Shown here: in pieces, positions 1 to 64,000 of the stretch
How the letters are laid out: the number at the start of each line of letters is the position of its first letter
Position numbering within the stretch: position 1 is the first letter of the stretch
NCBI RefSeq assembly: GCF_001905145.1
Contig: NZ_LWLB01000004.1
Coordinates: forward strand, 146,856-210,855
DNA length: 64,000 bases
Reading direction: 5' to 3'
Origin: Nocardiopsis sp. TSRI0078
Lineage (GTDB): Bacteria > Actinomycetota > Actinomycetes > Streptosporangiales > Streptosporangiaceae
Notes under the pieces: generated by a model
Told to the model about the DNA's origin: nothing
The model's database searches: none
The model's input: only the letters and a program-made list of their open reading frames with translations
Made by a program: the position numbers and the translations under genes

Positions 1-196
1 AAGCGGGGCCGGGTCTTCCCACGGCCCGTGACGAATCAGGCGAACTGCCCTTTGCGGACATCACGAGAATAAGGATCGCGCGTCCGCACCGCAGGCTTTT
101 CGACAATTTTTCGCATTGCACCTGCTTGCAGGGACGCGAAGTTCCTTTCACCAGAAAGGCAGCATGAGTGGAATGCACGGTTCGCCCCGGAGACAA
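1..196. other. Gene-free left end
   Basis: I see no convincing coding frame here. The stretch is less GC-rich than its surroundings and has short T runs around 100-115. It may be the tail of an intergenic region belonging to a gene outside the window. No promoter could be assigned. Confidence 0.5.
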
Positions 197-230
197 AAGT
201 GATCGTCCGGAGCGTTCCGGACGATCACTT
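197..230 (-). terminator. Rho-independent terminator after the carbonic anhydrase gene
   Basis: A perfect 15-bp inverted repeat (197-211 with 216-230) encloses the 4-nt loop gcgt. Read on the minus strand the stem is followed by TTTTGTC, a short U tract, so it fits termination of the leftward gene that ends at 344. On the plus strand the stem is followed by ctctc, so it may also act on a gene arriving from the left. Confidence 0.75.
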
Positions 231-343
231 CTCTCATTGTGTGGGGTTTTCGGGCCCTGTGGCCCGGGCCGGTCCGGGACGAAAGGCCCGGTTGAGGGTT
301 CGGGGAGGCCCGTGTGCAGGCCCGGGACCAGCGCGGGCGGGGG

Positions 344-1042
344 TCAGAGCCAGGCGGCCTCGGAGGTCGCCAGGTCGTAGCGGGCCGGGACGACGTCCAG
401 GTTCCCGGACCCGACCCGCTCTCGCAGGTCGTCGTCCCCGCGGAGCCGGTCGGCGATGTGCACGGCGTTGGCCCTGACGCAGGCGTCCACGAAGTCGCCG
501 CCCTCGTCGGGGGTGGCGTCGACCACCGGAAGGATCTCCTCGACCAGGTAGCCGACGTGGCCGTGGGGGACGTCCCCGGTCCGGTGCGCCTTCACCGCGG
601 CGGTGACCGCGCCGCACGAGGCGTGTCCCAGGACGACGACGAGGGGGACCGCCAGGTGCTCGACCGCGTAGCTGATGCTGCCGAGCACGGACCCGTCCAG
701 GACCTGTCCGGCGGAGCGGATGGTGAACAGGTCGCCGAGGCCGCGGTCGAAGACCAGCTCGGGCGGCACCCGGGAGTCCGCGCAGCCCAGGACCACGGCG
801 AAGGGAGCCTGCCCGTGCACCAGCTCCTCCCTGCGGGCGCGGCCCTCGTTGGGGTGGCGGGAGGCGTGCCGGCGCCAGCGCCTGTTCCCCTGTTCGAGGA
901 GGCGCAGGGACGCCGCCGCGTCCCCCGGGCGGGGCGGGGGCGCGGGTGCGGACCAGGCGGGGGCGGGAGCCACCGCGGAGACCGCGGCGCCGACCCCTCC
1001 TGCGAGTGAGGCGCGCAGGGCGCCGCGACGGGTGATAGCCAT
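344..1042 (-). CDS. Exported beta-class carbonic anhydrase
   Basis: Interconverts CO2 and bicarbonate with a catalytic zinc. The beta-class signature is complete: CADSRVPPE gives zinc ligand Cys87 with the Asp89-Arg91 dyad, and GHASCGAV gives His140 and Cys143. The N-terminus MAITRRGALRASLAGG followed by an Ala-rich hydrophobic stretch is a twin-arginine-like export signal, so the enzyme probably acts outside the membrane; most beta-class enzymes are cytoplasmic. I chose the ATG at 1042, which gives 232 residues with the Arg pair at the very N-terminus. The frame stays open another 74 codons upstream, but that part is Arg/Cys-rich and unlike protein. It is transcribed alone and ends before a strong terminator. 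Confidence 0.9.
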   Translation of the reverse strand: MAITRRGALRASLAGGVGAAVSAVAPAPAWSAPAPPPRPGDAAASLRLLEQGNRRWRRHASRHPNEGRARREELVHGQAPFAVVLGCADSRVPPELVFDRGLGDLFTIRSAGQVLDGSVLGSISYAVEHLAVPLVVVLGHASCGAVTAAVKAHRTGDVPHGHVGYLVEEILPVVDATPDEGGDFVDACVRANAVHIADRLRGDDDLRERVGSGNLDVVPARYDLATSEAAWL

Positions 1043-1460
1043 GGAGGCCCTCATTCTTGATAGGGGCAAATCAGGACTTATGCCGCCAAACGAGGGCCAA
1101 GCTACTCTTGTGCCGCGAAAACCATCAAGTGCTTTTAACGCTCTCCTAGCGCACTTCTCCAGAAGGCCGGGAACGCGGCGCCGGGGGCATGGCGGTGACC
1201 ACGGGGCACATTGCGAGCAATCACTTTTACGTGTTTTGGCAAACCTTTTTCGCGTCCCCTGCACCCGGCTCGGGGCCCGGTCCCGGCGCGCGGCCGGGCT
1301 ACGGCGGCCACCGGAGGCCGCGGAGGGCGGCGGATCCCGCTAGGATGCGTTACCAACCGACCGTTCGTTAAGAAATCCTCGTGGAGGTCCCGGTGCACGG
1401 AGGCGGCGCCTTCGGCCACCCCGCACACCGGACCGCCTCCACCAGGTAGATTCGACAACC
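1043..1460. other. Divergent intergenic region between carbonic anhydrase and TetR genes
   Basis: About 420 nt without a gene, separating two diverging genes, so it should hold promoters for both. The half next to the carbonic anhydrase gene has lower GC. The half near the TetR gene carries the palindrome at 1355-1369. No small ORF with a good ribosome binding site was seen. Confidence 0.6.
1355..1369. promoter_or_regulatory. Likely TetR-type operator, imperfect palindrome AACCGACCGTTCGTT
   Basis: Ten of 14 non-central positions are symmetric. ACCGACCG/CGTTCGGT-like boxes are typical operators of actinobacterial TetR regulators. It lies about 92 nt upstream of the adjacent TetR gene, next to a TAGGAT -10-like element at 1341-1346, so autoregulation is the simplest reading. 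Confidence 0.5.
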
Positions 1461-2096
1461 GTGTCCAGATCTTCCTCTGCCGAACCAGTGCCCTCCCGCC
1501 GCGGGACCGCGGGGCGGCGGCGCTCGGGCCGCCCCGGCCACGACGCCGACTCCGTCCTGCGCGTGGCCGCCCGCGTGTTCAACGAGCGCGGATACGACGG
1601 CACGAGCATGGAGGACCTGGCGCGCGCCCTGGGCGTGACCAAGTCGGCCATCTACCACCACGTCACCGGCAAGACCGAGCTGCTGCGCCGCTCGCTGGAC
1701 CTGGCCATGGACGCCCTGTTCGCGGTCACCCGTGAGGAGGCCTCGACCACCGGCCCCGCCGTCGACCGCCTGGAGCACGTGCTGCGCGGCAGCGTGCGGG
1801 TGCTGGTGGAGGAACTGCCCCACGTGACCCTGCTGCTGCGGGTGCGCGGCAACACCGAGGTGGAAAAGCGCGCCCTGGAGCGGCGCCGCGAGTTCGACCA
1901 CCTGATCGCCGACCTGGTGCGCGAGGGCGCCGCCGAGGGCGACATCCGCCCGGACGTGGACCCGGCGGTCGCGGCCCGCCTGCTGTTCGGCATGGTCAAC
2001 TCGATCGCGGAGTGGTACAAGCCCGACCGCGGGCTGGACTCCGCGGAGATCGCCGACACCCTGGCCAGGATCGCCTTCGCGGGCCTGCGGGACTGA
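1461..2096 (+). CDS. TetR/AcrR-family transcriptional regulator
   Basis: A 211-residue one-component repressor. After a basic, Ser/Arg-rich N-terminal arm of about 25 residues comes the TetR helix-turn-helix (about residues 30-75): VFNERGYDGTSMEDLARALG followed by VTKSAIYHHVTGKTELL. The remaining all-helical part is the ligand and dimerisation domain; no ligand can be read from it. The start is GTG. The gene stands alone between a divergent carbonic anhydrase gene and a same-strand MHYT gene, and has a TetR-like palindrome upstream, suggesting it represses itself. The arm and its sequence resemble regulators of acyl-CoA or aromatic catabolism, but no such genes are in reach, so the regulon is unknown. 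Confidence 0.85.
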   Translation: MSRSSSAEPVPSRRGTAGRRRSGRPGHDADSVLRVAARVFNERGYDGTSMEDLARALGVTKSAIYHHVTGKTELLRRSLDLAMDALFAVTREEASTTGPAVDRLEHVLRGSVRVLVEELPHVTLLLRVRGNTEVEKRALERRREFDHLIADLVREGAAEGDIRPDVDPAVAARLLFGMVNSIAEWYKPDRGLDSAEIADTLARIAFAGLRD

Positions 2097-2227
2097 GCGG
2101 ACGGCGGCGCGCGGCCCCGGAGCGGGACGGGGTTCCCGGGTCCGCCCGCGGCTCCGGTCCCCGCATCCGGCCCAGGTTCCGGACCCGGCCCCGGCGCCCG
2201 CTCCGACTTCGGTCCCGGCTCCGATTC

Positions 2228-2254
2228 CGCGTGACCGTACCCGAGGGTCACGCG
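2228..2254 (+). terminator. Hairpin downstream of the TetR gene
   Basis: CGCGTGACC and GGTCACGCG form a 9-bp perfect stem with a 9-nt loop, 131 nt after the TetR stop codon. There is no clear T tract, so it may be a factor-dependent terminator or an operator. Confidence 0.45.
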
Positions 2255-2360
2255 CCTGATTCACTGCGTTGTCGCTGGCCACATCGGGTCAAACACGTTG
2301 CCTCCCACCCCTGGCGCCATGGCGGTCCCCCTCCTTACTATCCATGCACCGACCGAATTG

Positions 2361-2372
2361 TGACCTAGGTCA
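2361..2372. promoter_or_regulatory. Palindrome TGACCTAGGTCA before the MHYT gene
   Basis: A perfect 12-bp palindrome 16 nt upstream of the MHYT gene start. Its position at a probable promoter suggests a dimeric regulator. It resembles but does not match the spacing of the BldD box (12 rather than 13 bp), so no regulator is named. Confidence 0.4.
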
Positions 2373-2388
2373 TGGAAAGTAGTGAGCC

Positions 2389-3279
2389 GTGCTCGACCAC
2401 CTCGCCCAGGACTGGATGACCCCCGCCATCGCCCTCACGGTCTCGGCGATCGGCTCCTTCCTCGGGCTCTCCTTCGCCGCCCGCGCGCGCAGTGCGGCGG
2501 GCCCCGTGCGATGGCAGTGGCTGGCCCTGGCCTCCCTCTCGATCGGCGGCATGGCCGTGTGGTCGATGCACTTCATCGCCATGATGGGCTTCTCCCCGCC
2601 CGGGGTCTCCGTCCGCTACGACGCCGTGCTCACCGTGGTCAGCGGTGTCATCGCCATCGTGGTCGTCGCCGTCGCACTCACCATGACGGCCCTCAGGAGG
2701 ACGGCCCCCTGGCTCCTGCTCGGCGGGCTCGTCGCCGGGGTGGGGATCGTCGCCATGCACTACACCGGCATGTACTCGATGAACGTCCACGGGGAGGTCC
2801 ACCACGACCCCCTGTACGTCGCCCTGGCCGGCGCCATCGCGCTGGTGGCCGCCACCTTCTCCCTGTGGTTCGCCTCCCGGGTGCGCGGGCACGCGGCCAC
2901 GGGCGCCGCCGCGGTCGCGATGGCCGTCGCGGTGACCGCCATGCACTACACCGGCATGGCGGGCGTCCACATCACCCAGCCGCAGTTCTCCCGCTTCGGG
3001 GCCCCGGACGGAGCCACCGCGGCCGGCCTGCTGCTGCCCCTGATCGTGGGCCTGTTCGTCTTCCTGCTGATCTGCAGCCTCTTCCTCCTCCTGGGTGTGG
3101 AGGACGAACGCCCCTCCTACGCCCCGCGCCCGGTCCACGCCGACCCGTCCCGGCCCGGGGGCGGATCCGACACGCCTCCCGAGGGGTACACACCCCGGCA
3201 CTCCACCGGTCCCCAGTCCGTGCCGGACGGCCGGTCCGTGCCGGGCGGCGCCGACGACGTGTGGACCAGGCGGCGCTGA
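2389..3279 (+). CDS. MHYT-domain integral membrane sensor protein
   Basis: A 296-residue membrane protein of about seven hydrophobic segments. The MHYT signature occurs twice exactly (AMHYTGMYSM and AMHYTGMAGV) and once as WSMHFIAMMGF, giving the three-repeat arrangement of the MHYT family. These His/Met pairs near the outer membrane face are proposed in the literature to bind copper and sense a diatomic gas or redox state. Many relatives carry GGDEF/EAL domains; this one has only a hydrophilic Pro/Gly-rich tail of about 60 residues and no output domain. The GTG start lies just after the palindrome at 2361-2372. It must signal through a partner, if it signals at all. Confidence 0.85.
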   Translation: MLDHLAQDWMTPAIALTVSAIGSFLGLSFAARARSAAGPVRWQWLALASLSIGGMAVWSMHFIAMMGFSPPGVSVRYDAVLTVVSGVIAIVVVAVALTMTALRRTAPWLLLGGLVAGVGIVAMHYTGMYSMNVHGEVHHDPLYVALAGAIALVAATFSLWFASRVRGHAATGAAAVAMAVAVTAMHYTGMAGVHITQPQFSRFGAPDGATAAGLLLPLIVGLFVFLLICSLFLLLGVEDERPSYAPRPVHADPSRPGGGSDTPPEGYTPRHSTGPQSVPDGRSVPGGADDVWTRRR

Positions 3280-3392
3280 ACCGGCCCCGCGGCCGGGAAA
3301 ACCGGTGGCGCGGCGCGAGGCCCCGGTCCTAGACTCGCCGGGCCGGAGCGCCGCACCGCGGCGGCCCGCGACGACGGAGAGGAAGCAGAGCC

Positions 3393-3449
3393 ATGGCCGT
3401 CACCACGAGTGGTTCCACACCGACCTTCCCGATCGTTCGCGAGCCCTGA
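3393..3449 (+). CDS. Possible 18-residue leader peptide ahead of rsgA
   Basis: ATG at 3393 follows an SD-like gagaggaag and encodes MAVTTSGSTPTFPIVREP, ending in TGA 43 nt before the rsgA start. It has better start signals than rsgA itself. It could be a regulatory upstream ORF or a chance ORF. No Cys, aromatic or His run points to classical attenuation. Unknown function. Confidence 0.35.
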   Translation: MAVTTSGSTPTFPIVREP

Positions 3450-3492
3450 GCCGGAAGACCCTCCGGGCGGCTCGCCCCGTAGAGAGTCCGCC

Positions 3493-4605
3493 GTGAGCAC
3501 GTACAGCAGCACAGACACCCCCACCGTCCATCCGCTGACCCCGCTGGGGTGGAACCGTCGTGTCGAGCAGGCCTTCGACGCCGCCGCCTCCGGCAGCGCC
3601 CATCCCCTGACCCCCGCGCGCGTGGCCTCCGTCCGCCGCGGCGCGGCGGTGGTCCGCCTCCCCCGGGAGACGACCGCCGACTACTCCCCCGCCGTCACCA
3701 GGGCGGCGCAGGCCGACCCGTCCGCCGCCCCGTGCGCCGGCGACTGGGTCGCGGTGCGCCGGTCCGGCGACGCCTGGCTCGTCGAGGCCGTCCTCGAACG
3801 CGCCGGGAGCCTCGTCCGCCAGGGCGTGGCCAAGGACTCGCACGACCAGGTGCTGGCCGCCAACATCGACGCGGTCCTCATCTGCGAGGCCGCCGACCAG
3901 GGACCCAACGTGGGCCGGCTGGAGCGCTTCCTGAGCCTGGCCTGGGCGAGCGGCGCGACCCCGGTCGTGGCGGTCACGAAGGCCGAGCTGGCCGGGGAGC
4001 GCCTCCCCGAGGTGCTCGAACTCGTCGAGTCGGTGACCACCGGCGCCGACGTGTACACCGTCAGCGCGCACACCGGCCTCGGGCTGGAGGAGCTCTCCGC
4101 CCGGTTCCTGCCCGGCACCACCTGGGTGCTGCTGGGCACCTCCGGCGCGGGCAAGTCCAGCCTGGTCAACGCGGTGGCCGGGCGCACGCTGATGGACACC
4201 GGCGAGATCCGCCAGGACCGGCGGGGACGGCACACCACCACCCACCGCCAGCTTCTCCAGCTGCCCGGCGGAGCGCTGGTCCTGGACATCCCCGGTGTGC
4301 GGCGCATCGACGTGCCCGGCGCCGAGACCGGTGTGGACCAGGCCTTCGCCGACGTCACCGAACTCGCGGAGCGGTGCCGCTTCCGCGACTGCGCGCACGG
4401 CGCGGAGCCCGGCTGCGCGGTCAACGCCGCCGTGGACGAGGGCGAGCTGGACGTGCGGCGCCTGGAGCGCTGGAACCGGCTCCGGCGCGAGGCCGAGTGG
4501 AACCGGTCCCGAGGAGACGCGCGCCTGCGCGCCGAGCGCAGGAGGCAGTGGAAGGCCGCCGAGCGGCAGGCCCGGGAGAACGCCTGGCGCAAGCGCGGCC
4601 GTTAG
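3493..4605 (+). CDS. rsgA: Ribosome small-subunit-dependent GTPase A (RsgA/YjeQ)
   Basis: A circularly permuted GTPase that aids late 30S subunit maturation. The permuted order is visible in 370 residues: an OB-like N-terminal region, G4 as TKAE (162-165; usually N/TKxD), G5-like SAH (191), then the P-loop GTSGAGKSS (215-223) and G3 DIPG (265-268). The C-terminal zinc knuckle CRFRDCAHGAEPGC follows, and the protein ends in an Arg/Lys-rich helix that would contact rRNA. The family usually has an Asp in G4, so the Glu is a mild deviation common in actinobacterial members. I chose GTG 3493; an ATG-type start 84 nt earlier would overlap the short ORF at 3393. Confidence 0.9.
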   Translation: MSTYSSTDTPTVHPLTPLGWNRRVEQAFDAAASGSAHPLTPARVASVRRGAAVVRLPRETTADYSPAVTRAAQADPSAAPCAGDWVAVRRSGDAWLVEAVLERAGSLVRQGVAKDSHDQVLAANIDAVLICEAADQGPNVGRLERFLSLAWASGATPVVAVTKAELAGERLPEVLELVESVTTGADVYTVSAHTGLGLEELSARFLPGTTWVLLGTSGAGKSSLVNAVAGRTLMDTGEIRQDRRGRHTTTHRQLLQLPGGALVLDIPGVRRIDVPGAETGVDQAFADVTELAERCRFRDCAHGAEPGCAVNAAVDEGELDVRRLERWNRLRREAEWNRSRGDARLRAERRRQWKAAERQARENAWRKRGR

Positions 4606-4645
4606 CGGAGTGACCGCAAAGGTTCACCGGGCCGGCCCTGACCGG

Positions 4646-4707
4646 CGTTGATCCTGTACCTATAGCGAGTTTGGGCGCCCAGACTCGCTATAGGTACAAG
4701 ATCAACG
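4646..4707. repeat. 62-nt near-perfect palindrome at the edge of an IS remnant
   Basis: Arms 4647-4670 and 4683-4706 are inverted copies of a 24-nt sequence with one mismatch, and the 12-nt centre contains the palindrome GGGCGCCC. The whole can fold as one hairpin. It begins 41 nt after rsgA and borders the 3' side of the decayed transposase. It could be two abutting IS terminal repeats, a small non-autonomous element, or a strong rsgA terminator. It lacks a T tract. Confidence 0.7.
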
Positions 4708-4740
4708 AGCGTGGAGCCTCTTGCCTCACACCCGCCACGT

Positions 4741-5566
4741 TTACGGACAGCTCGTCAGCGCAAGCGCGGCCCCGTGCTCCGGAGCGGGTGCGGGGTCCGC
4801 GGCATGTCCGTGATGACCCCGCCGGCTCGTCCTCATCCATGCCCTTGGCCTCGGCCGGTAGCGCGGCGAACTCGTGCGCGGCCACGCCGGTGAGCACCGC
4901 ACGGTGCGGCCAGGCCGACACCCGGTCCTCGACCTGGGGACGGTCCTCGAAACGGGGCACTGGTGGTGCGGGAGGCTGCCGGGATCAAGTCCAGCGTGCA
5001 CTCTCAACCCGGTGCGGGTGGTCGTCTCGGCGATCGTGTTGACAACGACCTCGTGACTGGTCAGGGTCCTGCCGCGCCAATTGGTGCTGACAGCCGAGAA
5101 CAGCCGGTGCCCGACCTTGTCCCCCTTGGAGACATCGGAGGGGAAGTGGCACACCGTTGCCCGTTTCGTGGGCGAAGGCGGCCAGGTGCTTCTTCCAGCC
5201 CGGGCCCGGTAGCCGCTCCCCACCCAGCCGGTGTCGGCTCCGATGCGGTAGGTCCCGTAGGGGACGGCCCTGGCCGCACCCTTCTCCGGAAAGTCGTGGG
5301 CCCGCACCTGGGCCAGGCGGCACAAACGGTGCCGTTCACGGCCCGGGATGACGTAGTCGCCGAGGACTTCCTTCTTCTTGGCTTCGACGCTGAGCACAGG
5401 CTGGTCGGTGTTCAGGTACTCGGTGGCCTGGTCGTCGATGTAGTGGTACCCGGCCTCGCGACCCACATGTCAGGCACCCTCGGTAGCGCGTGGAGTCCCC
5501 CTCAGGCGGACTTCGGCTTCGAGCAGGGCCGCGGCAAGGTTGTATGCCATCTTGGTAGACCAGCAC
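4741..5566 (-). pseudogene. Decayed ISAzo13-type transposase
   Basis: The minus-strand frame contains several stretches in the order expected for the ISAzo13 (Rhodopirellula-type DDE) transposase: YHYIDDQATEYLNTDQPVLS then VEAKKKEVLGDYV, RAHDFPEKGAARAVPYGTYR, ADTGWVG, VCHFPSDVSKGDKVGHRLFS and NWRGRTLTSHEVVVNTIAET. Further upstream on the minus strand, near 5560-5480, WSTKMAYNLAAALLEAEV matches the preceding helix-turn-helix-like part but runs into a stop. The block between the catalytic Asp segment and VCHFP is much shorter than in intact enzymes, and the C-terminal part is frameshifted. It is not expected to be active. It marks past insertion beside the toxin/immunity locus. Confidence 0.8.
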
Positions 5567-5587
5567 AGTTCCGCTCCCCGAGAAAGA

Positions 5588-6106
5588 TCAGCGCCACCCA
5601 CCACACTCGGCAAGCACCCGAGCAAAAACCTCTCTCCTTGGAATATTCCGCTCTATCTCCCCAAGCCGCTCCCTGAAGGAATTTTCGAGATCCACTCCCG
5701 GCCCGAGAAGCGCATTGTCTTTTTCCTGCCAGATGCGCTCCACCCCCTCCAAAGTGGTCTTTATGCCCCTGAACTCGGTGCGAGAAAACCCCCCACCAAG
5801 GTCGATGATGTCATCACACGTACGCCAGAAATCTGAATGCGCATGGGACATCCACTTTGCTCGAAATCGGGGCTCCTCCACCTCTGCCCCCGCAACATGC
5901 ATGACAAAACTAGCACCGTACGCAAGCACCCCCTCCCGAGTGCAGGCATCCTCTACAACCCCTTGAAGCCGCTTCCACTCCCTTATCTCAGAATACTTCT
6001 CATCGAATGTATCAAAAATTCCCACACGAGAGGAATTGACCATTTCATTCACTGCGCCAATAAACGGCGCGTCCGCCACTTCCAAAAAGGGCTTCAATCG
6101 CATCAT
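5588..6106 (-). CDS. Putative immunity protein for the adjacent RHS/deaminase toxin
   Basis: A 172-residue soluble, acidic/mixed protein directly downstream of the toxin gene on the same strand, 79 nt after its stop. I do not recognise the family. Position, size, lack of signal peptide and the local drop in GC (visibly near half AT, against about 70 % GC around) are the usual marks of an immunity gene that travels with a toxin tip. The ATG at 6106 is preceded by GGAG at an 8-nt spacing; the frame is open further upstream and a GTG near 6145 is an alternative. Aromatic pairs, such as the Trp-rich segment FWRTCDDIIDLGGG, suggest a compact fold. Function is inferred from context only. Confidence 0.6.
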   Translation of the reverse strand: MMRLKPFLEVADAPFIGAVNEMVNSSRVGIFDTFDEKYSEIREWKRLQGVVEDACTREGVLAYGASFVMHVAGAEVEEPRFRAKWMSHAHSDFWRTCDDIIDLGGGFSRTEFRGIKTTLEGVERIWQEKDNALLGPGVDLENSFRERLGEIERNIPRREVFARVLAECGGWR

Positions 6107-6185
6107 GGCCAACACTCCGAGAAAAGTCGTAGCGTCCACCACACCTCCAGGAAACGGGACTCCAGCAAAGCACCGAAAATATATT

Positions 6186-9100
6186 CTATCTTCTGAAGAC
6201 CACCCGCCACGGCGTGTTCCCACTCGGAGAAACACCCCTGCCCATACCGATGTTGCTTGGCGACATCCCTCTACCGACAGCCCCGTTGAAGCAGGCGGAA
6301 CACATCCGCGTCGACGAGGCCATGGCCTCAAGCACCTGCCCGGGTCGCAGGCTGTTCATGATGGTCTGTTCTGCGTGACCAACACCTGGCTTAAAAATTT
6401 CACCTGTACCGCTCAACGGAGAATTCCCTCCCCTCCAGGCATCAGGAATCCCCCTGAGGTTTGTCGCTACCCAGGTCTGTGTCTTTCCCCCTGAGCTCAC
6501 ACGGGCAACCGCGACCGTGGCGCTATCCTCCCCCAATGTTCCATACAGGTCGCGTGCCCTATCGAGGAGCTCGCCACCGCAGTTGTGGTTGAGGAGCTGG
6601 TTCTCCCCCGCCGCCACATGGTACGTGTGCAGGTCGGTGACGGTGAGGTTGCGAACCGTCGCGATCTGGGTGTCGACCTCGACGGCCGAGACCTGCACCC
6701 ACGTACCGGACGAGGTCTGCAACCACATTCCCGGTGCGAGGTCGACCGCGTCGACCCAGGCGTCCAGCTCCGGAACCCAGAACGGGTGACCATCAGTCGC
6801 CACGATCACGTCCCCGACTGCCACCGGGCCCGGGATCTCCGACGCGCTCTCCGAACCCGCCGACTCACCCTCCTCGGGGGCCTCCCGCTCGGTGGTCGGA
6901 TCCACCGTGATCTGAACCAGCGTCTTGGCGCCCTCGCCGACGATGGTCGCCGCCACCGTCCGCGCGCCCTGCTCACCGGTCTCCGGATCGGTCGCCACGA
7001 CCTCGTCGCCGACCTCGACGTCCTCGATCGCCTTGGTCGAACCGTCGGCCATCAGCACACCCGTACCGGGCACGAAGCTGTTCTTGCACCCGCCCCGCGC
7101 AGCGGACGTGGGCGCCGAGGACACGGGTGCGGGCCTGGGCGTGGTCGAGGTCGGCGTCGGCCGCGGCGGCTTCGGAGGAGGCGGCGGCTGCGGCGTCCGC
7201 GGCTTGGCTCCCCAGCGCGCCCACGAGGACGCACCCGAACGCGAACCGGCGCTGCTCGCCCAGGAGGAGAACCGGCTGCCGATCGCACCCGCGATACGTC
7301 CGCCGATCGCACCGCCCGCGGCGCCCAGCGCACCGCCGATCACGGTCGCGGTGGCCGCACCGCCCCACGACCAGTTGTTGCGCGGGGTGTCCATCCCGTA
7401 CTGGACCAGACCGCTGACCGCGCCGCCCAGGGCGGCGCAGCCGATCGCGCCCGCGCCACCGGTCAGCGCGGTGCAGCCCACGCCGACCGCGATGCCCACG
7501 CCGACCGAGACGATGGTGCTCTTGTTCTTCTTGACCCACTTCTTGGTGGATTTGTAGCCGGACTTGACGGCCTTGCCGACCTTGCTGGCCCCCGACTTGA
7601 CCTTGTCCCAGGCGTTGCTGAGCCACAGGCCGGTCGGGTCGGAGAAGGTCAGCGGGCTGTTGTTGGCGTAGGCGTAGCCGTTCATCTGCAGCGGGTCCGA
7701 CGGGTCCACGACCGGGTCCGCCGAGATGAACCGCCCCAGGGCCGCGTCGTACTCGCGCGCGCCGACCAGGGTCAGGCCGGTGGAGGCGTCCACGGTCTTG
7801 CCGAGGAAGCCCTTGTCGTCCGGCCAGGCTCCGCCGGAGGAGCCGCGCCCCTCGCCGAAGGGCGTCAGGTAGCGGCGCACCGACTGCTCGGAGTCGGCGT
7901 CCATGGCCACCTGACCGGTGCCCTGGTGGTCGGATGCCAGCAGGTCGAGCCGGTCGGGGGTGCGCACGGCCACCGTCTGCCCGCCGTGCTCGTAGTAGCG
8001 GGTGGCCTCCACCTCGCCGGTGAACCTGTCCGCGCGCAGCTCCATGCCCGGCAGGTAGAGGGTGTCGGCCTCCGGCGTCGAGTACATCAGGCGGTCGCCG
8101 TCGGCGGTGTAGGTGAAGGAGGTATCACCCGCGTCGGTGGAGACGGTGTCGAGCCTGCCCTCGGGCGTCCAGCTCAGCTCCTGGCGCTCACCCGCCAGTT
8201 CGCGCACCACCGTGTTGCCCGCCGCGTCGTAGTCGAAGACGGACAGGGTGTCGCCCTGCGGCGTCTGCTCGACCACCTCGCGGACGGTGTTGGGCTGGTC
8301 CTGCCCCTGGTCGGGGTAGGTGTAGTCGCGCACGGCGTCGTTGCCGGCCCCGGTGACGCCGTGCAGGGTCTCGCTGACCCGGTTGCCCGCGTCGTCGTAC
8401 TCGTAGGAGTGCCAGTAGGCGGCGGGGCCGCCCACCGAGGACGCGGTGGGTGCGGCGTCACAGCCCCCGGGGTCCTCGTGCGGCAGGGTCCAGGCCTCGG
8501 TGAGCTGCAGCAGCGGGTCGTAGGTGAAGCACTGCGTCTCGGTGGCTCCGCCCTCGGGGGAGTCGGTGACGGACAGGACGTTGCCCGCGTCGTCGTAGGT
8601 GTAGCCGGTGTCCAGGAGCGGCGCGGCGCCGCCCTGGCGGTCCACCCGGGTACCGAGCAGGCGCTGGGTGCCCTTCTCGAACTCGTTGGTGATCCACGCC
8701 TTGGGGCCGGACCCCGCGGCGAGCTCCATCTGGAGCACCTGGCCGAGCTGGTTGTACTCGGTGCGGGTGACGTAGGAGTCGTCACCGGAGAGCGATACGG
8801 GACGGCCGATCTCGTCGTACTCGATCACGGTCGACTCGGCGGACAGTCCGCCGGCGGCGGGCAGGCCCATGCCCTGGACGGTGCCGTCGACGTTGTAGCT
8901 GATCGAGAACTCGTAGTTGCCCGCCAGCGCCCCCTGGGAGTCGGGGACCCCGTAGAGGATGTTGGTGGGCCGGTCGAGCCGGTCCTGGCCCACGATCCCG
9001 ATCCGGAAGTCACCCTCGGGGGTATGCCGGGTCTGGATGAACAGCTGGCCCTTGAGGCGGGTGTCGTACTGGTAGCTGGTGAGCTTGGTGCCCTCCCCGG

Positions 9101-10604
9101 GCGCGCCCTCCCACGTCTGCACCCGTCGACCGAGGCCGTCGTAGACGTAGGAGACCGTGGTGCCGTTGGCGTCGGTGGTGGAGACCAGCTGGTCGAGGTC
9201 GTCGTAGACGCTGGTGGTGGTCCCGGTGTCGGGGTCGTGCACGGCCACCTGGCGCCCCCGGGGGTCGTACATGCCGAAGTGGCCGCCGGCGACCGGATCG
9301 CCGAGGGCGTCGTGTCCGGAGCGGTCCAGGTCGATCCGCTCGTCCACGGTCCCGGTGAGCGGGTGGAAGACCTGCGCCAGACCCGCGGCCCGCTCTTCGC
9401 CGACCGTGTGGCCGGGCGTGCCCGCGACGAGCTTGACCGAGGTGTCGGTGGCGTTCCGTCCGGGAGCGGTGTCGACCAGGCGCACGTGCTGGCCGAGGAA
9501 GCCGGAGCTCTGGGCCAAATCCATGCCACCGGTGTTGCGGACCACCGCGAGGACCTGGCTCCGGGTACCGTCCGCCTCGGATCTGAAGACGTGGACACCG
9601 CCGGTGTCGGTCTCTCCGTCGCCCAGGTCCTCCCCGGGGGATCCGACGGCGATCATGGTCTCCTGGACACCACCCGCGGTGCGGTAGTCGATGGCGTCGA
9701 CGGCGGTGCTGGTACGGTCCCCGGCCTCGGATGCCCCGCTCACCCCGCCGGGCAGCTCCGAGTCCTGGTAGAGGTCGCCCACGTAGTCCGGACGGTCACC
9801 GGCCTGCTCGTGGTTGAACAGGTGGACGGTCCCGGCGAACTCCTCGGAGCCGATGGCCTCCCCCGGGGCACCGACCGCGATGAGGGTGTCGCCGGCCGCG
9901 ACGTCGAAGCCGTAGCGGTCGTTGACCTCGACCGTGCCGCGCACACCGTCGGTGTCCTGGTGGAAGGAGGCGGTGTGGTCGCCCCGGACGTACTGGACGT
10001 AGCCGGCGTCCTCGGAGTCCCCGACGGACTCCCCGGGGATCCCGATGACGGCGTAGAAGGTCCCGTCGGCGGCGTTGCCCGCCGCGACGGCGTGGCCGAA
10101 CCAGTCCCCGGCCTCCGGGCCTCCTCCGAACCCGGCGGTGTCCTGGTCCCAGAGCTTGGCCGCAGCGCCCTGGCCCAGGCCGTCGGGGGATCCGTGGACC
10201 ACCATGACCGCACCGGCCTCGTCCCTGTCGTCGACCTCCTCGTAGGGCAGGCCCACGATCAGGTCGGCGCAGCCGTCACCGTCGTGGTCGAAGGTGTCCA
10301 TGACCTCGCCGAAGCGGTCACCTTGTCCCGGCTCACCGGGGACGGCGCCGGTTCCCCTCTCCAGGAGGGCCGGCTCCCGCTCGCCGCCGTAGGCCACGGT
10401 GATCCGTCCGGCGCGCTCGTTGCCGTCGACGGGGGCGTCGGGGTCGCCGATCACCAGGTCGGGGATCCCGTCGCCGTCGAAGTCGGACGCGGTACCGCCC
10501 GCACAGGTGTCGGCCGCGGCCGGGGAGGCGCCGAGGGAGGCCAGGAGCACGGCCGCGGCGGCCGGTACGGCGCACACGCGTACCGCGGTGGTGGGGGATG
10601 TCAT
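6186..10604 (-). CDS. Secreted FG-GAP/RHS polymorphic toxin with HINT and deaminase-like tip
   Basis: A 1472-residue export protein. In order: Sec signal peptide (1-32, ending AAA-DT); FG-GAP/integrin-type beta-propeller (about 35-440) with calcium loops such as DFDGDGIPDLVIG and DHDGDGCADLIVG; RHS/YD repeats (about 445-940); the RHS core end GRFISADP to DPTGLW (about 957-994); two Gly/Ala-rich hydrophobic stretches (about 1018-1110); a Pro-rich linker; a HINT self-cleaving domain beginning at the Cys of CKNSFVPGTGVLMADGS (about 1173) and ending HNC (about 1342); and a 130-residue tip. The tip has H1410-A-E1412 and C1435-S-A-C1438, the zinc site of the cytidine-deaminase fold, so it is probably a nucleic-acid or nucleotide deaminase. 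The ATG has an AGGA site. It lies in an island with its putative immunity gene. Confidence 0.85.
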   Translation of the reverse strand: MTSPTTAVRVCAVPAAAAVLLASLGASPAAADTCAGGTASDFDGDGIPDLVIGDPDAPVDGNERAGRITVAYGGEREPALLERGTGAVPGEPGQGDRFGEVMDTFDHDGDGCADLIVGLPYEEVDDRDEAGAVMVVHGSPDGLGQGAAAKLWDQDTAGFGGGPEAGDWFGHAVAAGNAADGTFYAVIGIPGESVGDSEDAGYVQYVRGDHTASFHQDTDGVRGTVEVNDRYGFDVAAGDTLIAVGAPGEAIGSEEFAGTVHLFNHEQAGDRPDYVGDLYQDSELPGGVSGASEAGDRTSTAVDAIDYRTAGGVQETMIAVGSPGEDLGDGETDTGGVHVFRSEADGTRSQVLAVVRNTGGMDLAQSSGFLGQHVRLVDTAPGRNATDTSVKLVAGTPGHTVGEERAAGLAQVFHPLTGTVDERIDLDRSGHDALGDPVAGGHFGMYDPRGRQVAVHDPDTGTTTSVYDDLDQLVSTTDANGTTVSYVYDGLGRRVQTWEGAPGEGTKLTSYQYDTRLKGQLFIQTRHTPEGDFRIGIVGQDRLDRPTNILYGVPDSQGALAGNYEFSISYNVDGTVQGMGLPAAGGLSAESTVIEYDEIGRPVSLSGDDSYVTRTEYNQLGQVLQMELAAGSGPKAWITNEFEKGTQRLLGTRVDRQGGAAPLLDTGYTYDDAGNVLSVTDSPEGGATETQCFTYDPLLQLTEAWTLPHEDPGGCDAAPTASSVGGPAAYWHSYEYDDAGNRVSETLHGVTGAGNDAVRDYTYPDQGQDQPNTVREVVEQTPQGDTLSVFDYDAAGNTVVRELAGERQELSWTPEGRLDTVSTDAGDTSFTYTADGDRLMYSTPEADTLYLPGMELRADRFTGEVEATRYYEHGGQTVAVRTPDRLDLLASDHQGTGQVAMDADSEQSVRRYLTPFGEGRGSSGGAWPDDKGFLGKTVDASTGLTLVGAREYDAALGRFISADPVVDPSDPLQMNGYAYANNSPLTFSDPTGLWLSNAWDKVKSGASKVGKAVKSGYKSTKKWVKKNKSTIVSVGVGIAVGVGCTALTGGAGAIGCAALGGAVSGLVQYGMDTPRNNWSWGGAATATVIGGALGAAGGAIGGRIAGAIGSRFSSWASSAGSRSGASSWARWGAKPRTPQPPPPPKPPRPTPTSTTPRPAPVSSAPTSAARGGCKNSFVPGTGVLMADGSTKAIEDVEVGDEVVATDPETGEQGARTVAATIVGEGAKTLVQITVDPTTEREAPEEGESAGSESASEIPGPVAVGDVIVATDGHPFWVPELDAWVDAVDLAPGMWLQTSSGTWVQVSAVEVDTQIATVRNLTVTDLHTYHVAAGENQLLNHNCGGELLDRARDLYGTLGEDSATVAVARVSSGGKTQTWVATNLRGIPDAWRGGNSPLSGTGEIFKPGVGHAEQTIMNSLRPGQVLEAMASSTRMCSACFNGAVGRGMSPSNIGMGRGVSPSGNTPWRVVFRR

Positions 10605-10912
10605 CTACGGGTTCCTAGCGGGGCAGGGCACGGACAGGCCGGAGCGCTAAGGAACGAATAAAACGGGACTATAACGACAAAAGGTATTCAATGCCGCGAT
10701 TATTTATACATCAGACAAAAGCGCTCGCACGCGGCCACATGTCCCCCCTGGTAGCGAAAACGGGGCACTCCTCCGCATTCCACTCCGGAGCCGAACCAGG
10801 TCGTATATGAAAGCGTTATACACCGAAGGCGAACCACCCGGCACGGCGGGCGGGTACGGGACGCGGCCCGCCCTTCGCCCCCGCCGTCGTCCCGCCGGGG
10901 CGGCGGGTCCCC
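10605..10912. other. AT-rich intergenic region upstream of the RHS toxin gene
   Basis: About 300 nt without a gene, with an unusually AT-rich block (about 10655-10715) containing TATAAC, TTATTTATACA and A runs, immediately upstream of the toxin gene. It should contain its promoter and could be a target of AT-binding silencers such as Lsr2. The right end carries the 3' hairpin of tatD. Confidence 0.55.
10848..10873 (-). terminator. GC hairpin after tatD
   Basis: GGGCGGG (10848-10854) can pair with CCCGCCC (10867-10873), 40 nt beyond the tatD stop. No T tract is present, so the assignment is tentative. Confidence 0.35.
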
Positions 10913-11842
10913 TCAGGCCCCGAACCCGAAGGCCCGCCGCGCGTTGTCCGCGATGATCCCCGCCAGCTCGTCCTCGTCCATGCCCTTGGTCCCGGCCAGC
11001 GCCCGCAGCGTGTGCGGAACGAGGTAGGGGGCGTTGGGGCGGCCGCGGTAGGGCTTGGGGGTGAGGAAGGGCGCGTCGGTCTCCACCAGCATCAGCTCCG
11101 GCGGCGCCACCGCGGCCGCCTCGCGCAGCGACTCGGCGCTGGCGAAGGTGACGTTGCCCGCGAAGCTCATGAAGTAGCCGTGCTCGGCGCACACCTTGGC
11201 CATGTCGGCGTCGCCGGAGAAGCAGTGGAAGACCACCCTGTCCGGGGCGCCCTCCTCGGCCAGGACCCGCAGCACGTCCTCGTGGGCGTCCCGGTCGTGG
11301 ATCATCACGGCCTTGCCGTGGCGCTTGGCGATACCGATGTGGCGCCGGAAGGACTCCTCCTGGGCCCGCCTGCCCTCGGGGCCGGTGCGGAAGGTGTCCA
11401 TGCCGGTCTCGCCGACCGCGACGACCTGGGGCAGGGCGGCCAGTTCGTCGATCCCGGCCAGCTGCGCCTCCAGCTCCGCCAGGCCCCCGGGCTCGCGGAG
11501 CTTGCCCGCCCAGTCGGTGTCGTCCACCTCCACGCCCTGGGCGCCGTCGCCGTGCACGACGCGCGGCGCCTCGTTGGGGTGCAGTGCCACGGCCGCCCAC
11601 ACCCTGCCCGGGTGCGCGGCGGCGACCTCGGCCGCCCAGCGCGACGAGGGCAGGTCCACGCCCACCTGGACGAGCGGGGTCACCCCGACGCCCTCGGCCG
11701 TGGCGATGATCTCCTCGACCTCCGGGGTCTGCATGTCCATGTGGGTGTGGCTGTCGGCCACCGGGACACGCAGGGGCTCGGGTACCGGCGGGGGCGTCTG
11801 CTCGTTGCGCTCCCTGACCGCTTTCCCGCTGCGCTTGCCCAT
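10913..11842 (-). CDS. tatD: TatD-family metal-dependent hydrolase
   Basis: A TIM-barrel DNase/hydrolase of the amidohydrolase superfamily, 309 residues with a slightly extended basic N-terminus. Motifs: SHTHMDM (first metal His pair), GETGMD (Glu ligand), VMIHDRDAHED, FHCFSGD (His ligand) and LVETDAPFLTP near the end (Asp ligand), all as in TatD/YcfH. I chose the ATG at 11842, which has GGAGG at 9 nt; a GTG two codons earlier is too close to that site. It follows metG on the same strand with a 98-nt gap, the conserved actinobacterial metG-tatD order. Exonuclease function in DNA repair or turnover is known for the family, not shown here. Confidence 0.9.
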   Translation of the reverse strand: MGKRSGKAVRERNEQTPPPVPEPLRVPVADSHTHMDMQTPEVEEIIATAEGVGVTPLVQVGVDLPSSRWAAEVAAAHPGRVWAAVALHPNEAPRVVHGDGAQGVEVDDTDWAGKLREPGGLAELEAQLAGIDELAALPQVVAVGETGMDTFRTGPEGRRAQEESFRRHIGIAKRHGKAVMIHDRDAHEDVLRVLAEEGAPDRVVFHCFSGDADMAKVCAEHGYFMSFAGNVTFASAESLREAAAVAPPELMLVETDAPFLTPKPYRGRPNAPYLVPHTLRALAGTKGMDEDELAGIIADNARRAFGFGA

Positions 11843-11940
11843 GTTCACGTTCCTCCACGAAGGCGCGCCGACGGGCGGGACGCCCGTCGGCGCTGTCGTT
11901 CCAGGTCTTCCGCGACGGCCGGGGCCCTCCTCGGGGGGAC

Positions 11941-13758
11941 CTACCCGGCGGCGCCCTCCAGGCGGGCCAGCTCCTCGTCCACCACCGACGGGTCGAGCTT
12001 GGCGAACAGCGGCTCCGGACGGCTGAGCGGGGTGCCCGCCGCGATCGGCCTGGACTCCCAGCGCGCCTCGTCGTCGGCGTAGTCCCCGGTGATGACCGGG
12101 TAGTCCACCTCCTCCTCCGAGCCGCCGATGGTGTCATGGCCGGTGTCGATGCGGGGCATGCCCGTCCAGGTGCCGGTACCGCCGAGCATCGCGTACACCT
12201 TGTTCGCCGACTCGGGCAGGTACGGGGTGAGCAGCGTGTTGGCGTCCTGGACCAGCTGGAGGGCCACGTGGAGCACGGTGGCCATCCGATCGGGGTCGGT
12301 CTTCCTCAGCACCCACGGGGCCTGGTCGGAGATGTACTTGTTGGCCTCGGCCACGGTGCGCATGGCCTCCTGCAGCCCCGCCTTGAACTGGGACCGCTCC
12401 AGACGCTCGCCGACCCTGGCGAAGGCGGCCCTGGAGTCCTCCAGCACCCGGCGGTCCTCGTCGGTCAGCTCGCCGGCGGCCGGGATCTCGCCCAGGTTCT
12501 TGGCCGCCATCGAGATGGAGCGGTTGACCAGGTTGCCCCAGGCCGCCACCAGCTCGTCGTTGTTGCGGCGCACGAACTCGGCCCAGGTGAAGTCGGTGTC
12601 CTGGGTCTCGGGCCCGGCGGCCATGATGTAGTAGCGCAGCGCGTCGGCCGAGTAGCGCTCCAGGAAGTCGCGCACGTAGATCACCACGCGGCGCGAGGAG
12701 GAGAACTTGCGCCCCTCCATGGTGAGGAACTCGCTGGAGACCACCTCGGTGGGCACGTCGAGCCCGCCCAGCGGCCCGGGATCGCCGTTCCGGTCGCCCT
12801 CGCCGTTGTGGCCCAGCAGGATCGCGGGCCAGACCACCGAGTGGAAGACGATGTTGTCCTTGCCCATGAAGTAGTAGGACCGGGCCTCGTCGCCCTGCCA
12901 CCAGCGGCGCCAGGCGTCGGGCTCCCCGATGCGCCTGGCCCACTCCACCGACGCGGACAGGTAGCCGATGACCGCGTCGAACCACACGTACAGGCGCTTG
13001 TTGGCGTTGTCGCTCCAGCCCTCCAGCGGTACGGGCACACCCCAGTTGAGGTCCCGGGTGACCGCGCGCGGCTGGAGGTCCTCCACCAGGTTCAGGGAGA
13101 ACTTGAGGACGTTGGGCCGCCACTCGCCCTCCTTGCCCTTGAGCCAGGTCGTGAGGGCGTCGGCGAAGGCGGGCAGGTCGAGCATGAAGTGCTCGGTGTC
13201 CACGAACTCGGGCGTCTCGCCGTTGATCCGCGAACGGGGCGAGATGAGGTCGATGGGGTCGAGCTGGTTGCCGCAGTTGTCGCACTGGTCGCCGCGCGCG
13301 CCGTCGTAGCCGCAGATCGGGCAGACGCCCTCGATGTAGCGGTCCGGGAGCGTGCGGCCGGTGGACGGGGAGACCGCGCCCTTGGTGGTGTGGGCGAAGA
13401 CGTACCCGTTCTCGTACAGCGCTGTGAACAGCTGCTGGGCGACGGCGTAGTGGTTGCCGGTGGTGGTGCGGGTGAACAGGTCGTAGGACAGGCCGAGGCC
13501 GACGAGGTCCTCGGCGATGATCCGGTTGTAGCGGTCGGCCAGCTCCCTGGGGCTCACGCCCTCCTGGTCGGCCAGCACCTGGACCGGGGTGCCGTGCTCG
13601 TCGGTGCCGCTGACCATCAGCACGTGGTTGCCCGACATTCGCTGGAAGCGGGAGAAGACGTCGGAGGGCACTCCGAAGCCGGACACGTGGCCGATGTGGC
13701 GCGGTCCGTTGGCGTAGGGCCAGGCGACCGCGGTCAGGATGTGGCGATTCGACGACAT
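11941..13758 (-). CDS. metG: Methionyl-tRNA synthetase
   Basis: Charges initiator and elongator tRNA-Met with methionine. The class I signatures are present: HIGH at residues 21-24 (PRHIGHVSG) and the KMSKS loop in the form KFSSS ([10 protein letters not shown]). The inserted zinc knuckle is CPICG...CDNCG. The protein is 605 residues, with the anticodon-binding helical domain after about residue 380 and no C-terminal tRNA-binding EMAP domain, as usual for the actinobacterial form. The ATG start at 13758 is followed immediately by the Rossmann strand. It is the upstream gene of the metG-tatD pair. Confidence 0.95.
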
Positions 13759-13993
13759 GATCCAAGCCTAAAGGGGTCGGCGGCCTGCCGCGCACGCCTT
13801 TCCCGCGTGGTGCCGCACGCCGGCCCCCGTGCGGTGCCGCGCGGGGGCCGGTGCGGTTCCGTACCCGGAGCTAAGGGACATTCCCCCGGGGTTGCCCCTG
13901 CCCTTATGCTCTGCTGGACGGGCCGTGCGCCACCGGGGCGCGCGGCGGCGGACAGCGTCCTCTCCCCGGTTCCTACCTGAGGCGGTGGTCACC

Positions 13994-14440
13994 ATGGTTA
14001 CCGGTGCCCTACCCCGCCCTGCCCGGCACACCACCGCGCTGCTCACCAGCGTGGTGCTGCTCGTCATCCTGTCCTTCCCCGTCGCCTCCGGCCTGGGGCG
14101 GCCGTCCTCACCGCCCCTGCCGCCGCACGGTCTGCTCAGTGCTCCCGAGCACGCGCGGGACCGGGCGGCCGAGCAGGACCGGGCGACCCCGCGCGAGCGC
14201 GCGGACCTGGCCGGGAACCCGATGGTGACCGTCGGACCGCCCGCCTCCACCTGCGACCAGCGCTCGGTGCTGCGCGAGCTCCCGGACGCCGTGCCCAGCT
14301 GCGCGCTGCGCCTGGCGGTGTGGGACCAGCCCTGGTGGCCGCTGCCGCCCCCCGCGTCCGACCCCGTTCCCGAACAGGCCGCCCGCGGGGAGCTGCCGCC
14401 GACCCGGGCTCCCCCTCTCGCCGCGAACACCACCGTCTGA
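13994..14440 (+). CDS. Small single-pass membrane or exported protein, unknown
   Basis: A 148-residue protein starting at ATG 13994 with GAGGCGG upstream. One hydrophobic segment at about residues 16-34 (HTTALLTSVVLLVILSFPVA) would anchor or export it; the rest is Pro/Arg/Ala-rich with one Cys pair (residues about 98-115) and low complexity. I do not recognise a domain. It sits divergently from metG and about 70 nt upstream of secDF, so it may share a transcript with secDF. Confidence 0.6.
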   Translation: MVTGALPRPARHTTALLTSVVLLVILSFPVASGLGRPSSPPLPPHGLLSAPEHARDRAAEQDRATPRERADLAGNPMVTVGPPASTCDQRSVLRELPDAVPSCALRLAVWDQPWWPLPPPASDPVPEQAARGELPPTRAPPLAANTTV

Positions 14441-14512
14441 CCATCCCGGACGCACCCCCGGATCTGGCACGCGTCCGGATTTCCCGTATTCGCAGTGAGA
14501 GGTACCAACCCC

Positions 14513-17170
14513 TTGTCCAGTCAAACGGGAGCCGGAGGGCGCTGGACACGCGCTCTCATCTCCCTTCTCGTCATCCTCGTCGCGTTCGGCGCGGCGTGGT
14601 TCCTCCCGCCGCGCCTGGGGCTCGACCTCAGCGGCGGCACACAGATCGTCCTGGAGACCCAGGACGGCCCCGACGGCACACCGGCCGACTCCGAGAACAC
14701 CGACAAGGTCGTCGAGGTGCTGCGCCAGCGCATCGACAGCCTCGGTGTGGCCGAGGCGACCATGTCGCGCTCGGGCGAGAACCGGATCATCGTCGAACTG
14801 CCCGGTGTGCAGGACCCGGCGGAGGCCGCGAAGATCGTCGGCCAGACCGCCCAGCTGTCCTTCCACCCGGTGCTGGGCGTCGGCCAGCAGGGCGGCCAGG
14901 GCGTACAGGCCCCGCCGACCGGCGACTCCGCCAACGCGCCTGAGGCCCCCGCCGACGAGGCCCGGGCCCCGGCCGACACCGAGGGCGGCGGCGAGGCCGC
15001 GCCCGAGGGCGGTGAGGGCGGCGAGCAGGAGATGTCGCCCGAGCAGCTGGAAGAGCTCATGAGCGGCATGGACGGCCAGCAGCAGGCGCCCGGGGGCCCC
15101 ACCGCCGAGAACCCCGAAGACGTCGTGATGACCCTTCCGGACTCGGAGGGGACCAACCTCCAGCTCGGTGAGTCCGTCATCCAGGGCGACCAGGTGGCCA
15201 GCGCCGACGCGACGCTGGACAACGTCAACCGCGCCCAGTGGACGGTCAACGTCAACTTCAAGGGCGAGGGCCGCGACCAGTGGACCGAGCTGACCGCCGA
15301 CGCCGCCTGCTACCCGCAGGGCGACCCGCGCCGCCGGGTGGCGATCGTGCTGGACGAGCAGATCATCTCCGCCCCGGAGGTGAACCCGGAGTTCGCCTGT
15401 GACGTGGGCATGCCGGGCGGATCCACCACCATCACCAGCCCCAGCTTCACCAGCGAGTCCGCGAGCGAGCTGGCCGTGCTGATCGAGGGCGGTTCGCTGC
15501 CGCTGCCGGTCACCGAGGTCCAGCGCCAGACGGTCGGCCCGACCCTCGGTGCCGCCGCGATCCAGGCCAGCGCCATCGCCGCCGTCCTGGGCCTGGCGTT
15601 CACCGCGCTGTACATCACGCTGGTCTACCGCCTGGTCGGCTTCCTGGCCTCGCTCGCGCTGGCGTTCTACACGCTGATCGCCTACGGGGCCCTGGTCGCC
15701 ATCGGCGCCACGCTGACACTGCCGGGCCTGGCGGGCTTCGTGCTGGCGATCGGTATGGCCATCGACGCCAACGTGCTGATCTTCGAACGCGCGCGGGAGG
15801 AGTTCCAGCGTCAGACGAGGACCTACGAGGCGAACAAGTCCGCGGGCATGCGGGACGCCACCGAGGACGAGGCCGCCAAGGCCGGATCCGGGGCGCTCGC
15901 CCGGCGCCGCCGCCGGGCCATCCCGCCGAGCCTGGAGAAGGCGTTCGTCGAGGGCTCCCGCAAGGCGTGGAGCGCGGTCATCGACACCAACATCACCACG
16001 CTCATCGCCGCGGCCCTGCTGTTCATCTTCGCCTCGGGTACGGTCCAGGGCTTCGGTGTGACCCTGAGCATCGGCACCCTCGTCTCGATGTTCTCCGCGC
16101 TGGTCGTCGCGCGCGTGTTCGTCGAGTGGGCGGTACGCCGGGCGGTCGTCCGCAAGCACGCGGGGATCAGCGGCCTGAACAGGATCGGACGCGTCCGCAC
16201 CTGGCTGGTCGAGAAGAACCCCGACCTGATGAAGCACCGGAGCAAGGCCCTGGTCGTGGCCGGCCTGATCGTGGCGGCCGCGGTCGCCGCGCCGCTGATC
16301 CGCGACACCAACCTGGGTGTGGAGTTCACCGGCGGCCGCGTGATGGAGTACGAGGTCACCGGCGAGGAGGACATCTCGGTGAACGAGGCCCGCGAGCTCA
16401 TCTCCGGGCTCGACTTCCCGGGTTCGGACACCGCCGTGGTGCAGGAGTCCGGTGACAGCGACCTCGCGGTGCGCACCGGCGACATCTCCGACACCGACGC
16501 CGCGCAGATCACCGACGCCCTGGCCGACGAGACCGGCGGCGTGGAACGGGTCAGCGACGAGTTGATCGGCCCGAGCATGGGCGACGAACTGCGCAACCGC
16601 GCACTGATCGCCCTGGGCGCGGCCCTCGCGTTGCAGCTGGTCTACCTGGCCTGGCGCTTCCGCTGGTCGTTCGGTGTCTCCACCATGCTGTCGCTGGCGT
16701 TCAACCTGGCCCTGGTGATCGGCCTGTTCATCTGGTTGGGCAAGCCGATCGACGGCGTGTTCCTCGCCGCGCTGCTGAGCGTCATCGGCTTCACGGTCAA
16801 CGACACGGTGGTGGTGTTCGACCGGGTGCGCGACGAGTGGGCCAGGGACGAGAGGTCGACGTTCCCGGAGATCGCCAACCGCGCGGTGCTCAACACCCTG
16901 CCGCGTACCATCAACACCTCGGTCGGCGCGCTGATCATCCTGGGCTTCCTCACCTTCCTCGGCGGGTCCTCGCTCCAGGACTTCTCCATCGCCATGCTGG
17001 TCGGTCTGAGCACGGGTGTGCTCTCCACGGTGTTCGTCGCCGTGCCGCTGGCCATCTGGCTCCAGAGGTGGGACAGGACCGATCCGCCGCACGTGGTCAA
17101 GGAGCGCAAGGCCAAGCAGAGGGTCGCCGCCAAGGCCGCTCGCGAGGCCGACGACGGCGCGGTCGTGTAG
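14513..17170 (+). CDS. secDF: Fused protein-export membrane protein SecDF
   Basis: Uses the proton motive force to pull translocating preproteins across the membrane after SecA/SecYEG. The SecD half starts with one TM and the LGLDLSGGTQIVLE motif, then a large P1 periplasmic region and five TMs; the SecF half starts near residue 560 with VEFTGGRVMEYEV and again six TMs, giving about twelve in 885 residues. The P1 region has a Glu/Pro/Gly-rich low-complexity insert (about residues 120-200), common in actinobacteria. I prefer the TTG at 14513, 11 nt after GAGAGG; the GTG 18 nt earlier has no site. Separate secD and secF genes are more usual; no yajC is next to it. Confidence 0.9.
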   Translation: MSSQTGAGGRWTRALISLLVILVAFGAAWFLPPRLGLDLSGGTQIVLETQDGPDGTPADSENTDKVVEVLRQRIDSLGVAEATMSRSGENRIIVELPGVQDPAEAAKIVGQTAQLSFHPVLGVGQQGGQGVQAPPTGDSANAPEAPADEARAPADTEGGGEAAPEGGEGGEQEMSPEQLEELMSGMDGQQQAPGGPTAENPEDVVMTLPDSEGTNLQLGESVIQGDQVASADATLDNVNRAQWTVNVNFKGEGRDQWTELTADAACYPQGDPRRRVAIVLDEQIISAPEVNPEFACDVGMPGGSTTITSPSFTSESASELAVLIEGGSLPLPVTEVQRQTVGPTLGAAAIQASAIAAVLGLAFTALYITLVYRLVGFLASLALAFYTLIAYGALVAIGATLTLPGLAGFVLAIGMAIDANVLIFERAREEFQRQTRTYEANKSAGMRDATEDEAAKAGSGALARRRRRAIPPSLEKAFVEGSRKAWSAVIDTNITTLIAAALLFIFASGTVQGFGVTLSIGTLVSMFSALVVARVFVEWAVRRAVVRKHAGISGLNRIGRVRTWLVEKNPDLMKHRSKALVVAGLIVAAAVAAPLIRDTNLGVEFTGGRVMEYEVTGEEDISVNEARELISGLDFPGSDTAVVQESGDSDLAVRTGDISDTDAAQITDALADETGGVERVSDELIGPSMGDELRNRALIALGAALALQLVYLAWRFRWSFGVSTMLSLAFNLALVIGLFIWLGKPIDGVFLAALLSVIGFTVNDTVVVFDRVRDEWARDERSTFPEIANRAVLNTLPRTINTSVGALIILGFLTFLGGSSLQDFSIAMLVGLSTGVLSTVFVAVPLAIWLQRWDRTDPPHVVKERKAKQRVAAKAAREADDGAVV

Positions 17171-17190
17171 CGACCGCACCCGCTCCGGTA

Positions 17191-17222
17191 CGGGGCCCCG
17201 GGACCACGCGCCCGGGGCCCCG
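17191..17222. terminator. Bidirectional GC hairpin between convergent secDF and AIM24 genes
   Basis: CGGGGCCCCGGG (17191-17202) and CCCGGGGCCCCG (17211-17222) form a perfect 12-bp stem with an 8-nt loop. It lies 21 nt after the secDF stop and 18 nt before the convergent gene's stop, so it suits both. Confidence 0.6.
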
Positions 17223-17240
17223 CCCGCGTCCGGGGGGCGG

Positions 17241-17903
17241 TCAGCCCGCCTGGGCGGGCGCCGGGGCGCCCTCGGAGGCCTGCACCAGGACGAAGCCCCG
17301 CCCCTCGAAGGAGAGCTGGAAGGCCTCGCCGCTGCCCCGGCCGATGAGCGCTCCGGCCTTCATCGTGCGGCGCACGCCCGCGCGCAGCGAGGTGGACCAG
17401 GCGACCGCGGAGTCGGTGTCCACGAAGGTCGGCTGGTCGATGTCGAGCAGCACGGGGGCGCCGTGGCAGGCGATGGCCACCCTGCCGCGTCCGCTGAAGA
17501 CCGTGTTGAAGAGGCCGCCGGTCACCATGCCCGCGCCCTCGACCCGGCGGATGTCCCAGCTCAGCCCGGACTCGAAGGCGAGCACGTTGGTGCCGTTGAC
17601 CGTGAGCTGCTCGTCCTCCAGGTCGACCAGGTGGACGTCCCAGGCGTCGCGGGCCAGGAACACGTCGCCGCGCCCGGAGACCCGCATCAGCGGCAGCCCC
17701 TCCCCGGTGAAGGCCTTCTTGAAGAACTTTCCGACGCTGCCGGCCCCCTCGTAGGAGAAGTCGACCTGCCCCTGGTAGGCGACCATGGCGCCCTGCCGGG
17801 CGAAGAACTCGCCGTCGAGGCCCACCCGGAGCATCTTGTGGTTCTGCAGGTGCATCCCCGGCCGGCTGGTCTCCTGGGCCTGCTGGAAGAGCTGGCTTCT
17901 CAT
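17241..17903 (-). CDS. AIM24-family protein
   Basis: A 220-residue all-beta protein of the AIM24/TIGR00266-like family. The characteristic pieces are MHLQNHKMLRV, GEFFARQGAMVAYQG, the FKKAFTGEGLPLMRVSG block and GGLFNTVFSGRGRVAI near the middle. Bacterial members are unstudied; the yeast relative is a mitochondrial inner-membrane protein needed for respiratory complex integrity, which does not define the role here. The ATG at 17903 has GAGGAG at 9 nt. It lies downstream of rsmI on the same strand with a 139-nt gap holding a 16-bp tandem duplication, so it probably has its own promoter. Confidence 0.8.
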   Translation of the reverse strand: MRSQLFQQAQETSRPGMHLQNHKMLRVGLDGEFFARQGAMVAYQGQVDFSYEGAGSVGKFFKKAFTGEGLPLMRVSGRGDVFLARDAWDVHLVDLEDEQLTVNGTNVLAFESGLSWDIRRVEGAGMVTGGLFNTVFSGRGRVAIACHGAPVLLDIDQPTFVDTDSAVAWSTSLRAGVRRTMKAGALIGRGSGEAFQLSFEGRGFVLVQASEGAPAPAQAG

Positions 17904-17964
17904 GGAACGGTTCTCCTCTGCGGTCGGTGTCCACCAGGTCAGACGCGTCGCGCCGGGAAAGGTT

Positions 17965-17996
17965 CCGGCCCCTTTCGGTCCCGGCCCCTTCCGGTC
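17965..17996. repeat. Two tandem 16-nt repeats
   Basis: ccggcccctttcggtc (17965-17980) is followed directly by ccggccccttccggtc (17981-17996), 15 of 16 identical, in the promoter region of the AIM24 gene. It looks like a local slippage duplication; a regulatory role is possible but unsupported. Confidence 0.5.
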
Positions 17997-18042
17997 CCGC
18001 CGCGAGGCGGTCCGCACCCCTCCGGTGCGCCGGCCGCGGCCC

Positions 18043-18969
18043 TCAGTCGGCCTGCTCGGCGGCCACGACGCCGTGCACCAGGTCGTAGACCCGGCGCTTG
18101 GGGACGCCGGTCTCCTTGGCCACACGGGTGATGGCCTCCTTGCGGCGCACGCCCTCCTCCTCCAGCTCGGAGACCGCGGCCAGCAGGTCGGCGTCGCCGG
18201 TCTCCTCCGGACGCCTGCGGGCGCCCTCCACGACGACGGAGACCTCGCCCCGCACACCCCCGGAGGCCCATTCCGCCAGCTCCGCGAGACCGCCCCGGCG
18301 CACCTCCTCGTAGGTCTTGGTCAGCTCGCGGCACACGGCGGCGCGCCGGTCGGCGCCGAAGGCCCCGGCCATCGCCTCCAGGGTGGCCGCGACGCGGTGC
18401 GGGCTCTCGAAGAACACCATCGTGCGGCGCTCGGCCGACAGGTCGGCCAGGTAGCCGGACAGGCCCTTGCGGGGCGGGAAGCCCTCGAAGCAGAAGCGGT
18501 CGGTCGGCAGGCCCGAGACCACGAGCGCGGTGGTCACGGCGGACGGACCCGGGATCGCGGTCACCGGGATGCCCTCCTCACCGCACGCGGCGGCCAGCCG
18601 GTAGCCCGGATCGGACACCCCCGGCATCCCGGCGTCGGTGACGACCAGGACGTCGCGTCCGCCGCGCAGGTCGGCGAGCAGCTCGTCGGTACGGCGGCTC
18701 TCGTTGGCGTCGTAGTAGGACACCACACGGGCGCCCTCGGCCCCGCCCAGACGCACGTTCGCGCGGGAGGCGAACTGACGTAGTCTGCGGGTGTCCTCGG
18801 CGGCGATGACGCGGAAGGCCTCCAGAGCGCGCAGCAGCCTGGGCGGCGCGTCCTCCAGGTTCCCGATGGGCACACCGGCGAGTGTCAGGGTCCCCGTCCC
18901 CCTCGCACCGACTCCACCCTCGACCACTGTGATCCCCGTCCTGTCGCGCGCTACGGTTGGCTCTGTCAC
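18043..18969 (-). CDS. rsmI: 16S rRNA (cytidine-1402-2'-O)-methyltransferase
   Basis: Methylates the ribose of C1402 in the 30S decoding centre using SAM. The tetrapyrrole-methylase fold signatures are clear in 308 residues: GTLTLAGVPIGNLEDAPPRL at the N-terminus, AAEDTRRLR, VVTDAGMPGVSDPG, AIPGPSAVTTALVVSG, FEGFPPRKG and FFESPHRV, followed by an HTH-like C-terminal region. The start is GTG. It diverges from the O-mannosyltransferase locus, the usual actinobacterial arrangement. Confidence 0.95.
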   Translation of the reverse strand: MTEPTVARDRTGITVVEGGVGARGTGTLTLAGVPIGNLEDAPPRLLRALEAFRVIAAEDTRRLRQFASRANVRLGGAEGARVVSYYDANESRRTDELLADLRGGRDVLVVTDAGMPGVSDPGYRLAAACGEEGIPVTAIPGPSAVTTALVVSGLPTDRFCFEGFPPRKGLSGYLADLSAERRTMVFFESPHRVAATLEAMAGAFGADRRAAVCRELTKTYEEVRRGGLAELAEWASGGVRGEVSVVVEGARRRPEETGDADLLAAVSELEEEGVRRKEAITRVAKETGVPKRRVYDLVHGVVAAEQAD

Positions 18970-19132
18970 GCCACCCGAAACCTGGTCTCGCGGTCCGTCC
19001 GCAAAGGACGGCCGTCTCCGATCCCAACCTACGAGCCGAGGTGACGGATTCCCCTCCGAGGGAGGGGCTTACGGACCTCGCGGCCGAAAGCCCGCCGTCA
19101 CCAGCACCAGCCAACACCAGGGAGGTGACCCG

Positions 19133-19600
19133 TTGGCCACGTTCCACACAGGTGAGAAGACCCACCGGGCCGTGCTGCCCCAGCGGCCTGCTCCGGCACC
19201 CGGGTCAGCGGACCGCCTCAGGGACAGGGACGCAACGGGACGCGGAGGCCGCACGGCACCCGGTGCGGAGGGTGTGCGAGGGGAGGCGCCCGACGCCCCA
19301 CCCGGCGCCGAGCACGTCACTCCGGACCAGCCGGTCCGGGGCCAGGCCCGTGGGGGCCGCCCACCCCGGCACGAGGCGTTCCCCGGATTCCGGACCGCGG
19401 GCCCGGCCCGAGCGGTCATCCCCTCCGGCAGGCGCGCCGGAGGCCACACCGGCCGGGTGGCGGTGCGCGGCGGCAGCCACGTCCCGCGGGCCCCGCACGG
19501 CCCCGTCGAAACCTCGTGGAAAGATCTGCGCCTGCTCCGACGGGCGGACGGTTACGCCTACACCACACAGAAGGAGGCACGGGTTTCCTCCCCCGTCTGA
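19133..19600 (+). CDS. Possible small basic protein upstream of the mannosyltransferase gene
   Basis: TTG at 19133 is preceded by a full Shine-Dalgarno GGAGGTGA at 4 nt and opens 155 codons ending at 19600, 28 nt before the mannosyltransferase start. The middle is Gly/Arg/Pro-rich low complexity, while the end (VETSWKDLRLLRRADGYAYT) looks like ordinary protein. I recognise no domain. If not coding, this would be a long leader of about 650 nt between rsmI and the mannosyltransferase, itself unusual. Confidence 0.4.
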   Translation: MATFHTGEKTHRAVLPQRPAPAPGSADRLRDRDATGRGGRTAPGAEGVRGEAPDAPPGAEHVTPDQPVRGQARGGRPPRHEAFPGFRTAGPARAVIPSGRRAGGHTGRVAVRGGSHVPRAPHGPVETSWKDLRLLRRADGYAYTTQKEARVSSPV

Positions 19601-19628
19601 AGGCGGGAGTATCCACCCCATACACCAG

Positions 19629-21266
19629 ATGACCACCACCGCACACTCCGCAGAGGCCGAGCCCTCGCCCCCGCCGCGGTCGGCGCCGATCCGCGCCCGC
19701 CTCCTGCCCGTCGACCCGGCCCCGCGCTGGCTGGGCTGGCTGGGCGCCGTCCTCGTCGCGTTGTTCGCCGGGGCCCTCAGGTTCGTCAACATCGGTGAGC
19801 CCGACCGGATCTACTTCGACGAGACCTACTACGCCAAGGACGCCTACGGCCTCCAGGAGTTCGGCTACGAGCACGAGACCGTGGAGGAGCCGGTCGAGGC
19901 CGACGACCTGCTCGCCCAGGGCCACCAGGACATCTTCACCGGCGCGGGCGACTTCGTCGTGCACCCTCCGGTCGGCAAGTGGATGATCGCCCTGGGCGAC
20001 TGGCTGTGGTCGCTCCTGCCCTTCGGCACGTCCATGACCCCGGAGGCCTGGCGGTTCGCCTCGGCCCTGGCCGGGGTGGTCTCGGTCCTCATCCTGGTGC
20101 GGCTGGCCCACCGGATGACCCGCTCGGTACTGCTCGGCTGCACGGCGGGGCTGATCCTGGCGCTGGACGGCCTGCACTTCACGTTGAGCCGCATCGCCAT
20201 GGTGGACATCTTCCTCACCCTCTGGATCCTCGCGGGCTTCGCGTGCCTGGTGATCGACCGGGACAGAACCAGGGAGAGACTCGCCCGCCTGGCCGAGGCG
20301 GGGGTGGACCTGGCCTCGGTGGGCTGGCTGGGGATGCGCTGGTGGCGCCTGGCGGCCGGACTGTGCTTCGGCCTCGCGGTCGGCACCAAGTGGTCGGCCC
20401 TGTTCTTCGTGGCGGCCTTCGGCCTGCTCACGGTGGCGTGGGACTACGGGGCCCGCAGCAGCGTGGGCCAGCAGCGCCCGTTCTGGCGGTGGCTGGGGAT
20501 CGACGCCGTTCCGGCGTTCGTGCAGACCGTGGTGGTCGCGGGGGTCGTCTACCTGGTCTCGTGGTCGGGGTGGCTGTTCACACGCGGCGGCTACAACCGC
20601 GACCACGCGGACGGCATGGCGCCCGACTGGCTGCCCGGCTTCCTGAGCGCGCCCGCGGAGGCGCTGTGGAGCCTGGCGGACTACCACAGCCGGATGATGA
20701 CCTTCCACACCGACCTGACCAGCGACCACGCCTACATCTCCGCCCCGTGGGAGTGGCTGGTCATGCGCACCCCGGTGATGTTCCACTACAACGGCGAGGC
20801 CGTCGGGTGCGGCAGCGGCGACTGCGTCACCTCGGTGGTCTCCATCGGCACGCCGGTCATCTGGTGGGGCAGCCTGCTCGCCCTGACCGTCGTGTTCGGC
20901 TGGTGGGTGACCTTCCGCGACTGGCGGGCGGGCGCCGTACTGCTGGCCGTGGCGGCGGGGTGGCTTCCGTGGTTCGCCTACCCGGACCGCCCCATGTTCC
21001 TGTTCTACGCGCTCCCGCTGCTGCCGTTCCTGGTCCTGGCGATCGTGCTGGCGCTGGGCCTGGTGCTGGGGGCCGGCGAGGGGAGTCCGCGCTTCGCCCC
21101 GTACCTGAGGGCGGCGGGCGGCATCGTCTACGGCGTGGTCCTGCTCCTGATCGTGGCCTGCTTCGCGTACTTCTACCCGGTGCTGTCGGCGTATCCGGTC
21201 GACGAGGGGATGTGGCGCGAACGCCTGTGGTTCGACGTATGGATCTACGGCAGCGGCGGTTCGTGA
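19629..21266 (+). CDS. pmt: Dolichyl/polyprenyl-phosphate-mannose protein mannosyltransferase
   Basis: A GT39 enzyme that transfers mannose from polyprenyl-phosphomannose to Ser/Thr of proteins as they are exported by Sec. The protein has 545 residues and about ten TM segments. The catalytic acidic pair follows the first TM in YFDETYYAKDAY (Asp64-Glu65), and a conserved loop VHPPVGKWMIALGD follows; the C-terminal PMT four-TM domain ends with EGMWRERLWFDVWIYG. The ATG at 19629 has no good ribosome site, so translation may depend on the preceding ORF or on a leaderless message. In Mycobacterium and Streptomyces this gene also neighbours rsmI, where it glycosylates lipoproteins and phage receptors. 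Confidence 0.9.
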   Translation: MTTTAHSAEAEPSPPPRSAPIRARLLPVDPAPRWLGWLGAVLVALFAGALRFVNIGEPDRIYFDETYYAKDAYGLQEFGYEHETVEEPVEADDLLAQGHQDIFTGAGDFVVHPPVGKWMIALGDWLWSLLPFGTSMTPEAWRFASALAGVVSVLILVRLAHRMTRSVLLGCTAGLILALDGLHFTLSRIAMVDIFLTLWILAGFACLVIDRDRTRERLARLAEAGVDLASVGWLGMRWWRLAAGLCFGLAVGTKWSALFFVAAFGLLTVAWDYGARSSVGQQRPFWRWLGIDAVPAFVQTVVVAGVVYLVSWSGWLFTRGGYNRDHADGMAPDWLPGFLSAPAEALWSLADYHSRMMTFHTDLTSDHAYISAPWEWLVMRTPVMFHYNGEAVGCGSGDCVTSVVSIGTPVIWWGSLLALTVVFGWWVTFRDWRAGAVLLAVAAGWLPWFAYPDRPMFLFYALPLLPFLVLAIVLALGLVLGAGEGSPRFAPYLRAAGGIVYGVVLLLIVACFAYFYPVLSAYPVDEGMWRERLWFDVWIYGSGGS

Positions 21267-21574
21267 ACACTTCGTCGGTAACCCCGCATTCCACCGAATC
21301 CCCATTAGTGGCCAGGCGGACGGAAATCAACAGTTCTGAGTAGCCGAAACAGGACACGGGAAGAAGGCGATTCCCGCGTGGAAACTCTCGGCAAGGCACC
21401 ACCCTCCCTGGTACTGTCAGCAACTGGTTGCTGTTGTAGTTTCCATGGATGCCCCAGGCGCCTCGCGGAACTTCACGTGGGCGCTCGTCGATACGGGGAT
21501 TACTCGTCGGTCCGGCGCCCGGCGGCCCGGGGCCAGCAGGGTGCGGCCCCGCAGTAGTCCCCAAGGGAGAGCAC
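21267..21574 (+). other. Cold-shock mRNA leader and promoter region
   Basis: About 300 nt without a gene between the mannosyltransferase and the cold-shock gene. Its GC is lower than the genome (TTCCACCGAATCCCCATTAG area, GTTGCTGTTGTAG). A long structured 5' leader is typical for csp genes. It contains the inverted repeat at 21418-21433. Confidence 0.55.
21418..21433. promoter_or_regulatory. Inverted repeat CAGCAACTGGTTGCTG upstream of the cold-shock gene
   Basis: Two perfect 7-bp arms with a 2-nt centre, 141 nt before the cold-shock ATG. It could be an operator or the base of an RNA stem; the tight centre favours protein binding. Confidence 0.4.
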
Positions 21575-21778
21575 ATGGCTCAGGGCACCGTGAAGTGGTT
21601 CAACTCTGAGAAGGGTTTCGGGTTCATCGCCGTCGAGGGCGGTCAGCCCGACGTGTTCGTCCACTACTCGGCGATCGCGGGCACCGGCTTCCGGAACCTG
21701 GAAGAGGACCAGAAGGTCGAGTTCGACATCATCCAGGGCCCCAAGGGCCCGCAGGCGGCGGACGTCAGAGCGGTCTGA
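21575..21778 (+). CDS. Cold-shock domain protein (CspA family)
   Basis: A 67-residue single OB-fold protein that binds single-stranded RNA/DNA and acts as an RNA chaperone. Both RNA-binding motifs are exact: RNP-1 KGFGFI and RNP-2 VFVHY, after the canonical opening [24 protein letters not shown] lies 8 nt before the ATG. It is monocistronic, with a long leader before it and a strong hairpin after it. Confidence 0.95.
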
Positions 21779-21978
21779 ACGGTCTGAACACGTTTCTTCC
21801 ACGGCTCGCGGGTGCCGGACGTCGCCCGGCACCACCGCCCGCGATCCTTTTCTTGTCAGTACGCCCGAACAGCCGGGACCGGGTTCGATGAACCACGGCC
21901 GGATCCCGGATCCGGGGCACCGCCCGGCGGCCCCGTGACCCGTGACCGGCCAGGCGTCCGGACGAGGACGCCGTCTCC

Positions 21979-22013
21979 ACCGGCCCCCCGCTCCCAGGGA
22001 GCGGGGGGCCGGT
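21979..22013. terminator. Perfect 17-bp hairpin between the cold-shock gene and tatB
   Basis: The 17-nt arms 21979-21995 and 21997-22013 are exact complements around one base, so the inner pairs form the loop. There is no T tract, as for many actinobacterial terminators. It lies 200 nt after the cold-shock stop and about 100 nt before tatB. Confidence 0.65.
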
Positions 22014-22114
22014 CCGCGTCCGGTACCGGGACCGACGGGGCAGGGTTACCCAACCTCACCGATACCGGTTAACCTGCTTGAAGCCGGTCGGTACACCGAG
22101 GGACGAGGTCGCGC

Positions 22115-22423
22115 ATGTTCAACATCGGCGGTTGGGAGTTCATCCTCCTCCTGCTGTTCGCGCTGCTGATCTTCGGGCCCGACCAGCTGCCCAAGGCCGC
22201 ACAGCAGATCGGCCGGGTGCTGCGCCAGCTGCGGACCATGGCCAACTCCGCCTCCAACGACATCAAGGAGGGACTGGGCCCGGAGTTCAAGGACTTCGAC
22301 GTGCAGGACCTCCACCCCAGGCGTTTCGTGCAGAAGCACTTCTGGGAGGACGAGGAGCCGGAGAAGAAGCCCGCGGCCAGGCTCAACGGCAAGCGCCCGC
22401 CCTTCGACGACGAGGCCACCTGA
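22115..22423 (+). CDS. tatB: Sec-independent protein translocase subunit TatB
   Basis: A 102-residue twin-arginine translocase component. It opens with one short TM and hinge in the TatA/B pattern, FNIGGWEFILLLLFALLIFG then PDQLPKAAQQIGRVLRQLR, followed by a long amphipathic helix and a charged tail. The Pro in GPDQLP and the length fit actinobacterial TatB rather than TatA. It is monocistronic here; tatA and tatC are not in the window. It would export the proteins with Tat signals, such as the carbonic anhydrase. Confidence 0.85.
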   Translation: MFNIGGWEFILLLLFALLIFGPDQLPKAAQQIGRVLRQLRTMANSASNDIKEGLGPEFKDFDVQDLHPRRFVQKHFWEDEEPEKKPAARLNGKRPPFDDEAT

Positions 22424-22516
22424 GCCCCGCCGTCCGCGTCCTCGGGCACGCGCCCCCTCGCACCACCGCGGGGAGGGCCGCGCGCCCCTCCCGGGGACGC
22501 CTCCCGGCCGCGCCGC

Positions 22517-23071
22517 TCAGCCCAGGAGCATGAGCACGAAGAGGCCGAAGCCCAGCAGGATCACCGATCCCACGATGATCGTCGGAGAGCCGACCGTCAG
22601 GACCAGCGCCTCCACGGCCAGCGCACCGCCGAAGGCCCCGACCAGCCAGGGCCAGCGCGGCCCCGGCTCCCAGCCGTGGCGCTGCTCCCGTCCGAGGGTG
22701 ACCAGGAACGCGGCCCCGGTCATCAGCCAGAACGCCAGGTGGGCGAGTGCGCGGGTCTCCGGCTCGACGTAGTCGGCCATCCCGCCGACCACCATCACGT
22801 AGGTCAGCGTCCCCGTGAGCAGCCTCCAGTGCCCGCCTCCCCTGTGGGCGGGGATGACCTTGCGCCGGGCCGGCGTGGTGCGCCGGAAGCGCTCGGCCGC
22901 GACCGGGGGCGCCTCCTCCACCGGTTCGACCGTGGTCTCCGACAGCGGCCGGGGAGGGGGCTCGGACGGCGGTGGCTCGTATCCTCCGACCGGGGAGGGC
23001 TCCGCAGGGGACGGGTGGACGGGCTCCTCGGGGGGCTGGTACCCACCGGGGTTCCGGGGGGAGTCGGACAC
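22517..23071 (-). CDS. Four-TM membrane protein with Pro-rich N-terminus, unknown
   Basis: A 184-residue protein. Residues 1-65 are Pro/Glu-rich and presumably disordered and cytoplasmic; four hydrophobic segments follow between about 80 and 184 (LLTGTLTYVMVVGGM, AHLAFWLMTGAAFLVTLG, WPWLVGAFGGALAVEALVL, IIVGSVILLGFGLFVLMLLG). No catalytic motif is visible. It lies 230 nt downstream of the short peptide gene at 23302 on the same strand and converges on tatB, so it could be the peptide's partner, but nothing shows that. Confidence 0.7.
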   Translation of the reverse strand: MSDSPRNPGGYQPPEEPVHPSPAEPSPVGGYEPPPSEPPPRPLSETTVEPVEEAPPVAAERFRRTTPARRKVIPAHRGGGHWRLLTGTLTYVMVVGGMADYVEPETRALAHLAFWLMTGAAFLVTLGREQRHGWEPGPRWPWLVGAFGGALAVEALVLTVGSPTIIVGSVILLGFGLFVLMLLG

Positions 23072-23301
23072 GGCTGTTCCGCCCCTTCACGGTCGCGCGG
23101 GCCGGCCCTGGCAGGACCGGGGGTTGGTGTCCGGGTCCCTACCCGCTGCCGTCCGCGGTCAAATCCCCCGGCCACCGGGTTCCGCGGCCGCGGGGCGGGG
23201 GAGGGTTCCGGGGATGCGGAGAGGAGAAAGGGCCCGACCAGGACGGCGTGAACTGGCCAGGCCCCGTACCGAGGGCTCGTCGGAACCCTTCGGCAGGCTG
23301 G

Positions 23302-23352
23302 TTAGTACCAGGACCACCCGCTGTCACGGGCGGTGATCGTGTGCGTGGTCAT
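23302..23352 (-). CDS. 16-residue aromatic-ended peptide MTTHTITARDSGWSWY
   Basis: ATG at 23352 has GAAAGG at 8 nt, and the frame ends after 16 codons with TAA. The last six residues SGWSWY are dense in Trp/Tyr, resembling the C-terminal cores of P450-crosslinked ribosomal peptides (atropopeptide or biaryl type), but no P450 or other modifying enzyme is adjacent. The frame is open upstream as far as 23487, so a longer form (from an ATG near 23448, 47 residues) is possible. It could also be a Trp/Tyr-sensing leader for the membrane protein downstream: a hairpin with stem ccg-aggg/ccct-cgg follows at about 23270-23295. Function unknown. Confidence 0.45.
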   Translation of the reverse strand: MTTHTITARDSGWSWY

Positions 23353-24154
23353 GGCATCTACCTTTCGTATGGCTTCCAGCCCATCCCGACGACAACGATG
23401 GCGTAGGACGCTCTCCGTCCGCAAGACCTGAAGCCGAATGTTCATCGTTTTATGGGGCGGGCACCGCCAAACCCGGGACAGCGACACTCGAATAACCGAG
23501 ATCCAGGACGTTTCCGCAGCTCAGAAGGGCTGTCATTACCGTTCATAGAACACGCCCTCCCCTTGGCCTGCCAAAACAAGGCCCCCTGAAGGCAAAATCC
23601 CCATGACCGCCATAACCGAGAGCGATGGATTGCCCATTGTCCCGGAAGTGGAAAACAGGATATGCCTCGGGCGCCTCCGGGACGGGCCCTCCGGAGCACC
23701 GCGGTCGGGCACCAGGCAGGACCTGAAGGGAGAGATGTCGGAAACCTACTGTATGCCCAACTTTGGGATACCGCACCCCGCCCGCCACTCCGTTACCCTC
23801 CGTGGCTATGGCGCGGTGCCGCGCCCCCCGGGAGGCAATGCCGGGAGGAGGCGAGCGCCCTGTTTCGGTCACGCACAAAAACGGATATATACCTTTCCTC
23901 TACCCCGCTGTCTCCCTCAGGAACACCCCTCCGGTGTGGGCTCCGGAACAGTGTTCACGCCGTTTTCCACCGAGATGCCCGGGGTACCAGGGGGTAAGTT
24001 CGTTCGTTACCTCCGCAGTCGGCAGGAAGCGCGCCTAAAGTGGAAAGAGCCACCCCAAGGCGGCGCGCGGGCGGGACCGCCACCTGTCCCGAAAGGCGGG
24101 GACGTGGAGTCTTCCGGTCTCCCCCTGGCTGTCATACGCATGGAAGGCACCGTC
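23353..24154. other. 800-nt gene-free, lower-GC region
   Basis: A divergent intergenic region between the leftward peptide/membrane-protein unit and the rightward response regulator. Base composition falls well below the genome average from about 23440 to 24010. Open frames through it have unlike-protein composition and no ribosome sites. It presumably contains promoters for both directions; TTCGTTCGTTACC near 24000 is one candidate promoter-proximal element. Low GC over this length suggests regulation by an AT-binding nucleoid protein or remains of acquired DNA. Confidence 0.5.
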
Positions 24155-24895
24155 GTGAGTCCGCACCCCCCGAGCCCCCTGGCCCTCACCCCGAGCGTGG
24201 AGGACCATCCGTACGAGGACGCCTCACACGCCCGCCCCATCCGCGTCATGGTCGTGGACGACCACGCCTTCTTCCGGCGCGGCCTGGTGTCCGTCCTGGA
24301 CGAGGAGGAGGACATCAGCGTGGTGAGTGAGGCGGGCGACGGCGAGGAGGCGGTCCGGCTCGCCACCGAGATGCGGCCCGACGTGGTGCTCATGGACGTG
24401 TGGATGCCGCACTCCAACGGCATCGACGCCTGCCCGCGCATCCGCGAGGCGGTCCCGCACACCAAGTTCGTCATGCTGACCATGAGCGACGAGGAGTCCG
24501 ACCTCTTCGACGCCCTCAAGGCGGGCGCCACGGGCTACCTGCTCAAGGAGATATCGGTGACCGAGCTTCCCCGAGCGGTGCGCGCCATCGCCGGCGGCCA
24601 GTCCTTCATCAACCCGGCGATGGCGACCAAGCTCATCGGGGAGTTCGCCGAGCTGGCCAAGCAGGAGAGCGCCCCGCCCCGCCGTCCGAGCATCCCCGAG
24701 CTGACCCGGCGCGAGACCGAGGTGCTCAAGCTGCTGGCCCGGTCCCTGAACAACCGCGAGATCGGCGAGCGGCTCTTCATCACCGAGAACACCGTCAAGA
24801 ACCACGTCCGCAAGATCCTGGAGAAGCTCCAGGTGCACTCGCGCACCGAGGCCGCCATCTACGCCGTCCGGGCCGAGTACGTCTCGGGCAACTAG
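24155..24895 (+). CDS. NarL/DegU-type response regulator
   Basis: A two-component transcription factor of 246 residues. The receiver domain has the acidic pocket Asp35-Asp36 in VMVVDDHAFF, phospho-acceptor Asp81 in VVLMDVWMPHSNG, the Thr/Ser switch in MLTMSD and Lys in GYLLKEI. The C-terminal LuxR helix-turn-helix is complete: LTRRETEVLKLLARSLNNRE then IGERLFITENTVKNHVRKIL. No sensor kinase is adjacent, so it is an orphan locally. I chose GTG 24155 because GGAAGG precedes it by 7 nt; the ATG at 24140 lacks a site. It converges on the TetR gene. Confidence 0.9.
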   Translation: MSPHPPSPLALTPSVEDHPYEDASHARPIRVMVVDDHAFFRRGLVSVLDEEEDISVVSEAGDGEEAVRLATEMRPDVVLMDVWMPHSNGIDACPRIREAVPHTKFVMLTMSDEESDLFDALKAGATGYLLKEISVTELPRAVRAIAGGQSFINPAMATKLIGEFAELAKQESAPPRRPSIPELTRRETEVLKLLARSLNNREIGERLFITENTVKNHVRKILEKLQVHSRTEAAIYAVRAEYVSGN

Positions 24896-24976
24896 GGAGT
24901 GGGGAGGACGTGGTGCGAGGGGCCCGGGGCTCCGCACGCCCCCGCGGCCGCGCCGCCTCCACCACCGCCGGCGGGA

Positions 24977-25624
24977 TCACTCCGGACGCGGTGAGCCGGA
25001 CTCCGGGATCCGGTCCCCGCCGGAGGAGCCGGGCGTCCTCGGGCCGAAGAGCAGTCCGGCGCTGCGACGGGTGATGGCGAGCAGGTCGCCGTCCTCGAAC
25101 AGGCTCCGAAGACCGGACCTGTCCAGGTTCCCGGTGAGGGCGAGCGTGGCGACGCCGTGCACGATCGACCACCCGGCGACCAGGGCGGCGGCCGCGTCCT
25201 CGACCTCCCGGCCCTCCTCGGCCAGGGAGCCCACCCCGGTGCGGAGCTCGTCGAAGGCGGCCGTCCTCGCGGCGTTCAGCTCCTCGTCGTCCGCGCTCAG
25301 CAGGCCGGGGGTGAACATCACGTCGAAGTGCGCCGGGCGGTCGGTGGCGAAGCGCACGTACTCCACGCCCGTGTCCAGGAAGTCCCCGCCCGACTCCCGG
25401 CCGGCCCGCAGCCGGTCGGCCAGCTCGCGGAACCCCTCGGTGGCCAGGGCGTTGAGCACGCCCTCCCGGCTGCCGAAGTGGTGCCGGGGAGCGGTGTGGC
25501 TGACCCCGAGTCCGACCGCCAGAGAGCGCAGGCTGAGGGCGTGGGGCCCCTCCCTGCCGATGACCTCCGCCGCCTTCTCCAGAACGGCGGCCCTGAGGTT
25601 TCCATGGTGGTATCCGTCTGCCAT
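24977..25624 (-). CDS. TetR-family regulator with WHG-type ligand domain
   Basis: A 215-residue repressor opening directly with the HTH domain MADGYHHGNLRAAVLEKAAE, then LSLRSLAVGLGVSHTAPRHH, in which HHG at the N-terminus and SHTAPRHHFGSREGVL are typical of the WHG (TetR_C_33) subgroup. The C-terminal helical domain includes TDRPAHFDVMFTPGLL. The ligand is unknown. The ATG at 25624 is chosen because it leaves the HTH at the usual position. It is convergent with the response regulator and has 290 nt of gene-free DNA upstream. Confidence 0.85.
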   Translation of the reverse strand: MADGYHHGNLRAAVLEKAAEVIGREGPHALSLRSLAVGLGVSHTAPRHHFGSREGVLNALATEGFRELADRLRAGRESGGDFLDTGVEYVRFATDRPAHFDVMFTPGLLSADDEELNAARTAAFDELRTGVGSLAEEGREVEDAAAALVAGWSIVHGVATLALTGNLDRSGLRSLFEDGDLLAITRRSAGLLFGPRTPGSSGGDRIPESGSPRPE

Positions 25625-25910
25625 GCACCGAACTCTACGGCGGCAGGTCACCGTCGCGGGGACCGTGGGAGCGGCACCGCCCCCCGGGACCGGAGGAGGC
25701 GCGGGGAGTAGGCTGGAGGGAGCACCGGCCGCCCCGCGACAGGGGATAGCCGCTTCGCCGGTGACACTCGGGGCTCCGGTCCGGAAACGACCGCCCGCCG
25801 CAGGGAACAGCAGCACCCCCTCCGACCGGAGCCCTTCCGGCTGTCCGCGGCGCGGTGCGCCCGGAAGGCGCCGTGCCCGGGAGGGACCGCCGGGGCCCGG
25901 AAAAGACGAA
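25625..25910. other. Gene-free region between TetR gene and tRNA-Ala terminator
   Basis: About 290 nt that should contain the promoter of the leftward TetR gene. Nothing else could be supported; long frames here are GC-rich shadows. Confidence 0.4.
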
Positions 25911-25944
25911 GGGAGGCGACCGGGAAATCTCCCGATCGCCTCCC
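25911..25944 (-). terminator. Rho-independent terminator of tRNA-Ala
   Basis: GGGAGGCGA-C-CGGGA pairs with TCCCG-A-TCGCCTCCC (one central mismatch, loop aatc). On the minus strand it is followed by TTCGTCTTTT, a U tract. It begins 39 nt after the tRNA-Ala 3' end. Confidence 0.85.
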
Positions 25945-25982
25945 CCTGTGCCGACGGTCCCGGAGGACCGCCCGGCCTTCGG

Positions 25983-26056
25983 TGGAGCTATGGGGATTTG
26001 AACCCCAGACCCCCTCGATGCGAACGAGGTGCGCTACCGGACTGCGCCATAGCCCC
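25983..26056 (-). tRNA. tRNA-Ala (anticodon CGC)
   Basis: Read on the minus strand it gives a full cloverleaf: acceptor GGGGCTA/TAGCTCC with one G-U pair and discriminator A, anticodon stem CCTCG/CGAGG with loop TTCGCAT (anticodon CGC, decoding GCG), and T arm GGGGTTCAAATCCCC. The CCA end is not encoded. It has its own terminator. Confidence 0.95.
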
Positions 26057-26126
26057 TGAAGACGAGAACCAGACTAGCAGGAAACCCGGAGTGGTCCGAA
26101 CACGGTTCTCCGCCCCGGGCCGCGGG

Positions 26127-26783
26127 TCAGTCCCCGGCCGCCCTGAGCCGCGCGTCCGCGTACTGGTCGTACACCTGGCTGCGCCGCTCCCTGAGGGCGA
26201 TCACCTCGGCCTCGCGCTCGGCGTCGCGCCTGCGCTCCTCCTCGGCCCTGCGGGCGCGCAGGACCTCGCGGCGGCGGGCACGCAGGACCGCCTGCCTGCG
26301 CTCGGCGTCGGCCTTGGCCGCCTCCCGGAGCAGGGCCAGGTGGCCGGTGAGCAGCAGCACCGGCGGAACGGTCACCCACCAGGGCCCCAGGCCGAAGGCG
26401 ACGGCCACGGCCGTGGCGACGTTCACCAGGACCAGCGCGCTGGTGCGGCGACGGCGGCGGGCGATGACGCGGGCGCGCGGCCCGGCCGCGGCCCGGTACC
26501 GCCTCGGGCCCGGCGCGTCCTCGCGGGCCTCGGGCGCGTCCACGGGGTCGGTGCCGTGCTCGCCGCGGCGGAGGACCCGGGTCTCGGTGGCGTCCGGGTC
26601 CTCCTCGTCGGCGCGCTCCTCGGGGTCCTCCTCCGGCTCCTCGCGGCCGGACGCCTCGGGTTCCTCGTCCTCACGGCGCTGGTCCTCGTGGACGACGTCC
26701 ACGGAGTCCTTGCGCAGCAGCATCGGTACGAGGACTATGAGCCACACCACCACGATGGCCAGGTACAGAGGAGAGCTGCTCAT
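26127..26783 (-). CDS. sepX: Putative divisome membrane protein SepX
   Basis: A 218-residue membrane protein: TM1 at about 5-23 (LYLAIVVVWLIVLVPMLLRK), a Glu/Asp-rich linker, two more TMs at about 115-150, then a long Arg/Glu-rich helix ending RRSQVYDQYADARLRAAGD. This layout, and the position in a cluster with GNAT, MogA, MoaC, gephyrin-like MoeA and GalU, match Streptomyces SepX, a division-septum component that works with FtsZ and SepF2. The ATG at 26783 lies 4 nt after AGGAGG; a GTG codon just before it is too close. The call rests more on synteny and topology than on motifs. Confidence 0.6.
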   Translation of the reverse strand: MSSSPLYLAIVVVWLIVLVPMLLRKDSVDVVHEDQRREDEEPEASGREEPEEDPEERADEEDPDATETRVLRRGEHGTDPVDAPEAREDAPGPRRYRAAAGPRARVIARRRRRTSALVLVNVATAVAVAFGLGPWWVTVPPVLLLTGHLALLREAAKADAERRQAVLRARRREVLRARRAEEERRRDAEREAEVIALRERRSQVYDQYADARLRAAGD

Positions 26784-26792
26784 CACCCCTCC

Positions 26793-26990
26793 TCACGATG
26801 ACGGCCACTGGACGTTGATCGACACTTCGTCGACACCGCGCCGCGTGGGACCCCCGGGGGAGACGACGTCCCCCTCCGGGACATCGTTCCTGATCCTCCC
26901 CGCTTCCGGGGTGATTCCCGAGTGCCATATCCACGCGTTGCCCGCATCGTCAATGCGTCTGTGTTCCGCACGGTACGACCCCGTGTCCAT
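26793..26990 (-). CDS. Small hypothetical protein upstream of sepX
   Basis: ATG at 26990 opens 65 codons of balanced, protein-like composition (WIWHSGITPEAG, DEVSINVQWPSS) ending 10 nt before the sepX start, so the two would be co-transcribed. No ribosome site precedes it; a CAGAAT -10-like box about 17 nt upstream would give an almost leaderless message. No domain recognised. Confidence 0.4.
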   Translation of the reverse strand: MDTGSYRAEHRRIDDAGNAWIWHSGITPEAGRIRNDVPEGDVVSPGGPTRRGVDEVSINVQWPSS

Positions 26991-27178
26991 AAATGCGCCA
27001 CATTCTGACCGGAGTGTCGCAAGATTGTGGACCCTCAGTTTCGGTCGTTCCGCCCTTGGATGCGAAATCGCAGGTCAAACTTCGACTGCGGAGAGCAGCA
27101 CCAATTCAACGCAAAGTAATGAATCAATGTCACTAAAGTGGGGTTTAGGTTCCGGATGCATCTGTGATGGTGTCACGT

Positions 27179-27898
27179 TCAGTTCGACCCCGGGTGCGGG
27201 CTCGCCGGATCACGTGGATCCTGGCCGCCGTTCGGGCCTTGTGGCCCCAAAGCGGAACCGGGGCCGGAACCGGGCTCGCTGGACGGCCCGGAAGGCGCTC
27301 CGTGGCGCCACCGGTACATCAGCCCCTGGGGGACCTCCTCAGCGGTGATCGCGTAGCAGATGTGGTCCCGCCAGGCCCCGTCGATGTGCAGCTGGCGTCT
27401 GCGCACCCCCTCGTCGCGAAAGCCCAGCTTGGTGACCACGCGCCTGCTCGCCCGGTTCTCGGGCCGGACGTTGGCCTCGATCCGGTGGAGCCCGACGCGG
27501 AAGAAGGAGTGGTCGACGGCCAGCGCGACCGCCGTCGGGGTGATGCCGTGCCCGGCGTAGGCGCTGTCGATCCAGTACCCGACCTGGGCCGATCTCGCCG
27601 ATCCCCACACGATGGCGCCCACCGTGAGCTGTCCGACGAACCGGTCCTCGTAGGTGACCGCCCAGGGCATGGACAGGCCCTGCCTGGCCTCCCTGCGGAC
27701 GGCCTGGAGCATGGAGACGTAGGGGGTGATCCCCGTGGTGCGCAACGGCATCTCGGGATAGGTCGGCTCCCACGGGCGCAGCCACTCCTCGTTGCGCGCG
27801 CGGGTGTCCCGCAGCGCGGCGGCGTCGCGCAGCCGCAGGGGTCGGAGCGCGACCGGCCCCTCCTGCAGGGTGACGGGCCACCCTTGTCTGCGATTCAC
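27179..27898 (-). CDS. GNAT acetyltransferase, RimJ/RimL-like
   Basis: A 239-residue acetyl-CoA-dependent N-acetyltransferase. The RimJ-type pattern is visible: VALRPLRLRDAAALRDTRAR near the start, VGYWIDSAYAGHGITPTAVA as the acetyl-CoA-binding motif, HRIEANVRPENRASRRVVTK, then LGFRDEGVRRRQLHIDGAWR. The substrate, possibly a ribosomal protein N-terminus, cannot be read. A Pro/Gly/Ser-rich tail of about 30 residues follows. The GTG at 27898 is preceded by AAGGGA. It stands in the conserved sepX-to-galU cluster, but with 250-nt gaps on both sides. Confidence 0.85.
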   Translation of the reverse strand: MNRRQGWPVTLQEGPVALRPLRLRDAAALRDTRARNEEWLRPWEPTYPEMPLRTTGITPYVSMLQAVRREARQGLSMPWAVTYEDRFVGQLTVGAIVWGSARSAQVGYWIDSAYAGHGITPTAVALAVDHSFFRVGLHRIEANVRPENRASRRVVTKLGFRDEGVRRRQLHIDGAWRDHICYAITAEEVPQGLMYRWRHGAPSGPSSEPGSGPGSALGPQGPNGGQDPRDPASPHPGSN

Positions 27899-28148
27899 GA
27901 CCGTCCCTTCGATGCCTCCGGCACCGTAGCCCACCGGTACGACACCGGACACGGAGGTGTCGGTTCCCCGTCGCCGGTGACGGGCTCCAGTATTCCACTC
28001 CCCGGGTGCGGAGTGTCGTCCATCACTCCAGCGGAGCAGGAATCGGATGTTTCCTAACTCCAATACTTGCGTACCGAAAACCCGTGGCAACCCAAGGAAT
28101 TATCAACGGACGGAATGCCCGAGATGTGATTCCGGTCATTGTTCGGTG

Positions 28149-28667
28149 TCATTCGGACGGAACGTGGTCCCCGCCGCGCAGCTGGTCCAGCGCGTGTCCG
28201 AGCACCGGGGCCAGCACGTCCATACCGTCGCCGGCGCCGCCCCTGGAACCGGGCAGGTTCACCACGAGCATCCGGTGGCCGCCGCGCTCGGCGACCCCGG
28301 CCAGGCCCCGCGACAGGATCGCCGTGGGCACGCCCTTGTCCCGCCCCGCGGCCCGCAGCGCCTCGGCGATGCCGGGGATCTCGTAGGACAGCAGCGGACG
28401 CGTGGCCTCGGGCGTGTGGTCGTGCGGGGTCAGGCCGGTTCCACCGGTGGTGATGACGGCGTCGAGGCGCTCGTCCAGGGCACGGACCAGCGCCTCGGCC
28501 ACCGGCGCGCCGTCGGGCACCACCCAGGGGCCCACGACCGCGCAGCCGAGCTCGCGCAGGCGCTCGGCGACCACCGGCCCGGAGCGGTCCGGGTAGACGC
28601 CCGCCGCCGCCCGGTTGGACGCCGTCACGACCGCGACGCGGGGCACACGGCCCCCGGACTCACTCAC
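28149..28667 (-). CDS. mogA: Molybdopterin adenylyltransferase (MogA/MoaB family)
   Basis: Adenylylates molybdopterin before metal insertion by MoeA. The 172-residue protein has the MoCF-binding fold signatures VAVVTASNRAAAGVYPDRSG, ITTGGTGLTPHDHTPEAT (active-site loop) and VVNLPGSRGGAGDGM. The GTG start overlaps the end of moaC by 8 nt, so they are translationally coupled. A third cofactor gene (glp/moeA) lies upstream on the same strand. Confidence 0.9.
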   Translation of the reverse strand: MSESGGRVPRVAVVTASNRAAAGVYPDRSGPVVAERLRELGCAVVGPWVVPDGAPVAEALVRALDERLDAVITTGGTGLTPHDHTPEATRPLLSYEIPGIAEALRAAGRDKGVPTAILSRGLAGVAERGGHRMLVVNLPGSRGGAGDGMDVLAPVLGHALDQLRGGDHVPSE

Positions 28668-29169
28668 CGCGCCTCCAGTCGCCCTTCTTGCCGCCGGTCT
28701 TCTCCTCGACCCGCACCCGCGTGACCTCGGCCTCGGGGTCGATTGCCTTGACCATGTCGACCAGTCCGAGTGCGGCGGTCATCACGCAGGTGAGCGCCTC
28801 CATCTCCACCCCGGTGCGGTCGGCGGTGCGCACCGTGGCGCTGATGTCCACGCCCTCGTCCACGACGGTGAGGTCCACGTCGACGCCGTGCACGGCGATG
28901 GGGTGGCACAGCGGCACGAGGTCGGGGGTGCGCTTGGCCCCCTGGATCCCCGCGATCCGGGCGACGGCCAGGGCGTCGCCCTTGGGCACCTCTCCCCCGC
29001 GCAGCGCGGCGACGGCCTCCGGGGCGAGCAGTACCCGGCCGGTGGCGGTGGCGGTGCGCGCGCTCACCCGCTTCTCGGAGACGTCGACCATGCGCGCGGC
29101 ACCGGATCGGTCCAGGTGGGTGAATCCGGAGGGGTGGTCGGCCCCCTCCGGCCGTGGGGTGTCGGTCAT
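28660..29169 (-). CDS. moaC: Cyclic pyranopterin monophosphate synthase
   Basis: Converts the MoaA product 3',8-cyclo-GTP to cyclic pyranopterin monophosphate in molybdenum cofactor synthesis. MoaC motifs are complete in 169 residues: MVDVSEKRVSARTATATGRV, KRTPDLVPLCHPIAVHGVD, TGVEMEALTCVMTAALGLVD and the ending KTGGKKGDWR. It overlaps mogA by 8 nt. moaA, moaD and moaE are not in the window. Confidence 0.95.
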   Translation of the reverse strand: MTDTPRPEGADHPSGFTHLDRSGAARMVDVSEKRVSARTATATGRVLLAPEAVAALRGGEVPKGDALAVARIAGIQGAKRTPDLVPLCHPIAVHGVDVDLTVVDEGVDISATVRTADRTGVEMEALTCVMTAALGLVDMVKAIDPEAEVTRVRVEEKTGGKKGDWRRGE

Positions 29170-29268
29170 CGGTCCGCCAACTCTTCCGTTCGAACACAGG
29201 ACGCGGCCGGGGCGGCCGCGCCATCACGACCGTACGACACGACGGGGGCACCGCGCCCGGCGGTGTCC

Positions 29269-30501
29269 CTAGGCGGGTTCGGGCAGGCGCAGCACCTGCA
29301 CGGAGGTGCCCGCGGCCAGTTCGGTGACCTCCTCGGGCACCACCACGAACGCGTTGGCCCCGGCCAGCGCGGACAGCTGGTGCGAACCCTGGTGGAGCGC
29401 CGGGGCCACCGTGGAGTCGGCGCACGGGCCGTGCGGGGACTCCTCCAGCACCCCGCGCAGGAAGGAGCGGCGCCCCTCGGGCGAGGTGACCGGAGCGGTG
29501 AGGACGGCCCGCGTGCTCGGCAGCGGGTCGGGGTCGAGCCCGCGCAGCCTGCGCAGGGCGGGGCGCACGAAGATCTGGAAGGACACGAAGGCGCTCACCG
29601 GGTTGCCGGGCAGCGTGATGATCGGGGTCCGGTCCGGTCCGACCGTCCCGAAGCCCTGGGGCTTGCCGGGCTGCATCGCCACCTGGGTGAACTCCACGGT
29701 GCCCTGGCGGGTGAGCACCTCCTTGACCACGTCGTAGGCGCCCATGCTCACCCCGCCGGTGGTCACGACGATGTCGGCGCGCACCAGCAGGCCCTCCAGG
29801 GTGTCGAGCACCGTCTCGGGGTCGTCGCCGACGAACCCGTGGCGGTGGACCTCGCACCCCACGTCCTGGGCGGCGGCCGCGATCATGAAGCTGTTGGACT
29901 CCCAGATCTGGCCGGGGCCGAGCGGGCGCCCGGGTTCGACCAGCTCCTCGCCGGTGGAGAGCACCATCACGCGGGGGCGCGGGTACACGGGCACGGAGCG
30001 GCGCCCGACGGCCGCCAGGACGCCCATCTCCCCCGGGCCGATCCGCACCCCGGGCCGCAGCACGGTGGTCCCCTCGGTGACGTCGTCACCGGCACGGCGC
30101 ACGGCGTTGCCCACCTTGACCGGCCGGTCGACGGACACCCTGGCCGTGCCGCCGTCGGTCCACTCGACCGGGACCACCGCGTCCGCCCCGGTGGGCATGG
30201 GCGCGCCGGTCATGATGCGGGCGCACATGCCCGGCAGGACCGCGGTCGGGGAGGCGTCCCCCGCCGGGATGTCGGCGACCACCGGCAGCCGCACCGGGGC
30301 CTCCGCGGAGGCCGACGCCAGGTCGGCGGCGTGCACGGCGTACCCGTCCATGGACGAGTTGTCGAAGCCCGGCAGGGAGACGGGCGAGGTCACGGCCTCG
30401 GCCAGCACGGTGCCGTGCGCCTGGAGCAGGTCCAGTTCGGTCGGCTCGGGTTCGGCGATCAGGGCCAGGACATCGGCGACGTGCTGCTCGACGCTCTTCA
30501 C
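29269..30501 (-). CDS. glp: Molybdopterin molybdotransferase MoeA / gephyrin-like protein Glp
   Basis: Inserts molybdate into adenylylated molybdopterin. The four-domain MoeA order is visible in 410 residues: DNSSMDGYAVHAADL, GPGEMGVLAAVG, VMVLSTGEEL, VVTTGGVSMGAYDVV, the active-site region QPGKPQGFG and LPGNPVSAFVSF. In actinobacteria this cluster copy (Glp) has been recruited to the division septum, and its neighbours here (SepX, GalU, MogA) match that locus, so a dual role is plausible. A second, less similar MoeA lies at 51886. GTG start with GGAAGGA at 5 nt. Confidence 0.9.
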   Translation of the reverse strand: MKSVEQHVADVLALIAEPEPTELDLLQAHGTVLAEAVTSPVSLPGFDNSSMDGYAVHAADLASASAEAPVRLPVVADIPAGDASPTAVLPGMCARIMTGAPMPTGADAVVPVEWTDGGTARVSVDRPVKVGNAVRRAGDDVTEGTTVLRPGVRIGPGEMGVLAAVGRRSVPVYPRPRVMVLSTGEELVEPGRPLGPGQIWESNSFMIAAAAQDVGCEVHRHGFVGDDPETVLDTLEGLLVRADIVVTTGGVSMGAYDVVKEVLTRQGTVEFTQVAMQPGKPQGFGTVGPDRTPIITLPGNPVSAFVSFQIFVRPALRRLRGLDPDPLPSTRAVLTAPVTSPEGRRSFLRGVLEESPHGPCADSTVAPALHQGSHQLSALAGANAFVVVPEEVTELAAGTSVQVLRLPEPA

Positions 30502-30620
30502 GGGGTTCCTTCCGGTTCGCGGTTCCTGTGGTGATGCGTCTTCCGCGCCTCGGGAGACGTCTCACCGCCCATTCTCGCCACGTCCGGCCCGCCGCGCGGC
30601 GGGCCCGGCCCCTCGGTCCC

Positions 30621-30644
30621 CCGCCTCCCCGGCCGGGGAGGCGG
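30621..30644 (-). terminator. 24-nt perfect palindrome after galU
   Basis: CCGCCTCCCCGG followed by its exact complement forms a hairpin 21 nt beyond the galU stop, between galU and glp. There is no T tract. Confidence 0.5.
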
Positions 30645-30665
30645 CCGGGGAACGGCGGGGACCGG

Positions 30666-31604
30666 TCAGGGGCGTCCGGCCTCCCTGCGGTCGACGAAGT
30701 CGCGCAGCCAGGGCAGCAGCTCCTCGGCGAGGTCGGGGCGGCGGCAGGCGAAGTCCACCACCGTGCGGATGTAGTCGGCCTTGTTGCCGGTGTCGTAGCG
30801 GCGGCCGCGGAACAGGACGCCGTACACCGGGCCCCCGTCCTCGGGCTTGCGCCGGACCAGCTCGCGCAGGGCGTCGGTGAGCTGGATCTCGCCGCCGCGG
30901 CCGGGCGGGGTCTCGCGCAGGATGGGAAAGACCGCCGGGTCGCAGACGTAGCGGCCGATGATGGCCCAGCGGCTCGGCGCCTGCTCGGGCGAGGGCTTCT
31001 CGACCAGGTCGGTGACGGCGACGACGTCGTCCTCGTCGGTGGGCTCGATGCCCGCGCACCCGTACAGGGAAACCTGCTCGGGTTCCACCTCCATGAGCGC
31101 GACGACGTTGCCGCCGTGCTTCTCACGGACCTCGATCATGCGGCGCAGCAGGTCGGCGGACTCGATGAGGTCGTCCCCCAGGAGCACGGCGAACGGGTTG
31201 TCGCCCACGTGCGCCTCCGCGCACAGCACCGCGTGCCCCAGGCCGCGCGGCTCACCCTGGCGGACGTAGTGCACCTGGGCGAGGTCGCTGGACTCGCGCA
31301 CCGACCGCAGGCGCTCTTCGTCGCCCTTGGCCTCCAGGGCCTCCTCCAGCTCGTAGGCCCGGTCGAAGTGGTCCTCGATGGAGCGCTTGCTGCGGCCCGT
31401 GATCATCAGCACGTCCTGGAGGTCGGCGGCGACCGCCTCCTCCACGACGTACTGGATCGCGGGCTTGTCCACGATCGGCAGCATCTCCTTGGGCGTGGCC
31501 TTGGTCGCGGGCAGGAACCGCGTGCCGAGACCGGCCGCGGGCACGACCGCCTTCGTGACGGGTCCCGGGTCGGAGGGTCGCTTCTGGTCGGTGGAGTCGC
31601 TCAT
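30666..31604 (-). CDS. galU: UTP--glucose-1-phosphate uridylyltransferase
   Basis: Makes UDP-glucose for cell-surface polysaccharides. The 312-residue protein has the nucleotidyltransferase signature AVVPAAGLGTRFLPATKATP followed by KEMLPIVDKPAIQYVVEEAV, then FAVLLGDDLI, the EKPSPEQAPS loop and IGRYVCDPAVFPIL, all GalU-type. ATG start. It heads the leftward cluster and diverges from the 5-FCL gene with about 170 nt between, where both promoters must lie. Confidence 0.95.
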   Translation of the reverse strand: MSDSTDQKRPSDPGPVTKAVVPAAGLGTRFLPATKATPKEMLPIVDKPAIQYVVEEAVAADLQDVLMITGRSKRSIEDHFDRAYELEEALEAKGDEERLRSVRESSDLAQVHYVRQGEPRGLGHAVLCAEAHVGDNPFAVLLGDDLIESADLLRRMIEVREKHGGNVVALMEVEPEQVSLYGCAGIEPTDEDDVVAVTDLVEKPSPEQAPSRWAIIGRYVCDPAVFPILRETPPGRGGEIQLTDALRELVRRKPEDGGPVYGVLFRGRRYDTGNKADYIRTVVDFACRRPDLAEELLPWLRDFVDRREAGRP

Positions 31605-31774
31605 GTCGGCACTTTAGGACAGACCCCCGCCGTCCCAGCGCCTCCACACACTGCCGGGACCCAAGAAGTTCCGACGGTTTCGGGAGAAGGGAGGGGGACC
31701 GCCACCCGGTGTTCACCGTGCGGGGCAAACGGCCGGGCGGGCCGACCGGACCGCGGCGCTGCCACACTTGGGCC

Positions 31775-32392
31775 ATGGACGAGAGCGAGCGGCGCGCGGC
31801 CAAGGGCCGCCTGCGCGAGGGGTTCCTGGAGCGGAGGCGGACCCGCGGTCCCGAGGAGCGCTCCCGGGTCGGCTCGGCGCTCCGGGACACCCTCATGGAC
31901 CTGCCGTGGCTGGCCATGGGCGGGACGGTCGCCTGCTACTACTCCGTGGGCGGTGAGCCCGACACCCGCAAACTGGTGACGGCGCTGTGGAAGCGCGGTA
32001 CGTACGTGCTGCTGCCCGTGTTCCTGCCCGGCGGCGACCTGGACTGGGCGGCCTTCGACGGACCGGACACCCTGGCCCCGGCCGGGCACGGGCTGCTGGA
32101 ACCCGTCGGCCACAGGTACGGGCCGGACGCGCCGGCCCGGGCGGACGCGGTGGTCTGCCCGGCTCTGGCCGTGGACCGGCGGGGAACCCGGCTGGGGCGC
32201 GGCGCCGGGTGCTACGACCGGGCCCTCGCCCGCAAGGGCCCGCACACCCCGGCGATCGCCCTGGTCCACGACGAGGAGTTCGTGGAGTCGCTGCCAGCGG
32301 AGCCGCACGACCATCCGGTGGACGCCGTGGTCACCCCCGGAGGCGGCCTGCGGGTGTTCGACGCCGGCGTGTGGCCGGGCGAACGGACATGA
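31775..32392 (+). CDS. 5-formyltetrahydrofolate cyclo-ligase
   Basis: Returns 5-formyl-THF to 5,10-methenyl-THF using ATP. The 205-residue protein has the family's basic N-terminal helix (RRAAKGRLREGFLERRRTR), GTVACYYSVGGEPDT, and the ATP/folate loop GRGAGCYDRAL, a variant of the usual GxGxGYYDR with Cys in place of the first Tyr. It is divergent from galU, the same arrangement as in other actinobacteria. Confidence 0.85.
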   Translation: MDESERRAAKGRLREGFLERRRTRGPEERSRVGSALRDTLMDLPWLAMGGTVACYYSVGGEPDTRKLVTALWKRGTYVLLPVFLPGGDLDWAAFDGPDTLAPAGHGLLEPVGHRYGPDAPARADAVVCPALAVDRRGTRLGRGAGCYDRALARKGPHTPAIALVHDEEFVESLPAEPHDHPVDAVVTPGGGLRVFDAGVWPGERT

Positions 32393-32575
32393 ACAGGACC
32401 GGAGCGGGATGAAACCCACCCGCGGAAGCGTTGTCGCTTGCGGTCGCGCAGCGACGATCCGGCACCGCACCCCCGACATCCGTGCTCTGTGCCAGGCCCT
32501 GTCACGCCTCCGGTCGGCGAGCGCGTACTATTTAGCAGTCAACGGGCGAGAGTGCCAGCAAGGAGGACCCGAACA

Positions 32576-32965
32576 GTGCCTACGTACCAGTACGCGTGCA
32601 CCGAGTGCAGCGCCCAGATGGAGGTCGTGCAGAGCTTCAGCGACGACGCGCTGACCGTCTGCCCCGAGTGCGAGGGACGCCTGCGCAAGGTGTACTCCGC
32701 CGTGGGCATCGTGTTCAAGGGCTCCGGCTTCTACCGCACCGACAGCGGAAAGAGCTCCAACAGCTCCGTGCTCACCGGCTCCGGCGAGAGCAAGGACGGC
32801 GGCGACTCCGCGGCCTCCGGCTCCTCCGACTCGTCCTCGGACACCAAGAGCACCTCCTCCGGTTCCGAGACCGGCACCGCGAACGCCTCCGGCAGCACCA
32901 CCAGCACCGGCACGGGTACCAGCAGCAGCGCCAGCAGCAGTAGCACCGCCGCCGCAGCCGGCTGA
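32576..32965 (+). CDS. FmdB-type zinc-ribbon protein with long Ser/Thr tail
   Basis: Residues 1-50 are a FmdB zinc ribbon: MPTYQYACTECSAQMEVVQS with CTEC and CPEC metal pairs, then GRLRKVYSAVGIVFKGSGFY. Family members are tiny regulatory proteins of uncertain function (first seen beside formamide/amide genes). Residues 55-129 are almost only Ser, Thr, Gly, Ala and Asp, an intrinsically disordered tail common in actinobacterial members. The GTG at 32576 has AAGGAGG at 9 nt, and TACTATTTAG upstream (about 32526) is a probable -10. A 12-bp hairpin follows the stop. Confidence 0.9.
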   Translation: MPTYQYACTECSAQMEVVQSFSDDALTVCPECEGRLRKVYSAVGIVFKGSGFYRTDSGKSSNSSVLTGSGESKDGGDSAASGSSDSSSDTKSTSSGSETGTANASGSTTSTGTGTSSSASSSSTAAAAG

Positions 32966-32988
32966 GCCACCGGGCCGTTGACCGCCAC

Positions 32989-33015
32989 CGCGCCGCCGAG
33001 GATCTCGGCGGCGCG
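32989..33015 (+). terminator. Hairpin terminator of the FmdB-type gene
   Basis: CGCGCCGCCGAG (32989-33000) and CTCGGCGGCGCG (33004-33015) form a perfect 12-bp stem with loop gat, 24 nt after the stop codon. No T tract. Confidence 0.65.
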
Positions 33016-33127
33016 AGGCATGTCCGGACCCGCGGGCCGGGACACACGCTCCTCGGGCACCGGGAAGGAGTCCGGCGGGGCCTGTGGACAACCCCCGGAC
33101 GGCCCCTTCGCGGCCTAGCGTTGAACC

Positions 33128-33778
33128 ATGGCCGAAGTCCCACCCCCCTACCGGCACCGCCGGGCGGTCGTCCGCCTCCTGGACCGGTACCGGCGCGTCC
33201 TCGCCGCCCTCCTGACCGCCGCGGCGCTCGTCAGCGCCGTCCTGGCCGTGCGGCCCCTCCCCGCACCCACCACCCAGGTCCTCGTCGCCGCCCGCGACCT
33301 CGACGCCTCGGGCCCCCTCACCGAGCACGACCTCACCGAACTCTCCCTGCCCTCCGACGCCGTACCGGGCGGCGCACTGGCGGTGGACGCCCGGACGGCC
33401 GGGCTCCGCCTCAACGCCCCGGTGCGCCACGGCGAGGTGATCACCGACGCCCGCCTGTCCGACCCTCCCGCGCGGCCGTACGGGTCCGGTCTGGTCGCCG
33501 TCCCGGTGCGGGTCGCCGACCCCGGTGTCGTGGACCTGCTCTCCCCCGGCAGCCGGGTGGACGTCCTCGCCGCCGGCGGGCACGACGACCTCACACCCGT
33601 CCGGGCGGGCCCCGCCGTGGAGGTGGTCGGCGACCGCCCCGTCCTCGCCCTGCCGGAGGGGGCCGCCCCGGATGGTGAGAAAGGCGCGCTGATCCTCATC
33701 GCCGCCACACCCGCCGAGGCCAGGAGCCTGGCGGGCCACGCCACCGCCTCACGGCTGTCCGTCACCATCCGCGGCTGA
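33128..33778 (+). CDS. SAF-domain membrane-anchored protein (CpaB/RcpC-like)
   Basis: A 216-residue protein with one N-terminal TM (about 21-42, RVLAALLTAAALVSAVLAVR) and an extracytoplasmic SAF domain (about 48-115: TTQVLVAARDLDASGPLTEH then DLTELSLPSDAVPGGALA). It continues into an RcpC-like beta region ending VSVTIRG-type. CpaB/RcpC proteins help assemble Flp pili, but no other pilus genes are nearby; lone SAF proteins of this form are common in actinobacteria and their role is not known. ATG start at 33128. Confidence 0.8.
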   Translation: MAEVPPPYRHRRAVVRLLDRYRRVLAALLTAAALVSAVLAVRPLPAPTTQVLVAARDLDASGPLTEHDLTELSLPSDAVPGGALAVDARTAGLRLNAPVRHGEVITDARLSDPPARPYGSGLVAVPVRVADPGVVDLLSPGSRVDVLAAGGHDDLTPVRAGPAVEVVGDRPVLALPEGAAPDGEKGALILIAATPAEARSLAGHATASRLSVTIRG

Positions 33779-34024
33779 CCGCCGCCCGGGAGGGCGGGGT
33801 CGACCCGGCGGCGTGGCGGGGCCGGACCGGCATCGCGGATCTTCCACCGAAAGGGGCGCGTCCCGGTGCCGGTACGGGCACCATGGACACGCGGCGCCCT
33901 CCCCGGCGCCCGTCCGTGCACGTCGGCTCTCCGCACGGGCACGGCGACGACACGGAACGACTCACGGTCATCGGCCCTCTCCCCCCCGGGACGGGACCGA
34001 CAAGTTCGATAGGGCTGTATCTCC

Positions 34025-34429
34025 ATGCAAGGCTTCAAGGATTTCCTGCTCCGGGGCAACCTGGTGCAGTTGGCGGTCGCGGTCGTGATCGGCGCGGTCT
34101 TCGCCGACCTCGTCACCGCGTTCACCGAGGCGTTCATCACCCCGCTGCTCGGGATCTTCGGCGGTGTCCCGACCTTCGGTGACCTCTACTTCGAGATCAA
34201 CGGGAGCCGCTTCCTGTACGGCGCGTTCATCGACGCGCTGATCACGTTCCTCACCACCGCCGCGGTCCTGTACTTCTTCGTGGTGATGCCCGTCGCCAGG
34301 GCCCTGGAGCGGTTCGCCAAGGCCGAGGACGTCGCCACCCGCGAGTGCCCCCACTGCTTCAGCCAGGTCAGCAAGAAGGCCACCCGCTGCGCCGGCTGCA
34401 CCAGCGAGATCGTCCCCGAGCCCGTCTGA
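34025..34429 (+). CDS. mscL: Large-conductance mechanosensitive channel with zinc-ribbon tail
   Basis: A homopentameric safety valve against hypo-osmotic shock. MscL features in 134 residues: the amphipathic start MQGFKDFLLRGNLVQLAVAV, pore-lining TM1 (about 14-40, VVIGAVFADLVTAF), TM2 (about 66-92) and a C-terminal helix. In place of the simple charged bundle, the tail carries CPHC...CAGC (Cys108, 111, 122, 125), a rubredoxin-like knuckle that probably binds zinc. ATG start at 34025 with a weak AGGG site. Confidence 0.9.
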   Translation: MQGFKDFLLRGNLVQLAVAVVIGAVFADLVTAFTEAFITPLLGIFGGVPTFGDLYFEINGSRFLYGAFIDALITFLTTAAVLYFFVVMPVARALERFAKAEDVATRECPHCFSQVSKKATRCAGCTSEIVPEPV

Positions 34430-34447
34430 GGAGGGGTCCGGAGAAGA

Positions 34448-34477
34448 CCGGGGGCGGCCCACAGGGGCCGCCCCCGG
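34448..34477. terminator. Bidirectional hairpin between mscL and the M15 peptidase gene
   Basis: A perfect 13-bp stem (34448-34460 with 34465-34477) and loop acag, 18 nt after the mscL stop and 4 nt before the convergent gene's stop. Confidence 0.7.
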
Positions 34478-34481
34478 GGCG

Positions 34482-35588
34482 TCAGCCGCTGTACTCCCAG
34501 TGCCAGGGCTCGAAGGGACTGGACTTGGCCCAGGCCGGGTGGTGCCAGCCGAACTCGGCGCCGTTCGCCTCCATCCAGAGCCAGCGGTCGGACCTGTAGT
34601 TCTGGATGCCGCATCCCAGGTCGAGCGCCTTGCCCAGACCGTGGTTGCTCGTACCGGGCACCGCCGCGAAGCCGGGCGCCACCTGCGCGTAGACGCGGTG
34701 CTGGTTGGGCAGGTCGCGGTAGGCGCTGGTGATGCACATGTTCTCGCCGTACTCGTCCACGTACCTCGCGTTGAGCTGGAGGAAGTCCACGGCCGCGTCG
34801 GCCCGCAGCTGCTTGCCGTCGTAGAGGTCGCAGAGGGAGTCGCCCGGGAGCAGGCCGTTGGCGGCCCCCTGGGCGTTCGAGGCCGCGGAGGGGTCGCAGT
34901 CGGCCGCGGCCATGTAGGCCTCCGGGTCGATGCCGCGCTCCTCCAGCTCCGCGACGAGCTCGTTCGTGGTCTCCTCGGACCGCTGGCGCAGCTGCTCGAT
35001 GTCGGCCGCGAGCTCGACCTGCTCCAGCTGGGTGGTGGTCTGCAGCTCCTGCGCCTCACTCGTCAGGTCCACCTGCTCCTCGCGCAGGTCGGTGGCCTCC
35101 TGGATGAGCGCCTGGTTGTCCTCGGAGATCTTCGACGCGTAGGACTGCATCTGCAGGTCCTCGTTGAGCGACCCCGACGCCAGCACGGCGAGCACTCCGC
35201 CGTCGGGCTGCTTGTACAGGGTGCTGGCCAGCTGGGCCAGCGGCTCGCGCATCTCCCTGAGCTCGATCTCGGTCTGCTGGAGTTCGTAGAGGGTGTCGAC
35301 CAGCTCCTCCTGGGCCTCCTCCAGCGCCTCCTGGCGCTCGACCTGCTCGTTGGTGGCCTCCTCCAGCTCCTCCGAGGCGGCCTCCGCCCGTTGCCGGAAC
35401 TCCTCCAGGCTGGCCTCGGCCGGGTCCAGCGCCGAGACGGGTATCGGCGCGACGAGCAGCGCGGTGACGACCACGAGGGTCACCGCCTGGGCGAAACGGA
35501 CGCGGTAGGACTTCGCGAAGGCGGTCAGCACCCCGCTGCCACCCGGCACGCGGGACCTGCGCCGCGCCGCATCAGAAGTGAACGGCAC
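34482..35588 (-). CDS. Exported coiled-coil M15 (VanY-type) peptidase
   Basis: A 368-residue protein. A TM/signal segment (about 33-53, FAQAVTLVVVTALLVAPIPV) is followed by a long coiled coil (about 60-215) rich in Glu/Gln/Leu heptads, like NlpC/P60 and FtsX-partner hydrolases, and then by a VanY/M15 D,D-carboxypeptidase domain. Zinc ligands are in SAYRDLPNQH, SNHGLGKALD (His and Asp) and the final PWHWEY (His). It probably trims peptidoglycan stem peptides, with the coiled coil as a regulatory arm. GTG at 35588 has GGAGG at 7 nt, which decided the start over later internal starts. Confidence 0.85.
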   Translation of the reverse strand: MPFTSDAARRRSRVPGGSGVLTAFAKSYRVRFAQAVTLVVVTALLVAPIPVSALDPAEASLEEFRQRAEAASEELEEATNEQVERQEALEEAQEELVDTLYELQQTEIELREMREPLAQLASTLYKQPDGGVLAVLASGSLNEDLQMQSYASKISEDNQALIQEATDLREEQVDLTSEAQELQTTTQLEQVELAADIEQLRQRSEETTNELVAELEERGIDPEAYMAAADCDPSAASNAQGAANGLLPGDSLCDLYDGKQLRADAAVDFLQLNARYVDEYGENMCITSAYRDLPNQHRVYAQVAPGFAAVPGTSNHGLGKALDLGCGIQNYRSDRWLWMEANGAEFGWHHPAWAKSSPFEPWHWEYSG

Positions 35589-36007
35589 GAATGATCCTCC
35601 GGCTGCTTTCCTCGAACACCTACCCGTGACCGCAACGCAACGTACTACATGTCCACATGCGGCCACACGAGATCGTTCCACCGGACGGAGCGGACCGTGC
35701 GCGGACTCCCGCCCGTCCCACCGCTCCCCGCCCCGATCCTCGGCGAAATCCCTGGTCGTCACCGCGCGGGCCGAAGTGGCATCCCGGTTCCCACGGCAAC
35801 CGGAGACAGATATGCGGCCATAACACGACATGTGTCATGAACAACATCACACCGCTCCAGGACAACCAATCGTAGGTCAGCGTACTCCGCCATGCACGCA
35901 GAGTCCCCCAGTCACACCCGGGAGGCGGGGACCGACACCCCATCCACCGCCATCCTGGGTTAGGCTTGGTCCGGTGACGGGGGAGGAAATACCTCCGTCA
36001 GACCCAT
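35589..36007. other. Intergenic region upstream of peptidase gene and tRNA-Arg
   Basis: About 420 nt without a supported gene. The part near 35830-35900 is AT-richer (ACATGTGTCATGAACAACATC) and likely holds a promoter for the leftward peptidase; TTAGGCT near 35959 is a candidate -10 for the tRNA. Confidence 0.5.
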
Positions 36008-36080
36008 GGCTCCATAGCTCAGGGGATAGAGCACCGCTCTCCTAAAGCGGGTGTCGCAGGTTCGAATCCTGCTGGGGCCG
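36008..36080 (+). tRNA. tRNA-Arg (anticodon CCT)
   Basis: Cloverleaf: acceptor GGCTCCA/TGGGGCC (one G-U), D arm GCTCAGGGGATAGAGC, anticodon stem CCGCT/AGCGG with loop CTCCTAA (anticodon CCT, decoding AGG), T arm GCAGGTTCGAATCCTGC, discriminator G. CCA is not encoded. A strong hairpin follows. No duplicated 3' end that would mark an integration site was seen. Confidence 0.95.
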
Positions 36081-36085
36081 CCCCT

Positions 36086-36125
36086 GTGACCTGGGGTTTC
36101 TCTCGAGCGAGAGACCCCAGGTCAC
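36086..36125 (+). terminator. Terminator of tRNA-Arg
   Basis: GTGACCTGGGG...TCTCTC pairs with GAGAGA...CCCCAGGTCAC, about 17 bp with one bulge and loop gagc, starting 6 nt after the tRNA. Confidence 0.8.
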
Positions 36126-36392
36126 TGATCTGACCGCAGTTGTGGTCGCAGTTCCCGGGTCATCCCCACAGCGCCTCCCCCTCCGGCCCACCGCTCCCGG
36201 GCGGGCTCCCGCTCGGCACGGACCGCAACGGCTCCGTGCTCCCGAGGGCCCCGACCGGGCGGACACGGAATCCGCCGTGCTCGGCGAGCGGTCCCGCGGC
36301 CCCGGTCCGCCGGGCGAACACGAGCGAACCGCCCGCACCGCCCCTGGTGTCCTCACCCGGCATGACCGCTTGGCGGGCCGAATGCGGTCCGG

Positions 36393-37490
36393 TCAGCGGG
36401 GGGAGGCGGTGACCCGTACGCGCCGACCGTCGTCGGAGAGGAAGGACGCCAGTTCCCGTCCCTGCTCGGCTACGGCGGTGCGTTCTGCCCGGGAGAAGCG
36501 GCGCAGCGGGGTGACGACCACTGTGTCGGCCTCGACGGTCCAGGTCGCGGCGACCCGGCCGTCGACCAGGACGGCACGCTCGCCGGCGACCGACAGGCCG
36601 CGGTGGGCGTCGTCGATGATCCGGCCGCGGTCGTGGTAGCCGAGGATCGCGTTGTCGAACGCGGGCAGGAACCGCACGGGGGCGGGTGTGTCGGGGTCGG
36701 GCCGCGGTGCGTCGGGGAGGTCCAGCAGTTCCCGGCCGCGTTCGTCGCGGAAGGTGATCAGTTCCCCGCGTATCGCGGCTATCGCGGCCGGTAGTCCGGC
36801 GAGGCCGCACCAGGCTCGCAGGTCGGCCGAGGCCGCGGGGCCGAACGCGGCCAGGTAGCGCCGCACCAGTGCTTCACCGACCGGGTCGGAGCCGCCCGGG
36901 GCCGGCGGGGCGACCTCTCGGCCGAGCCACGAGGAGAGCGGCAGGTAGCGTGCTCCCGCCCTCGTCCGCCACAGCCCGCGTGGAGGAAGCTGCACCGCCG
37001 GGAGGAGTGCGGCGATCAGTACCTCGCCCAGTGCCCGCGGTCCCGGCTCCGGCCAGCGTCCGGCCAGCGCCCGCCCGAGCTCGGTCATCGAGCGCGGCTC
37101 GCCGTCGGCCATCACCGCCCGGCCCGCCGAGGCGAGTTCGTCGGGATCGGTCCCGCCGAGTTCGCGGCGGTAGACCCCGAGTACCCGTTGGCGCAGCATG
37201 GTGTCGTGGCGGGCGCGCCAGGCCAGGGCGTCCTCGGCCGTGAGCAGATGAACCGTGCGGCGCATGAGGTGGGTGCGCACGAGGCGTCGCCCGATCAGCA
37301 GGTCCGAGAGCACCGCGGGGTCGAAGCCGCGCAGCCGCGACCAGAGTCCGACGAACGGTTCCTGCGGTTCCTGCGCCTGCAGGCCGCACAGGTGCGCGAC
37401 GGCGTCGCGCACCGGCATGTCGGCGTGATCGAGCAACAGCTGCCGGGCCAGTGTCGCGCGGCCCAGTGCCCGGGCGTTCAGCACGGTCAC
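36393..37490 (-). CDS. Winged-helix DNA-binding domain protein (HTH_42 / YcaQ-related)
   Basis: A 365-residue member of the winged-helix family that includes AlkX and YcaQ DNA glycosylases. Characteristic strings: NARALGRATLARQLLLDHAD at the N-terminus, AHLCGLQAQEPQEPFVGLWS, RRTVHLLTAEDALAWR and RFLPAFDNAILGYHDRGRII. YcaQ-type enzymes unhook interstrand DNA crosslinks via a QxQ motif; here LQAQE is present at that place, so glycosylase activity is possible but unproven. The GTG at 37490 overlaps the stop of the preceding small gene (GTGA), which supports both. Confidence 0.8.
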   Translation of the reverse strand: MTVLNARALGRATLARQLLLDHADMPVRDAVAHLCGLQAQEPQEPFVGLWSRLRGFDPAVLSDLLIGRRLVRTHLMRRTVHLLTAEDALAWRARHDTMLRQRVLGVYRRELGGTDPDELASAGRAVMADGEPRSMTELGRALAGRWPEPGPRALGEVLIAALLPAVQLPPRGLWRTRAGARYLPLSSWLGREVAPPAPGGSDPVGEALVRRYLAAFGPAASADLRAWCGLAGLPAAIAAIRGELITFRDERGRELLDLPDAPRPDPDTPAPVRFLPAFDNAILGYHDRGRIIDDAHRGLSVAGERAVLVDGRVAATWTVEADTVVVTPLRRFSRAERTAVAEQGRELASFLSDDGRRVRVTASPR

Positions 37491-37681
37491 GCCGTGGCGC
37501 TTTCGACGGCCGGCGGGGTGGAGGACACGTCGAGCGGGCCGGGACCGGTTCCCGGCGCAGCAACCCGGCCGTTCCGGGCACGGCCGTCGTGCTCCTCGCC
37601 GCCCACGGCGCCGGACACCGCGGTGCCGGGGCGGGAGGGCCCGCCCCGGGTCCCGGTGCGGTCGGGGGGATGCGTCTTCAT
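37487..37681 (-). CDS. Small hypothetical protein coupled to the winged-helix gene
   Basis: 64 codons from an ATG with AAGGGA at 9 nt, ending in TGA that overlaps the next gene's GTG by 4 nt. The protein is Gly/Pro/Arg/Thr-rich without recognisable domain. The good ribosome site and the overlap favour a real coupled gene; the composition is the reason for doubt. Confidence 0.5.
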   Translation of the reverse strand: MKTHPPDRTGTRGGPSRPGTAVSGAVGGEEHDGRARNGRVAAPGTGPGPLDVSSTPPAVESATA

Positions 37682-37791
37682 GGTGGTCGTTCCCTTCGAT
37701 GACCTGGTGGTGTGCGGCTCGCCCCGCGGGGTGGAGGGAACGGGCGGGGAGGGCGGAGGCCACGCGCCCCTCCCCGCACGTCCCCACGGGA

Positions 37792-38214
37792 TCACCCGCG
37801 ATACTCGCCCACGACGTCCAGAACCCAGACGACGCCGAAACGGTCCCTCAGCATCCCGTAGGCGGGCGCCCAGCCCGCCGGGCCCATCGGGACCACGGTG
37901 GTCGCCCCGTCCGACAGCTTCTCCCAGTAGCCGCTGATCTCCTCCACGGTCTCACCGCGCACGGAGACGAAGACGGAGTTCTCACCCTGGTCGTAGGCCG
38001 TCCGGGAGGGCACGTCGTAGGCCATGACGTGGAAGCCGTTCCCCGCGAGGACCTGGCCCCACATCACCTGGTCGGCCTCGGCCTCCTCCTGGACGGCACC
38101 GGCGTCCTTGTAGGTGACGGCGGTGAGGTCGCCGCCGAAAGCGGACTGGTAGAACTCCAGCGCCGCCCGGGCGTCGCCGCGAAAGTTCAGGTGGGTCGTG
38201 GTCTTGACGGACAT
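37792..38214 (-). CDS. VOC-superfamily protein, PhnB-like
   Basis: A 140-residue glyoxalase/bleomycin-resistance-fold protein. It has the PhnB-type opening HLNFRGDARAALEFYQSAFG and the closing GMLRDRFGVVWVLDV, with the paired beta-alpha-beta-beta-beta modules between. These proteins bind a metal or small ligand; the substrate is unknown. The ATG at 38214 has AGGGAG at 6 nt. It diverges from the WYL regulator, a very common pairing, so it is a likely target of that regulator. Confidence 0.85.
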   Translation of the reverse strand: MSVKTTTHLNFRGDARAALEFYQSAFGGDLTAVTYKDAGAVQEEAEADQVMWGQVLAGNGFHVMAYDVPSRTAYDQGENSVFVSVRGETVEEISGYWEKLSDGATTVVPMGPAGWAPAYGMLRDRFGVVWVLDVVGEYRG

Positions 38215-38390
38215 GCTCGGCTCCCTGCCTTCACACTGATCGTTCCTCCGGCCTCTCGGCCGGACCGCACAGCCGACACCGGTGGCATCGTCACGCGCTC
38301 CCGCGCGGGGCCCGTTGTCTTCTGGCACGCGACCACAGTCACAGCAGAAGCGGACAGGGTGTGTCCTCTTCCGGGAGCAGAATCAGGAAC

Positions 38391-39416
38391 ATGCCGAAAA
38401 CCTCAGCACGACTGCTGTCGCTGCTCTCGCTGCTCCAGGCGCGCCGGGCCTGGCCGGGCGCGCTGCTGGCCGAGCGGCTGGACGTCAGCCCGCGCACCGT
38501 GCGCCGCGACGTCGACCGCCTGCGCGAGCTCGGCTACCCCATCGCGACCACCAAAGGCCCCGACGGCGGATACCGACTCGACGCCGGCACGCGGCTGCCC
38601 CCGTTGCTGTTCGACGACGAACAGGCCACCGCACTCGCCGTGGCGCTCCAGACGGCCACCACCAGCGGCGCCGGTATCGAGGAAGCCGCGGCACGCGCGC
38701 TGGCCACCGTCCGACAGGTCATGCCCGCACGGTTGCGCCGCCGTATCGACACCCTCCAGGTCACCGCCGTCGAACCGCCGACGACCCGGTCGGCCCCACA
38801 GGTCGGCAACGGCGTCCTCACAGCGCTCAGCGCCGCCGTCCACGCCCGCGAGGTGCTGCGCTTCGACTACGCCCCCGCATCCCCTGCCACGGCGGACGAC
38901 GACCGCGCCGGTACTCCACCACGCAGGGTGCAGCCCCACCACCTCGTCACCTGGCGCGGGCGCTGGTACCTCGTCGCCTGGGACCTCGACCGCGACGACT
39001 GGCGTACCTTCCGCGCCGACCGGATCACCCCGCGCGCCCCCACCGGGCCCCGCTTCGTCCCGCGCGACATCCCCGGGGAGGACGTGGCCGCCTTCGTGAC
39101 CGGCAGGTTCCGCGGCTCCGACGGCACCGGCGACTGGCCCTGTCGCGGTGAGGTCGTCCTCGACCTCCCCGCGGCCGCCGTGTCCCCCCACCTCCGTGAC
39201 GGAGTCGTCGCGGAACTCGGTCCGAACCGCTGCCGACTCACCCTCGGTTCCTGGTCATGGCCCGGCCTGGCCGCCGCCATCGGCAGGTTCGACGCCGACA
39301 TCGAGGTCGTCGGCCCCGCCGAACTCAAAGCCGCGTTCGCGCGCCTGGCCCGCCGTTACGCCGACGCCGCGGCCGACGGGCCCACCGGACTCACCGCACC
39401 GCCACCGGGTCGATGA
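38391..39416 (+). CDS. YafY-type HTH/WYL transcriptional regulator
   Basis: A 341-residue regulator: N-terminal winged HTH (about 5-60, RLLSLLSLLQARRAWPGALL then VSPRTVRRDVDRLRELGYPI) and a WYL domain with WRGRWYLVAWDLDRDDWRTF (about 195-215) and a WCX-like C-terminal part. WYL domains sense nucleic acids or nucleotides. It diverges from the VOC protein gene with about 175 nt between. ATG start at 38391. Confidence 0.9.
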   Translation: MPKTSARLLSLLSLLQARRAWPGALLAERLDVSPRTVRRDVDRLRELGYPIATTKGPDGGYRLDAGTRLPPLLFDDEQATALAVALQTATTSGAGIEEAAARALATVRQVMPARLRRRIDTLQVTAVEPPTTRSAPQVGNGVLTALSAAVHAREVLRFDYAPASPATADDDRAGTPPRRVQPHHLVTWRGRWYLVAWDLDRDDWRTFRADRITPRAPTGPRFVPRDIPGEDVAAFVTGRFRGSDGTGDWPCRGEVVLDLPAAAVSPHLRDGVVAELGPNRCRLTLGSWSWPGLAAAIGRFDADIEVVGPAELKAAFARLARRYADAAADGPTGLTAPPPGR

Positions 39417-39613
39417 GCGACACGCCCGTCGGCCACGGTGCGGGGCCCCGGTGACCGATCTCCTCCCCGCTCGGCCTCCCGACGCCCCGCCGTCAGCCGC
39501 ACGAAGCTTCCCCCGCCACCGTTCCCGGATCCCCACCGTGTCGCCATGACAGCGGAGGGAAGTCGTCCGATCATGGAACCGGAGCACGGACCGCAGTCGG
39601 GGAGGCCACTCGG

Positions 39614-39832
39614 ATGACGCACGCGCAACATTCCCGGGACGAGCAGGCCGAAGAACAGGACAGGTCGCCGGGCAGGCAGCGGGGCGGATCACCGTCCGCG
39701 ATCGCCGGGGCGCTCCACCGGACGCCGCACCCCGGCCCCCAGCACTGGGGCGGGCCCCGGCCCCGCAAGATGGAGCCGGACCCGTTCTTCCCCAGACGCC
39801 TGGGCCCTCCGCCCGAGCACCGCGGGTCCTGA
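39614..39832 (+). CDS. Small Pro/Arg-rich hypothetical protein
   Basis: 72 codons with GGGAGG 8 nt before the ATG. The product is polar and Pro/Arg/Gly-rich with a final RRLGPPPEHRGS; presumably disordered. It ends 2 nt from the convergent synthase gene's stop. No family recognised. Confidence 0.5.
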   Translation: MTHAQHSRDEQAEEQDRSPGRQRGGSPSAIAGALHRTPHPGPQHWGGPRPRKMEPDPFFPRRLGPPPEHRGS

Positions 39833-39834
39833 GC

Positions 39835-41076
39835 TCACAGGAACGGGCGCCAGGGGGCCAGCACGCTCTCGCCGAACCTCGCGAGGAGCGGGCGGTGGCT
39901 CCACTCCTCCTTGGTCAGTTCCCGGCAGTTGGTGAGGTCGTTGGCGAAGACCTTCTCCATGTGCCGGGCCACGCCCTCGTCGAAGATCTCCACGTTGATC
40001 TCGTAGTTGCCCGTCAGGCTCAGCCGGTCCACGTTCGCGGTGCCGATCGTGGACCACTGGCCGTCCACCGTCGCCGTCTTGGCGTGCACCATGGCGTTCT
40101 GGTAGAGCCACAGCCGCACTCCGCCGCGCAGCAGCACCGCGTACTGGCTGCGGGATATCCAGTCGGCGACGACGTGGTTGGACTCCTCCGGGAGGAGGAT
40201 GTTGACCTCCACCCCCCGTTCGGCGGCCTCGACCAGGACGCGCTGGAACTCCCGGTCGGGCATGAAGTAGGCCTGGGTGAACAGCACCCTCTCCTTGGCC
40301 CGGTCGATCGCCTCCAGGAACATCGCCCGGATCGGGTAGATGAGCACCTCGGGCACGTTGCGGTGCACACGGAAGTGCGCGTCCCAGTCGGCCTCTCCCA
40401 GCCCCTCCAGCTCGGGCTGGCGGGCGTGGCGGTTCATGTTCCAGAAGTCGCTGAAGGCGTTCTCCAGCGCCCACACCGCCGATCCGGACACCCGCAGGTG
40501 GGTGTCGCGCCACTCGGTGGCGTACAGCGACCCGACGTTGTACCCGCCGACGAAGCCCACCTCGCCGTCGACGGTGAGGATCTTGCGGTGGTCCCGGCCG
40601 GACTTGCGGATGTTCAACAGCAGCACGCCCGGCCGGAACGCCGGGTACCTGATCACGTGGACGCTGGGCGGGAAGCGGAGGAAGGACCGGGGCACCACCA
40701 GGTTCGCGAAGCCGTCGTAGATCACGTACACCTCGACGCCCCGCTCGGCGGCGTCGACGAGCGCCCTCTTGAACTCGCGGCCCACCCGGTCGTCCTTGAA
40801 GATGTAGGACTCGAAGAGGACCCGGCGTCGGGCACCCTGGATCGCCGCGAGCATGTCCCGGAACAGGTCCTCGCCGTAGGTGTACACGGTGGCGGTGTTC
40901 CCGTTGTCGCCGACCGGCAGTTCGACCGGGTCGGTGTGGGGGAAGCGCGCCCGGCGCGGCCGCACCTTCCTGCGCCAGTGGTTGATCCCCATGAGGGTCG
41001 CGGCCACGGCGACCTGGGTGGTCACCAGTCCCACGAGCCCCCACTTGACCACCGACGTGATGGTGGAGCGTCGCAC
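39835..41076 (-). CDS. Phospholipase D-family protein, cardiolipin-synthase-like
   Basis: A 413-residue membrane-anchored transferase/hydrolase. One N-terminal TM (about 12-30) precedes two PLD half-sites: HRKILTVDGEVGFVGG (first HKD, with Arg and the Asp replaced in spacing by the usual V-D) and MVHAKTATVDGQWSTIGTAN (second HKD). Such proteins join two phosphatidylglycerols or related lipids into cardiolipin. Actinobacteria usually use a CDP-alcohol type Cls, so the true substrate is uncertain. ATG start at 41076. Confidence 0.85.
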   Translation of the reverse strand: MRRSTITSVVKWGLVGLVTTQVAVAATLMGINHWRRKVRPRRARFPHTDPVELPVGDNGNTATVYTYGEDLFRDMLAAIQGARRRVLFESYIFKDDRVGREFKRALVDAAERGVEVYVIYDGFANLVVPRSFLRFPPSVHVIRYPAFRPGVLLLNIRKSGRDHRKILTVDGEVGFVGGYNVGSLYATEWRDTHLRVSGSAVWALENAFSDFWNMNRHARQPELEGLGEADWDAHFRVHRNVPEVLIYPIRAMFLEAIDRAKERVLFTQAYFMPDREFQRVLVEAAERGVEVNILLPEESNHVVADWISRSQYAVLLRGGVRLWLYQNAMVHAKTATVDGQWSTIGTANVDRLSLTGNYEINVEIFDEGVARHMEKVFANDLTNCRELTKEEWSHRPLLARFGESVLAPWRPFL

Positions 41077-41216
41077 AGTCGCCTCCCGTCAGAACGTCCG
41101 CGGTACCGAGGGCCCCGACCCTGAGGCCGTCGTTTCCGCCACTGACCGTCAACCGTAGCCAGGGACGCACACCAGGGGTCGGCACAGTCCTCCCGTGTCA
41201 CCTCTCACGCCGTGTC

Positions 41217-42008
41217 CTACCCCTGGCCCCGGAGCCGGAACGCCACCAGTTCCGTGGTCGGGCCCTCCCTGCGGCCCTGGACCAGGCGCCGCTCCAGCGG
41301 GTACAGGGCGGCGCCCGCCAGCCAGCCGGTCGGCGCGGTCAGGGTGGCCGCGCGCAGGGCCGCGCCCCACGCCTTGCGCCACACCGGGGGAGCGTCCACC
41401 TGGGCGTTCATCAGCATGAGCATGGGCACGCGGCGGACCATGTCGAACCCGGCCTTGTCGGCGGTGTCCGCGATCCACTCCAGGGTGCGGTTGACCTGGT
41501 GCTCTCCGCGCTGCTCGGGGCGCTGGAGGCAGTTCTCGGAGACCACCAGGAGCCCGCCGGGGCGCAGCACCCGGGCGAACTCCCCGAACGCGCTGGTGTA
41601 GCGCCCGTCGTCGGTGATGTGGAAGAGCACGTCCATGCAGGAGAGCGCGTCGAAGGAGTCGGCGTCGAAGGCGTCGAGGTCCGCGGCGTCCTGGCGGACG
41701 AACCGGTGGTCGGGGAACCTGTCCCGCAGGCGCTCCACCGCCGCGTCGGTCATGTCGCACCCGGTGATGTCGCCGACGCCCATCCGCCGCCACAGGCGCA
41801 CGTAGAAGCCGGTGCCGCTGCCCACGTCGAGGACGCTGGCCCCGCCCGGGTCCATCCGGGAGACCTCGCGCAGGAACACCTCCTCGCGCACCCGGTACAT
41901 CCACGTGTTGAAGGGGCGGCCCAGGGCCCGGTAGCCGACGCCGCTCTCGGTCCAGTCGCCTTCGAGGCGGCGCTCCCAGAAGTCTCGCAGTTCGCTGTGC
42001 GTAGCCAT
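41217..42008 (-). CDS. Class I SAM-dependent methyltransferase
   Basis: A 263-residue methyltransferase with motif I VLDVGSGTGFYVRLWRRMG, acidic motif II TGCDMTDAAVERLR, and FDALSCMDVLFHITDDGRYT as motif post-II. The C-terminal 70 residues include a hydrophobic stretch (WGAALRAATLTAPTGWLAGA), perhaps membrane-associating. The substrate is unknown. ATG start at 42008. It follows a second methyltransferase gene on the same strand with a 160-nt gap. Confidence 0.8.
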   Translation of the reverse strand: MATHSELRDFWERRLEGDWTESGVGYRALGRPFNTWMYRVREEVFLREVSRMDPGGASVLDVGSGTGFYVRLWRRMGVGDITGCDMTDAAVERLRDRFPDHRFVRQDAADLDAFDADSFDALSCMDVLFHITDDGRYTSAFGEFARVLRPGGLLVVSENCLQRPEQRGEHQVNRTLEWIADTADKAGFDMVRRVPMLMLMNAQVDAPPVWRKAWGAALRAATLTAPTGWLAGAALYPLERRLVQGRREGPTTELVAFRLRGQG

Positions 42009-42170
42009 GGGAACACTGTCACACCGCGCCCGCGCGAAGTCCCGTAACAGCGCCGGAGAAGGGCGTGCACAGCCCCGCTGAGCGATTTTCGGACAGTATG
42101 GGGGACGAGGAAGGTAGGGCCGGATCTCGGGAGGTCGTCGTTCCCGCGTATCCGGCCCCGGCGTGCGCCC

Positions 42171-42761
42171 TCAGACGCCCCGGTGGGCGATCACGCGCTC
42201 GATGAACCCCAGCCCGGTCCGGTCGTGGTGGTCGACCACGAAGCCCGCGTCGACGGCGACGTGCCTCGGCAGCCGCCGGGGACGGTCCTTGCGCGCCTCC
42301 CGTGCCCGGAGGGGCCAGCGGGTGTACTCGACGTGGTCGACCAGCAGCAGGAGTCCGCCCGGCCGCAGGACCCGGTGCATCTCGGACAGGGCGCGGTACT
42401 GGTCGGGGATGGCGCACAGGGCGAGCGCGCACACCACGGTGTCGAACTCCCCGTCTCCGAAGGGCAGGTCCTGGGCGTCGCCCTCCCGGAGTCGGGCCCC
42501 CACCCCCAGTTCGGCGGCCCGTGCCCTGGCCCCCTCCAGCATGCCGGGGCTCAGGTCCACCCCGGTGACCTCCACGTCCTCCGGGTAGTACCGCAGGTTG
42601 TGGCCGGTGCCCACGGCGACCTCCAGGACCCTGCCGCGAGCCCTTCCGCACAGCCGGGCACGGGTGCCGCCGAGCACGAGCCGCTGCACCCGTTCCCCGC
42701 GGTCGTAGCCCCTCGCCATCCGGTTCCACTGCCCGCGCACCCGCTCGGTCCGCTCGTCCAT
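42171..42761 (-). CDS. Class I SAM-dependent methyltransferase, UbiE/PhcB-like
   Basis: A 196-residue methyltransferase: motif I VLEVAVGTGHNLRYYPEDVE, motif II TGVDLSPGMLEGARAR, then DLPFGDGEFDTVVCALALCA and VLRPGGLLLLVDHVEYTRWP. It resembles small-molecule or phospholipid methyltransferases. It diverges from the MerR gene with only 59 nt between, and MerR proteins usually control a divergent gene, so it may be part of that regulon. Confidence 0.85.
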   Translation of the reverse strand: MDERTERVRGQWNRMARGYDRGERVQRLVLGGTRARLCGRARGRVLEVAVGTGHNLRYYPEDVEVTGVDLSPGMLEGARARAAELGVGARLREGDAQDLPFGDGEFDTVVCALALCAIPDQYRALSEMHRVLRPGGLLLLVDHVEYTRWPLRAREARKDRPRRLPRHVAVDAGFVVDHHDRTGLGFIERVIAHRGV

Positions 42762-42785
42762 GACGCCCTCCCTCGCTGCCGCTCC

Positions 42786-42816
42786 TTGACCCTGGGCCCA
42801 GTCTGGAAGTTAATGT
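42786..42816 (+). promoter_or_regulatory. MerR-type promoter with 19-bp spacer
   Basis: TTGACC (42786-42791) and TAATGT (42811-42816) are separated by exactly 19 bp, the over-long spacing used by MerR-controlled promoters. The spacer starts with the palindrome CTGGGCCCAG (42792-42801). The merR ATG lies 4 nt after the -10 box, so the transcript would be leaderless or nearly so. Confidence 0.65.
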
Positions 42817-42820
42817 CCAC

Positions 42821-43276
42821 ATGAAGTCAAGAGAGTCGGAGCTGTCCATCGGCGAGCTGGCCGAACCGTTCGGGCTGGCCCCCCACGTCCTGCGGCACTG
42901 GGAGGCGGTGGGCGTGCTGGAGCCCGCCCGTCGCTCCGGAGGCCGGCGCCGCTACACGCCGGACCACCGGCTCCAGGTGGCTCTGGTGCTGCGCGCGCAG
43001 GAGGCCGGGTTCAGCCTGGCGCAGATCCGCGAGGTGGTCGGCGCACCGGACGGCGCGTCGCGACGCGCCCTCCTGGCCGAGCACCTGGCCAGGCTGGACG
43101 AGCGCCTGGAGCGGCTGCGCACCGCCCGCGAGCTGGTGGCGCACGTCGTGGACTGCGAGGCCGGGGACTTCCTGAAGTGCCCGACCATGAAGGCGATGCT
43201 GGAGGAGACGGCGCTGTCGGAGTGCGCTGCTATGCATGGACGCGCACGCCCTCCGAGCCTCCGGGAGTCGCCTTGA
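42821..43276 (+). CDS. MerR-family transcriptional regulator
   Basis: A 151-residue regulator: winged HTH (about 8-75) with LSIGELAEPFGLAPHVLRHW then EAVGVLEPARRSGGRRRYTP, followed by a coiled-coil dimerisation helix and a short tail with Cys at three positions (VDCEAG, LKCPTM, SECAAM) that could bind metal or sense redox. The ATG follows the 19-bp-spacer promoter. Its TGA stop overlaps the TTG start of the next gene by 4 nt, so it is translated in the same operon as the STM4015-like protein, unusual for a MerR regulator, which is normally encoded apart from its target. Confidence 0.85.
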   Translation: MKSRESELSIGELAEPFGLAPHVLRHWEAVGVLEPARRSGGRRRYTPDHRLQVALVLRAQEAGFSLAQIREVVGAPDGASRRALLAEHLARLDERLERLRTARELVAHVVDCEAGDFLKCPTMKAMLEETALSECAAMHGRARPPSLRESP

Positions 43277-44289
43277 CCTTCCACGAGCCCCTGTCCGAGT
43301 TCGCCGGACTGCCCGTCGCCGACTACATGGAGGCCCGCCTCCTGGAACGGTCGGGGCAGGACGCGGGCCCCGGTCGCCGGTCCCCCGAACTGGACGGCCT
43401 CGCCGACCCCGGTTCGGTGGCCTGGAGGCTGACCCGGTACGGCTGCGGCTACGACGAGGGCGACCAGTGGTCGGCCCTGGACTACCTCACCGGTTTCACC
43501 GGGTTCGTGTCCGACCCGGCCGCGGTCACCGCCGTCGTGGTCGGCAGCCTGGTGAACGCCTTCGCGGTGGAGTCCTCCGACGAGGTCCGCGACGCCTTCG
43601 TGGAGATCGTCCCCCGCCTGCCCGGCCTGCGCGCCCTCTTCTACACGGACCTGTCCTTCGAGGAGTGCGAGGCGTCGTGGATCAGGCACTCGGACCTCTC
43701 CTCGCTGGTGGCCGCCTACCCCGGACTGACCGGGTTCGCGGTACGCGGCACCGGCTACCTGAGCCTGGATGCGCTGGAGCACCCCGGGCTGCGCCGCCTC
43801 ACCCTCCAGGGCGGAGGGCTGCCCGGGAGGCTCGCGCGCCAGGTCGCCTCGGCCCGGCTGCCGGAGCTGGAGCGTCTGGAGCTGTGGCTGGGGGTGGAGG
43901 ACTACGGCGGGGACGCCGCGCCGCAGGACCTCGCGCCGGTACTGCGCGGCGAGGCGTTCCCCCGGCTGCGCTCGCTGGGCCTGCGCAACGCCGAGCACAC
44001 CGGCGCGTGGGTGCGGACGCTCGCCGAGGCCCCGGTCACCGCACGGCTGCACACGCTGGACCTGTCCCTGGGCACCCTGCGGGACGAGGACGTCGCGCCC
44101 CTGCTCGAAGCGCCGGCGTTCCGCGGCCTCCGGCGCCTGGACCTGCACCACCACTACCTGTCCGAGGAGGCCGCGGACGAGGTCCGCCGTGTGCTCACCG
44201 AAGCCGGGGTGGAGGTCGACCTGTCCGACCCGCAGGAGCCGGACACCTACGACGACGAGGTCCACTACTACACGGCGGTCTCCGAGTAG
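43273..44289 (+). CDS. STM4015-family leucine-rich-repeat-like protein, copy 1
   Basis: A 338-residue soluble protein. It opens FAGLPVADYM, shares with copy 2 the strings WLGVEDYGGD, PQDLAPVLRG, LRSLGLRNAEHTGAWVRTLA and LRRLDLHHHYLSEEAADEV, and ends ...YYTAVSE. The repeating L.xL.L spacing resembles a degenerate leucine-rich solenoid, matching my memory of the family named after Salmonella STM4015. Function is unknown; the fold suggests protein or peptide binding, perhaps substrate presentation to the radical SAM enzymes of the cluster. The TTG start at 43273 is chosen because it overlaps the merR stop (TTGA) and follows GGGAG at 5 nt. Confidence 0.75.
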   Translation: MTFHEPLSEFAGLPVADYMEARLLERSGQDAGPGRRSPELDGLADPGSVAWRLTRYGCGYDEGDQWSALDYLTGFTGFVSDPAAVTAVVVGSLVNAFAVESSDEVRDAFVEIVPRLPGLRALFYTDLSFEECEASWIRHSDLSSLVAAYPGLTGFAVRGTGYLSLDALEHPGLRRLTLQGGGLPGRLARQVASARLPELERLELWLGVEDYGGDAAPQDLAPVLRGEAFPRLRSLGLRNAEHTGAWVRTLAEAPVTARLHTLDLSLGTLRDEDVAPLLEAPAFRGLRRLDLHHHYLSEEAADEVRRVLTEAGVEVDLSDPQEPDTYDDEVHYYTAVSE

Positions 44290-44301
44290 CCCCTCCAGCG
44301 C

Positions 44302-44337
44302 CGGACATGTCGCTTCGGGCTGCTGGACATGTGTCCG
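44302..44337. repeat. Inverted/direct repeat between the two STM4015-like genes
   Basis: CGGACATG (44302-44309) and CATGTGTCCG (44328-44337) can form a hairpin, and GGACATGT also occurs twice in direct orientation. It lies in the only sizeable gap (74 nt) of the operon and could be an RNA stem that adjusts expression of the downstream genes, or an operator. Confidence 0.45.
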
Positions 44338-44363
44338 CCCGTCCCCCCAGGTAGGAACCCCTG

Positions 44364-45434
44364 ATGCCGAACACCCACCACGTCACCGAGTTCGCGGGCC
44401 TGCCCGTGGTCGAGTTCTCCTCGTGGGAGGCCATCCGCGGCGACTTCGAGCGCGCCATGCACAGTGCGCGCAACCAGAGGAGGCGCCGAGAGGAGTACCC
44501 GTCGTCGTACCGGCGGCTCTTCGACGCCATCGCCGCCCCCGGTTCAGTGGCCTGGCGGCTGAAGATGGAACCGCCGCCCTTCCACCTCGGCCCGCGCCAC
44601 GGCCAGAAGAAGCCGTTCGAGACCCTCACGGAGTACCTGGAGCGGTTCACCGACCTGGTGGACCGGAAGAGGGTCCACGCCCTCATCGTCGGCAACATCC
44701 CGGACGACGACTACCAGATGCGGGCCGAAGAGGCCGCGAGCGCGTTGGTCGGGTTCGCCCCGAAGCTGACCGGGCTGCGGTCGCTGTTCTTCGGCGAGAT
44801 CCTCCGGGAGGAGAACGAGATCTCCTGGATCAACCTGTGCGACCTGGCACCCCTGGTGAGCGCGCTTCCCCGGTTGGAGGAACTCGTCGTGCGCGGCGGC
44901 ACCGGCGACCTGGGCCTGCGCGTCCCCGAGCACCGGTCGCTGCGCAGCCTCACCGTCCAGAGCGGAGCGCTGCGCCCCGACGTCGTCCGCGACGTGTGCG
45001 CCTCCGGCCTGCCCGCGCTGGAGCACCTGGAGCTGTGGCTGGGGGCGGAGGACTACGGCGGGGACACCACGCCGCAGGACCTCGCGCCCCTCCTGTCCGG
45101 GAGGGCCTTCCCCGAGCTGCGGTCCCTGGGGCTGCGCAACGCGGAGTACGCCGGCACGTGGGTGCGGGCACTCGCCGAGTCCCCCGTCCTCCCCGGCCTG
45201 GACACCCTGGACCTGTCCCTGGGCATCCTGTGCGACAAGGACGCCAAGCCCCTCCTGGAGGCACCGGCCTTCCGGGGGCTGCGACGCCTGGACCTGCACC
45301 ACCACTTCCTGTCCGAGGACATGCGCGAACGCGTCCGCGAAGCGCTGCCCGGCGTGGAGGTCGACCTCTCCGACCCGCAGGAGCCGGACGTCTACGGCGA
45401 CAGGGTCTACTACTACACGGCGGTCTCCGAGTGA
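44364..45434 (+). CDS. STM4015-family leucine-rich-repeat-like protein, copy 2
   Basis: A 356-residue paralogue of the preceding gene, evidently a tandem duplicate: the same N-terminal phrase EFAGLPVVEF, ELWLGAEDYGGDTTPQDLAP, RSLGLRNAEYAGTWVRALAE, RRLDLHHHFLSED, and an identical final YYTAVSE. The N-terminal half differs more, with a basic segment RNQRRRREEYPSSYRRL absent from copy 1. Divergence suggests separate targets or roles. The final TGA overlaps the next gene's GTG. Confidence 0.75.
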   Translation: MPNTHHVTEFAGLPVVEFSSWEAIRGDFERAMHSARNQRRRREEYPSSYRRLFDAIAAPGSVAWRLKMEPPPFHLGPRHGQKKPFETLTEYLERFTDLVDRKRVHALIVGNIPDDDYQMRAEEAASALVGFAPKLTGLRSLFFGEILREENEISWINLCDLAPLVSALPRLEELVVRGGTGDLGLRVPEHRSLRSLTVQSGALRPDVVRDVCASGLPALEHLELWLGAEDYGGDTTPQDLAPLLSGRAFPELRSLGLRNAEYAGTWVRALAESPVLPGLDTLDLSLGILCDKDAKPLLEAPAFRGLRRLDLHHHFLSEDMRERVREALPGVEVDLSDPQEPDVYGDRVYYYTAVSE

Positions 45435-46546
45435 CCCGGCAGCGTCCGCTGGTCGTGGTGGGGGTCCCCGGCAACCGGCGCCTGGAGCTGTTCGGCGAGG
45501 CGGTCAGGGCCGCCGGCCTGCCCGGACCCGCGGTCGTGCCGTGGCGCGACCTGGCCGCCGGGCCGGTCGCGCTGCCCGAGGGCGCCCTGGTCCGGGTCGA
45601 CTCCCCCGGCGGCGACGTGGAGACCGAGCGCCTGCTGCGCGGCTGGAACCGCGGCCCCGACCTCTACCGGGCCGAGGGCACCGCCGACCAGCACGCCGGG
45701 TTCCGCTCGTCGCTGGGCCGGCTCGCGGAGGCGGTGGCCGCCACCCCCGGCGCGCACCTGCTCCAGGAACCCGCCGACCTGGTGGACATGTGCGACAAGA
45801 GGCGCTGCCACGTCCGCCTGGCGGCGGCCGGGGTCCCGGTGGCGCCCGCCCTGCCCGGGCCGGTCACGGACTACGCGTCGCTGCGCGCCGCGATGGACGC
45901 GCACCGCTGGCCCAGGGTGTTCGTCAAGCCCGCGCACGGATCCTCGGCCTCGGGGGTGGTGGCGCTGGCCACCGCGTCCGGCGGACGTGTCCGGGCGGTG
46001 ACCTCCGCCGACCTGGTCCGGGGCGCCGACGGGTCCGTGGAGCTGTACAACAGCCTGCGGCTGCGCACCTACACCCGGGAGGCGGAGGTCGCGGAGGTGG
46101 TGGACGCGCTCGCCCCCGACGGCCTGCACGTGGAGCGGTGGGTGCCCAAGGCGGGGTTCGGCGGCAAGACCGTGGACCTGCGCGTGGTGGTGGTCGCGGG
46201 CCGGGCCACGCACGTCGTGGTGCGCTCCTCGTCCTCGCCCATGACCAACCTGCACCTGGGCAACGCCCGGGGCGACCTGGCGGCCCTGCGGGAGTCGGTC
46301 GGCCCGCACCCCTGGGCGGAGGCGCTGGCCACCGCCGAGGCCGCCGCCGCGTGCTTTCCCCGCACCCTGCACGCCGGGGTGGACCTGCTGGCCCTGCCGG
46401 GGTGGCGTGAGTTCGCCGTGTGCGAGGTCAACGCCTTCGGCGACCTGATCCCCGGAGTGCTGCACGAGGGCCGCGACACCTACGCCGAGCAACTGCACGC
46501 CCTGGCCACCGGCCGCTTCCCCGTCCCCGAACCCGCGAGAGCATGA
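45431..46546 (+). CDS. STM4014-family ATP-grasp-like protein
   Basis: A 371-residue protein with an N-terminal Rossmann-like region (VVVGVPGNRRLELFGEAVR) and an ATP-grasp-like core: VFVKPAHGSSASGVVALA (ATP-binding Lys and Gly loop), GKTVDLRVVVVAGR and FAVCEVNAFGDLIPGVL (metal-binding Glu-Val-Asn). Such enzymes join a carboxylate to an amine or thiol through an acyl-phosphate. The cluster position matches STM4014 of Salmonella, whose activity is unknown. GTG start overlaps the upstream stop by 4 nt and its own stop overlaps the next ATG by 4 nt. Confidence 0.75.
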   Translation: MTRQRPLVVVGVPGNRRLELFGEAVRAAGLPGPAVVPWRDLAAGPVALPEGALVRVDSPGGDVETERLLRGWNRGPDLYRAEGTADQHAGFRSSLGRLAEAVAATPGAHLLQEPADLVDMCDKRRCHVRLAAAGVPVAPALPGPVTDYASLRAAMDAHRWPRVFVKPAHGSSASGVVALATASGGRVRAVTSADLVRGADGSVELYNSLRLRTYTREAEVAEVVDALAPDGLHVERWVPKAGFGGKTVDLRVVVVAGRATHVVVRSSSSPMTNLHLGNARGDLAALRESVGPHPWAEALATAEAAAACFPRTLHAGVDLLALPGWREFAVCEVNAFGDLIPGVLHEGRDTYAEQLHALATGRFPVPEPARA

Positions 46547-47403
46547 ACAGCACCGAACCCGACATGAACGCCGTGGTGGGCACGCACGACATCCTGCTGC
46601 TCACCCTGGACACCCTGCGGTACGACGTGGCCGCCGAACTGGCCGGAGCGGGCCGCACCCCCAACCTCGCCCGGCTGCTGCCGGGAGGGCGGTGGGAGCG
46701 CAGGCACGCCCCCGCGAGCTTCACCTACGCCTCCCACCTGGCGATGCTGGCCGGGTTCCTGCCCACGCCCGCCTCACCCGGACCGCACCCGCGCCTGTTC
46801 GCCGCCGCGTTCCCCGGCAGCGCGTCCACCGCGCCGGGCACCTGGACCTTCGACACCCCCGACCTGGCCTCGGGGCTGGCCCGGGCCGGCTACCACACGG
46901 CGTGCGTCGGGGGCACGGGCTTCTTCAACCGGCGTTCGGCGGTGGGCTCGGTCATCCCCGACATGTTCGCCGAGAGCCACTGGGAGGAGTCGTTCGGCGT
47001 GACCGACCCGCGCTCCTTCGAGAACCAGGTGGCGTGCGCGGCCCGGATCGCGAAAGCGCGCCCCGCCGACCAGCCCTTGTTCCTGCTGCTCAACGTGTCG
47101 GCGCTGCACCAGCCCAACTGGTTCCACCTGCCCGGGGCCACCGGCGAGGACGGCGACACCCGCGAGAGCCACGCCGCCGCCCTGGAGTACGTGGACCGGC
47201 ACCTGCCCCCGCTGCTGGCGGCGATGTCGGCCCGCCGCCCCTGCTTCGCGATCGTGTGCTCCGACCACGGGACCGCCTACGGGGAGGACGGCCACACCGG
47301 CCACCGCATCGGCCACGAGACCGTCTGGACGGTCCCCTACGCCCACGCGTTCCTGCCCCGGGGACGCACAGCACCCGCCGACGCCCAGGAGGCGACCGCG
47401 TGA
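46543..47403 (+). CDS. STM4013/SEN3800-family alkaline-phosphatase-superfamily hydrolase
   Basis: A 286-residue protein. The first metal-site residues are in LLTLDTLRYDV (Asp23 and nucleophile Thr24), and the second in VCSDHGTAYGEDGHTGHRIG (Asp-His and two downstream His), the sulfatase/phosphopentomutase arrangement. No signal peptide is present, so the reaction is cytoplasmic: hydrolysis or transfer of a phosphate or sulfate ester, or phosphonate chemistry. The family name comes from Salmonella STM4013. ATG at 46543 and GTG of the next gene both overlap neighbouring stops. Confidence 0.75.
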   Translation: MNSTEPDMNAVVGTHDILLLTLDTLRYDVAAELAGAGRTPNLARLLPGGRWERRHAPASFTYASHLAMLAGFLPTPASPGPHPRLFAAAFPGSASTAPGTWTFDTPDLASGLARAGYHTACVGGTGFFNRRSAVGSVIPDMFAESHWEESFGVTDPRSFENQVACAARIAKARPADQPLFLLLNVSALHQPNWFHLPGATGEDGDTRESHAAALEYVDRHLPPLLAAMSARRPCFAIVCSDHGTAYGEDGHTGHRIGHETVWTVPYAHAFLPRGRTAPADAQEATA

Positions 47404-48755
47404 CCGCAGCCCTCACCCCGCGCGCCGAACCGGTGCGTGCCGACTCCCCGTACCAGTCCTACGTCTACGCCTACCCGCACAAGAGCGCCTACCGGCCCTT
47501 CGAGGAGCGCCCCCCGCTCGCCGACCTGTGGCGCGGCGAGGCCGTCGACGCGCTGTCGCTGTACGCGCACATCCCCTTCTGCGAGATGCGCTGCGGGTTC
47601 TGCAACCTGTTCACCCGCTCCACTCCCCCGGCCGAGCAGGTCACCGCCTACCTGGACGCCCTGGAGCGGCAGGCGGAGGCGGTGTCCGGGGTCCTGCCGG
47701 AGGGCGCGCGGTTCGCGCGGGCCGCCCTGGGCGGGGGCACCCCCACGTACCTGACCGCCGAGGAGCTCACCCGGATCTACGACCTCACCGAGCGCGCGTT
47801 CGGGGTGGACCTGTCGCGGATCCCGGTGTCGGTGGAGACCTCCCCGGCCACGGCCACCCCCGACCGGCTGGCGGTGCTCGACGCGCGCGGCGCCACCAGG
47901 ATCAGCATGGGCGTGCAGAGCTTCGTCGACTCCGAGGCCCACGCGGCCGGGCGCCCGCAGCGGCGCGCCGAGGTGGACCGGGCGCTGGCCGCGATCCGCG
48001 AGCACGCCTCCGCCGGCCTCAACGTCGACCTCATCTACGGCATCGAGCGGCAGGACGCCCGCACCTGGGCGTACTCGCTGGACACCGCGCTGGAGTGGGC
48101 GCCGGAGGAGGTGTACCTGTACCCGCTGTACGTGCGTCCGCTCACCGGGTTGGGCCGCCGCGCCCGCGCGTGGGACGACCACCGGCTCAGCCTGTACCGG
48201 CGGGGCCGCGACCACCTGCTCGAACGCGGCTACACGCAGGTGTCCATGCGCATGTTCCGGCGTGCGGACGCCCCGGTCGCGGAGGAGCCCGACCACTGCT
48301 GCCAGACCGACGGCATGGTCGGACTGGGCTGCGGCGCACGGTCGTACACGGCCGGCGCGCACTACTCGTTCGACTACGCCGTGGGCGTGGGCGGGGTGCG
48401 GTCGATCATCGCCGACTACGTGGACCGCGACCGTGACGACTTCACCCGCGCGGAGGTGGGTTTTCGCATGGACCAGGACGAGCGGCGGCGCCGCCACCTG
48501 CTGCAGTCGCTGCTGCGGGCGGAGGGGGTCGACGCCACCGCCTACACCGACCGGTTCGGCCGCCACCCCCGCCAGGACTTCCCCGGGGTCCTCGCGGCCC
48601 TCGACGAGCGCGGATGGCTGGAGCCGAGGGCCGAGCCGCACCTGGTCCGGCTGACCCCGGAGGGGCTCGCGCACTCCGACGCGATCGGGCCGATGTTCTT
48701 CTCCGCCGGGGTGAGGGCGCTGATGGCCGACTACGAGGCCCGGTGGGCACGGTGA
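47400..48755 (+). CDS. STM4012-family radical SAM protein, HemN-like
   Basis: A 451-residue radical SAM enzyme. The 4Fe-4S site is CEMRCGFC (Cys61, 65, 68), followed by NLFTRSTPP, GGGTPTYL and GVQSFVDSEAH, and a C-terminal HemN-type domain (about 330-440). HemN-like enzymes include coproporphyrinogen dehydrogenases and methyl- or cyclopropane-forming relatives; nothing here fixes the substrate. A second Cys pair, DHCCQTDGMVGLGCGARS, may bind substrate or another cluster. Preceded and followed by 4-nt start/stop overlaps. Confidence 0.85.
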   Translation: MTAALTPRAEPVRADSPYQSYVYAYPHKSAYRPFEERPPLADLWRGEAVDALSLYAHIPFCEMRCGFCNLFTRSTPPAEQVTAYLDALERQAEAVSGVLPEGARFARAALGGGTPTYLTAEELTRIYDLTERAFGVDLSRIPVSVETSPATATPDRLAVLDARGATRISMGVQSFVDSEAHAAGRPQRRAEVDRALAAIREHASAGLNVDLIYGIERQDARTWAYSLDTALEWAPEEVYLYPLYVRPLTGLGRRARAWDDHRLSLYRRGRDHLLERGYTQVSMRMFRRADAPVAEEPDHCCQTDGMVGLGCGARSYTAGAHYSFDYAVGVGGVRSIIADYVDRDRDDFTRAEVGFRMDQDERRRRHLLQSLLRAEGVDATAYTDRFGRHPRQDFPGVLAALDERGWLEPRAEPHLVRLTPEGLAHSDAIGPMFFSAGVRALMADYEARWAR

Positions 48756-49714
48756 CACCGGCTCCCCCCGCCCTCGGCGCGACGCTCCCGCCGCACCTGA
48801 CCCTGCTCTACCGGGGTCCGCTGGCCAGCTGCGACTACGACTGCCCGTACTGCCCCTTCGCCAAGCGGCGCGACGGCCCCGGGACACTGCGCACCGACCG
48901 GGCCGCGCTGGAGCGGTTCACCGACTGGGTGGCCGGGCGGGAGGACGCGGACCCGGGCACGCGGTTCTCGGTGCTGTTCACCCCGTGGGGCGAGGGGCTG
49001 GTGCGGTCCTGGTACCGGACGGCGATCACCCGGCTCAGCCACCTGCCGCACGTGGACCGCGTGGCCATCCAGACCAACCTGAGCGGACGCGTGGGCTGGC
49101 TGGCCGGCTGCGACCTGTCCACCGCCGCGCTGTGGACCACCTACCACCCCGGGCAGGTCTCCCACGAGCGCTTCCTCGCCAAGGCGCGCGAGCTGGCCGG
49201 GATGGGAGTGCGGTTCAGCGTCGGCGTGGTCGGCGAACCCGAGCACCTGGAGGCGGCCCGCCGGATGCGCGCCGACCTGCCCGGGGAGGTGTACCTGTGG
49301 GTGAACGCCGCCGAGGGGCGGACCTACACCGACGCGGAGGCCGCCGAGTGGCAGGCCCTGGACCCGCACTTCCACTACAGCCGCCGCCCCCACCCCAGCC
49401 GGGGACTGCCCTGCCGTACCGGTGACAGTGTGCTGTCCGTGGACGGGGACGGGAACGTGCGCCGCTGCCACTTCGTGGACACGCCGCTGGGCAACCTCTA
49501 CGACGGTTCGTTCGCCGCCCGGCTCGGGCCGCGCGCGTGTCCGCTGACCAGCTGCGACTGCCACATCGGCTACGTCCACCTGGAATCGCTGGACCTGTAC
49601 GAGGTGTTCCGGGGCGGGGTGGTGGAACGGGTCCCCGCGGGCCCGGGGACCGCCCTCCCGCTCGTGTGGGGGCGGGCGAAAAGCACTTCAGAACGTCGCA
49701 GGCAACCGACATAA
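48752..49714 (+). CDS. STM4011-family radical SAM protein
   Basis: A 320-residue radical SAM enzyme with site CDYDCPYC (Cys27, 31, 34). The C-terminal part has Cys-rich RRCHFVDTPLGNLYDG, RACPLTSCDCHIGY, a SPASM/Twitch-like pattern that would hold one or two extra 4Fe-4S clusters, as in peptide-modifying radical SAM enzymes. GTG at 48752 overlaps the STM4012-like stop. Last gene of the coupled operon; the HAD gene begins 8 nt after its TAA. Confidence 0.8.
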   Translation: MTPAPPALGATLPPHLTLLYRGPLASCDYDCPYCPFAKRRDGPGTLRTDRAALERFTDWVAGREDADPGTRFSVLFTPWGEGLVRSWYRTAITRLSHLPHVDRVAIQTNLSGRVGWLAGCDLSTAALWTTYHPGQVSHERFLAKARELAGMGVRFSVGVVGEPEHLEAARRMRADLPGEVYLWVNAAEGRTYTDAEAAEWQALDPHFHYSRRPHPSRGLPCRTGDSVLSVDGDGNVRRCHFVDTPLGNLYDGSFAARLGPRACPLTSCDCHIGYVHLESLDLYEVFRGGVVERVPAGPGTALPLVWGRAKSTSERRRQPT

Positions 49715-49715
49715 T
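49688..49715 (+). promoter_or_regulatory. Possible leaderless promoter of the HAD hydrolase gene
   Basis: TTCAGA (49688-49693) and CATAAT (49710-49715) are 16 bp apart, and the ATG at 49723 lies 7 nt after the -10 box. The HAD gene has no ribosome site, so a leaderless message starting at or near its ATG fits, although read-through from the STM operon is also possible. Confidence 0.4.
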
Positions 49716-49722
49716 ACGCACC

Positions 49723-50532
49723 ATGGTCTTTCCCCGGGTTATCGCCACCGATCTCGACGGCACCCTCCTTGGAAGGGAGGGTCTGGTCTCCGAACGCAAC
49801 CGGCGGGCCCTGGCCGCCGCCGCGGAGGCGGGCGTCAGGGTGGTCGTCTCCACCGCGCGCCCGCCCCGCACCACCCGGCACATCGTCGAGCAGTTCACCT
49901 GTGCCGCCGTGCTCTGCGGAAACGGCGCCCTCGCCCACGTGCCCGACTCCGACCCCCTGGTGCGCGCGATCGACCTGGAGACCGCCAGTGCGGTGGTCGA
50001 GAAGCTGCGCGGCGCGCTGGAGGGGATCGGCTTCGGCGTCGAGACCGGCACCGACTTCTTCCACGACGCCGGTTACCACCTGGAGCCGTGGGTGCCCCGC
50101 GACTGGGTGCGCGAGGTGCTGGAGACCCCCGACGCCCTGCTCTCGCGAGCCGTGCCGGTCGCCAAGCTGCTCGTGCGCTCCCGCGACATCCCGGTGCACG
50201 TACTGCACGAGGCCGCGGTGGAGACGGTCGGGCCACTGGCGGAGATCACCTACTCGGGCCGCCACAGCCTGCTGGAGCTGAGCGCCCTGGGGGTGAGCAA
50301 GGGCAGCACGCTCGCGATGGTCTGCGAGCAGTGGGGGGTCTCCGCCGAGGAGGTGGTGGCCTTCGGCGACATGCCCAACGACCTGTCCGCCCTGTCCTGG
50401 GCCGGTGCCGGGTACGCCATGGCCGACGGGCACCCGGACCTGCTCGACCCGGCGCTGGGGCTGCGCAGGGCCCCCGCCAGCCACGAGGACGGTGTGGCCA
50501 GGGTGGTCGAGCGACTGCTCGCCGACGGCTGA
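49723..50532 (+). CDS. HAD-superfamily hydrolase, Cof-type
   Basis: A 269-residue Mg-dependent phosphatase. HAD motifs: DLDGTLLGREG (nucleophile Asp and Asp+2), VVSTARP (motif II), KGSTLAMVCEQW (motif III Lys) and AFGDMPNDLSALSWAG (motif IV). The cap insert in the middle is the IIB type of Cof enzymes, which act on sugar phosphates or cofactors such as PLP and FMN. ATG at 49723. It may be co-transcribed with the STM operon, but its function there is not evident. Confidence 0.85.
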   Translation: MVFPRVIATDLDGTLLGREGLVSERNRRALAAAAEAGVRVVVSTARPPRTTRHIVEQFTCAAVLCGNGALAHVPDSDPLVRAIDLETASAVVEKLRGALEGIGFGVETGTDFFHDAGYHLEPWVPRDWVREVLETPDALLSRAVPVAKLLVRSRDIPVHVLHEAAVETVGPLAEITYSGRHSLLELSALGVSKGSTLAMVCEQWGVSAEEVVAFGDMPNDLSALSWAGAGYAMADGHPDLLDPALGLRRAPASHEDGVARVVERLLADG

Positions 50533-50607
50533 AAACGGCTGGCCCCGCGCCGGTGCGGGTCCTAGTGTCCGTGTCGTACACGCACCGGACCACAGGAGGA
50601 GAGCGCC

Positions 50608-51108
50608 GTGCCGCACCCCACCCAGATCGTCTCGGCCCTGGCCGACCCCGCCCGTCTGGCGCTCTACGCCCGCGTGGTCGGCGCGGGCCCCGGCGGCGTG
50701 CCCGCCGAGGAGGTGCGCGGGGGCGGGGCCAGGGAGCGCAAACGCCTGGCCCGGCTGGCGGACGCCGGCCTGGTACGCGAGGACGGCGACCGCGTGGTGG
50801 CCGAGCCGGAGGTGTTCGCCGCCGCCCTGGAGGAGCAGCGCCCCGTCGACCGCGACCCGGTGGACTCCCTGTTCCACGACGGCCGGCTGACCTCCCTGCC
50901 CGTCAGGCGCGAGCTGCGGCACAGGGTCTTCGGGCGCGTCACCGAGCGGTTCTTCGCCCCCGGCGCGAAGTACACCGAGAAGCAGGTCAACGCCGCCCTC
51001 CTGAGCTGCTGCGACGACCCGTCGTCGATGCGCCGCCACCTCGTGGACGGGGGATACCTGGTCCGCAACGACGAGGGCAGCGTGTACCAGCGGGCCGCGG
51101 GTTCCTGA
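50608..51108 (+). CDS. DUF2087-domain protein with ArsR-like N-terminus
   Basis: A 166-residue protein. The N-terminal half resembles an ArsR-type helix-turn-helix (HPTQIVSALADPARLALYAR), and the C-terminal half is DUF2087 (FFAPGAKYTEKQVNAALLSC then CDDPSSMRRHLVDGGYLVR). DUF2087 is a small helical domain of unknown function often fused to regulators. GTG at 50608 has AGGAGGAG at 6 nt. Its stop codon lies inside the hairpin shared with the convergent GntR gene. Confidence 0.8.
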   Translation: MPHPTQIVSALADPARLALYARVVGAGPGGVPAEEVRGGGARERKRLARLADAGLVREDGDRVVAEPEVFAAALEEQRPVDRDPVDSLFHDGRLTSLPVRRELRHRVFGRVTERFFAPGAKYTEKQVNAALLSCCDDPSSMRRHLVDGGYLVRNDEGSVYQRAAGS

Positions 51109-51134
51109 CCCGGACGCCCCCGCGGGGGTCAGGA
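51103..51134. terminator. Bidirectional hairpin overlapping two convergent stop codons
   Basis: TCCTGACCC (51103-51111) pairs with GGGTCAGGA (51126-51134). The TGA of the DUF2087 gene and that of the GntR gene both lie within the stem, so termination and stop are packed into 32 nt. Confidence 0.65.
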
Positions 51135-51815
51135 GCCCTGGAGGTCGTCCACCTGCTCGTGGTAGGTGCGCCGGGTGCGCTCGGTGTGCTCGCTCATCAG
51201 CCTCAGCGCCTCGTCCGCGTTCCCCTCCTCGATGACGTCGACGAGCTGGTCGTGCTCGTCCCACGAGGCGGAGCCGCGGATGCGGGCGACCGGGGCGTAG
51301 TACCAGCGGACCCGTCGGTCGACCTGCGCGGCCAGCTCGGCGAGCACCCGGTTGCCCGAGGCCTCGGTGACGGTGCGGTGGAAGTCGGCGTTGGCCTGGA
51401 CGACCGCGTCGGTGTCGGCCCGCTCGGTCGCCGAGCGCCCGGCGGAGATCAGCTCGCGCAGGAACCCGATCTGCTCGGCCGAGGCGTTCTCGGCCGCCAG
51501 CCGGGCCGACTCGGTCTCCAGCAGGGCGCGGACGGCCAGGAGCTGGTCGGCCTCGCTCTCGGTGGGCGTGTGCACGAACGCGCCGTAGCCGGGCCGCAGG
51601 TCCACCCACCCCTCGTTGCTGAGCCGCTGCATCGCCTCCCGGACGGGTTGGCGCGAGACGCCCAGGTTCCGGGCCAGCTCGGTCTCGACCAGGTGCTGGC
51701 CGGGCGAGAGGGCCCGTGTGGTGATCAGGTCGAGAATGGCTTCGTACACGGCTTCGCGTAGCGGTACCGGACGCTGGATACGCCCTGCGACGGTACTCAA
51801 CCCCTGCGAGGACAT
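51129..51815 (-). CDS. GntR-family regulator with FCD domain
   Basis: A 228-residue repressor. The N-terminal winged HTH includes VPLREAVYEAILDLITTRAL, VETELARNLGVSRQPVREAM and LSNEGWVDLRPGYGAFVH. The C-terminal all-helical FCD ligand domain (about 85-215) has the metal-ligand pattern VQANADFHRTVTEASGN and EHDQLVDVIEEGN. The palindrome TTTGTAGACAGTGTACAAA lies 31 nt upstream of its own start, and related palindromes stand before the ketopantoate-reductase-like gene and two formate dehydrogenase units. The effector is probably an organic acid, as for most FCD regulators. Confidence 0.9.
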   Translation of the reverse strand: MSSQGLSTVAGRIQRPVPLREAVYEAILDLITTRALSPGQHLVETELARNLGVSRQPVREAMQRLSNEGWVDLRPGYGAFVHTPTESEADQLLAVRALLETESARLAAENASAEQIGFLRELISAGRSATERADTDAVVQANADFHRTVTEASGNRVLAELAAQVDRRVRWYYAPVARIRGSASWDEHDQLVDVIEEGNADEALRLMSEHTERTRRTYHEQVDDLQGS

Positions 51816-51845
51816 AGGAAGTCTCCAGAATCCAGGTGGTCGGTC

Positions 51846-51864
51846 TTTGTAGACAGTGTACAAA
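51846..51864. promoter_or_regulatory. GntR operator site a (autoregulatory)
   Basis: TTTGTAGACAGTGTACAAA, a pseudo-palindrome sharing the TGTA.ACAGT core with sites b to d, in the GntR gene's own promoter. Confidence 0.6.
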
Positions 51865-51885
51865 GCACAGCGGGCGCGTGGGGCG

Positions 51886-53100
51886 TCACGGCAGCACCAC
51901 CAGTTCGACGCGGCCGGAGGCACGGCCCGGCGGGAGCACCGCGAGGGCGTCCGCCGTGGCGGCGGCCCGCAGGTCGGCGGGGCCGGATCCGCGCAGCTCC
52001 ACGGCCAGGCCCCGGCTGACGCGCACCGGCACCAGGCGGGTGTCGAGCGCGTGCGGCGGGACGGTGCCGACGAACCGGGCGCGCCCTCCGGTGTGTGCGG
52101 GATCACGTCGGGCCGCGCGTCCGCTGAGCACCGGGACGAGCAGGGTCAGGGCCGCGGCCAGGGCGGCGCCGGGGTTGCCCGGCAGCCCCACGACCACGGC
52201 GCCCGAGGGCAGCACCGCCAGCGTCTGCGGGTGCCCGGGCCGGCAGGACACGCCGTCGACGACGGTCGTCGCGCCGAGCCCGGCCAGCACCGTGCGCAGG
52301 TGGTCGGCGGGCCCGGCGGAGGAGGAGCCGCAGACGGCGACGACGTCGGTCCCCCCGGCCGCGTCCAGCTCCCGCGCGAGGTCCCGCCCCCGGTCGGCGA
52401 CCGGGACCGGAGGAGCACAGCGTCCGCCCGCCCATGCCACCAGTCCGGGCAGGACGGGGCCGATCGCGTCGCGCACCGCGCCCGGGCGCGGTGCCCCCTC
52501 CCGCACGACCTCGTCCCCCGTGACCAGGACGCGCACCAGGGGCCGGAGCACGGGCAGGGTGTCCAGGCCCAGACTCGCGGCCAGCCCCAGGAGGGCGGGC
52601 GTGACGGGGACCCCCCGGCGGGCGACCAGTGATCCGGCGGCGGTGGTCTCGCCCCGGCGCCGGATGTGCCTGCCGGGTTCGGCGCCGCCGTACACGGTTC
52701 CGGAGGACACCGTCGCCCGCTCATGGGGGAGGACGGCGGTGGCGCCGTCCGGCACGACGGCGCCCGTGGCGATCTCCACCGCCTCCCCGCGGCCCAGGCG
52801 GGCGACGGGGCCCCGATGCCCGGCGAACGACCGGCCGAGGACGGTCCAGGGGCCCTCCCCCGACACCGCGTACCCGTCCATCGCCGCACTGTCCAGCGCG
52901 GGGACGTCGACCGCCGAGACGAGGTCGGCGCCGAGGGTGGAACCGAGTGCGTCGGCGAGCGACTCCTCGGCCATGGGCGATCCCCCCTCGGCGCCGGTCG
53001 CCCGCGCCAGCCTTCGTGCCTGGTTCCAGGGAACGGAAGCGCGCGGACGGGATCTCACGTGAAGAAGCGGAGAAGTTTCCGAAGCACCCAGGTCGGACAT
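51886..53100 (-). CDS. moeA: Second MoeA-type molybdopterin molybdotransferase
   Basis: A 404-residue MoeA paralogue: VPWNQARRLARATGAEG, ALDSAAMDGYAVSG, LVTGDEVVREGAPRP (active-site/MoCF loop), VVAVCGSSSAGPADHL and VVVGLPGNPGAALAAAL. The GDEV and GSSSAGP loops differ from the housekeeping copy at 29269. It lies within the formate dehydrogenase locus and shares a divergent promoter region with the ketopantoate-reductase-like gene, so it probably supplies molybdenum cofactor to this formate dehydrogenase. ATG at 53100 with GGGAG at 7 nt; a TTG-type start further in is less likely. Confidence 0.85.
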   Translation of the reverse strand: MSDLGASETSPLLHVRSRPRASVPWNQARRLARATGAEGGSPMAEESLADALGSTLGADLVSAVDVPALDSAAMDGYAVSGEGPWTVLGRSFAGHRGPVARLGRGEAVEIATGAVVPDGATAVLPHERATVSSGTVYGGAEPGRHIRRRGETTAAGSLVARRGVPVTPALLGLAASLGLDTLPVLRPLVRVLVTGDEVVREGAPRPGAVRDAIGPVLPGLVAWAGGRCAPPVPVADRGRDLARELDAAGGTDVVAVCGSSSAGPADHLRTVLAGLGATTVVDGVSCRPGHPQTLAVLPSGAVVVGLPGNPGAALAAALTLLVPVLSGRAARRDPAHTGGRARFVGTVPPHALDTRLVPVRVSRGLAVELRGSGPADLRAAATADALAVLPPGRASGRVELVVLP

Positions 53101-53143
53101 TCCTTCTCTCCCTGCCGTGGTGTGAAGGAGCGGCTTTGCCAGC

Positions 53144-53161
53144 ATACTGTATACAGTATGG
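53144..53161. promoter_or_regulatory. GntR operator site b (between moeA and the reductase gene)
   Basis: CATACTGTATACAGTATG is an 18-bp perfect palindrome in the divergent promoter region, 19 nt before the reductase ATG and 43 nt from the moeA start. It is the best-conserved of the four sites. Confidence 0.75.
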
Positions 53162-53179
53162 AAAATGAAGGGAGTTCCC

Positions 53180-54187
53180 ATGCGAATCGCCGTCCTGGGC
53201 GCGGGAGCGATCGGCGCCTACGCGGGCGCCGCTCTGCACCGCGGTGGCGCCGACGTCCACCTCATCGCCCGTAACGAGAACCTGCGGGCCATGCGCGAGC
53301 ACGGGGTCCGGGTGCTGAGCCCGCGCGGCGACTTCACCGCGCACCCCCATGTCACGGACGACCCCGCCGAGATAGGACCCGTAGACACCGTCATCCTCGG
53401 CCTCAAGGCCCAGCAGTACGCCGGATGCGGCCCGCTGCTGCGCCCCCTCCTCGGGCCCGCCACCTCCGTCGTGGCCGCCCAGAACGGGATCCCGTGGTGG
53501 TACTTCCACGGGGTCGACGGCCCGTTCGCGGGCAGGCGGATCGAGAGCGTGGACCCGGCGGGCGCGGTGAGCCGGACGATCCCGGTCGAGCGCGCCATAG
53601 GGTGCGTCGTCTACGCGGCCACCGAGATCGCCGCGCCGGGGGTGATCCGGCACATCGAGGGGACCCGCTTCTCCATCGGCGAACCGGACGGGTCCGACTC
53701 CGAGCGCTGCCGCGCCCTGTCCGCGGCGATGGAGGCGGGCGGGCTCAAGTGCCCGGTCGAGCAGGACCTGCGCGAGGACATCTGGGTGAAGCTGATGGGC
53801 AACATCGTCTTCAACCCGCTGAGCGCGCTGACCCGCTCGACCATGGTGCAGATCTGCCGCCACCCCGCGACCAGGGAGATGGCCCGCACCATGATGAACG
53901 AGACCCTGCAGGTAGCGGCCGAGCTGGGCGTGCGGCCGGCCGTCTCCGTCGAGCGGAGGCTGGCGGGCGCCGAGAAGGCGGGCGACCACCGCACCTCCAC
54001 CCTGCACGACCTGGAGCGCGGGCGCCCCATGGAACTGGACGTCATCCTGTCCGCCGTGGTGGAGCTGGCCGACCTGACCGGGGTCCCGGCACCGACGCTC
54101 CGCGCGGTCGACGCCACGGCCGGACTGCTGAACCAGAGGGTGTCCGAGCCCTCCGCCCCCGCCCCCTCCCTGGCCGCGCGCTCTTGA
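53180..54187 (+). CDS. Ketopantoate-reductase-like (PanE/ApbA) protein
   Basis: A 335-residue NADP-dependent oxidoreductase. The Rossmann loop is VLGAGAIGAYAGAALHRGGA, then VILGLKAQQYA, AQNGIPWWYFHG and the C-terminal helical domain KLMGNIVFNPLSALTRSTM. Enzymes of this family reduce 2-dehydropantoate, but many members have other substrates. It has an ACTGTATACAGT palindrome in its promoter and lies ahead of the formate dehydrogenase genes, so a role in C1 or organic-acid metabolism is more likely than pantothenate synthesis. ATG 53180 has GGGAG at 5 nt. Confidence 0.75.
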   Translation: MRIAVLGAGAIGAYAGAALHRGGADVHLIARNENLRAMREHGVRVLSPRGDFTAHPHVTDDPAEIGPVDTVILGLKAQQYAGCGPLLRPLLGPATSVVAAQNGIPWWYFHGVDGPFAGRRIESVDPAGAVSRTIPVERAIGCVVYAATEIAAPGVIRHIEGTRFSIGEPDGSDSERCRALSAAMEAGGLKCPVEQDLREDIWVKLMGNIVFNPLSALTRSTMVQICRHPATREMARTMMNETLQVAAELGVRPAVSVERRLAGAEKAGDHRTSTLHDLERGRPMELDVILSAVVELADLTGVPAPTLRAVDATAGLLNQRVSEPSAPAPSLAARS

Positions 54188-54207
54188 CCGCCGCCCCCTT
54201 AACGCAA

Positions 54208-54223
54208 ATACTGTATACAGTAT
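54208..54223. promoter_or_regulatory. GntR operator site c (before the formate dehydrogenase gene)
   Basis: ATACTGTATACAGTAT, a 16-bp perfect palindrome, 73 nt before the molybdopterin-subunit ATG. Confidence 0.75.
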
Positions 54224-54296
54224 CCCTAACCATGCTATTCGTGGGGACGCCCTCGGCTCCTCCACGAAGAAGGCCACGACCACCAAGCGAGGCCAC

Positions 54297-56240
54297 ATGC
54301 GATCCGACGACCGCTCCGCCCCTCTCGACCGCCTCACCCAGCCGCTCGTGCGCGAGCGCGGCGCACTGCGCCCGGCCACCTGGGAGGAGGCCCTCGACCG
54401 CGCCGCCGCCGGGTTCCGGCACGGCGTGGAGCGCCACGGGCCGAACTCCTTCGGCATGCTCTCTTGTGCCCGGGCCACCAACGAGATGAACTTCATGGCG
54501 CAGAAGTTCGCCCGCGTCGTGGTCGGCACCAACAACGTCGACTCGTGCAACCGCACCTGCCACGCCCCCAGCGTCGCCGGGCTGGCCGCCGCCTTCGGAT
54601 CCGGGGGAGGCACCTCCTCCTACGCGGAGATCGAGGACACCGACCTCATCATCATCTGGGGCGGCAACCCGCGCTTCGCGCACCCGATCTTCTTCCAGCA
54701 CGTGCTCAAGGGCGTCCGCCGGGGAGCCCGGCTCTTCGTCGTGGACCCCCGCCGCACGCCGACCGCCGAATGGGCCGACCGCTGGCTCGGGCTCGACGTG
54801 GGCACCGACATCCCGCTGGCGCACGCCATCGGCCGGGAGATCCTGCACGCCGGCCTGGCCAACGAGACCTTCATCGAGCGCGCCACCACCGGCCTGGATG
54901 AGTACCGCGAACTGGTCGAGCCGTGGACGCTCGCGGCGGCCGAGGCCGTGACGGGCGTACCCGCGGAGGCCATCCGCGAACTGGCGCACGCCTACGCCCG
55001 CGCCGAGCGCGCCCAGCTCTGCTGGACCCTCGGCATCACCGAGCACCACAACGCGACCGACAACGTGCGCTCGCTGATCAACCTGTCCCTGCTGACCGGC
55101 CACGTGGGACGGCACGGCTCCGGGCTCAACCCGCTGCGCGGGCAGAACAACGTGCAGGGCGGCGGCGACATGGGCGCCATCCCGGACCGGCTGGTCGGGT
55201 TCCAGGACATCCTGGACCCGAAGGTGCGCGCCCCGTTCGAGCAGGCGTGGGGGCGGCCGATCCAGGGCACCAAGGGCAAGACCCTCACCCAGATGTTCGA
55301 GGCGATGGAGTCCAAGGAGCTCAGAACGCTCTACGTGATCGGGGAGAACCCGGTCCAGTCCGAGCCCGAGACGCACAAGACCACCAGTCGGCTGCGCTCC
55401 CTGGACCACCTCGTGGTGCAGGACATCTTCCTGACCCGCACCGCCGAACTCGCCGACGTCGTGCTCCCGGCCAGCGCCTCCTGGTGCGAGTCGGACGGCA
55501 CCTTCACCAACAGCGAGCGGCGGGTCCAACTGGTCCGCAAGGCCCTGGACCCGCCGGAGGGCGCCCGGGACGACATCGAGATCATGTGCGAGCTGGCGAC
55601 CCGCCTGGGGCAGGAGTGGGAGCGCCCCTCGGCCGAGGAGATCTGGGACGAGGTGCGATCGCTGTCCCCGATGCACCGGGGGATGAGCTACGCGCGCCTG
55701 GCCGAGCTGAGCGGCATCCAGTGGCCGTGCTACTCGGAGGACGGACTGGAGCCGAGCTACCTGCACGCACGGCTGTGGTCCGAGGACCCGGAGGAGCGCG
55801 GCGAACCCGCCCCCTTCGGCATCGTCGGCCACTCGCCGCCGGTGGACCTGCTGGACGAGGACTTCCCGTTCCGCCTGACTACCGGGCGCCGGCTGGACGA
55901 CTACAACACCGGTGTGCAGACCGGCGGCTTCTCCTCTCCCCTGCGCCGGGGCGAGCTGCTGGACCTGTCCCCCGAGGACGCCGCCAAGCTCGGCGTGGAG
56001 GACGGGGAGACCGTGCGCGTGACCTCGCGGCGGGGCTCGGTCCTGGTCCCCGTCTCGGTCACCGAGGCCATGCGGCCGGGGCTGGTGTTCATGACCTTCC
56101 ACTTCCCCGACCAGGTGGACACCCAGCTGCTGACCATCGACGCCACCGACCCGATCGCCGGGACGGCCGAGTACAAGGCGGCCGCGGTCCGGATCGAACG
56201 GGTGGAGGAGGGTGCGCGGGTGAGCGCCGCCGCGAGCTGA
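54297..56240 (+). CDS. Formate dehydrogenase catalytic subunit, molybdopterin part
   Basis: Carries the bis-molybdopterin active site that oxidises formate to CO2. The 647-residue protein starts MRSDDRSAPLDRLTQPLVRE, i.e. directly at the junction that in intact enzymes follows the N-terminal Fe4S4 domain, which is missing here. The metal ligand region is DSCNRTCHAPSVAG, so the Mo/W ligand is Cys88, not selenocysteine. Other signatures: IWGGNPRFAHP, GNPLRGQNNVQGGGDMGA-like SGLNPLRGQNNVQGGGDMG, YVIGENPVQSEPETHKTTSR and the C-terminal MoCoBD domain from DFPFRLTTGRRLDDY. The Fe4S4 domain is encoded at 59273-59380, at the end of a separate gene. ATG start at 54297. Confidence 0.85.
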   Translation: MRSDDRSAPLDRLTQPLVRERGALRPATWEEALDRAAAGFRHGVERHGPNSFGMLSCARATNEMNFMAQKFARVVVGTNNVDSCNRTCHAPSVAGLAAAFGSGGGTSSYAEIEDTDLIIIWGGNPRFAHPIFFQHVLKGVRRGARLFVVDPRRTPTAEWADRWLGLDVGTDIPLAHAIGREILHAGLANETFIERATTGLDEYRELVEPWTLAAAEAVTGVPAEAIRELAHAYARAERAQLCWTLGITEHHNATDNVRSLINLSLLTGHVGRHGSGLNPLRGQNNVQGGGDMGAIPDRLVGFQDILDPKVRAPFEQAWGRPIQGTKGKTLTQMFEAMESKELRTLYVIGENPVQSEPETHKTTSRLRSLDHLVVQDIFLTRTAELADVVLPASASWCESDGTFTNSERRVQLVRKALDPPEGARDDIEIMCELATRLGQEWERPSAEEIWDEVRSLSPMHRGMSYARLAELSGIQWPCYSEDGLEPSYLHARLWSEDPEERGEPAPFGIVGHSPPVDLLDEDFPFRLTTGRRLDDYNTGVQTGGFSSPLRRGELLDLSPEDAAKLGVEDGETVRVTSRRGSVLVPVSVTEAMRPGLVFMTFHFPDQVDTQLLTIDATDPIAGTAEYKAAAVRIERVEEGARVSAAAS

Positions 56241-56244
56241 CCCC

Positions 56245-56271
56245 GCCGCGCCCCCGGCAAGGGGGCGCGGC
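56245..56271 (+). terminator. Hairpin after the molybdopterin subunit gene
   Basis: GCCGCGCCCCC (56245-56255) pairs with GGGGGCGCGGC (56261-56271), loop ggcaa, 4 nt after the stop. It separates this gene's transcript from the next, which has its own operator. Confidence 0.7.
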
Positions 56272-56460
56272 GCCCGAAGGCGCGCCGAGCACGCGAAGAA
56301 GCGCGTGGGCCGTCTCCCCAGCCCCCTGCGGAGACGGCCCGCCGCGGGTGCCCGGGCGCACCTTACGCGTGCGCTCCGAGCACGTCCCGGAGGAGGCGGC
56401 GCCCCCGCCGGAACCGCGCCGGACCACGGGGTTGTCAATCCGACTCCCCCATCATACTGT

Positions 56461-56476
56461 TCTCTGTATACAGAAT
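56461..56476. promoter_or_regulatory. GntR operator site d (before the NADH-dehydrogenase-like subunit)
   Basis: The exact palindrome CTGTATACAG occupies 56464-56473 and is flanked by TCT/AAT, with another ATACTGT half-site at 56454-56460. It lies 40 nt before the GTG start. Confidence 0.65.
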
Positions 56477-56516
56477 CCTGTGATCTGGCTTACACGTGAT
56501 ATGAGGTGACACGGGC

Positions 56517-58493
56517 GTGGACCTGCGATTCCTGGACGAGGCTCCCACCACCGCCGAGCGCGAAGCTGTCGACTCGGTTCTGGGACCGCCCGAGTCCGGA
56601 TGGGACGGCGGCACCCGTCAGGACACCGACCTGCGCTACGCCAGGGGCGGCCACTCCGCCCGTGACCGGCGCGACCTGCTCCTACCGGCCCTGCACGCCG
56701 TCAACGACCGCGTGGGCTGGATCAGCCGCGGCGCGCTCGACCACATCTGCCGCAGGCTGACCATCCCGCCGGCGGAGGCCTACGCCGTCGCCTCCTTCTA
56801 CGCGATGTTCGCCACGCACGAGCGGCCCCGCCGGGTCGTGCACCTGTGCACGGACATCGCCTGCGCGGCCGCGGGCTCCTCCGGGCTGCGCGACCGCCTG
56901 GCCGAGCGGCTGGGGCCGCCCGGCTCCACCGAGGGCGGGACCACCTGGCACGAGAGCCCCTGCCTGGGCATGTGCGAGCGCGCGCCCGCCGCGCTCGCGC
57001 TCCAGGCCGGGGCCCCGGCCCGGTACGCCGTCGCCGCGCCCGCCGGGCCCGGGGAACTGGACGCCCTCGCCGAGAGCGCGCCCGCGGCCGAACCGGTGGC
57101 CCCCGGCGAGGGGAACGGGCACCGCCCGGCGGTCCGCACCACCTACGGCGCCGACCCGCTTCCGGGCGCCGCCCCCGAGCCGGACGCCGCCTCCGCCGTT
57201 CCCGACGCGGGCTCCCCCGGCCACGTCCTGCTGCGCCGGATCGGCCGCGTCGACCCGCTCAGCCTGGACGACTACCGCGCGGAGGGCGGTTACGCCGCAC
57301 TGCGCGAGGCCCTGCGCATCGGATCCGCCGGGGTCCTGCGGGAGGTGAACGACTCCGGCCTGGTCGGCCGCGGCGGCGCGGCCTTCCCCACCGGCCGCAA
57401 GTGGAGCGCCACCGCACAGCAGCCCGACACCCCGCACTACCTGGTGTGCAACGCAGACGAGAGCGAGCCCGGCACCTTCAAGGACCGGGTGCTGATGGAG
57501 GGCGACCCCTTCTCCCTCGTCGAGGCCATGACGATCGCCGGGTACGCGATCGGCGCCCGCACCGGCTACCTGTACATCCGGGGCGAGTACCCGAGGGCCC
57601 TGCGGCACCTGGAGAACGCCCTCGCCCTGGCCCGCGAGCGCGGGCTGCTCGGCACCGACATCATGGGCTCGGGCTTCGCCTTCGACATCGAGATCCGGCG
57701 CGGCGCGGGCGCCTACATCTGCGGCGAGGAGACCGCGATCTTCGGCTCCATCGAGGGCCAGCGGGGCGAACCCCGCTCCAAGCCGCCCTTCCCCGTGGAG
57801 AAGGGCCTGTTCGGCAAGCCGACCGCCGTGAACAACGTGGAGACGCTGGTCAACGTACTCCCGATCCTGCTGATGGGCGGCCCGGCGTACGCGTCCGTGG
57901 GCACCGAGGGGTCGACCGGCCCCAAGCTGTTCTGCCTCTCCGGCGGGGTGCGCCGCCCCGGCCTGTACGAGCTGCCCTTCGGGGCCACCCTGCGCGACCT
58001 GGTCGAGGCGGCGGGCGGGATGCCGGAGGGCCGCTCGATCCGTGCGGTCCTCCTCGGCGGGGCCGCCGGGACGTTCGTGCGCGGCGACGAACTGGACATC
58101 CCCCTCACCTTCGAGGGGGCCCGCGCGGCGGGGACCTCCCTGGGCTCGGGCGTGGTCCTCGTACTGGACGACACCGCGGACCTGGCCTCGACGCTGGTAC
58201 GCGTCGCCGCCTTCTTCCGGGACGAGTCGTGCGGCCAGTGCGTCCCGTGCCGTGTGGGCACGGTCCGCCAGGAGGAGTCCCTGCTGCGTCTGCGCGCCGG
58301 CGCCTCCCCCGCCCAGGAGCTGCCGCTGCTGCGCGAGGTCGGCCAGGCCATGCGGGACGCCTCGATCTGCGGACTCGGCCAGACCGCATGGAACGCCGTG
58401 GAGTCGGCCGTCGACCGGCTCGGACTGTTCTCCGAAGACACCCACCAGACCGCCGCGCCGGGCAGCCGGCCGGCGACCGAGGAGGCCCGATGA
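56517..58493 (+). CDS. Formate dehydrogenase NAD-linked subunit (NuoE-NuoF fusion)
   Basis: Passes electrons from formate to NAD+. In 658 residues: a NuoE-like thioredoxin-fold 2Fe-2S domain (about 1-190) with Cys111, Cys116, Cys149 and Cys153 (CTDIAC, CLGMC), then a NuoF-like part with VGRGGAAFPTGRKW (FMN/NAD site), ICGEETAIFGSIEGQRGEPR, an SLBB domain and a 4Fe-4S site ESCGQCVPC...SICGLGQ near the end. The GTG start has GAGGTGA at 7 nt. Its stop overlaps the next ATG (ATGA), so both proteins are made coordinately. Confidence 0.85.
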   Translation: MDLRFLDEAPTTAEREAVDSVLGPPESGWDGGTRQDTDLRYARGGHSARDRRDLLLPALHAVNDRVGWISRGALDHICRRLTIPPAEAYAVASFYAMFATHERPRRVVHLCTDIACAAAGSSGLRDRLAERLGPPGSTEGGTTWHESPCLGMCERAPAALALQAGAPARYAVAAPAGPGELDALAESAPAAEPVAPGEGNGHRPAVRTTYGADPLPGAAPEPDAASAVPDAGSPGHVLLRRIGRVDPLSLDDYRAEGGYAALREALRIGSAGVLREVNDSGLVGRGGAAFPTGRKWSATAQQPDTPHYLVCNADESEPGTFKDRVLMEGDPFSLVEAMTIAGYAIGARTGYLYIRGEYPRALRHLENALALARERGLLGTDIMGSGFAFDIEIRRGAGAYICGEETAIFGSIEGQRGEPRSKPPFPVEKGLFGKPTAVNNVETLVNVLPILLMGGPAYASVGTEGSTGPKLFCLSGGVRRPGLYELPFGATLRDLVEAAGGMPEGRSIRAVLLGGAAGTFVRGDELDIPLTFEGARAAGTSLGSGVVLVLDDTADLASTLVRVAAFFRDESCGQCVPCRVGTVRQEESLLRLRAGASPAQELPLLREVGQAMRDASICGLGQTAWNAVESAVDRLGLFSEDTHQTAAPGSRPATEEAR

Positions 58494-59431
58494 CCGTCCC
58501 CGTACTCCTGTCCCCGCCCAAGCGGCTGATCGACGCGACCATCGACGGAGAACAGGTACGCGTCCCGGAGGGCACCACCGTCCTGGAGGCCTGCTCCGAG
58601 GCCGGGACCGAGATCCCCACCCTGTGCTACGGCGACACGCTCACCCCCCGCAACGCCTGCCGCGTGTGCGTGGTGGAGGTGGAGGGCGCGCGCACGCTCG
58701 CCCCCGCCTGCTCGCGCAGACTGGAGCCCGGGATGAGCGTGGCCACCGACTCCGAGCGGGTCCGGCACAGCCGCAAGCTGGTCCTGGAGCTGCTGGGCTC
58801 CTCGGTGGACCTGTCCACCACGCCGAAGATCGCGGAGTGGATGGAGCGCTACGAGGCCAGGCCCGAGAGGTTCGGCCGGCGCGCCGAGCCCACCGCCCTG
58901 GGCGTGCGCGACGCCCGCCGGGCGGGCGAGCACGAGCCCGGCGACGGCTCCGTCGCGGAGACGGTCGAACAGCCCGCCAAGGTGGACAACGACCTCTACG
59001 TGCGCGACTACTCCAAGTGCATCATGTGCTACAAGTGCGTGGACGCCTGCGGCGACCAGTGGCAGAACACCTTCGCCATCGGGGTGGCGGGCCGCGGGTT
59101 CGACGCGCGCGTCTCCACCGAGCACGACGCGCCCCTGCCCGACTCGGCCTGCGTGTACTGCGGGAACTGCATCGAGGTCTGTCCGACGGGCGCCCTGTCG
59201 TTCACCACGGAGTTCGACATGCGCAACGCGGGTACCTGGGACGAGGAGAAGCAGACCGAGACGACCACGGTGTGCACCTACTGCGGGGTCGGCTGCAACC
59301 TCACCCTGCACGTGCAGGAGAACCAGATCGTCAAGGTCACGTCCCCGCACGACAACCCGGTGACCCATGGAAACCTGTGCATCAAGGGCCGGTTCGGCTT
59401 CCAGCACGTGCAGCGGCGCGGCGGGGACTGA
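58490..59431 (+). CDS. Formate dehydrogenase ferredoxin subunit with fused Fe4S4 domain
   Basis: Electron-transfer subunit of 313 residues. A NuoG-type 2Fe-2S ferredoxin (Cys46, 57, 60, 74) is followed by two 4Fe-4S ferredoxin sites (Cys177, 180, 183, 187 and Cys221, 224, 227, 231), as in the N-terminal extension of FdsA/Fdh1. The last 55 residues (VCTYCGVGCNL, Cys262, 265, 269, and Cys297 in GNLCIKGRFGF) are the Fe4S4 domain that normally opens the molybdopterin subunit; here it ends this protein at the boundary where the catalytic subunit (54297) begins. ATG overlaps the upstream stop by 4 nt. Confidence 0.8.
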   Translation: MTVPVLLSPPKRLIDATIDGEQVRVPEGTTVLEACSEAGTEIPTLCYGDTLTPRNACRVCVVEVEGARTLAPACSRRLEPGMSVATDSERVRHSRKLVLELLGSSVDLSTTPKIAEWMERYEARPERFGRRAEPTALGVRDARRAGEHEPGDGSVAETVEQPAKVDNDLYVRDYSKCIMCYKCVDACGDQWQNTFAIGVAGRGFDARVSTEHDAPLPDSACVYCGNCIEVCPTGALSFTTEFDMRNAGTWDEEKQTETTTVCTYCGVGCNLTLHVQENQIVKVTSPHDNPVTHGNLCIKGRFGFQHVQRRGGD

Positions 59432-59504
59432 ATCCGTGGGTCCACCCCCCTCGACGCGGGGCGGGTGAAGGAGTAGACCAGACGCAGCGGAAGGCGGTGG
59501 ACGG

Positions 59505-60386
59505 ATGGGCAGGGTCACGACCCGGGAGAAGGTCCTCCGGATCAGGGAGGGCGTCGCGAGTGAGCGCGTGGACACCCTCGTGGTGGAGGAGCCGCTGGAG
59601 ATCCGGCTGGACGGCACTCCACTGAGCATCACCATGCGCACGCCCGGAAGCGACTTCGACCTCGCCGCGGGGTTCCTGGTCAGTGAGGGGGTGGCGGCCC
59701 GGGGACGGGACGTCACCGCGATCCGCTACTGCGCCGGGGCCACCGAGGACGGATCGAACACCTACAACGTGCTCGACGTGTCGCTGGCCCCGGGCGTCCC
59801 CCGCCCGGACATCTCCCTGGAGCGCAACTTCTACACCTCCTCGTCCTGCGGCCTGTGCGGCAAGGCGAGCCTGGACGCCGTGCGCACCCAGGCCCGCTGG
59901 CCGGTGGCCGAGGACGGGCTGCGGATCGGTGTGGACACGCTGACGGCGCTGCCGGACCGGTTGCGCGAGGCACAGAGGGTGTTCGACCGCACCGGCGGCC
60001 TGCACGCCGCCGGACTGTTCACCCCCCAGGGCGACCTGCTCGCCCTGCGCGAGGACGTGGGCAGGCACAACGCGGTGGACAAACTGGTCGGCTGGGCGCT
60101 GCGCTCCGACCGCCTACCGCTGCGCGAGACGGTGCTGATGGTGTCGGGACGCGCCTCCTTCGAGCTGGTGCAGAAGGCGTGGATGGCGGGCATCCCCATG
60201 ATGGCCGCCGTCTCCGCGCCCTCCTCCCTCGCCGTGGACCTGGCCGAGGAGGCGGGCATCACGCTCGTCGGCTTCCTGCGCGGCACCTCCATGAACGTCT
60301 ACGCCGGAAGGCACCGTGTGCTCCTGGAGAAGGCGTTGAGCACGCCTTCGGCGGCCCCGGGAGTACCAAGCCCTCCGGGCCGGTAG
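59505..60386 (+). CDS. fdhD: Formate dehydrogenase accessory sulfurtransferase FdhD
   Basis: Transfers sulfur from a cysteine desulfurase to the molybdopterin cofactor of formate dehydrogenase, which is needed for its activity. The 293-residue protein carries the sulfur-carrying CGLCG motif (Cys115, Cys118) and the family patterns TMRTPGSDFDLAAGFLVSEG, ALREDVGRHNAVDKLVGWAL and TSMNVYAGRHRV. ATG start at 59505 after a 73-nt gap from the ferredoxin subunit, probably in the same transcript. Confidence 0.95.
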   Translation: MGRVTTREKVLRIREGVASERVDTLVVEEPLEIRLDGTPLSITMRTPGSDFDLAAGFLVSEGVAARGRDVTAIRYCAGATEDGSNTYNVLDVSLAPGVPRPDISLERNFYTSSSCGLCGKASLDAVRTQARWPVAEDGLRIGVDTLTALPDRLREAQRVFDRTGGLHAAGLFTPQGDLLALREDVGRHNAVDKLVGWALRSDRLPLRETVLMVSGRASFELVQKAWMAGIPMMAAVSAPSSLAVDLAEEAGITLVGFLRGTSMNVYAGRHRVLLEKALSTPSAAPGVPSPPGR

Positions 60387-60683
60387 GCGCGGGCCCGGTC
60401 GGCGCGTACCAGCCCCCCGCGCCGGCCAGGCCCGATACCGGGCCCTCCCCTTCGCCCTTCCGTGTGCTCGGCCCTCTCCGCCGGCCTTCGCTCCGGCCGC
60501 CGCCGCACGCGGTGGCCCCCGTCGGCGCACACCGCGCTCCCCCGTCGGCGCACGCGGTGGCCCCGTACCCGTGGTGGATCCCGGCGGGGGCCTCCCGCGT
60601 CCGTCCGCACCACGCCACGGGTACGGGGCCGTGGCCGGAACCGGAGCCGGTGCCCCGCACCGGCGACGGCTCCGGCCGGTCTG
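60387..60683. other. Gene-free region between fdhD and the aldehyde dehydrogenase gene
   Basis: About 300 nt between convergent genes. It contains a cluster of short direct repeats (60504-60571) but no ORF with a ribosome site. A convincing terminator hairpin was not found. Confidence 0.45.
60504..60571. repeat. Three degenerate 22-23-nt tandem repeats
   Basis: Units start cgcacgcggtggcccccgt, cgcacaccgcgctcccccgt and cgcacgcggtggccccgta. Periods of 22-23 nt are out of frame with codons and lack the spacer/repeat layout of CRISPR. Probably slippage-born sequence in an intergenic region. Confidence 0.5.
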
Positions 60684-62234
60684 TCAGACGCGTCCCTCCG
60701 GGTGCAGTGTGTAGTGCGGGAAGTTGCCGGGCAGCCGCTCGGAGGCGGGTCCCCGGGTGACCGCGTGGACCAGGAGCTCACCGCCGACGAAGGCGCCCCG
60801 CCAGGAGTCGCCCCAGCCGCCGAACAGCTCGTCCCGGTCGCCGCGTGAGCGCGGCCGGTTGACGCCGACCTTGAAGGCCCGCACCCCGGCCGCCAGGCGG
60901 GCGGCCGTGTCGGTGTCGTCGCAGGAGATGGTGGCGACCAGCGCGCCGTTGCTGGCGTTCATGGCCGCCAGCAGCTCGGCCTCGGTGTCCACCAGCACGA
61001 TCGAGTCGACCGGCCCGAAGGGCTCGGCGTGGAACAGCGGGGAGGAGCGGGGCGGCTCCAGCAGGGCCACGGGCGCCACGTAGGCGTCGGTGTTCTGCCC
61101 CGGGAGCAGCAGGGCGTCGGCGAGGGAGCCCCGGTGGAGCGGGACCGCGCCGCCCGCGACGGCCTCGGCGACCCGGTCGGTGAGCTCCTTGGCCTTGGCC
61201 GCGTTGATCACCGGCCCGAAGTCGAGTTCGGGCAGGTCGTCGCCGGGATCGGCGACGGCGAGCGGGTGGCCGAAGCGGACCGTGGACACGGCCGCCAGGT
61301 AGGCCTGGAGGAAGGCGTCGAAGCGGGAGCGCTGCACCACGAACCGGGGGTAGGCCGTGCAGCGCTGCTTGGCGTAGTCGAAGGTCTTGCGGATCTGTCC
61401 CGTGAGGGTGTCCCAGTCGTCGAACTCCCACACGCCCCAGCAGTTCAGTCCCTCCTGCTCCAGGATGTGCGGTCTGCCCAGGTCGGCGAGGTCGGCCGCG
61501 ACCCGGCCCCCGGTGTCGCGCCCGCCGACGAAGGAGACGCAGCCGACCTCCGGGCCGCGGACCAGCGCCGGGGACAGGTCCCGCCCGCCTCCGCTGACCA
61601 GGGTGAACGGCAGCCCCTCCCGAACGGCCAGGGCCACCGCCAGGGTGAGGCACACGAGCCCGCCGTCGGTGGGCGTCTTGGCGATCACGCCGTTGCCCGC
61701 CAGGGCCTGCACGCACATCGCGTGGGCCAGCACGCTCATGGGGTAGTTCCAGCTGGCGATGTTGCTGACGGGACCGTCGAGGGCGATGCGTCCGTCCAGC
61801 ATCCGGTCGGCCTCGTCCAGGTACCACTCCACCCCCGAGATCGCCCGGTCGACGTCCTGGCGGGCCAGCCGCCAGGGCTTGCCGATCTCCCAGACCAGGG
61901 CCAGGGCCAGGGTGTCGCGGTGCTCGCCCCAGGCCCGGACGGCCGCGCGGACCCGGTCCCGGCGCTCGTCGAGGGGGACTCCGCCCCACTCGCGGTGGTC
62001 GGCGGCGGCCCCGGCCACGGCGAGGGCCGCGGTGGCCCCGTCGAGCATGGGCGGGCCGGCGATCTCGGAGCCGTCCACGGGCGAGTAGGACGTGCGCGGC
62101 TCGCCGTCGGCGCGCCACTCGCCGCCCCAGTGGTTGTGGACCCGGTCGGCGGCGAAGGCCTCCGGGGCGGTCTCGCGGCAGCGGGCGTACAGGGCCGCCC
62201 ATCCGGTGCCGGGCTTGAGCGTCATCTCCGTCAT
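60684..62234 (-). CDS. Aldehyde dehydrogenase family protein coupled to sucD
   Basis: A 516-residue NAD(P)-dependent enzyme oxidising an aldehyde to its acid. ALDH landmarks: Asn163 in SWNYPMSV, Lys186 in IAKTPTD, Glu259 in LEQEG and nucleophile Cys292 in KQRCTAY. Substrate residues do not identify a known subclass; succinic semialdehyde or a phenylacetaldehyde-type substrate is possible. Its ATG overlaps the TGA of sucD (ATGA), so it is translated with succinyl-CoA synthetase. That coupling suggests its acid product feeds, or balances, the succinate node. Confidence 0.8.
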
Positions 62235-63172
62235 GGGGCCGTGGGCGCCATCGTCTGGGAGGGGGCGCCCGCCTCCTCTCCCTGGGTGGGTCCGGTCAGG
62301 ATGGTGCGGATGAGCTGGGCGGTTTCGCTGGGGGTCTTGCCGACCTTGACGCCGACGGCCTCCAACGCCTCCTTCTTCGCCGCGGCCGTACCCGAGGAAC
62401 CCGACACGATGGCACCCGCGTGCCCCATCGTCTTGCCCTCCGGAGCGGTGAAGCCCGCCACGTACCCCACCACCGGCTTGGACACGTGCTCCTTGATGAA
62501 GTCCGCCGCACGCTCCTCGGCGTCACCACCGATCTCACCGATCATCACGATCACATCGGTGTCCGGATCGGCCTCGAACGCGGCCAGCGCGTCGATGTGC
62601 GTGGTCCCGATGATCGGATCCCCACCGATGCCCACCGCCGAGGAGAAACCGATGTCACGCAGCTCGTACATCATCTGGTACGTCAGCGTGCCCGACTTGG
62701 ACACCAGACCGATCCGGCCCGGCTTGGTGATGTCGGCCGGGATGATGCCCGCGTTCGACTGGCCCGGCGTGATCAGCCCCGGGCAGTTCGGGCCGATGAT
62801 GCGGGTCCTGTTGCCCGTGGCCTGGGCGTGGGCCCAGAACGCGGCCGTGTCGTGCACCGGGATGCCCTCGGTGATGACCACGGCCAGGCCGATGCCGGCG
62901 TCGACGGCCTCCAAGACCGCGTCCTTGCAGAACCTGGGCGGCACGAAGATCACGGTCACGTCGGCGCCGGTGGCCCGCATGCCCTCGGCCACCGAGCCGT
63001 AGACGGGCACCTGGGTGCCGTCGAAGTCCACGCTCTGGCCCGCCTTGCGCGGGTTGACCCCGCCCACGATCTGCGTGCCCGAGGCGAGCATGCGCCGGGT
63101 GTGCTTGGTGCCCTCAGAGCCGGTCATGCCCTGGACGAGTACCTTGCTGTCCTTGTTCAGGAAGATAGCCAT
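62231..63172 (-). CDS. sucD: Succinyl-CoA synthetase alpha subunit
   Basis: Binds CoA and the phospho-histidine in the TCA-cycle step succinyl-CoA to succinate with ATP/GTP formation. Motifs in 313 residues: the CoA loop [54 protein letters not shown] and the phospho-His site [13 protein letters not shown]. It follows sucC with a 39-nt gap and overlaps the aldehyde dehydrogenase start. Confidence 0.95.
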
Positions 63173-63211
63173 GTCTGTCTTCTCCGCTCCCGTCGGGATG
63201 TCCCACTCAGG

Positions 63212-64000
63212 TCAGTTCACGGACGCGAGTTCGGCCGCCTGCGCGGCGGCGCCGTCCATCGTGTCGACCTGTCGCACGGCCGGGTGGGCGCGCTCGGCGA
63301 GGATCCTCCGGCCCAGTTCGGCGTTGTTGCCGTCCAGGCGGACCACGATCGGCTTGTCCACGTCCCCCAGCAGTTCCAGGGCCTGGACGATGCCGTTGGC
63401 CACGGCGTCGCAGGCGGTGATGCCGCCGAAGACGTTGACGAACACGCTCCTGACCGCGGGGTCGCCCAGGATGATCTCCAGACCGCCTGCCATCACCTCG
63501 GCCGAGGCACCGCCGCCGATGTCCAGGAAGTTGGCGGGCTTGGCGCCGCCGTGGCTCTCACCGGCGTAGGCGACCACGTCCAGGGTGGACATGACCAGGC
63601 CCGCGCCGTTGCCGATGACGCCGACCTCGCCGTCGAGCTTGACGTAGTTCAGGCCCTTGGCCCTCGCACGCAGCTCGCGCTCGTCGGTGTTCGCACCGTC
63701 CGCGAAGGGGGCGCGCTCGTGGTGCCGGAAGGCCGCGTTGTCGTCCAGGGTGACCTTGCCGTCCAGGGCGACCACGCGGTCGTCCCGGGTGCGGACCAGC
63801 GGGTTGACCTCGACCAGGGTGGCGTCCTCGCCGACGGCGACCCGCCACAGGGCCGTGATGACCTTCGCCGCGCGGTCCTGGATCCCCTCCGGCAGGCGGG
63901 CGGCGCGGCAGATCCCCAGCGCCGCCTCGCGGCCCACGCCCTCGGGACCCACCGGGACGCGCACGACCGCGTCGGGGTCGGTGGCGGCGACCTCCTCGAT
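63212..64000 (-). CDS. sucC: Succinyl-CoA synthetase beta subunit, C-terminal part (cut by window)
   Basis: The gene continues past the right edge; the visible 262 codons are the C-terminal two-thirds. Present are [10 protein letters not shown] (ATP-grasp metal site), [35 protein letters not shown] and [18 protein letters not shown], the nucleotide- and CoA-binding parts of SucC. It forms the alpha2beta2 or alpha-beta enzyme with the adjacent sucD product. N-terminus and promoter lie outside the window. Confidence 0.95.

Follow-up and report, generated by a model that had tools for sequence, protein, structure and literature searches.

The STM4011-STM4015 cassette of Nocardiopsis sp. TSRI0078, located within the 64,000-nucleotide stretch of DNA analysed here (the window), could encode a carrier-protein pathway in which the terminal glutamate in the tail of a leucine-rich repeat (LRR) protein would be loaded by STM4014, with STM4011, STM4012 and STM4013 then processing the attached group, a reading that we consider evenly balanced between right and wrong. 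A broader proposal, about which we lean slightly towards doubt, is that the LRR proteins represent a new class of covalent carrier, whose C-terminal Glu would be charged by a LysX-type ligase and on which the radical SAM pair and the phosphatase-fold enzyme would build a group, possibly sulfated or phosphorylated, in about twelve phyla and without described chemistry.

The cassette was read from the sequence as a single-strand run (42821-49714) comprising merR, two STM4015-like LRR genes, and then STM4014, STM4013, STM4012 and STM4011 (Table 1). Five of the six junctions are exact 4-nt overlaps, namely TTGA at 43273 (merR/LRR1, with TTG as the LRR1 start codon), GTGA at 45431 (LRR2/STM4014), ATGA at 46543 (STM4014/STM4013), GTGA at 47400 (STM4013/STM4012) and GTGA at 48752 (STM4012/STM4011); the sole non-overlapping junction is a 74-nt gap between LRR1 and LRR2. 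In Pfam and NCBIfam searches, all six proteins from LRR1 through STM4011 exceeded the curated NCBIfam cut-offs of the STM4011-STM4015 families, and the gene set, the junctions and the family naming proposed in an earlier sequence-only reading are thus correct for this operon. The NCBIfam models supply names but no chemistry, and our literature search found no functional study of STM4011-4015 or DUF6745, in agreement with the earlier statement that no chemistry is assigned to them. STM4015 appears in a table of PMC2784778, and PMC3844500 lists a sigma-54 site, with a ratio of 3.6 and in reverse orientation, within STM4013.

Table 1. Positions in the window of the cassette genes and adjacent features.
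Feature	Position	Strand	Evidence
Possible merR promoter/operator: TTGACC, palindrome CTGGGCCCAG, TTAATG directly before ATG	42785..42820	+	Sequence and inverted repeats; putative function
MerR-family regulator gene	42821..43276	+	Pfam MerR_1, 66.5 bits; TTGA overlap with LRR1
LRR1, STM4015 family	43273..44289	+	NF038076, 329 bits (cut-off 275)
LRR1 tail YYTAVSE, last seven codons	44266..44286	+	Sequence; family tail statistics
LRR2, STM4015 family	44364..45434	+	NF038076, 335 bits (cut-off 275); model pLDDT 94.3; best PDB match 2ra8
LRR2 tail YYTAVSE, last seven codons	45411..45431	+	Sequence; family tail statistics
STM4014, predicted LysX/RimK-fold ATP-grasp ligase	45431..46546	+	NF038074, 446 bits (cut-off 175); fold matches
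STM4013, alkaline-phosphatase-superfamily hydrolase, Thr at nucleophile position	46543..47403	+	NF038075, 413 bits (cut-off 250)
STM4012, HemN-like radical SAM enzyme	47400..48755	+	NF006067, 633 bits (cut-off 380); PDB HemN 1olt, NocN 9p2u
STM4011, radical SAM enzyme with SPASM-like C-terminal Cys	48752..49714	+	NF038073, 397 bits (cut-off 200); invariant Cys
HAD-IIB (Cof-type) phosphatase, possible sixth member	49723..50532	+	Pfam Hydrolase_3, 129 bits; starts 8 nt past STM4011 stop

The cassette recurs in about twelve phyla, for example in Salmonella, cyanobacteria and soil actinobacteria, and is also present on plasmids, so that its initial description as actinobacterial was too narrow; the 4015-4014-4013-4012-4011 order is the same in the window and in the Salmonella plasmid locus L053. 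The five families are co-conserved both across 91 loci, in which STM4013 is universal by construction because the scan was keyed on it, and in a sample of 197 genomes from the window's own phylum, where all five score over the cut-off in the same 6 genomes (E-value limits: STM4015 and STM4014, 0.001; STM4013 and STM4011, 1e-20; STM4012, 1e-80). This grouping is far beyond chance. A mirror-tree comparison counts as weak evidence, since pairs of loci are not independent. The locus scan kept the best 80 of at least 582 confirmed stretches, and of the 12 plasmid loci fetched, two were excluded from the 91: L057, with an STM4013-like gene in another setting, and the unannotated L064, solely on an STM4013 match resembling that of L057 (45% and 43%, residues 26-267). 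STM4015 and STM4014 stay paired in 12 loci with a split cassette, whereas three loci (L069, L070 and L125) have STM4013 and, within the locus DNA examined, none of the other four families.

Recurrent companions of the cassette, located beside or within it, are HAD phosphatases, a DUF6745 pair and APS kinases; five loci carry genes for APS kinase or ATP sulfurylase. The earlier cassette boundary at 49714 leaves out the HAD-IIB gene at 49723-50532. A HAD phosphatase occupies the same place in L053 and is fused to STM4011 in the Bacteroides locus L061, and we treat HAD-IIB as an associate, not as a universal sixth member, given that it was detected by model in 4 of the 91 loci (three of which seeded the model) besides the L061 fusion. 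MerR is weakly conserved beside the cassette: a MerR of 64% identity lies near the Thermobifida locus L122, L126 has a partial match of 35%, and the other loci gave none at 1e-5; with one near relative and one partial match, it was rejected as a conserved member. Inspection by eye of the recurrent neighbour clusters listed, some of which were also searched against families, revealed no peptidase that could release a product. These associates, the split modules and the LRR tail described below are additions to both the sequence-only reading and the NCBIfam families.

The window LRR proteins (338 and 356 aa) adopt the LRR fold, and their family shares a conserved C-terminal tail, with the pattern RYxAVxE or PMITE, preceded by a hypervariable acidic linker (13% identity). 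The terminal residue is Glu in 130 of 135 LRR proteins, including both window LRRs; the other five end differently and none of them is contained in alignments A3 and A5, so that describing E356 as invariant on that basis is an overstatement. Position -6 is Tyr or Phe in 120/135 and can also be S, N or T, whereas S, G, A, T and Y all occur at position -2; conserved Ser-Trp and Arg-Gly residues are a further feature of the family. Alignment A3 comprises 115 of the 127 locus LRRs, the two window LRRs and seven further proteins, and the 90% columns of A3 and A5 include no Cys; the tail comparison set consists of 126 LRRs ending in Glu. In the Nocardiopsis-type set, 117 proteins reach 300 aa or more and 115 of them end in Glu, the two exceptions being named partial; of 120 proteins, the 80 with 330-366 aa were counted, the other 40 being shorter or longer. 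One candidate STM4015-STM4014 gene fusion (P0256), a shortened LRR running into mid-STM4014, was set aside as a deletion or an assembly join. In the LRR2 model, the tail is predicted with high confidence (97 and 92 for the last blocks), and PDB 2ra8 (Q64V53_BACFR, structural genomics), on which our literature search found no paper, is aligned up to residue 357, past the last Glu of the family at 354. In its resting state the tail is thus no free arm, and it may have a structural role. A Bacteroides relative has an N-terminal WGR domain.

The STM4014 model has an ATP-grasp fold, as anticipated from its sequence, with a predicted ATP site near D318, E332 and N334, and the nearest solved structures are ArgX-LysW, LysX-LysW, LysX and RimK. 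LysX, ArgX and RimK fill the top nine rows by Z, with RimK tied with LysX, and in the Foldseek order LysX and ArgX come first, DcsG (D-cycloserine synthetase) and, just behind these three, the graspetide ligase PsnB precede RimK, and MdnB and MdnC are further down, although ATP-grasp enzymes score close together. LysX/ArgX and RimK are ligases acting on a protein C-terminal glutamate. For the LRR proteins, which had been proposed as substrate, carrier or scaffold, sequence and fold now point to a carrier or substrate role through the C-terminal tail, which would be the site of the putative modification.

The earlier description of a radical SAM pair, of which one enzyme has SPASM-like cysteines, also holds: STM4011 retains the CxxxCxxC triad (C27, C31, C34) and five further invariant cysteines (221, 239, 263, 268 and 270) in 80/80 aligned sequences. 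The SPASM pattern comprises seven cysteines, of which the C-x12-G-x4-C half is present in STM4011 and the full pattern is not, and the match to Pfam SPASM is 14.7 bits, below the cut-off of 21.5; no solved relatives of STM4011 were found by sequence at 0.01. STM4012 matches HemN and NocN in the PDB. STM4013, previously assigned to the alkaline phosphatase superfamily, indeed matches Pfam Sulfatase, and its PDB matches are NPP-type enzymes first and sulfatases next. Column counts refer to length-filtered sets (80 of the 83 STM4011, 83 of the 85 STM4012 and 89 of the 92 STM4013 proteins found).

The ordered tail, apparently resolved in 2ra8, is also what would be expected of a structural element for capping or docking in a protein that serves as scaffold or regulator, with STM4014 and the radical SAM enzymes making an untethered small molecule. 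LRR proteins generally bind partners, and up to six divergent copies occur per locus, which would suit such a role. We nonetheless judge it unlikely, albeit a serious contender, because it is not obvious why a cap should retain a terminal Glu across phyla behind so variable a linker, and the nearest folds to STM4014 act on protein C-termini. Alternatively, the tail might be a core peptide, as in RiPPs, which STM4014 would crosslink internally through an ester or amide bond in the manner of graspetide ligases, and in which the radical SAM enzymes would modify tail residues such as Tyr. The rank of PsnB and the prevalent aromatic residue at -6 fit this scheme, as does the fact that SPASM-like radical SAM enzymes often modify peptides, but the tails of the 135 LRR ORFs have no conserved Ser/Thr/Lys acceptor and LysX and ArgX outrank the graspetide ligases, making it rather improbable.

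The co-occurrence in one operon of a SPASM-like radical SAM enzyme and a sulfatase-fold protein, along with the APS kinase or ATP sulfurylase genes, could suggest that STM4011 is an anSME-type maturase producing formylglycine in STM4013. We rejected this candidate and regard its probability as close to negligible: the nucleophile of formylglycine sulfatases is Cys or Ser, whereas that position in STM4013 is Thr (T54) in 89/89 aligned sequences, and STM4014, STM4012 and STM4015 would be left unexplained. An anti-phage or conflict system, in which the LRR proteins would sense and the enzymes respond, would be compatible with the patchy distribution, the plasmid loci, the LRR paralogues and the HipA-type toxin-antitoxin genes that annotation places close to the cassette in the plasmid loci L054 and L061. 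However, inspection by eye of the annotated genes around the cassette-bearing plasmid loci showed no defence gene other than HipA, and the PADLOC models yielded a single 20-bit match, to STM4012; we rejected this candidate too and consider it very improbable.

Among known systems, the putative carrier pathway resembles the LysW/ArgW-LysX/ArgX amino-group carrier protein (AmCP) system in having a carrier with a C-terminal Glu behind acidic residues, an ATP-grasp ligase of the same fold and, as predicted for the cassette, further enzymes acting on the carrier-bound group. The differences are that the carrier is an LRR solenoid of ~300 residues instead of a small zinc protein, and that radical SAM and phosphatase-type enzymes take the place of the kinase, reductase, aminotransferase and deacetylase of the LysW pathway. 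RimK, whose target, the C-terminus of ribosomal protein S6, likewise ends in Glu, differs in that the cassette joins its ligase in a fixed set to partner proteins dedicated to it and to a pair of radical SAM enzymes, and in that STM4014 is far below the RimK model cut-off (TIGR00768, 18.6 bits against 143.4). EDWGE, given as the C-terminal motif of LysW carriers in PMC10433800, is absent from the LRR tails read, which have RYxAVxE or PMITE instead. With no zinc carrier, no EDWGE and a tail predicted to be ordered, the cassette would, on the carrier reading, be a variant of the LysW-type system, not a member of it. Pearlins (3-thiaglutamate and 3-thiahomoleucine, made with PEARL enzymes) are described in PMC9303977 as built on a genetically encoded carrier at its C-terminus, one of them with the help of a radical SAM step, and the cassette is predicted to share such C-terminal chemistry; in contrast, we recognised in it neither a PEARL nor a metalloprotease nor a short carrier peptide.

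In the proposed carrier pathway, STM4014 would load a small amine substrate on the terminal Glu of the LRR protein, as LysX does on LysW, STM4012 and STM4011 would remodel the attached group, and STM4013, whose place in the chemistry is a guess, might trim it; HAD phosphatases and APS kinases may take part in the lineages where they join the cassette. Counting against this pathway are the ordered tail, the five LRR ORFs that do not end in Glu, the absence of a recognised peptidase among the neighbour clusters listed, the closely spaced ATP-grasp scores and the three loci with STM4013 as the sole family. A permanent modification of the LRR protein fits slightly better than release of a small molecule, because several divergent LRR copies per locus share one tail.

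If the carrier reading is correct, five families bearing only Salmonella locus numbers would become a testable pathway, and a repeat-solenoid protein would join the few proteins that carry small molecules covalently. Furthermore, the substrate site of two radical SAM families would be defined as the final residues of a protein, and a modification of LRR proteins detectable by mass would be predicted in Streptomyces, Nocardiopsis, Deinococcus, Nostoc, Myxococcus and others.

Every gene position and plus-strand assignment that the sequence-only reading had listed for the cassette (merR, the leucine-rich-repeat (LRR) genes LRR1 and LRR2, STM4014, STM4013, STM4012 and STM4011) proved correct when the sequence was read, the five claimed 4-nt junction overlaps are exact, and the LRR1-LRR2 junction, with a gap of 74 nt, is the only one that is not tight. 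The family naming was also borne out, with each of the six cassette proteins encoded after merR exceeding its NCBIfam cut-off (STM4015 twice, STM4014, STM4013, STM4012 and STM4011); the window genes are plain members of the STM4011-4015 families. By its closest protein relatives, the genome is Nocardiopsis-like. The DUF2087 protein encoded downstream had no match in the other 90 compared loci at 1e-5.

Coordinates of features in the window, its genome and compared loci
Feature	Locus	Position	Strand	Remark
Cassette, merR to STM4011	window	42821-49714	plus	
Class I methyltransferase gene	window	42171-42761	minus	diverges from merR
DUF2087 protein gene	window	50608-51108	plus	3' of HAD gene
Orphan third LRR copy	elsewhere in window's genome	C34:123629		
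Distant STM4013 paralogue	L052, window's genome	1480-2382 (C12:370254)		128.6 bits
STM4013-like hydrolase gene	L057, Streptomyces albidoflavus plasmids	6935-7729		
Cassette with internal loss	L061, Bacteroides finegoldii plasmid	4876-8893		STM4013 and STM4012 broken
CysN-like and CysC-like (APS-kinase-like) ORFs	L100, Myxococcaceae	5888-7518		upstream of and divergent from STM4013
DUF6745 and small-gene pair	L054	3489-4814		
DUF6745 and small-gene pair	L055	9980-11289		
DUF6745 and small-gene pair	L060	2174-3638		

In an even sample of 197 genomes from the phylum to which the window belongs, every one of the five families exceeded its cut-off in six genomes, and these six are identical for all five; the STM4014 model gave weak, sub-cut-off matches in 38 further genomes. 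An STM4013 alignment run against 84,980 species genomes yielded at least 80 loci, and those 80, 10 of 12 fetched plasmid loci and the window make up the 91 loci compared here. With family models built from eight taxa, STM4012 was found in 85 of the 91, STM4011 in 83, STM4014 in 80 and STM4015 in 79, part of the misses being contig ends or genes past the flank; the DNA of three loci (L069, L070 and L125) holds STM4013 and none of the other four families. The most frequent order is 4015-4014-4013-4012-4011, with one LRR copy in 47 loci, two in 19, three in 5, four in 6, five in 1 and six in 1. Judging by record titles, we take the hosts to belong to Actinomycetota, Pseudomonadota, Planctomycetota, Chloroflexota, Myxococcota, Cyanobacteriota, Armatimonadota, Acidobacteriota, Desulfobacterota, Bacteroidota, Deinococcota and Bacillota. 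Therefore, the set is a phylum-spanning cassette and not, as initially labeled, an actinobacterial one.

In 12 loci containing both STM4014 and STM4015 (Myxobacteria, Planctomycetes, a Comamonas-labelled genome and Neomegalonema), the cassette is split between two strands. In all 12, STM4015 and STM4014 adjoin on the same strand, which pairs the LRR protein with the predicted ATP-grasp ligase, and STM4012 and STM4011 still adjoin; STM4013 lies with the latter pair in 11 loci and with the former in one. The partial correlation of STM4015 distances across 72 loci, highest with STM4014 (0.31 vs 0.17, 0.04 and -0.23), weakly agrees with this pairing.

In STM4015, a conserved LRR body is followed by an acidic, hypervariable linker and then by a conserved tail, with between-locus identities of 38%, 13% (positions -19 to -8) and 55%, respectively; Asp and Glu make up 39% of the linker vs 16% of the whole protein. 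A terminal Glu is present in 130 of 135 complete LRR ORFs, the other five appearing, by eye, extended, truncated or doubtful. The most frequent residues from -7 to -1 are R, Y, V/I, A, V, S/G/A and E, and a tail pattern occurs in 85 of the 135 LRR ORFs vs none of 8166 other ORFs in the same loci. In the Bacteroidota-type branch, 76 of 80 near-full-length proteins end in P-x-x-T-E, and Salmonella STM4015 ends in MNAMYTE. Among the other four families, C-terminal bias is clear for STM4012 only (52 Arg, 17 Lys). The tail is modelled at high confidence in the predicted LRR structure, and the alignment to the related structure 2ra8 reaches its residue 357, with the last Glu of the family at 354; both speak against a simple swinging arm. 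Separately, in L076, L081, L083, L090, L097, L102, L112 and L134, an N-terminal motif (type DAVLGG-x-x-PPP-x-x-x-VVLGG) is shared by the cyanobacterial LRR copies and by WD40-like and other proteins encoded nearby, as if it were a second tag on several protein types.

Among the enzymes, STM4011 has the radical SAM triad plus five additional Cys in 80 of 80 aligned proteins. The full SPASM domain has a seven-Cys pattern, which is absent from the aligned proteins; the C-x12-G-x4-C half is retained. STM4012 is HemN-like, its solved relatives being HemN and the methyltransferase NocN. The best solved relatives of STM4013 are nucleotide pyrophosphatase/phosphodiesterases, followed by sulfatases. 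A formylglycine sulfatase was considered, and the Thr found in 89 of 89 aligned proteins at the presumed nucleophile position, located by comparison with the sulfatase motif, counts against this assignment. The distant STM4013 paralogue in the window's genome is flanked by ORFs resembling, by eye, AdoMet synthetase and aminoacyl-tRNA synthetase. The S. albidoflavus hydrolase gene lies beside NUDIX and transglutaminase-like (lasso B2-annotated) genes; a Cas3 gene is annotated nearby, and the remaining cassette genes are absent from the annotation.

In the window, STM4011 is followed after 8 nt by a Cof-type HAD-IIB gene; the same succession occurs in Salmonella, where the two genes overlap. The HAD-IIB gene lies close to STM4011 in L059 and L143 and is fused to it as a domain in B. 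finegoldii, where STM4015 also carries an N-terminal WGR domain. Twelve of the 91 loci have a different HAD gene 5' of STM4013, and in 10 of these it overlaps the STM4013 start. Inside the operon, four loci (L089, L094, L105 and L114; Pfam) encode an APS kinase, either on its own or as a fusion with ATP sulfurylase. L100 has a similar ORF close by; the CysN-like and CysC-like ORFs of this Myxococcaceae locus were named by eye and by BLAST cluster. In 39 of 91 loci, the cassette adjoins genes for DUF6745 and a small His-rich protein (~100 aa, conserved GEVTGHxH and HEEH); all 39 DUF6745 proteins end in Y-x-P-x-x-[EQ]-[TA] and all 39 partners in Asp. DUF6745 occurs in 5 of the 197 sampled genomes, three of them among the six cassette genomes. 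By eye, its N-terminus looks LRR-like in Deinococcus and Methylobacterium. Given these associates, the pathway may in several lineages be coupled with phosphate or sulfate chemistry.

The cassette does not belong to the LysW/LysX amino-group carrier protein (AmCP) family, as it has neither EDWGE nor a zinc carrier, and STM4014 is no RimK by the NCBIfam model (18.6 bits vs a cut-off of 143.4). In its proposed operation, the cassette would resemble an AmCP system but use a carrier of a new type. The literature searched, which covered few subscription papers, contained no description of its chemistry.

What we demonstrate is the cassette anatomy; as a mechanism, we propose tail loading. STM4014 would activate the terminal Glu of STM4015 and couple an amine there; the attached group would undergo radical chemistry by STM4012 and STM4011, and STM4013, sometimes with a HAD phosphatase, would take off a phosphate or nucleotide moiety. 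Among the recurrent neighbours of the cassette, no release enzyme was recognised, so the attached group may remain on the LRR protein, which would explain why several divergent LRR copies share one tail.
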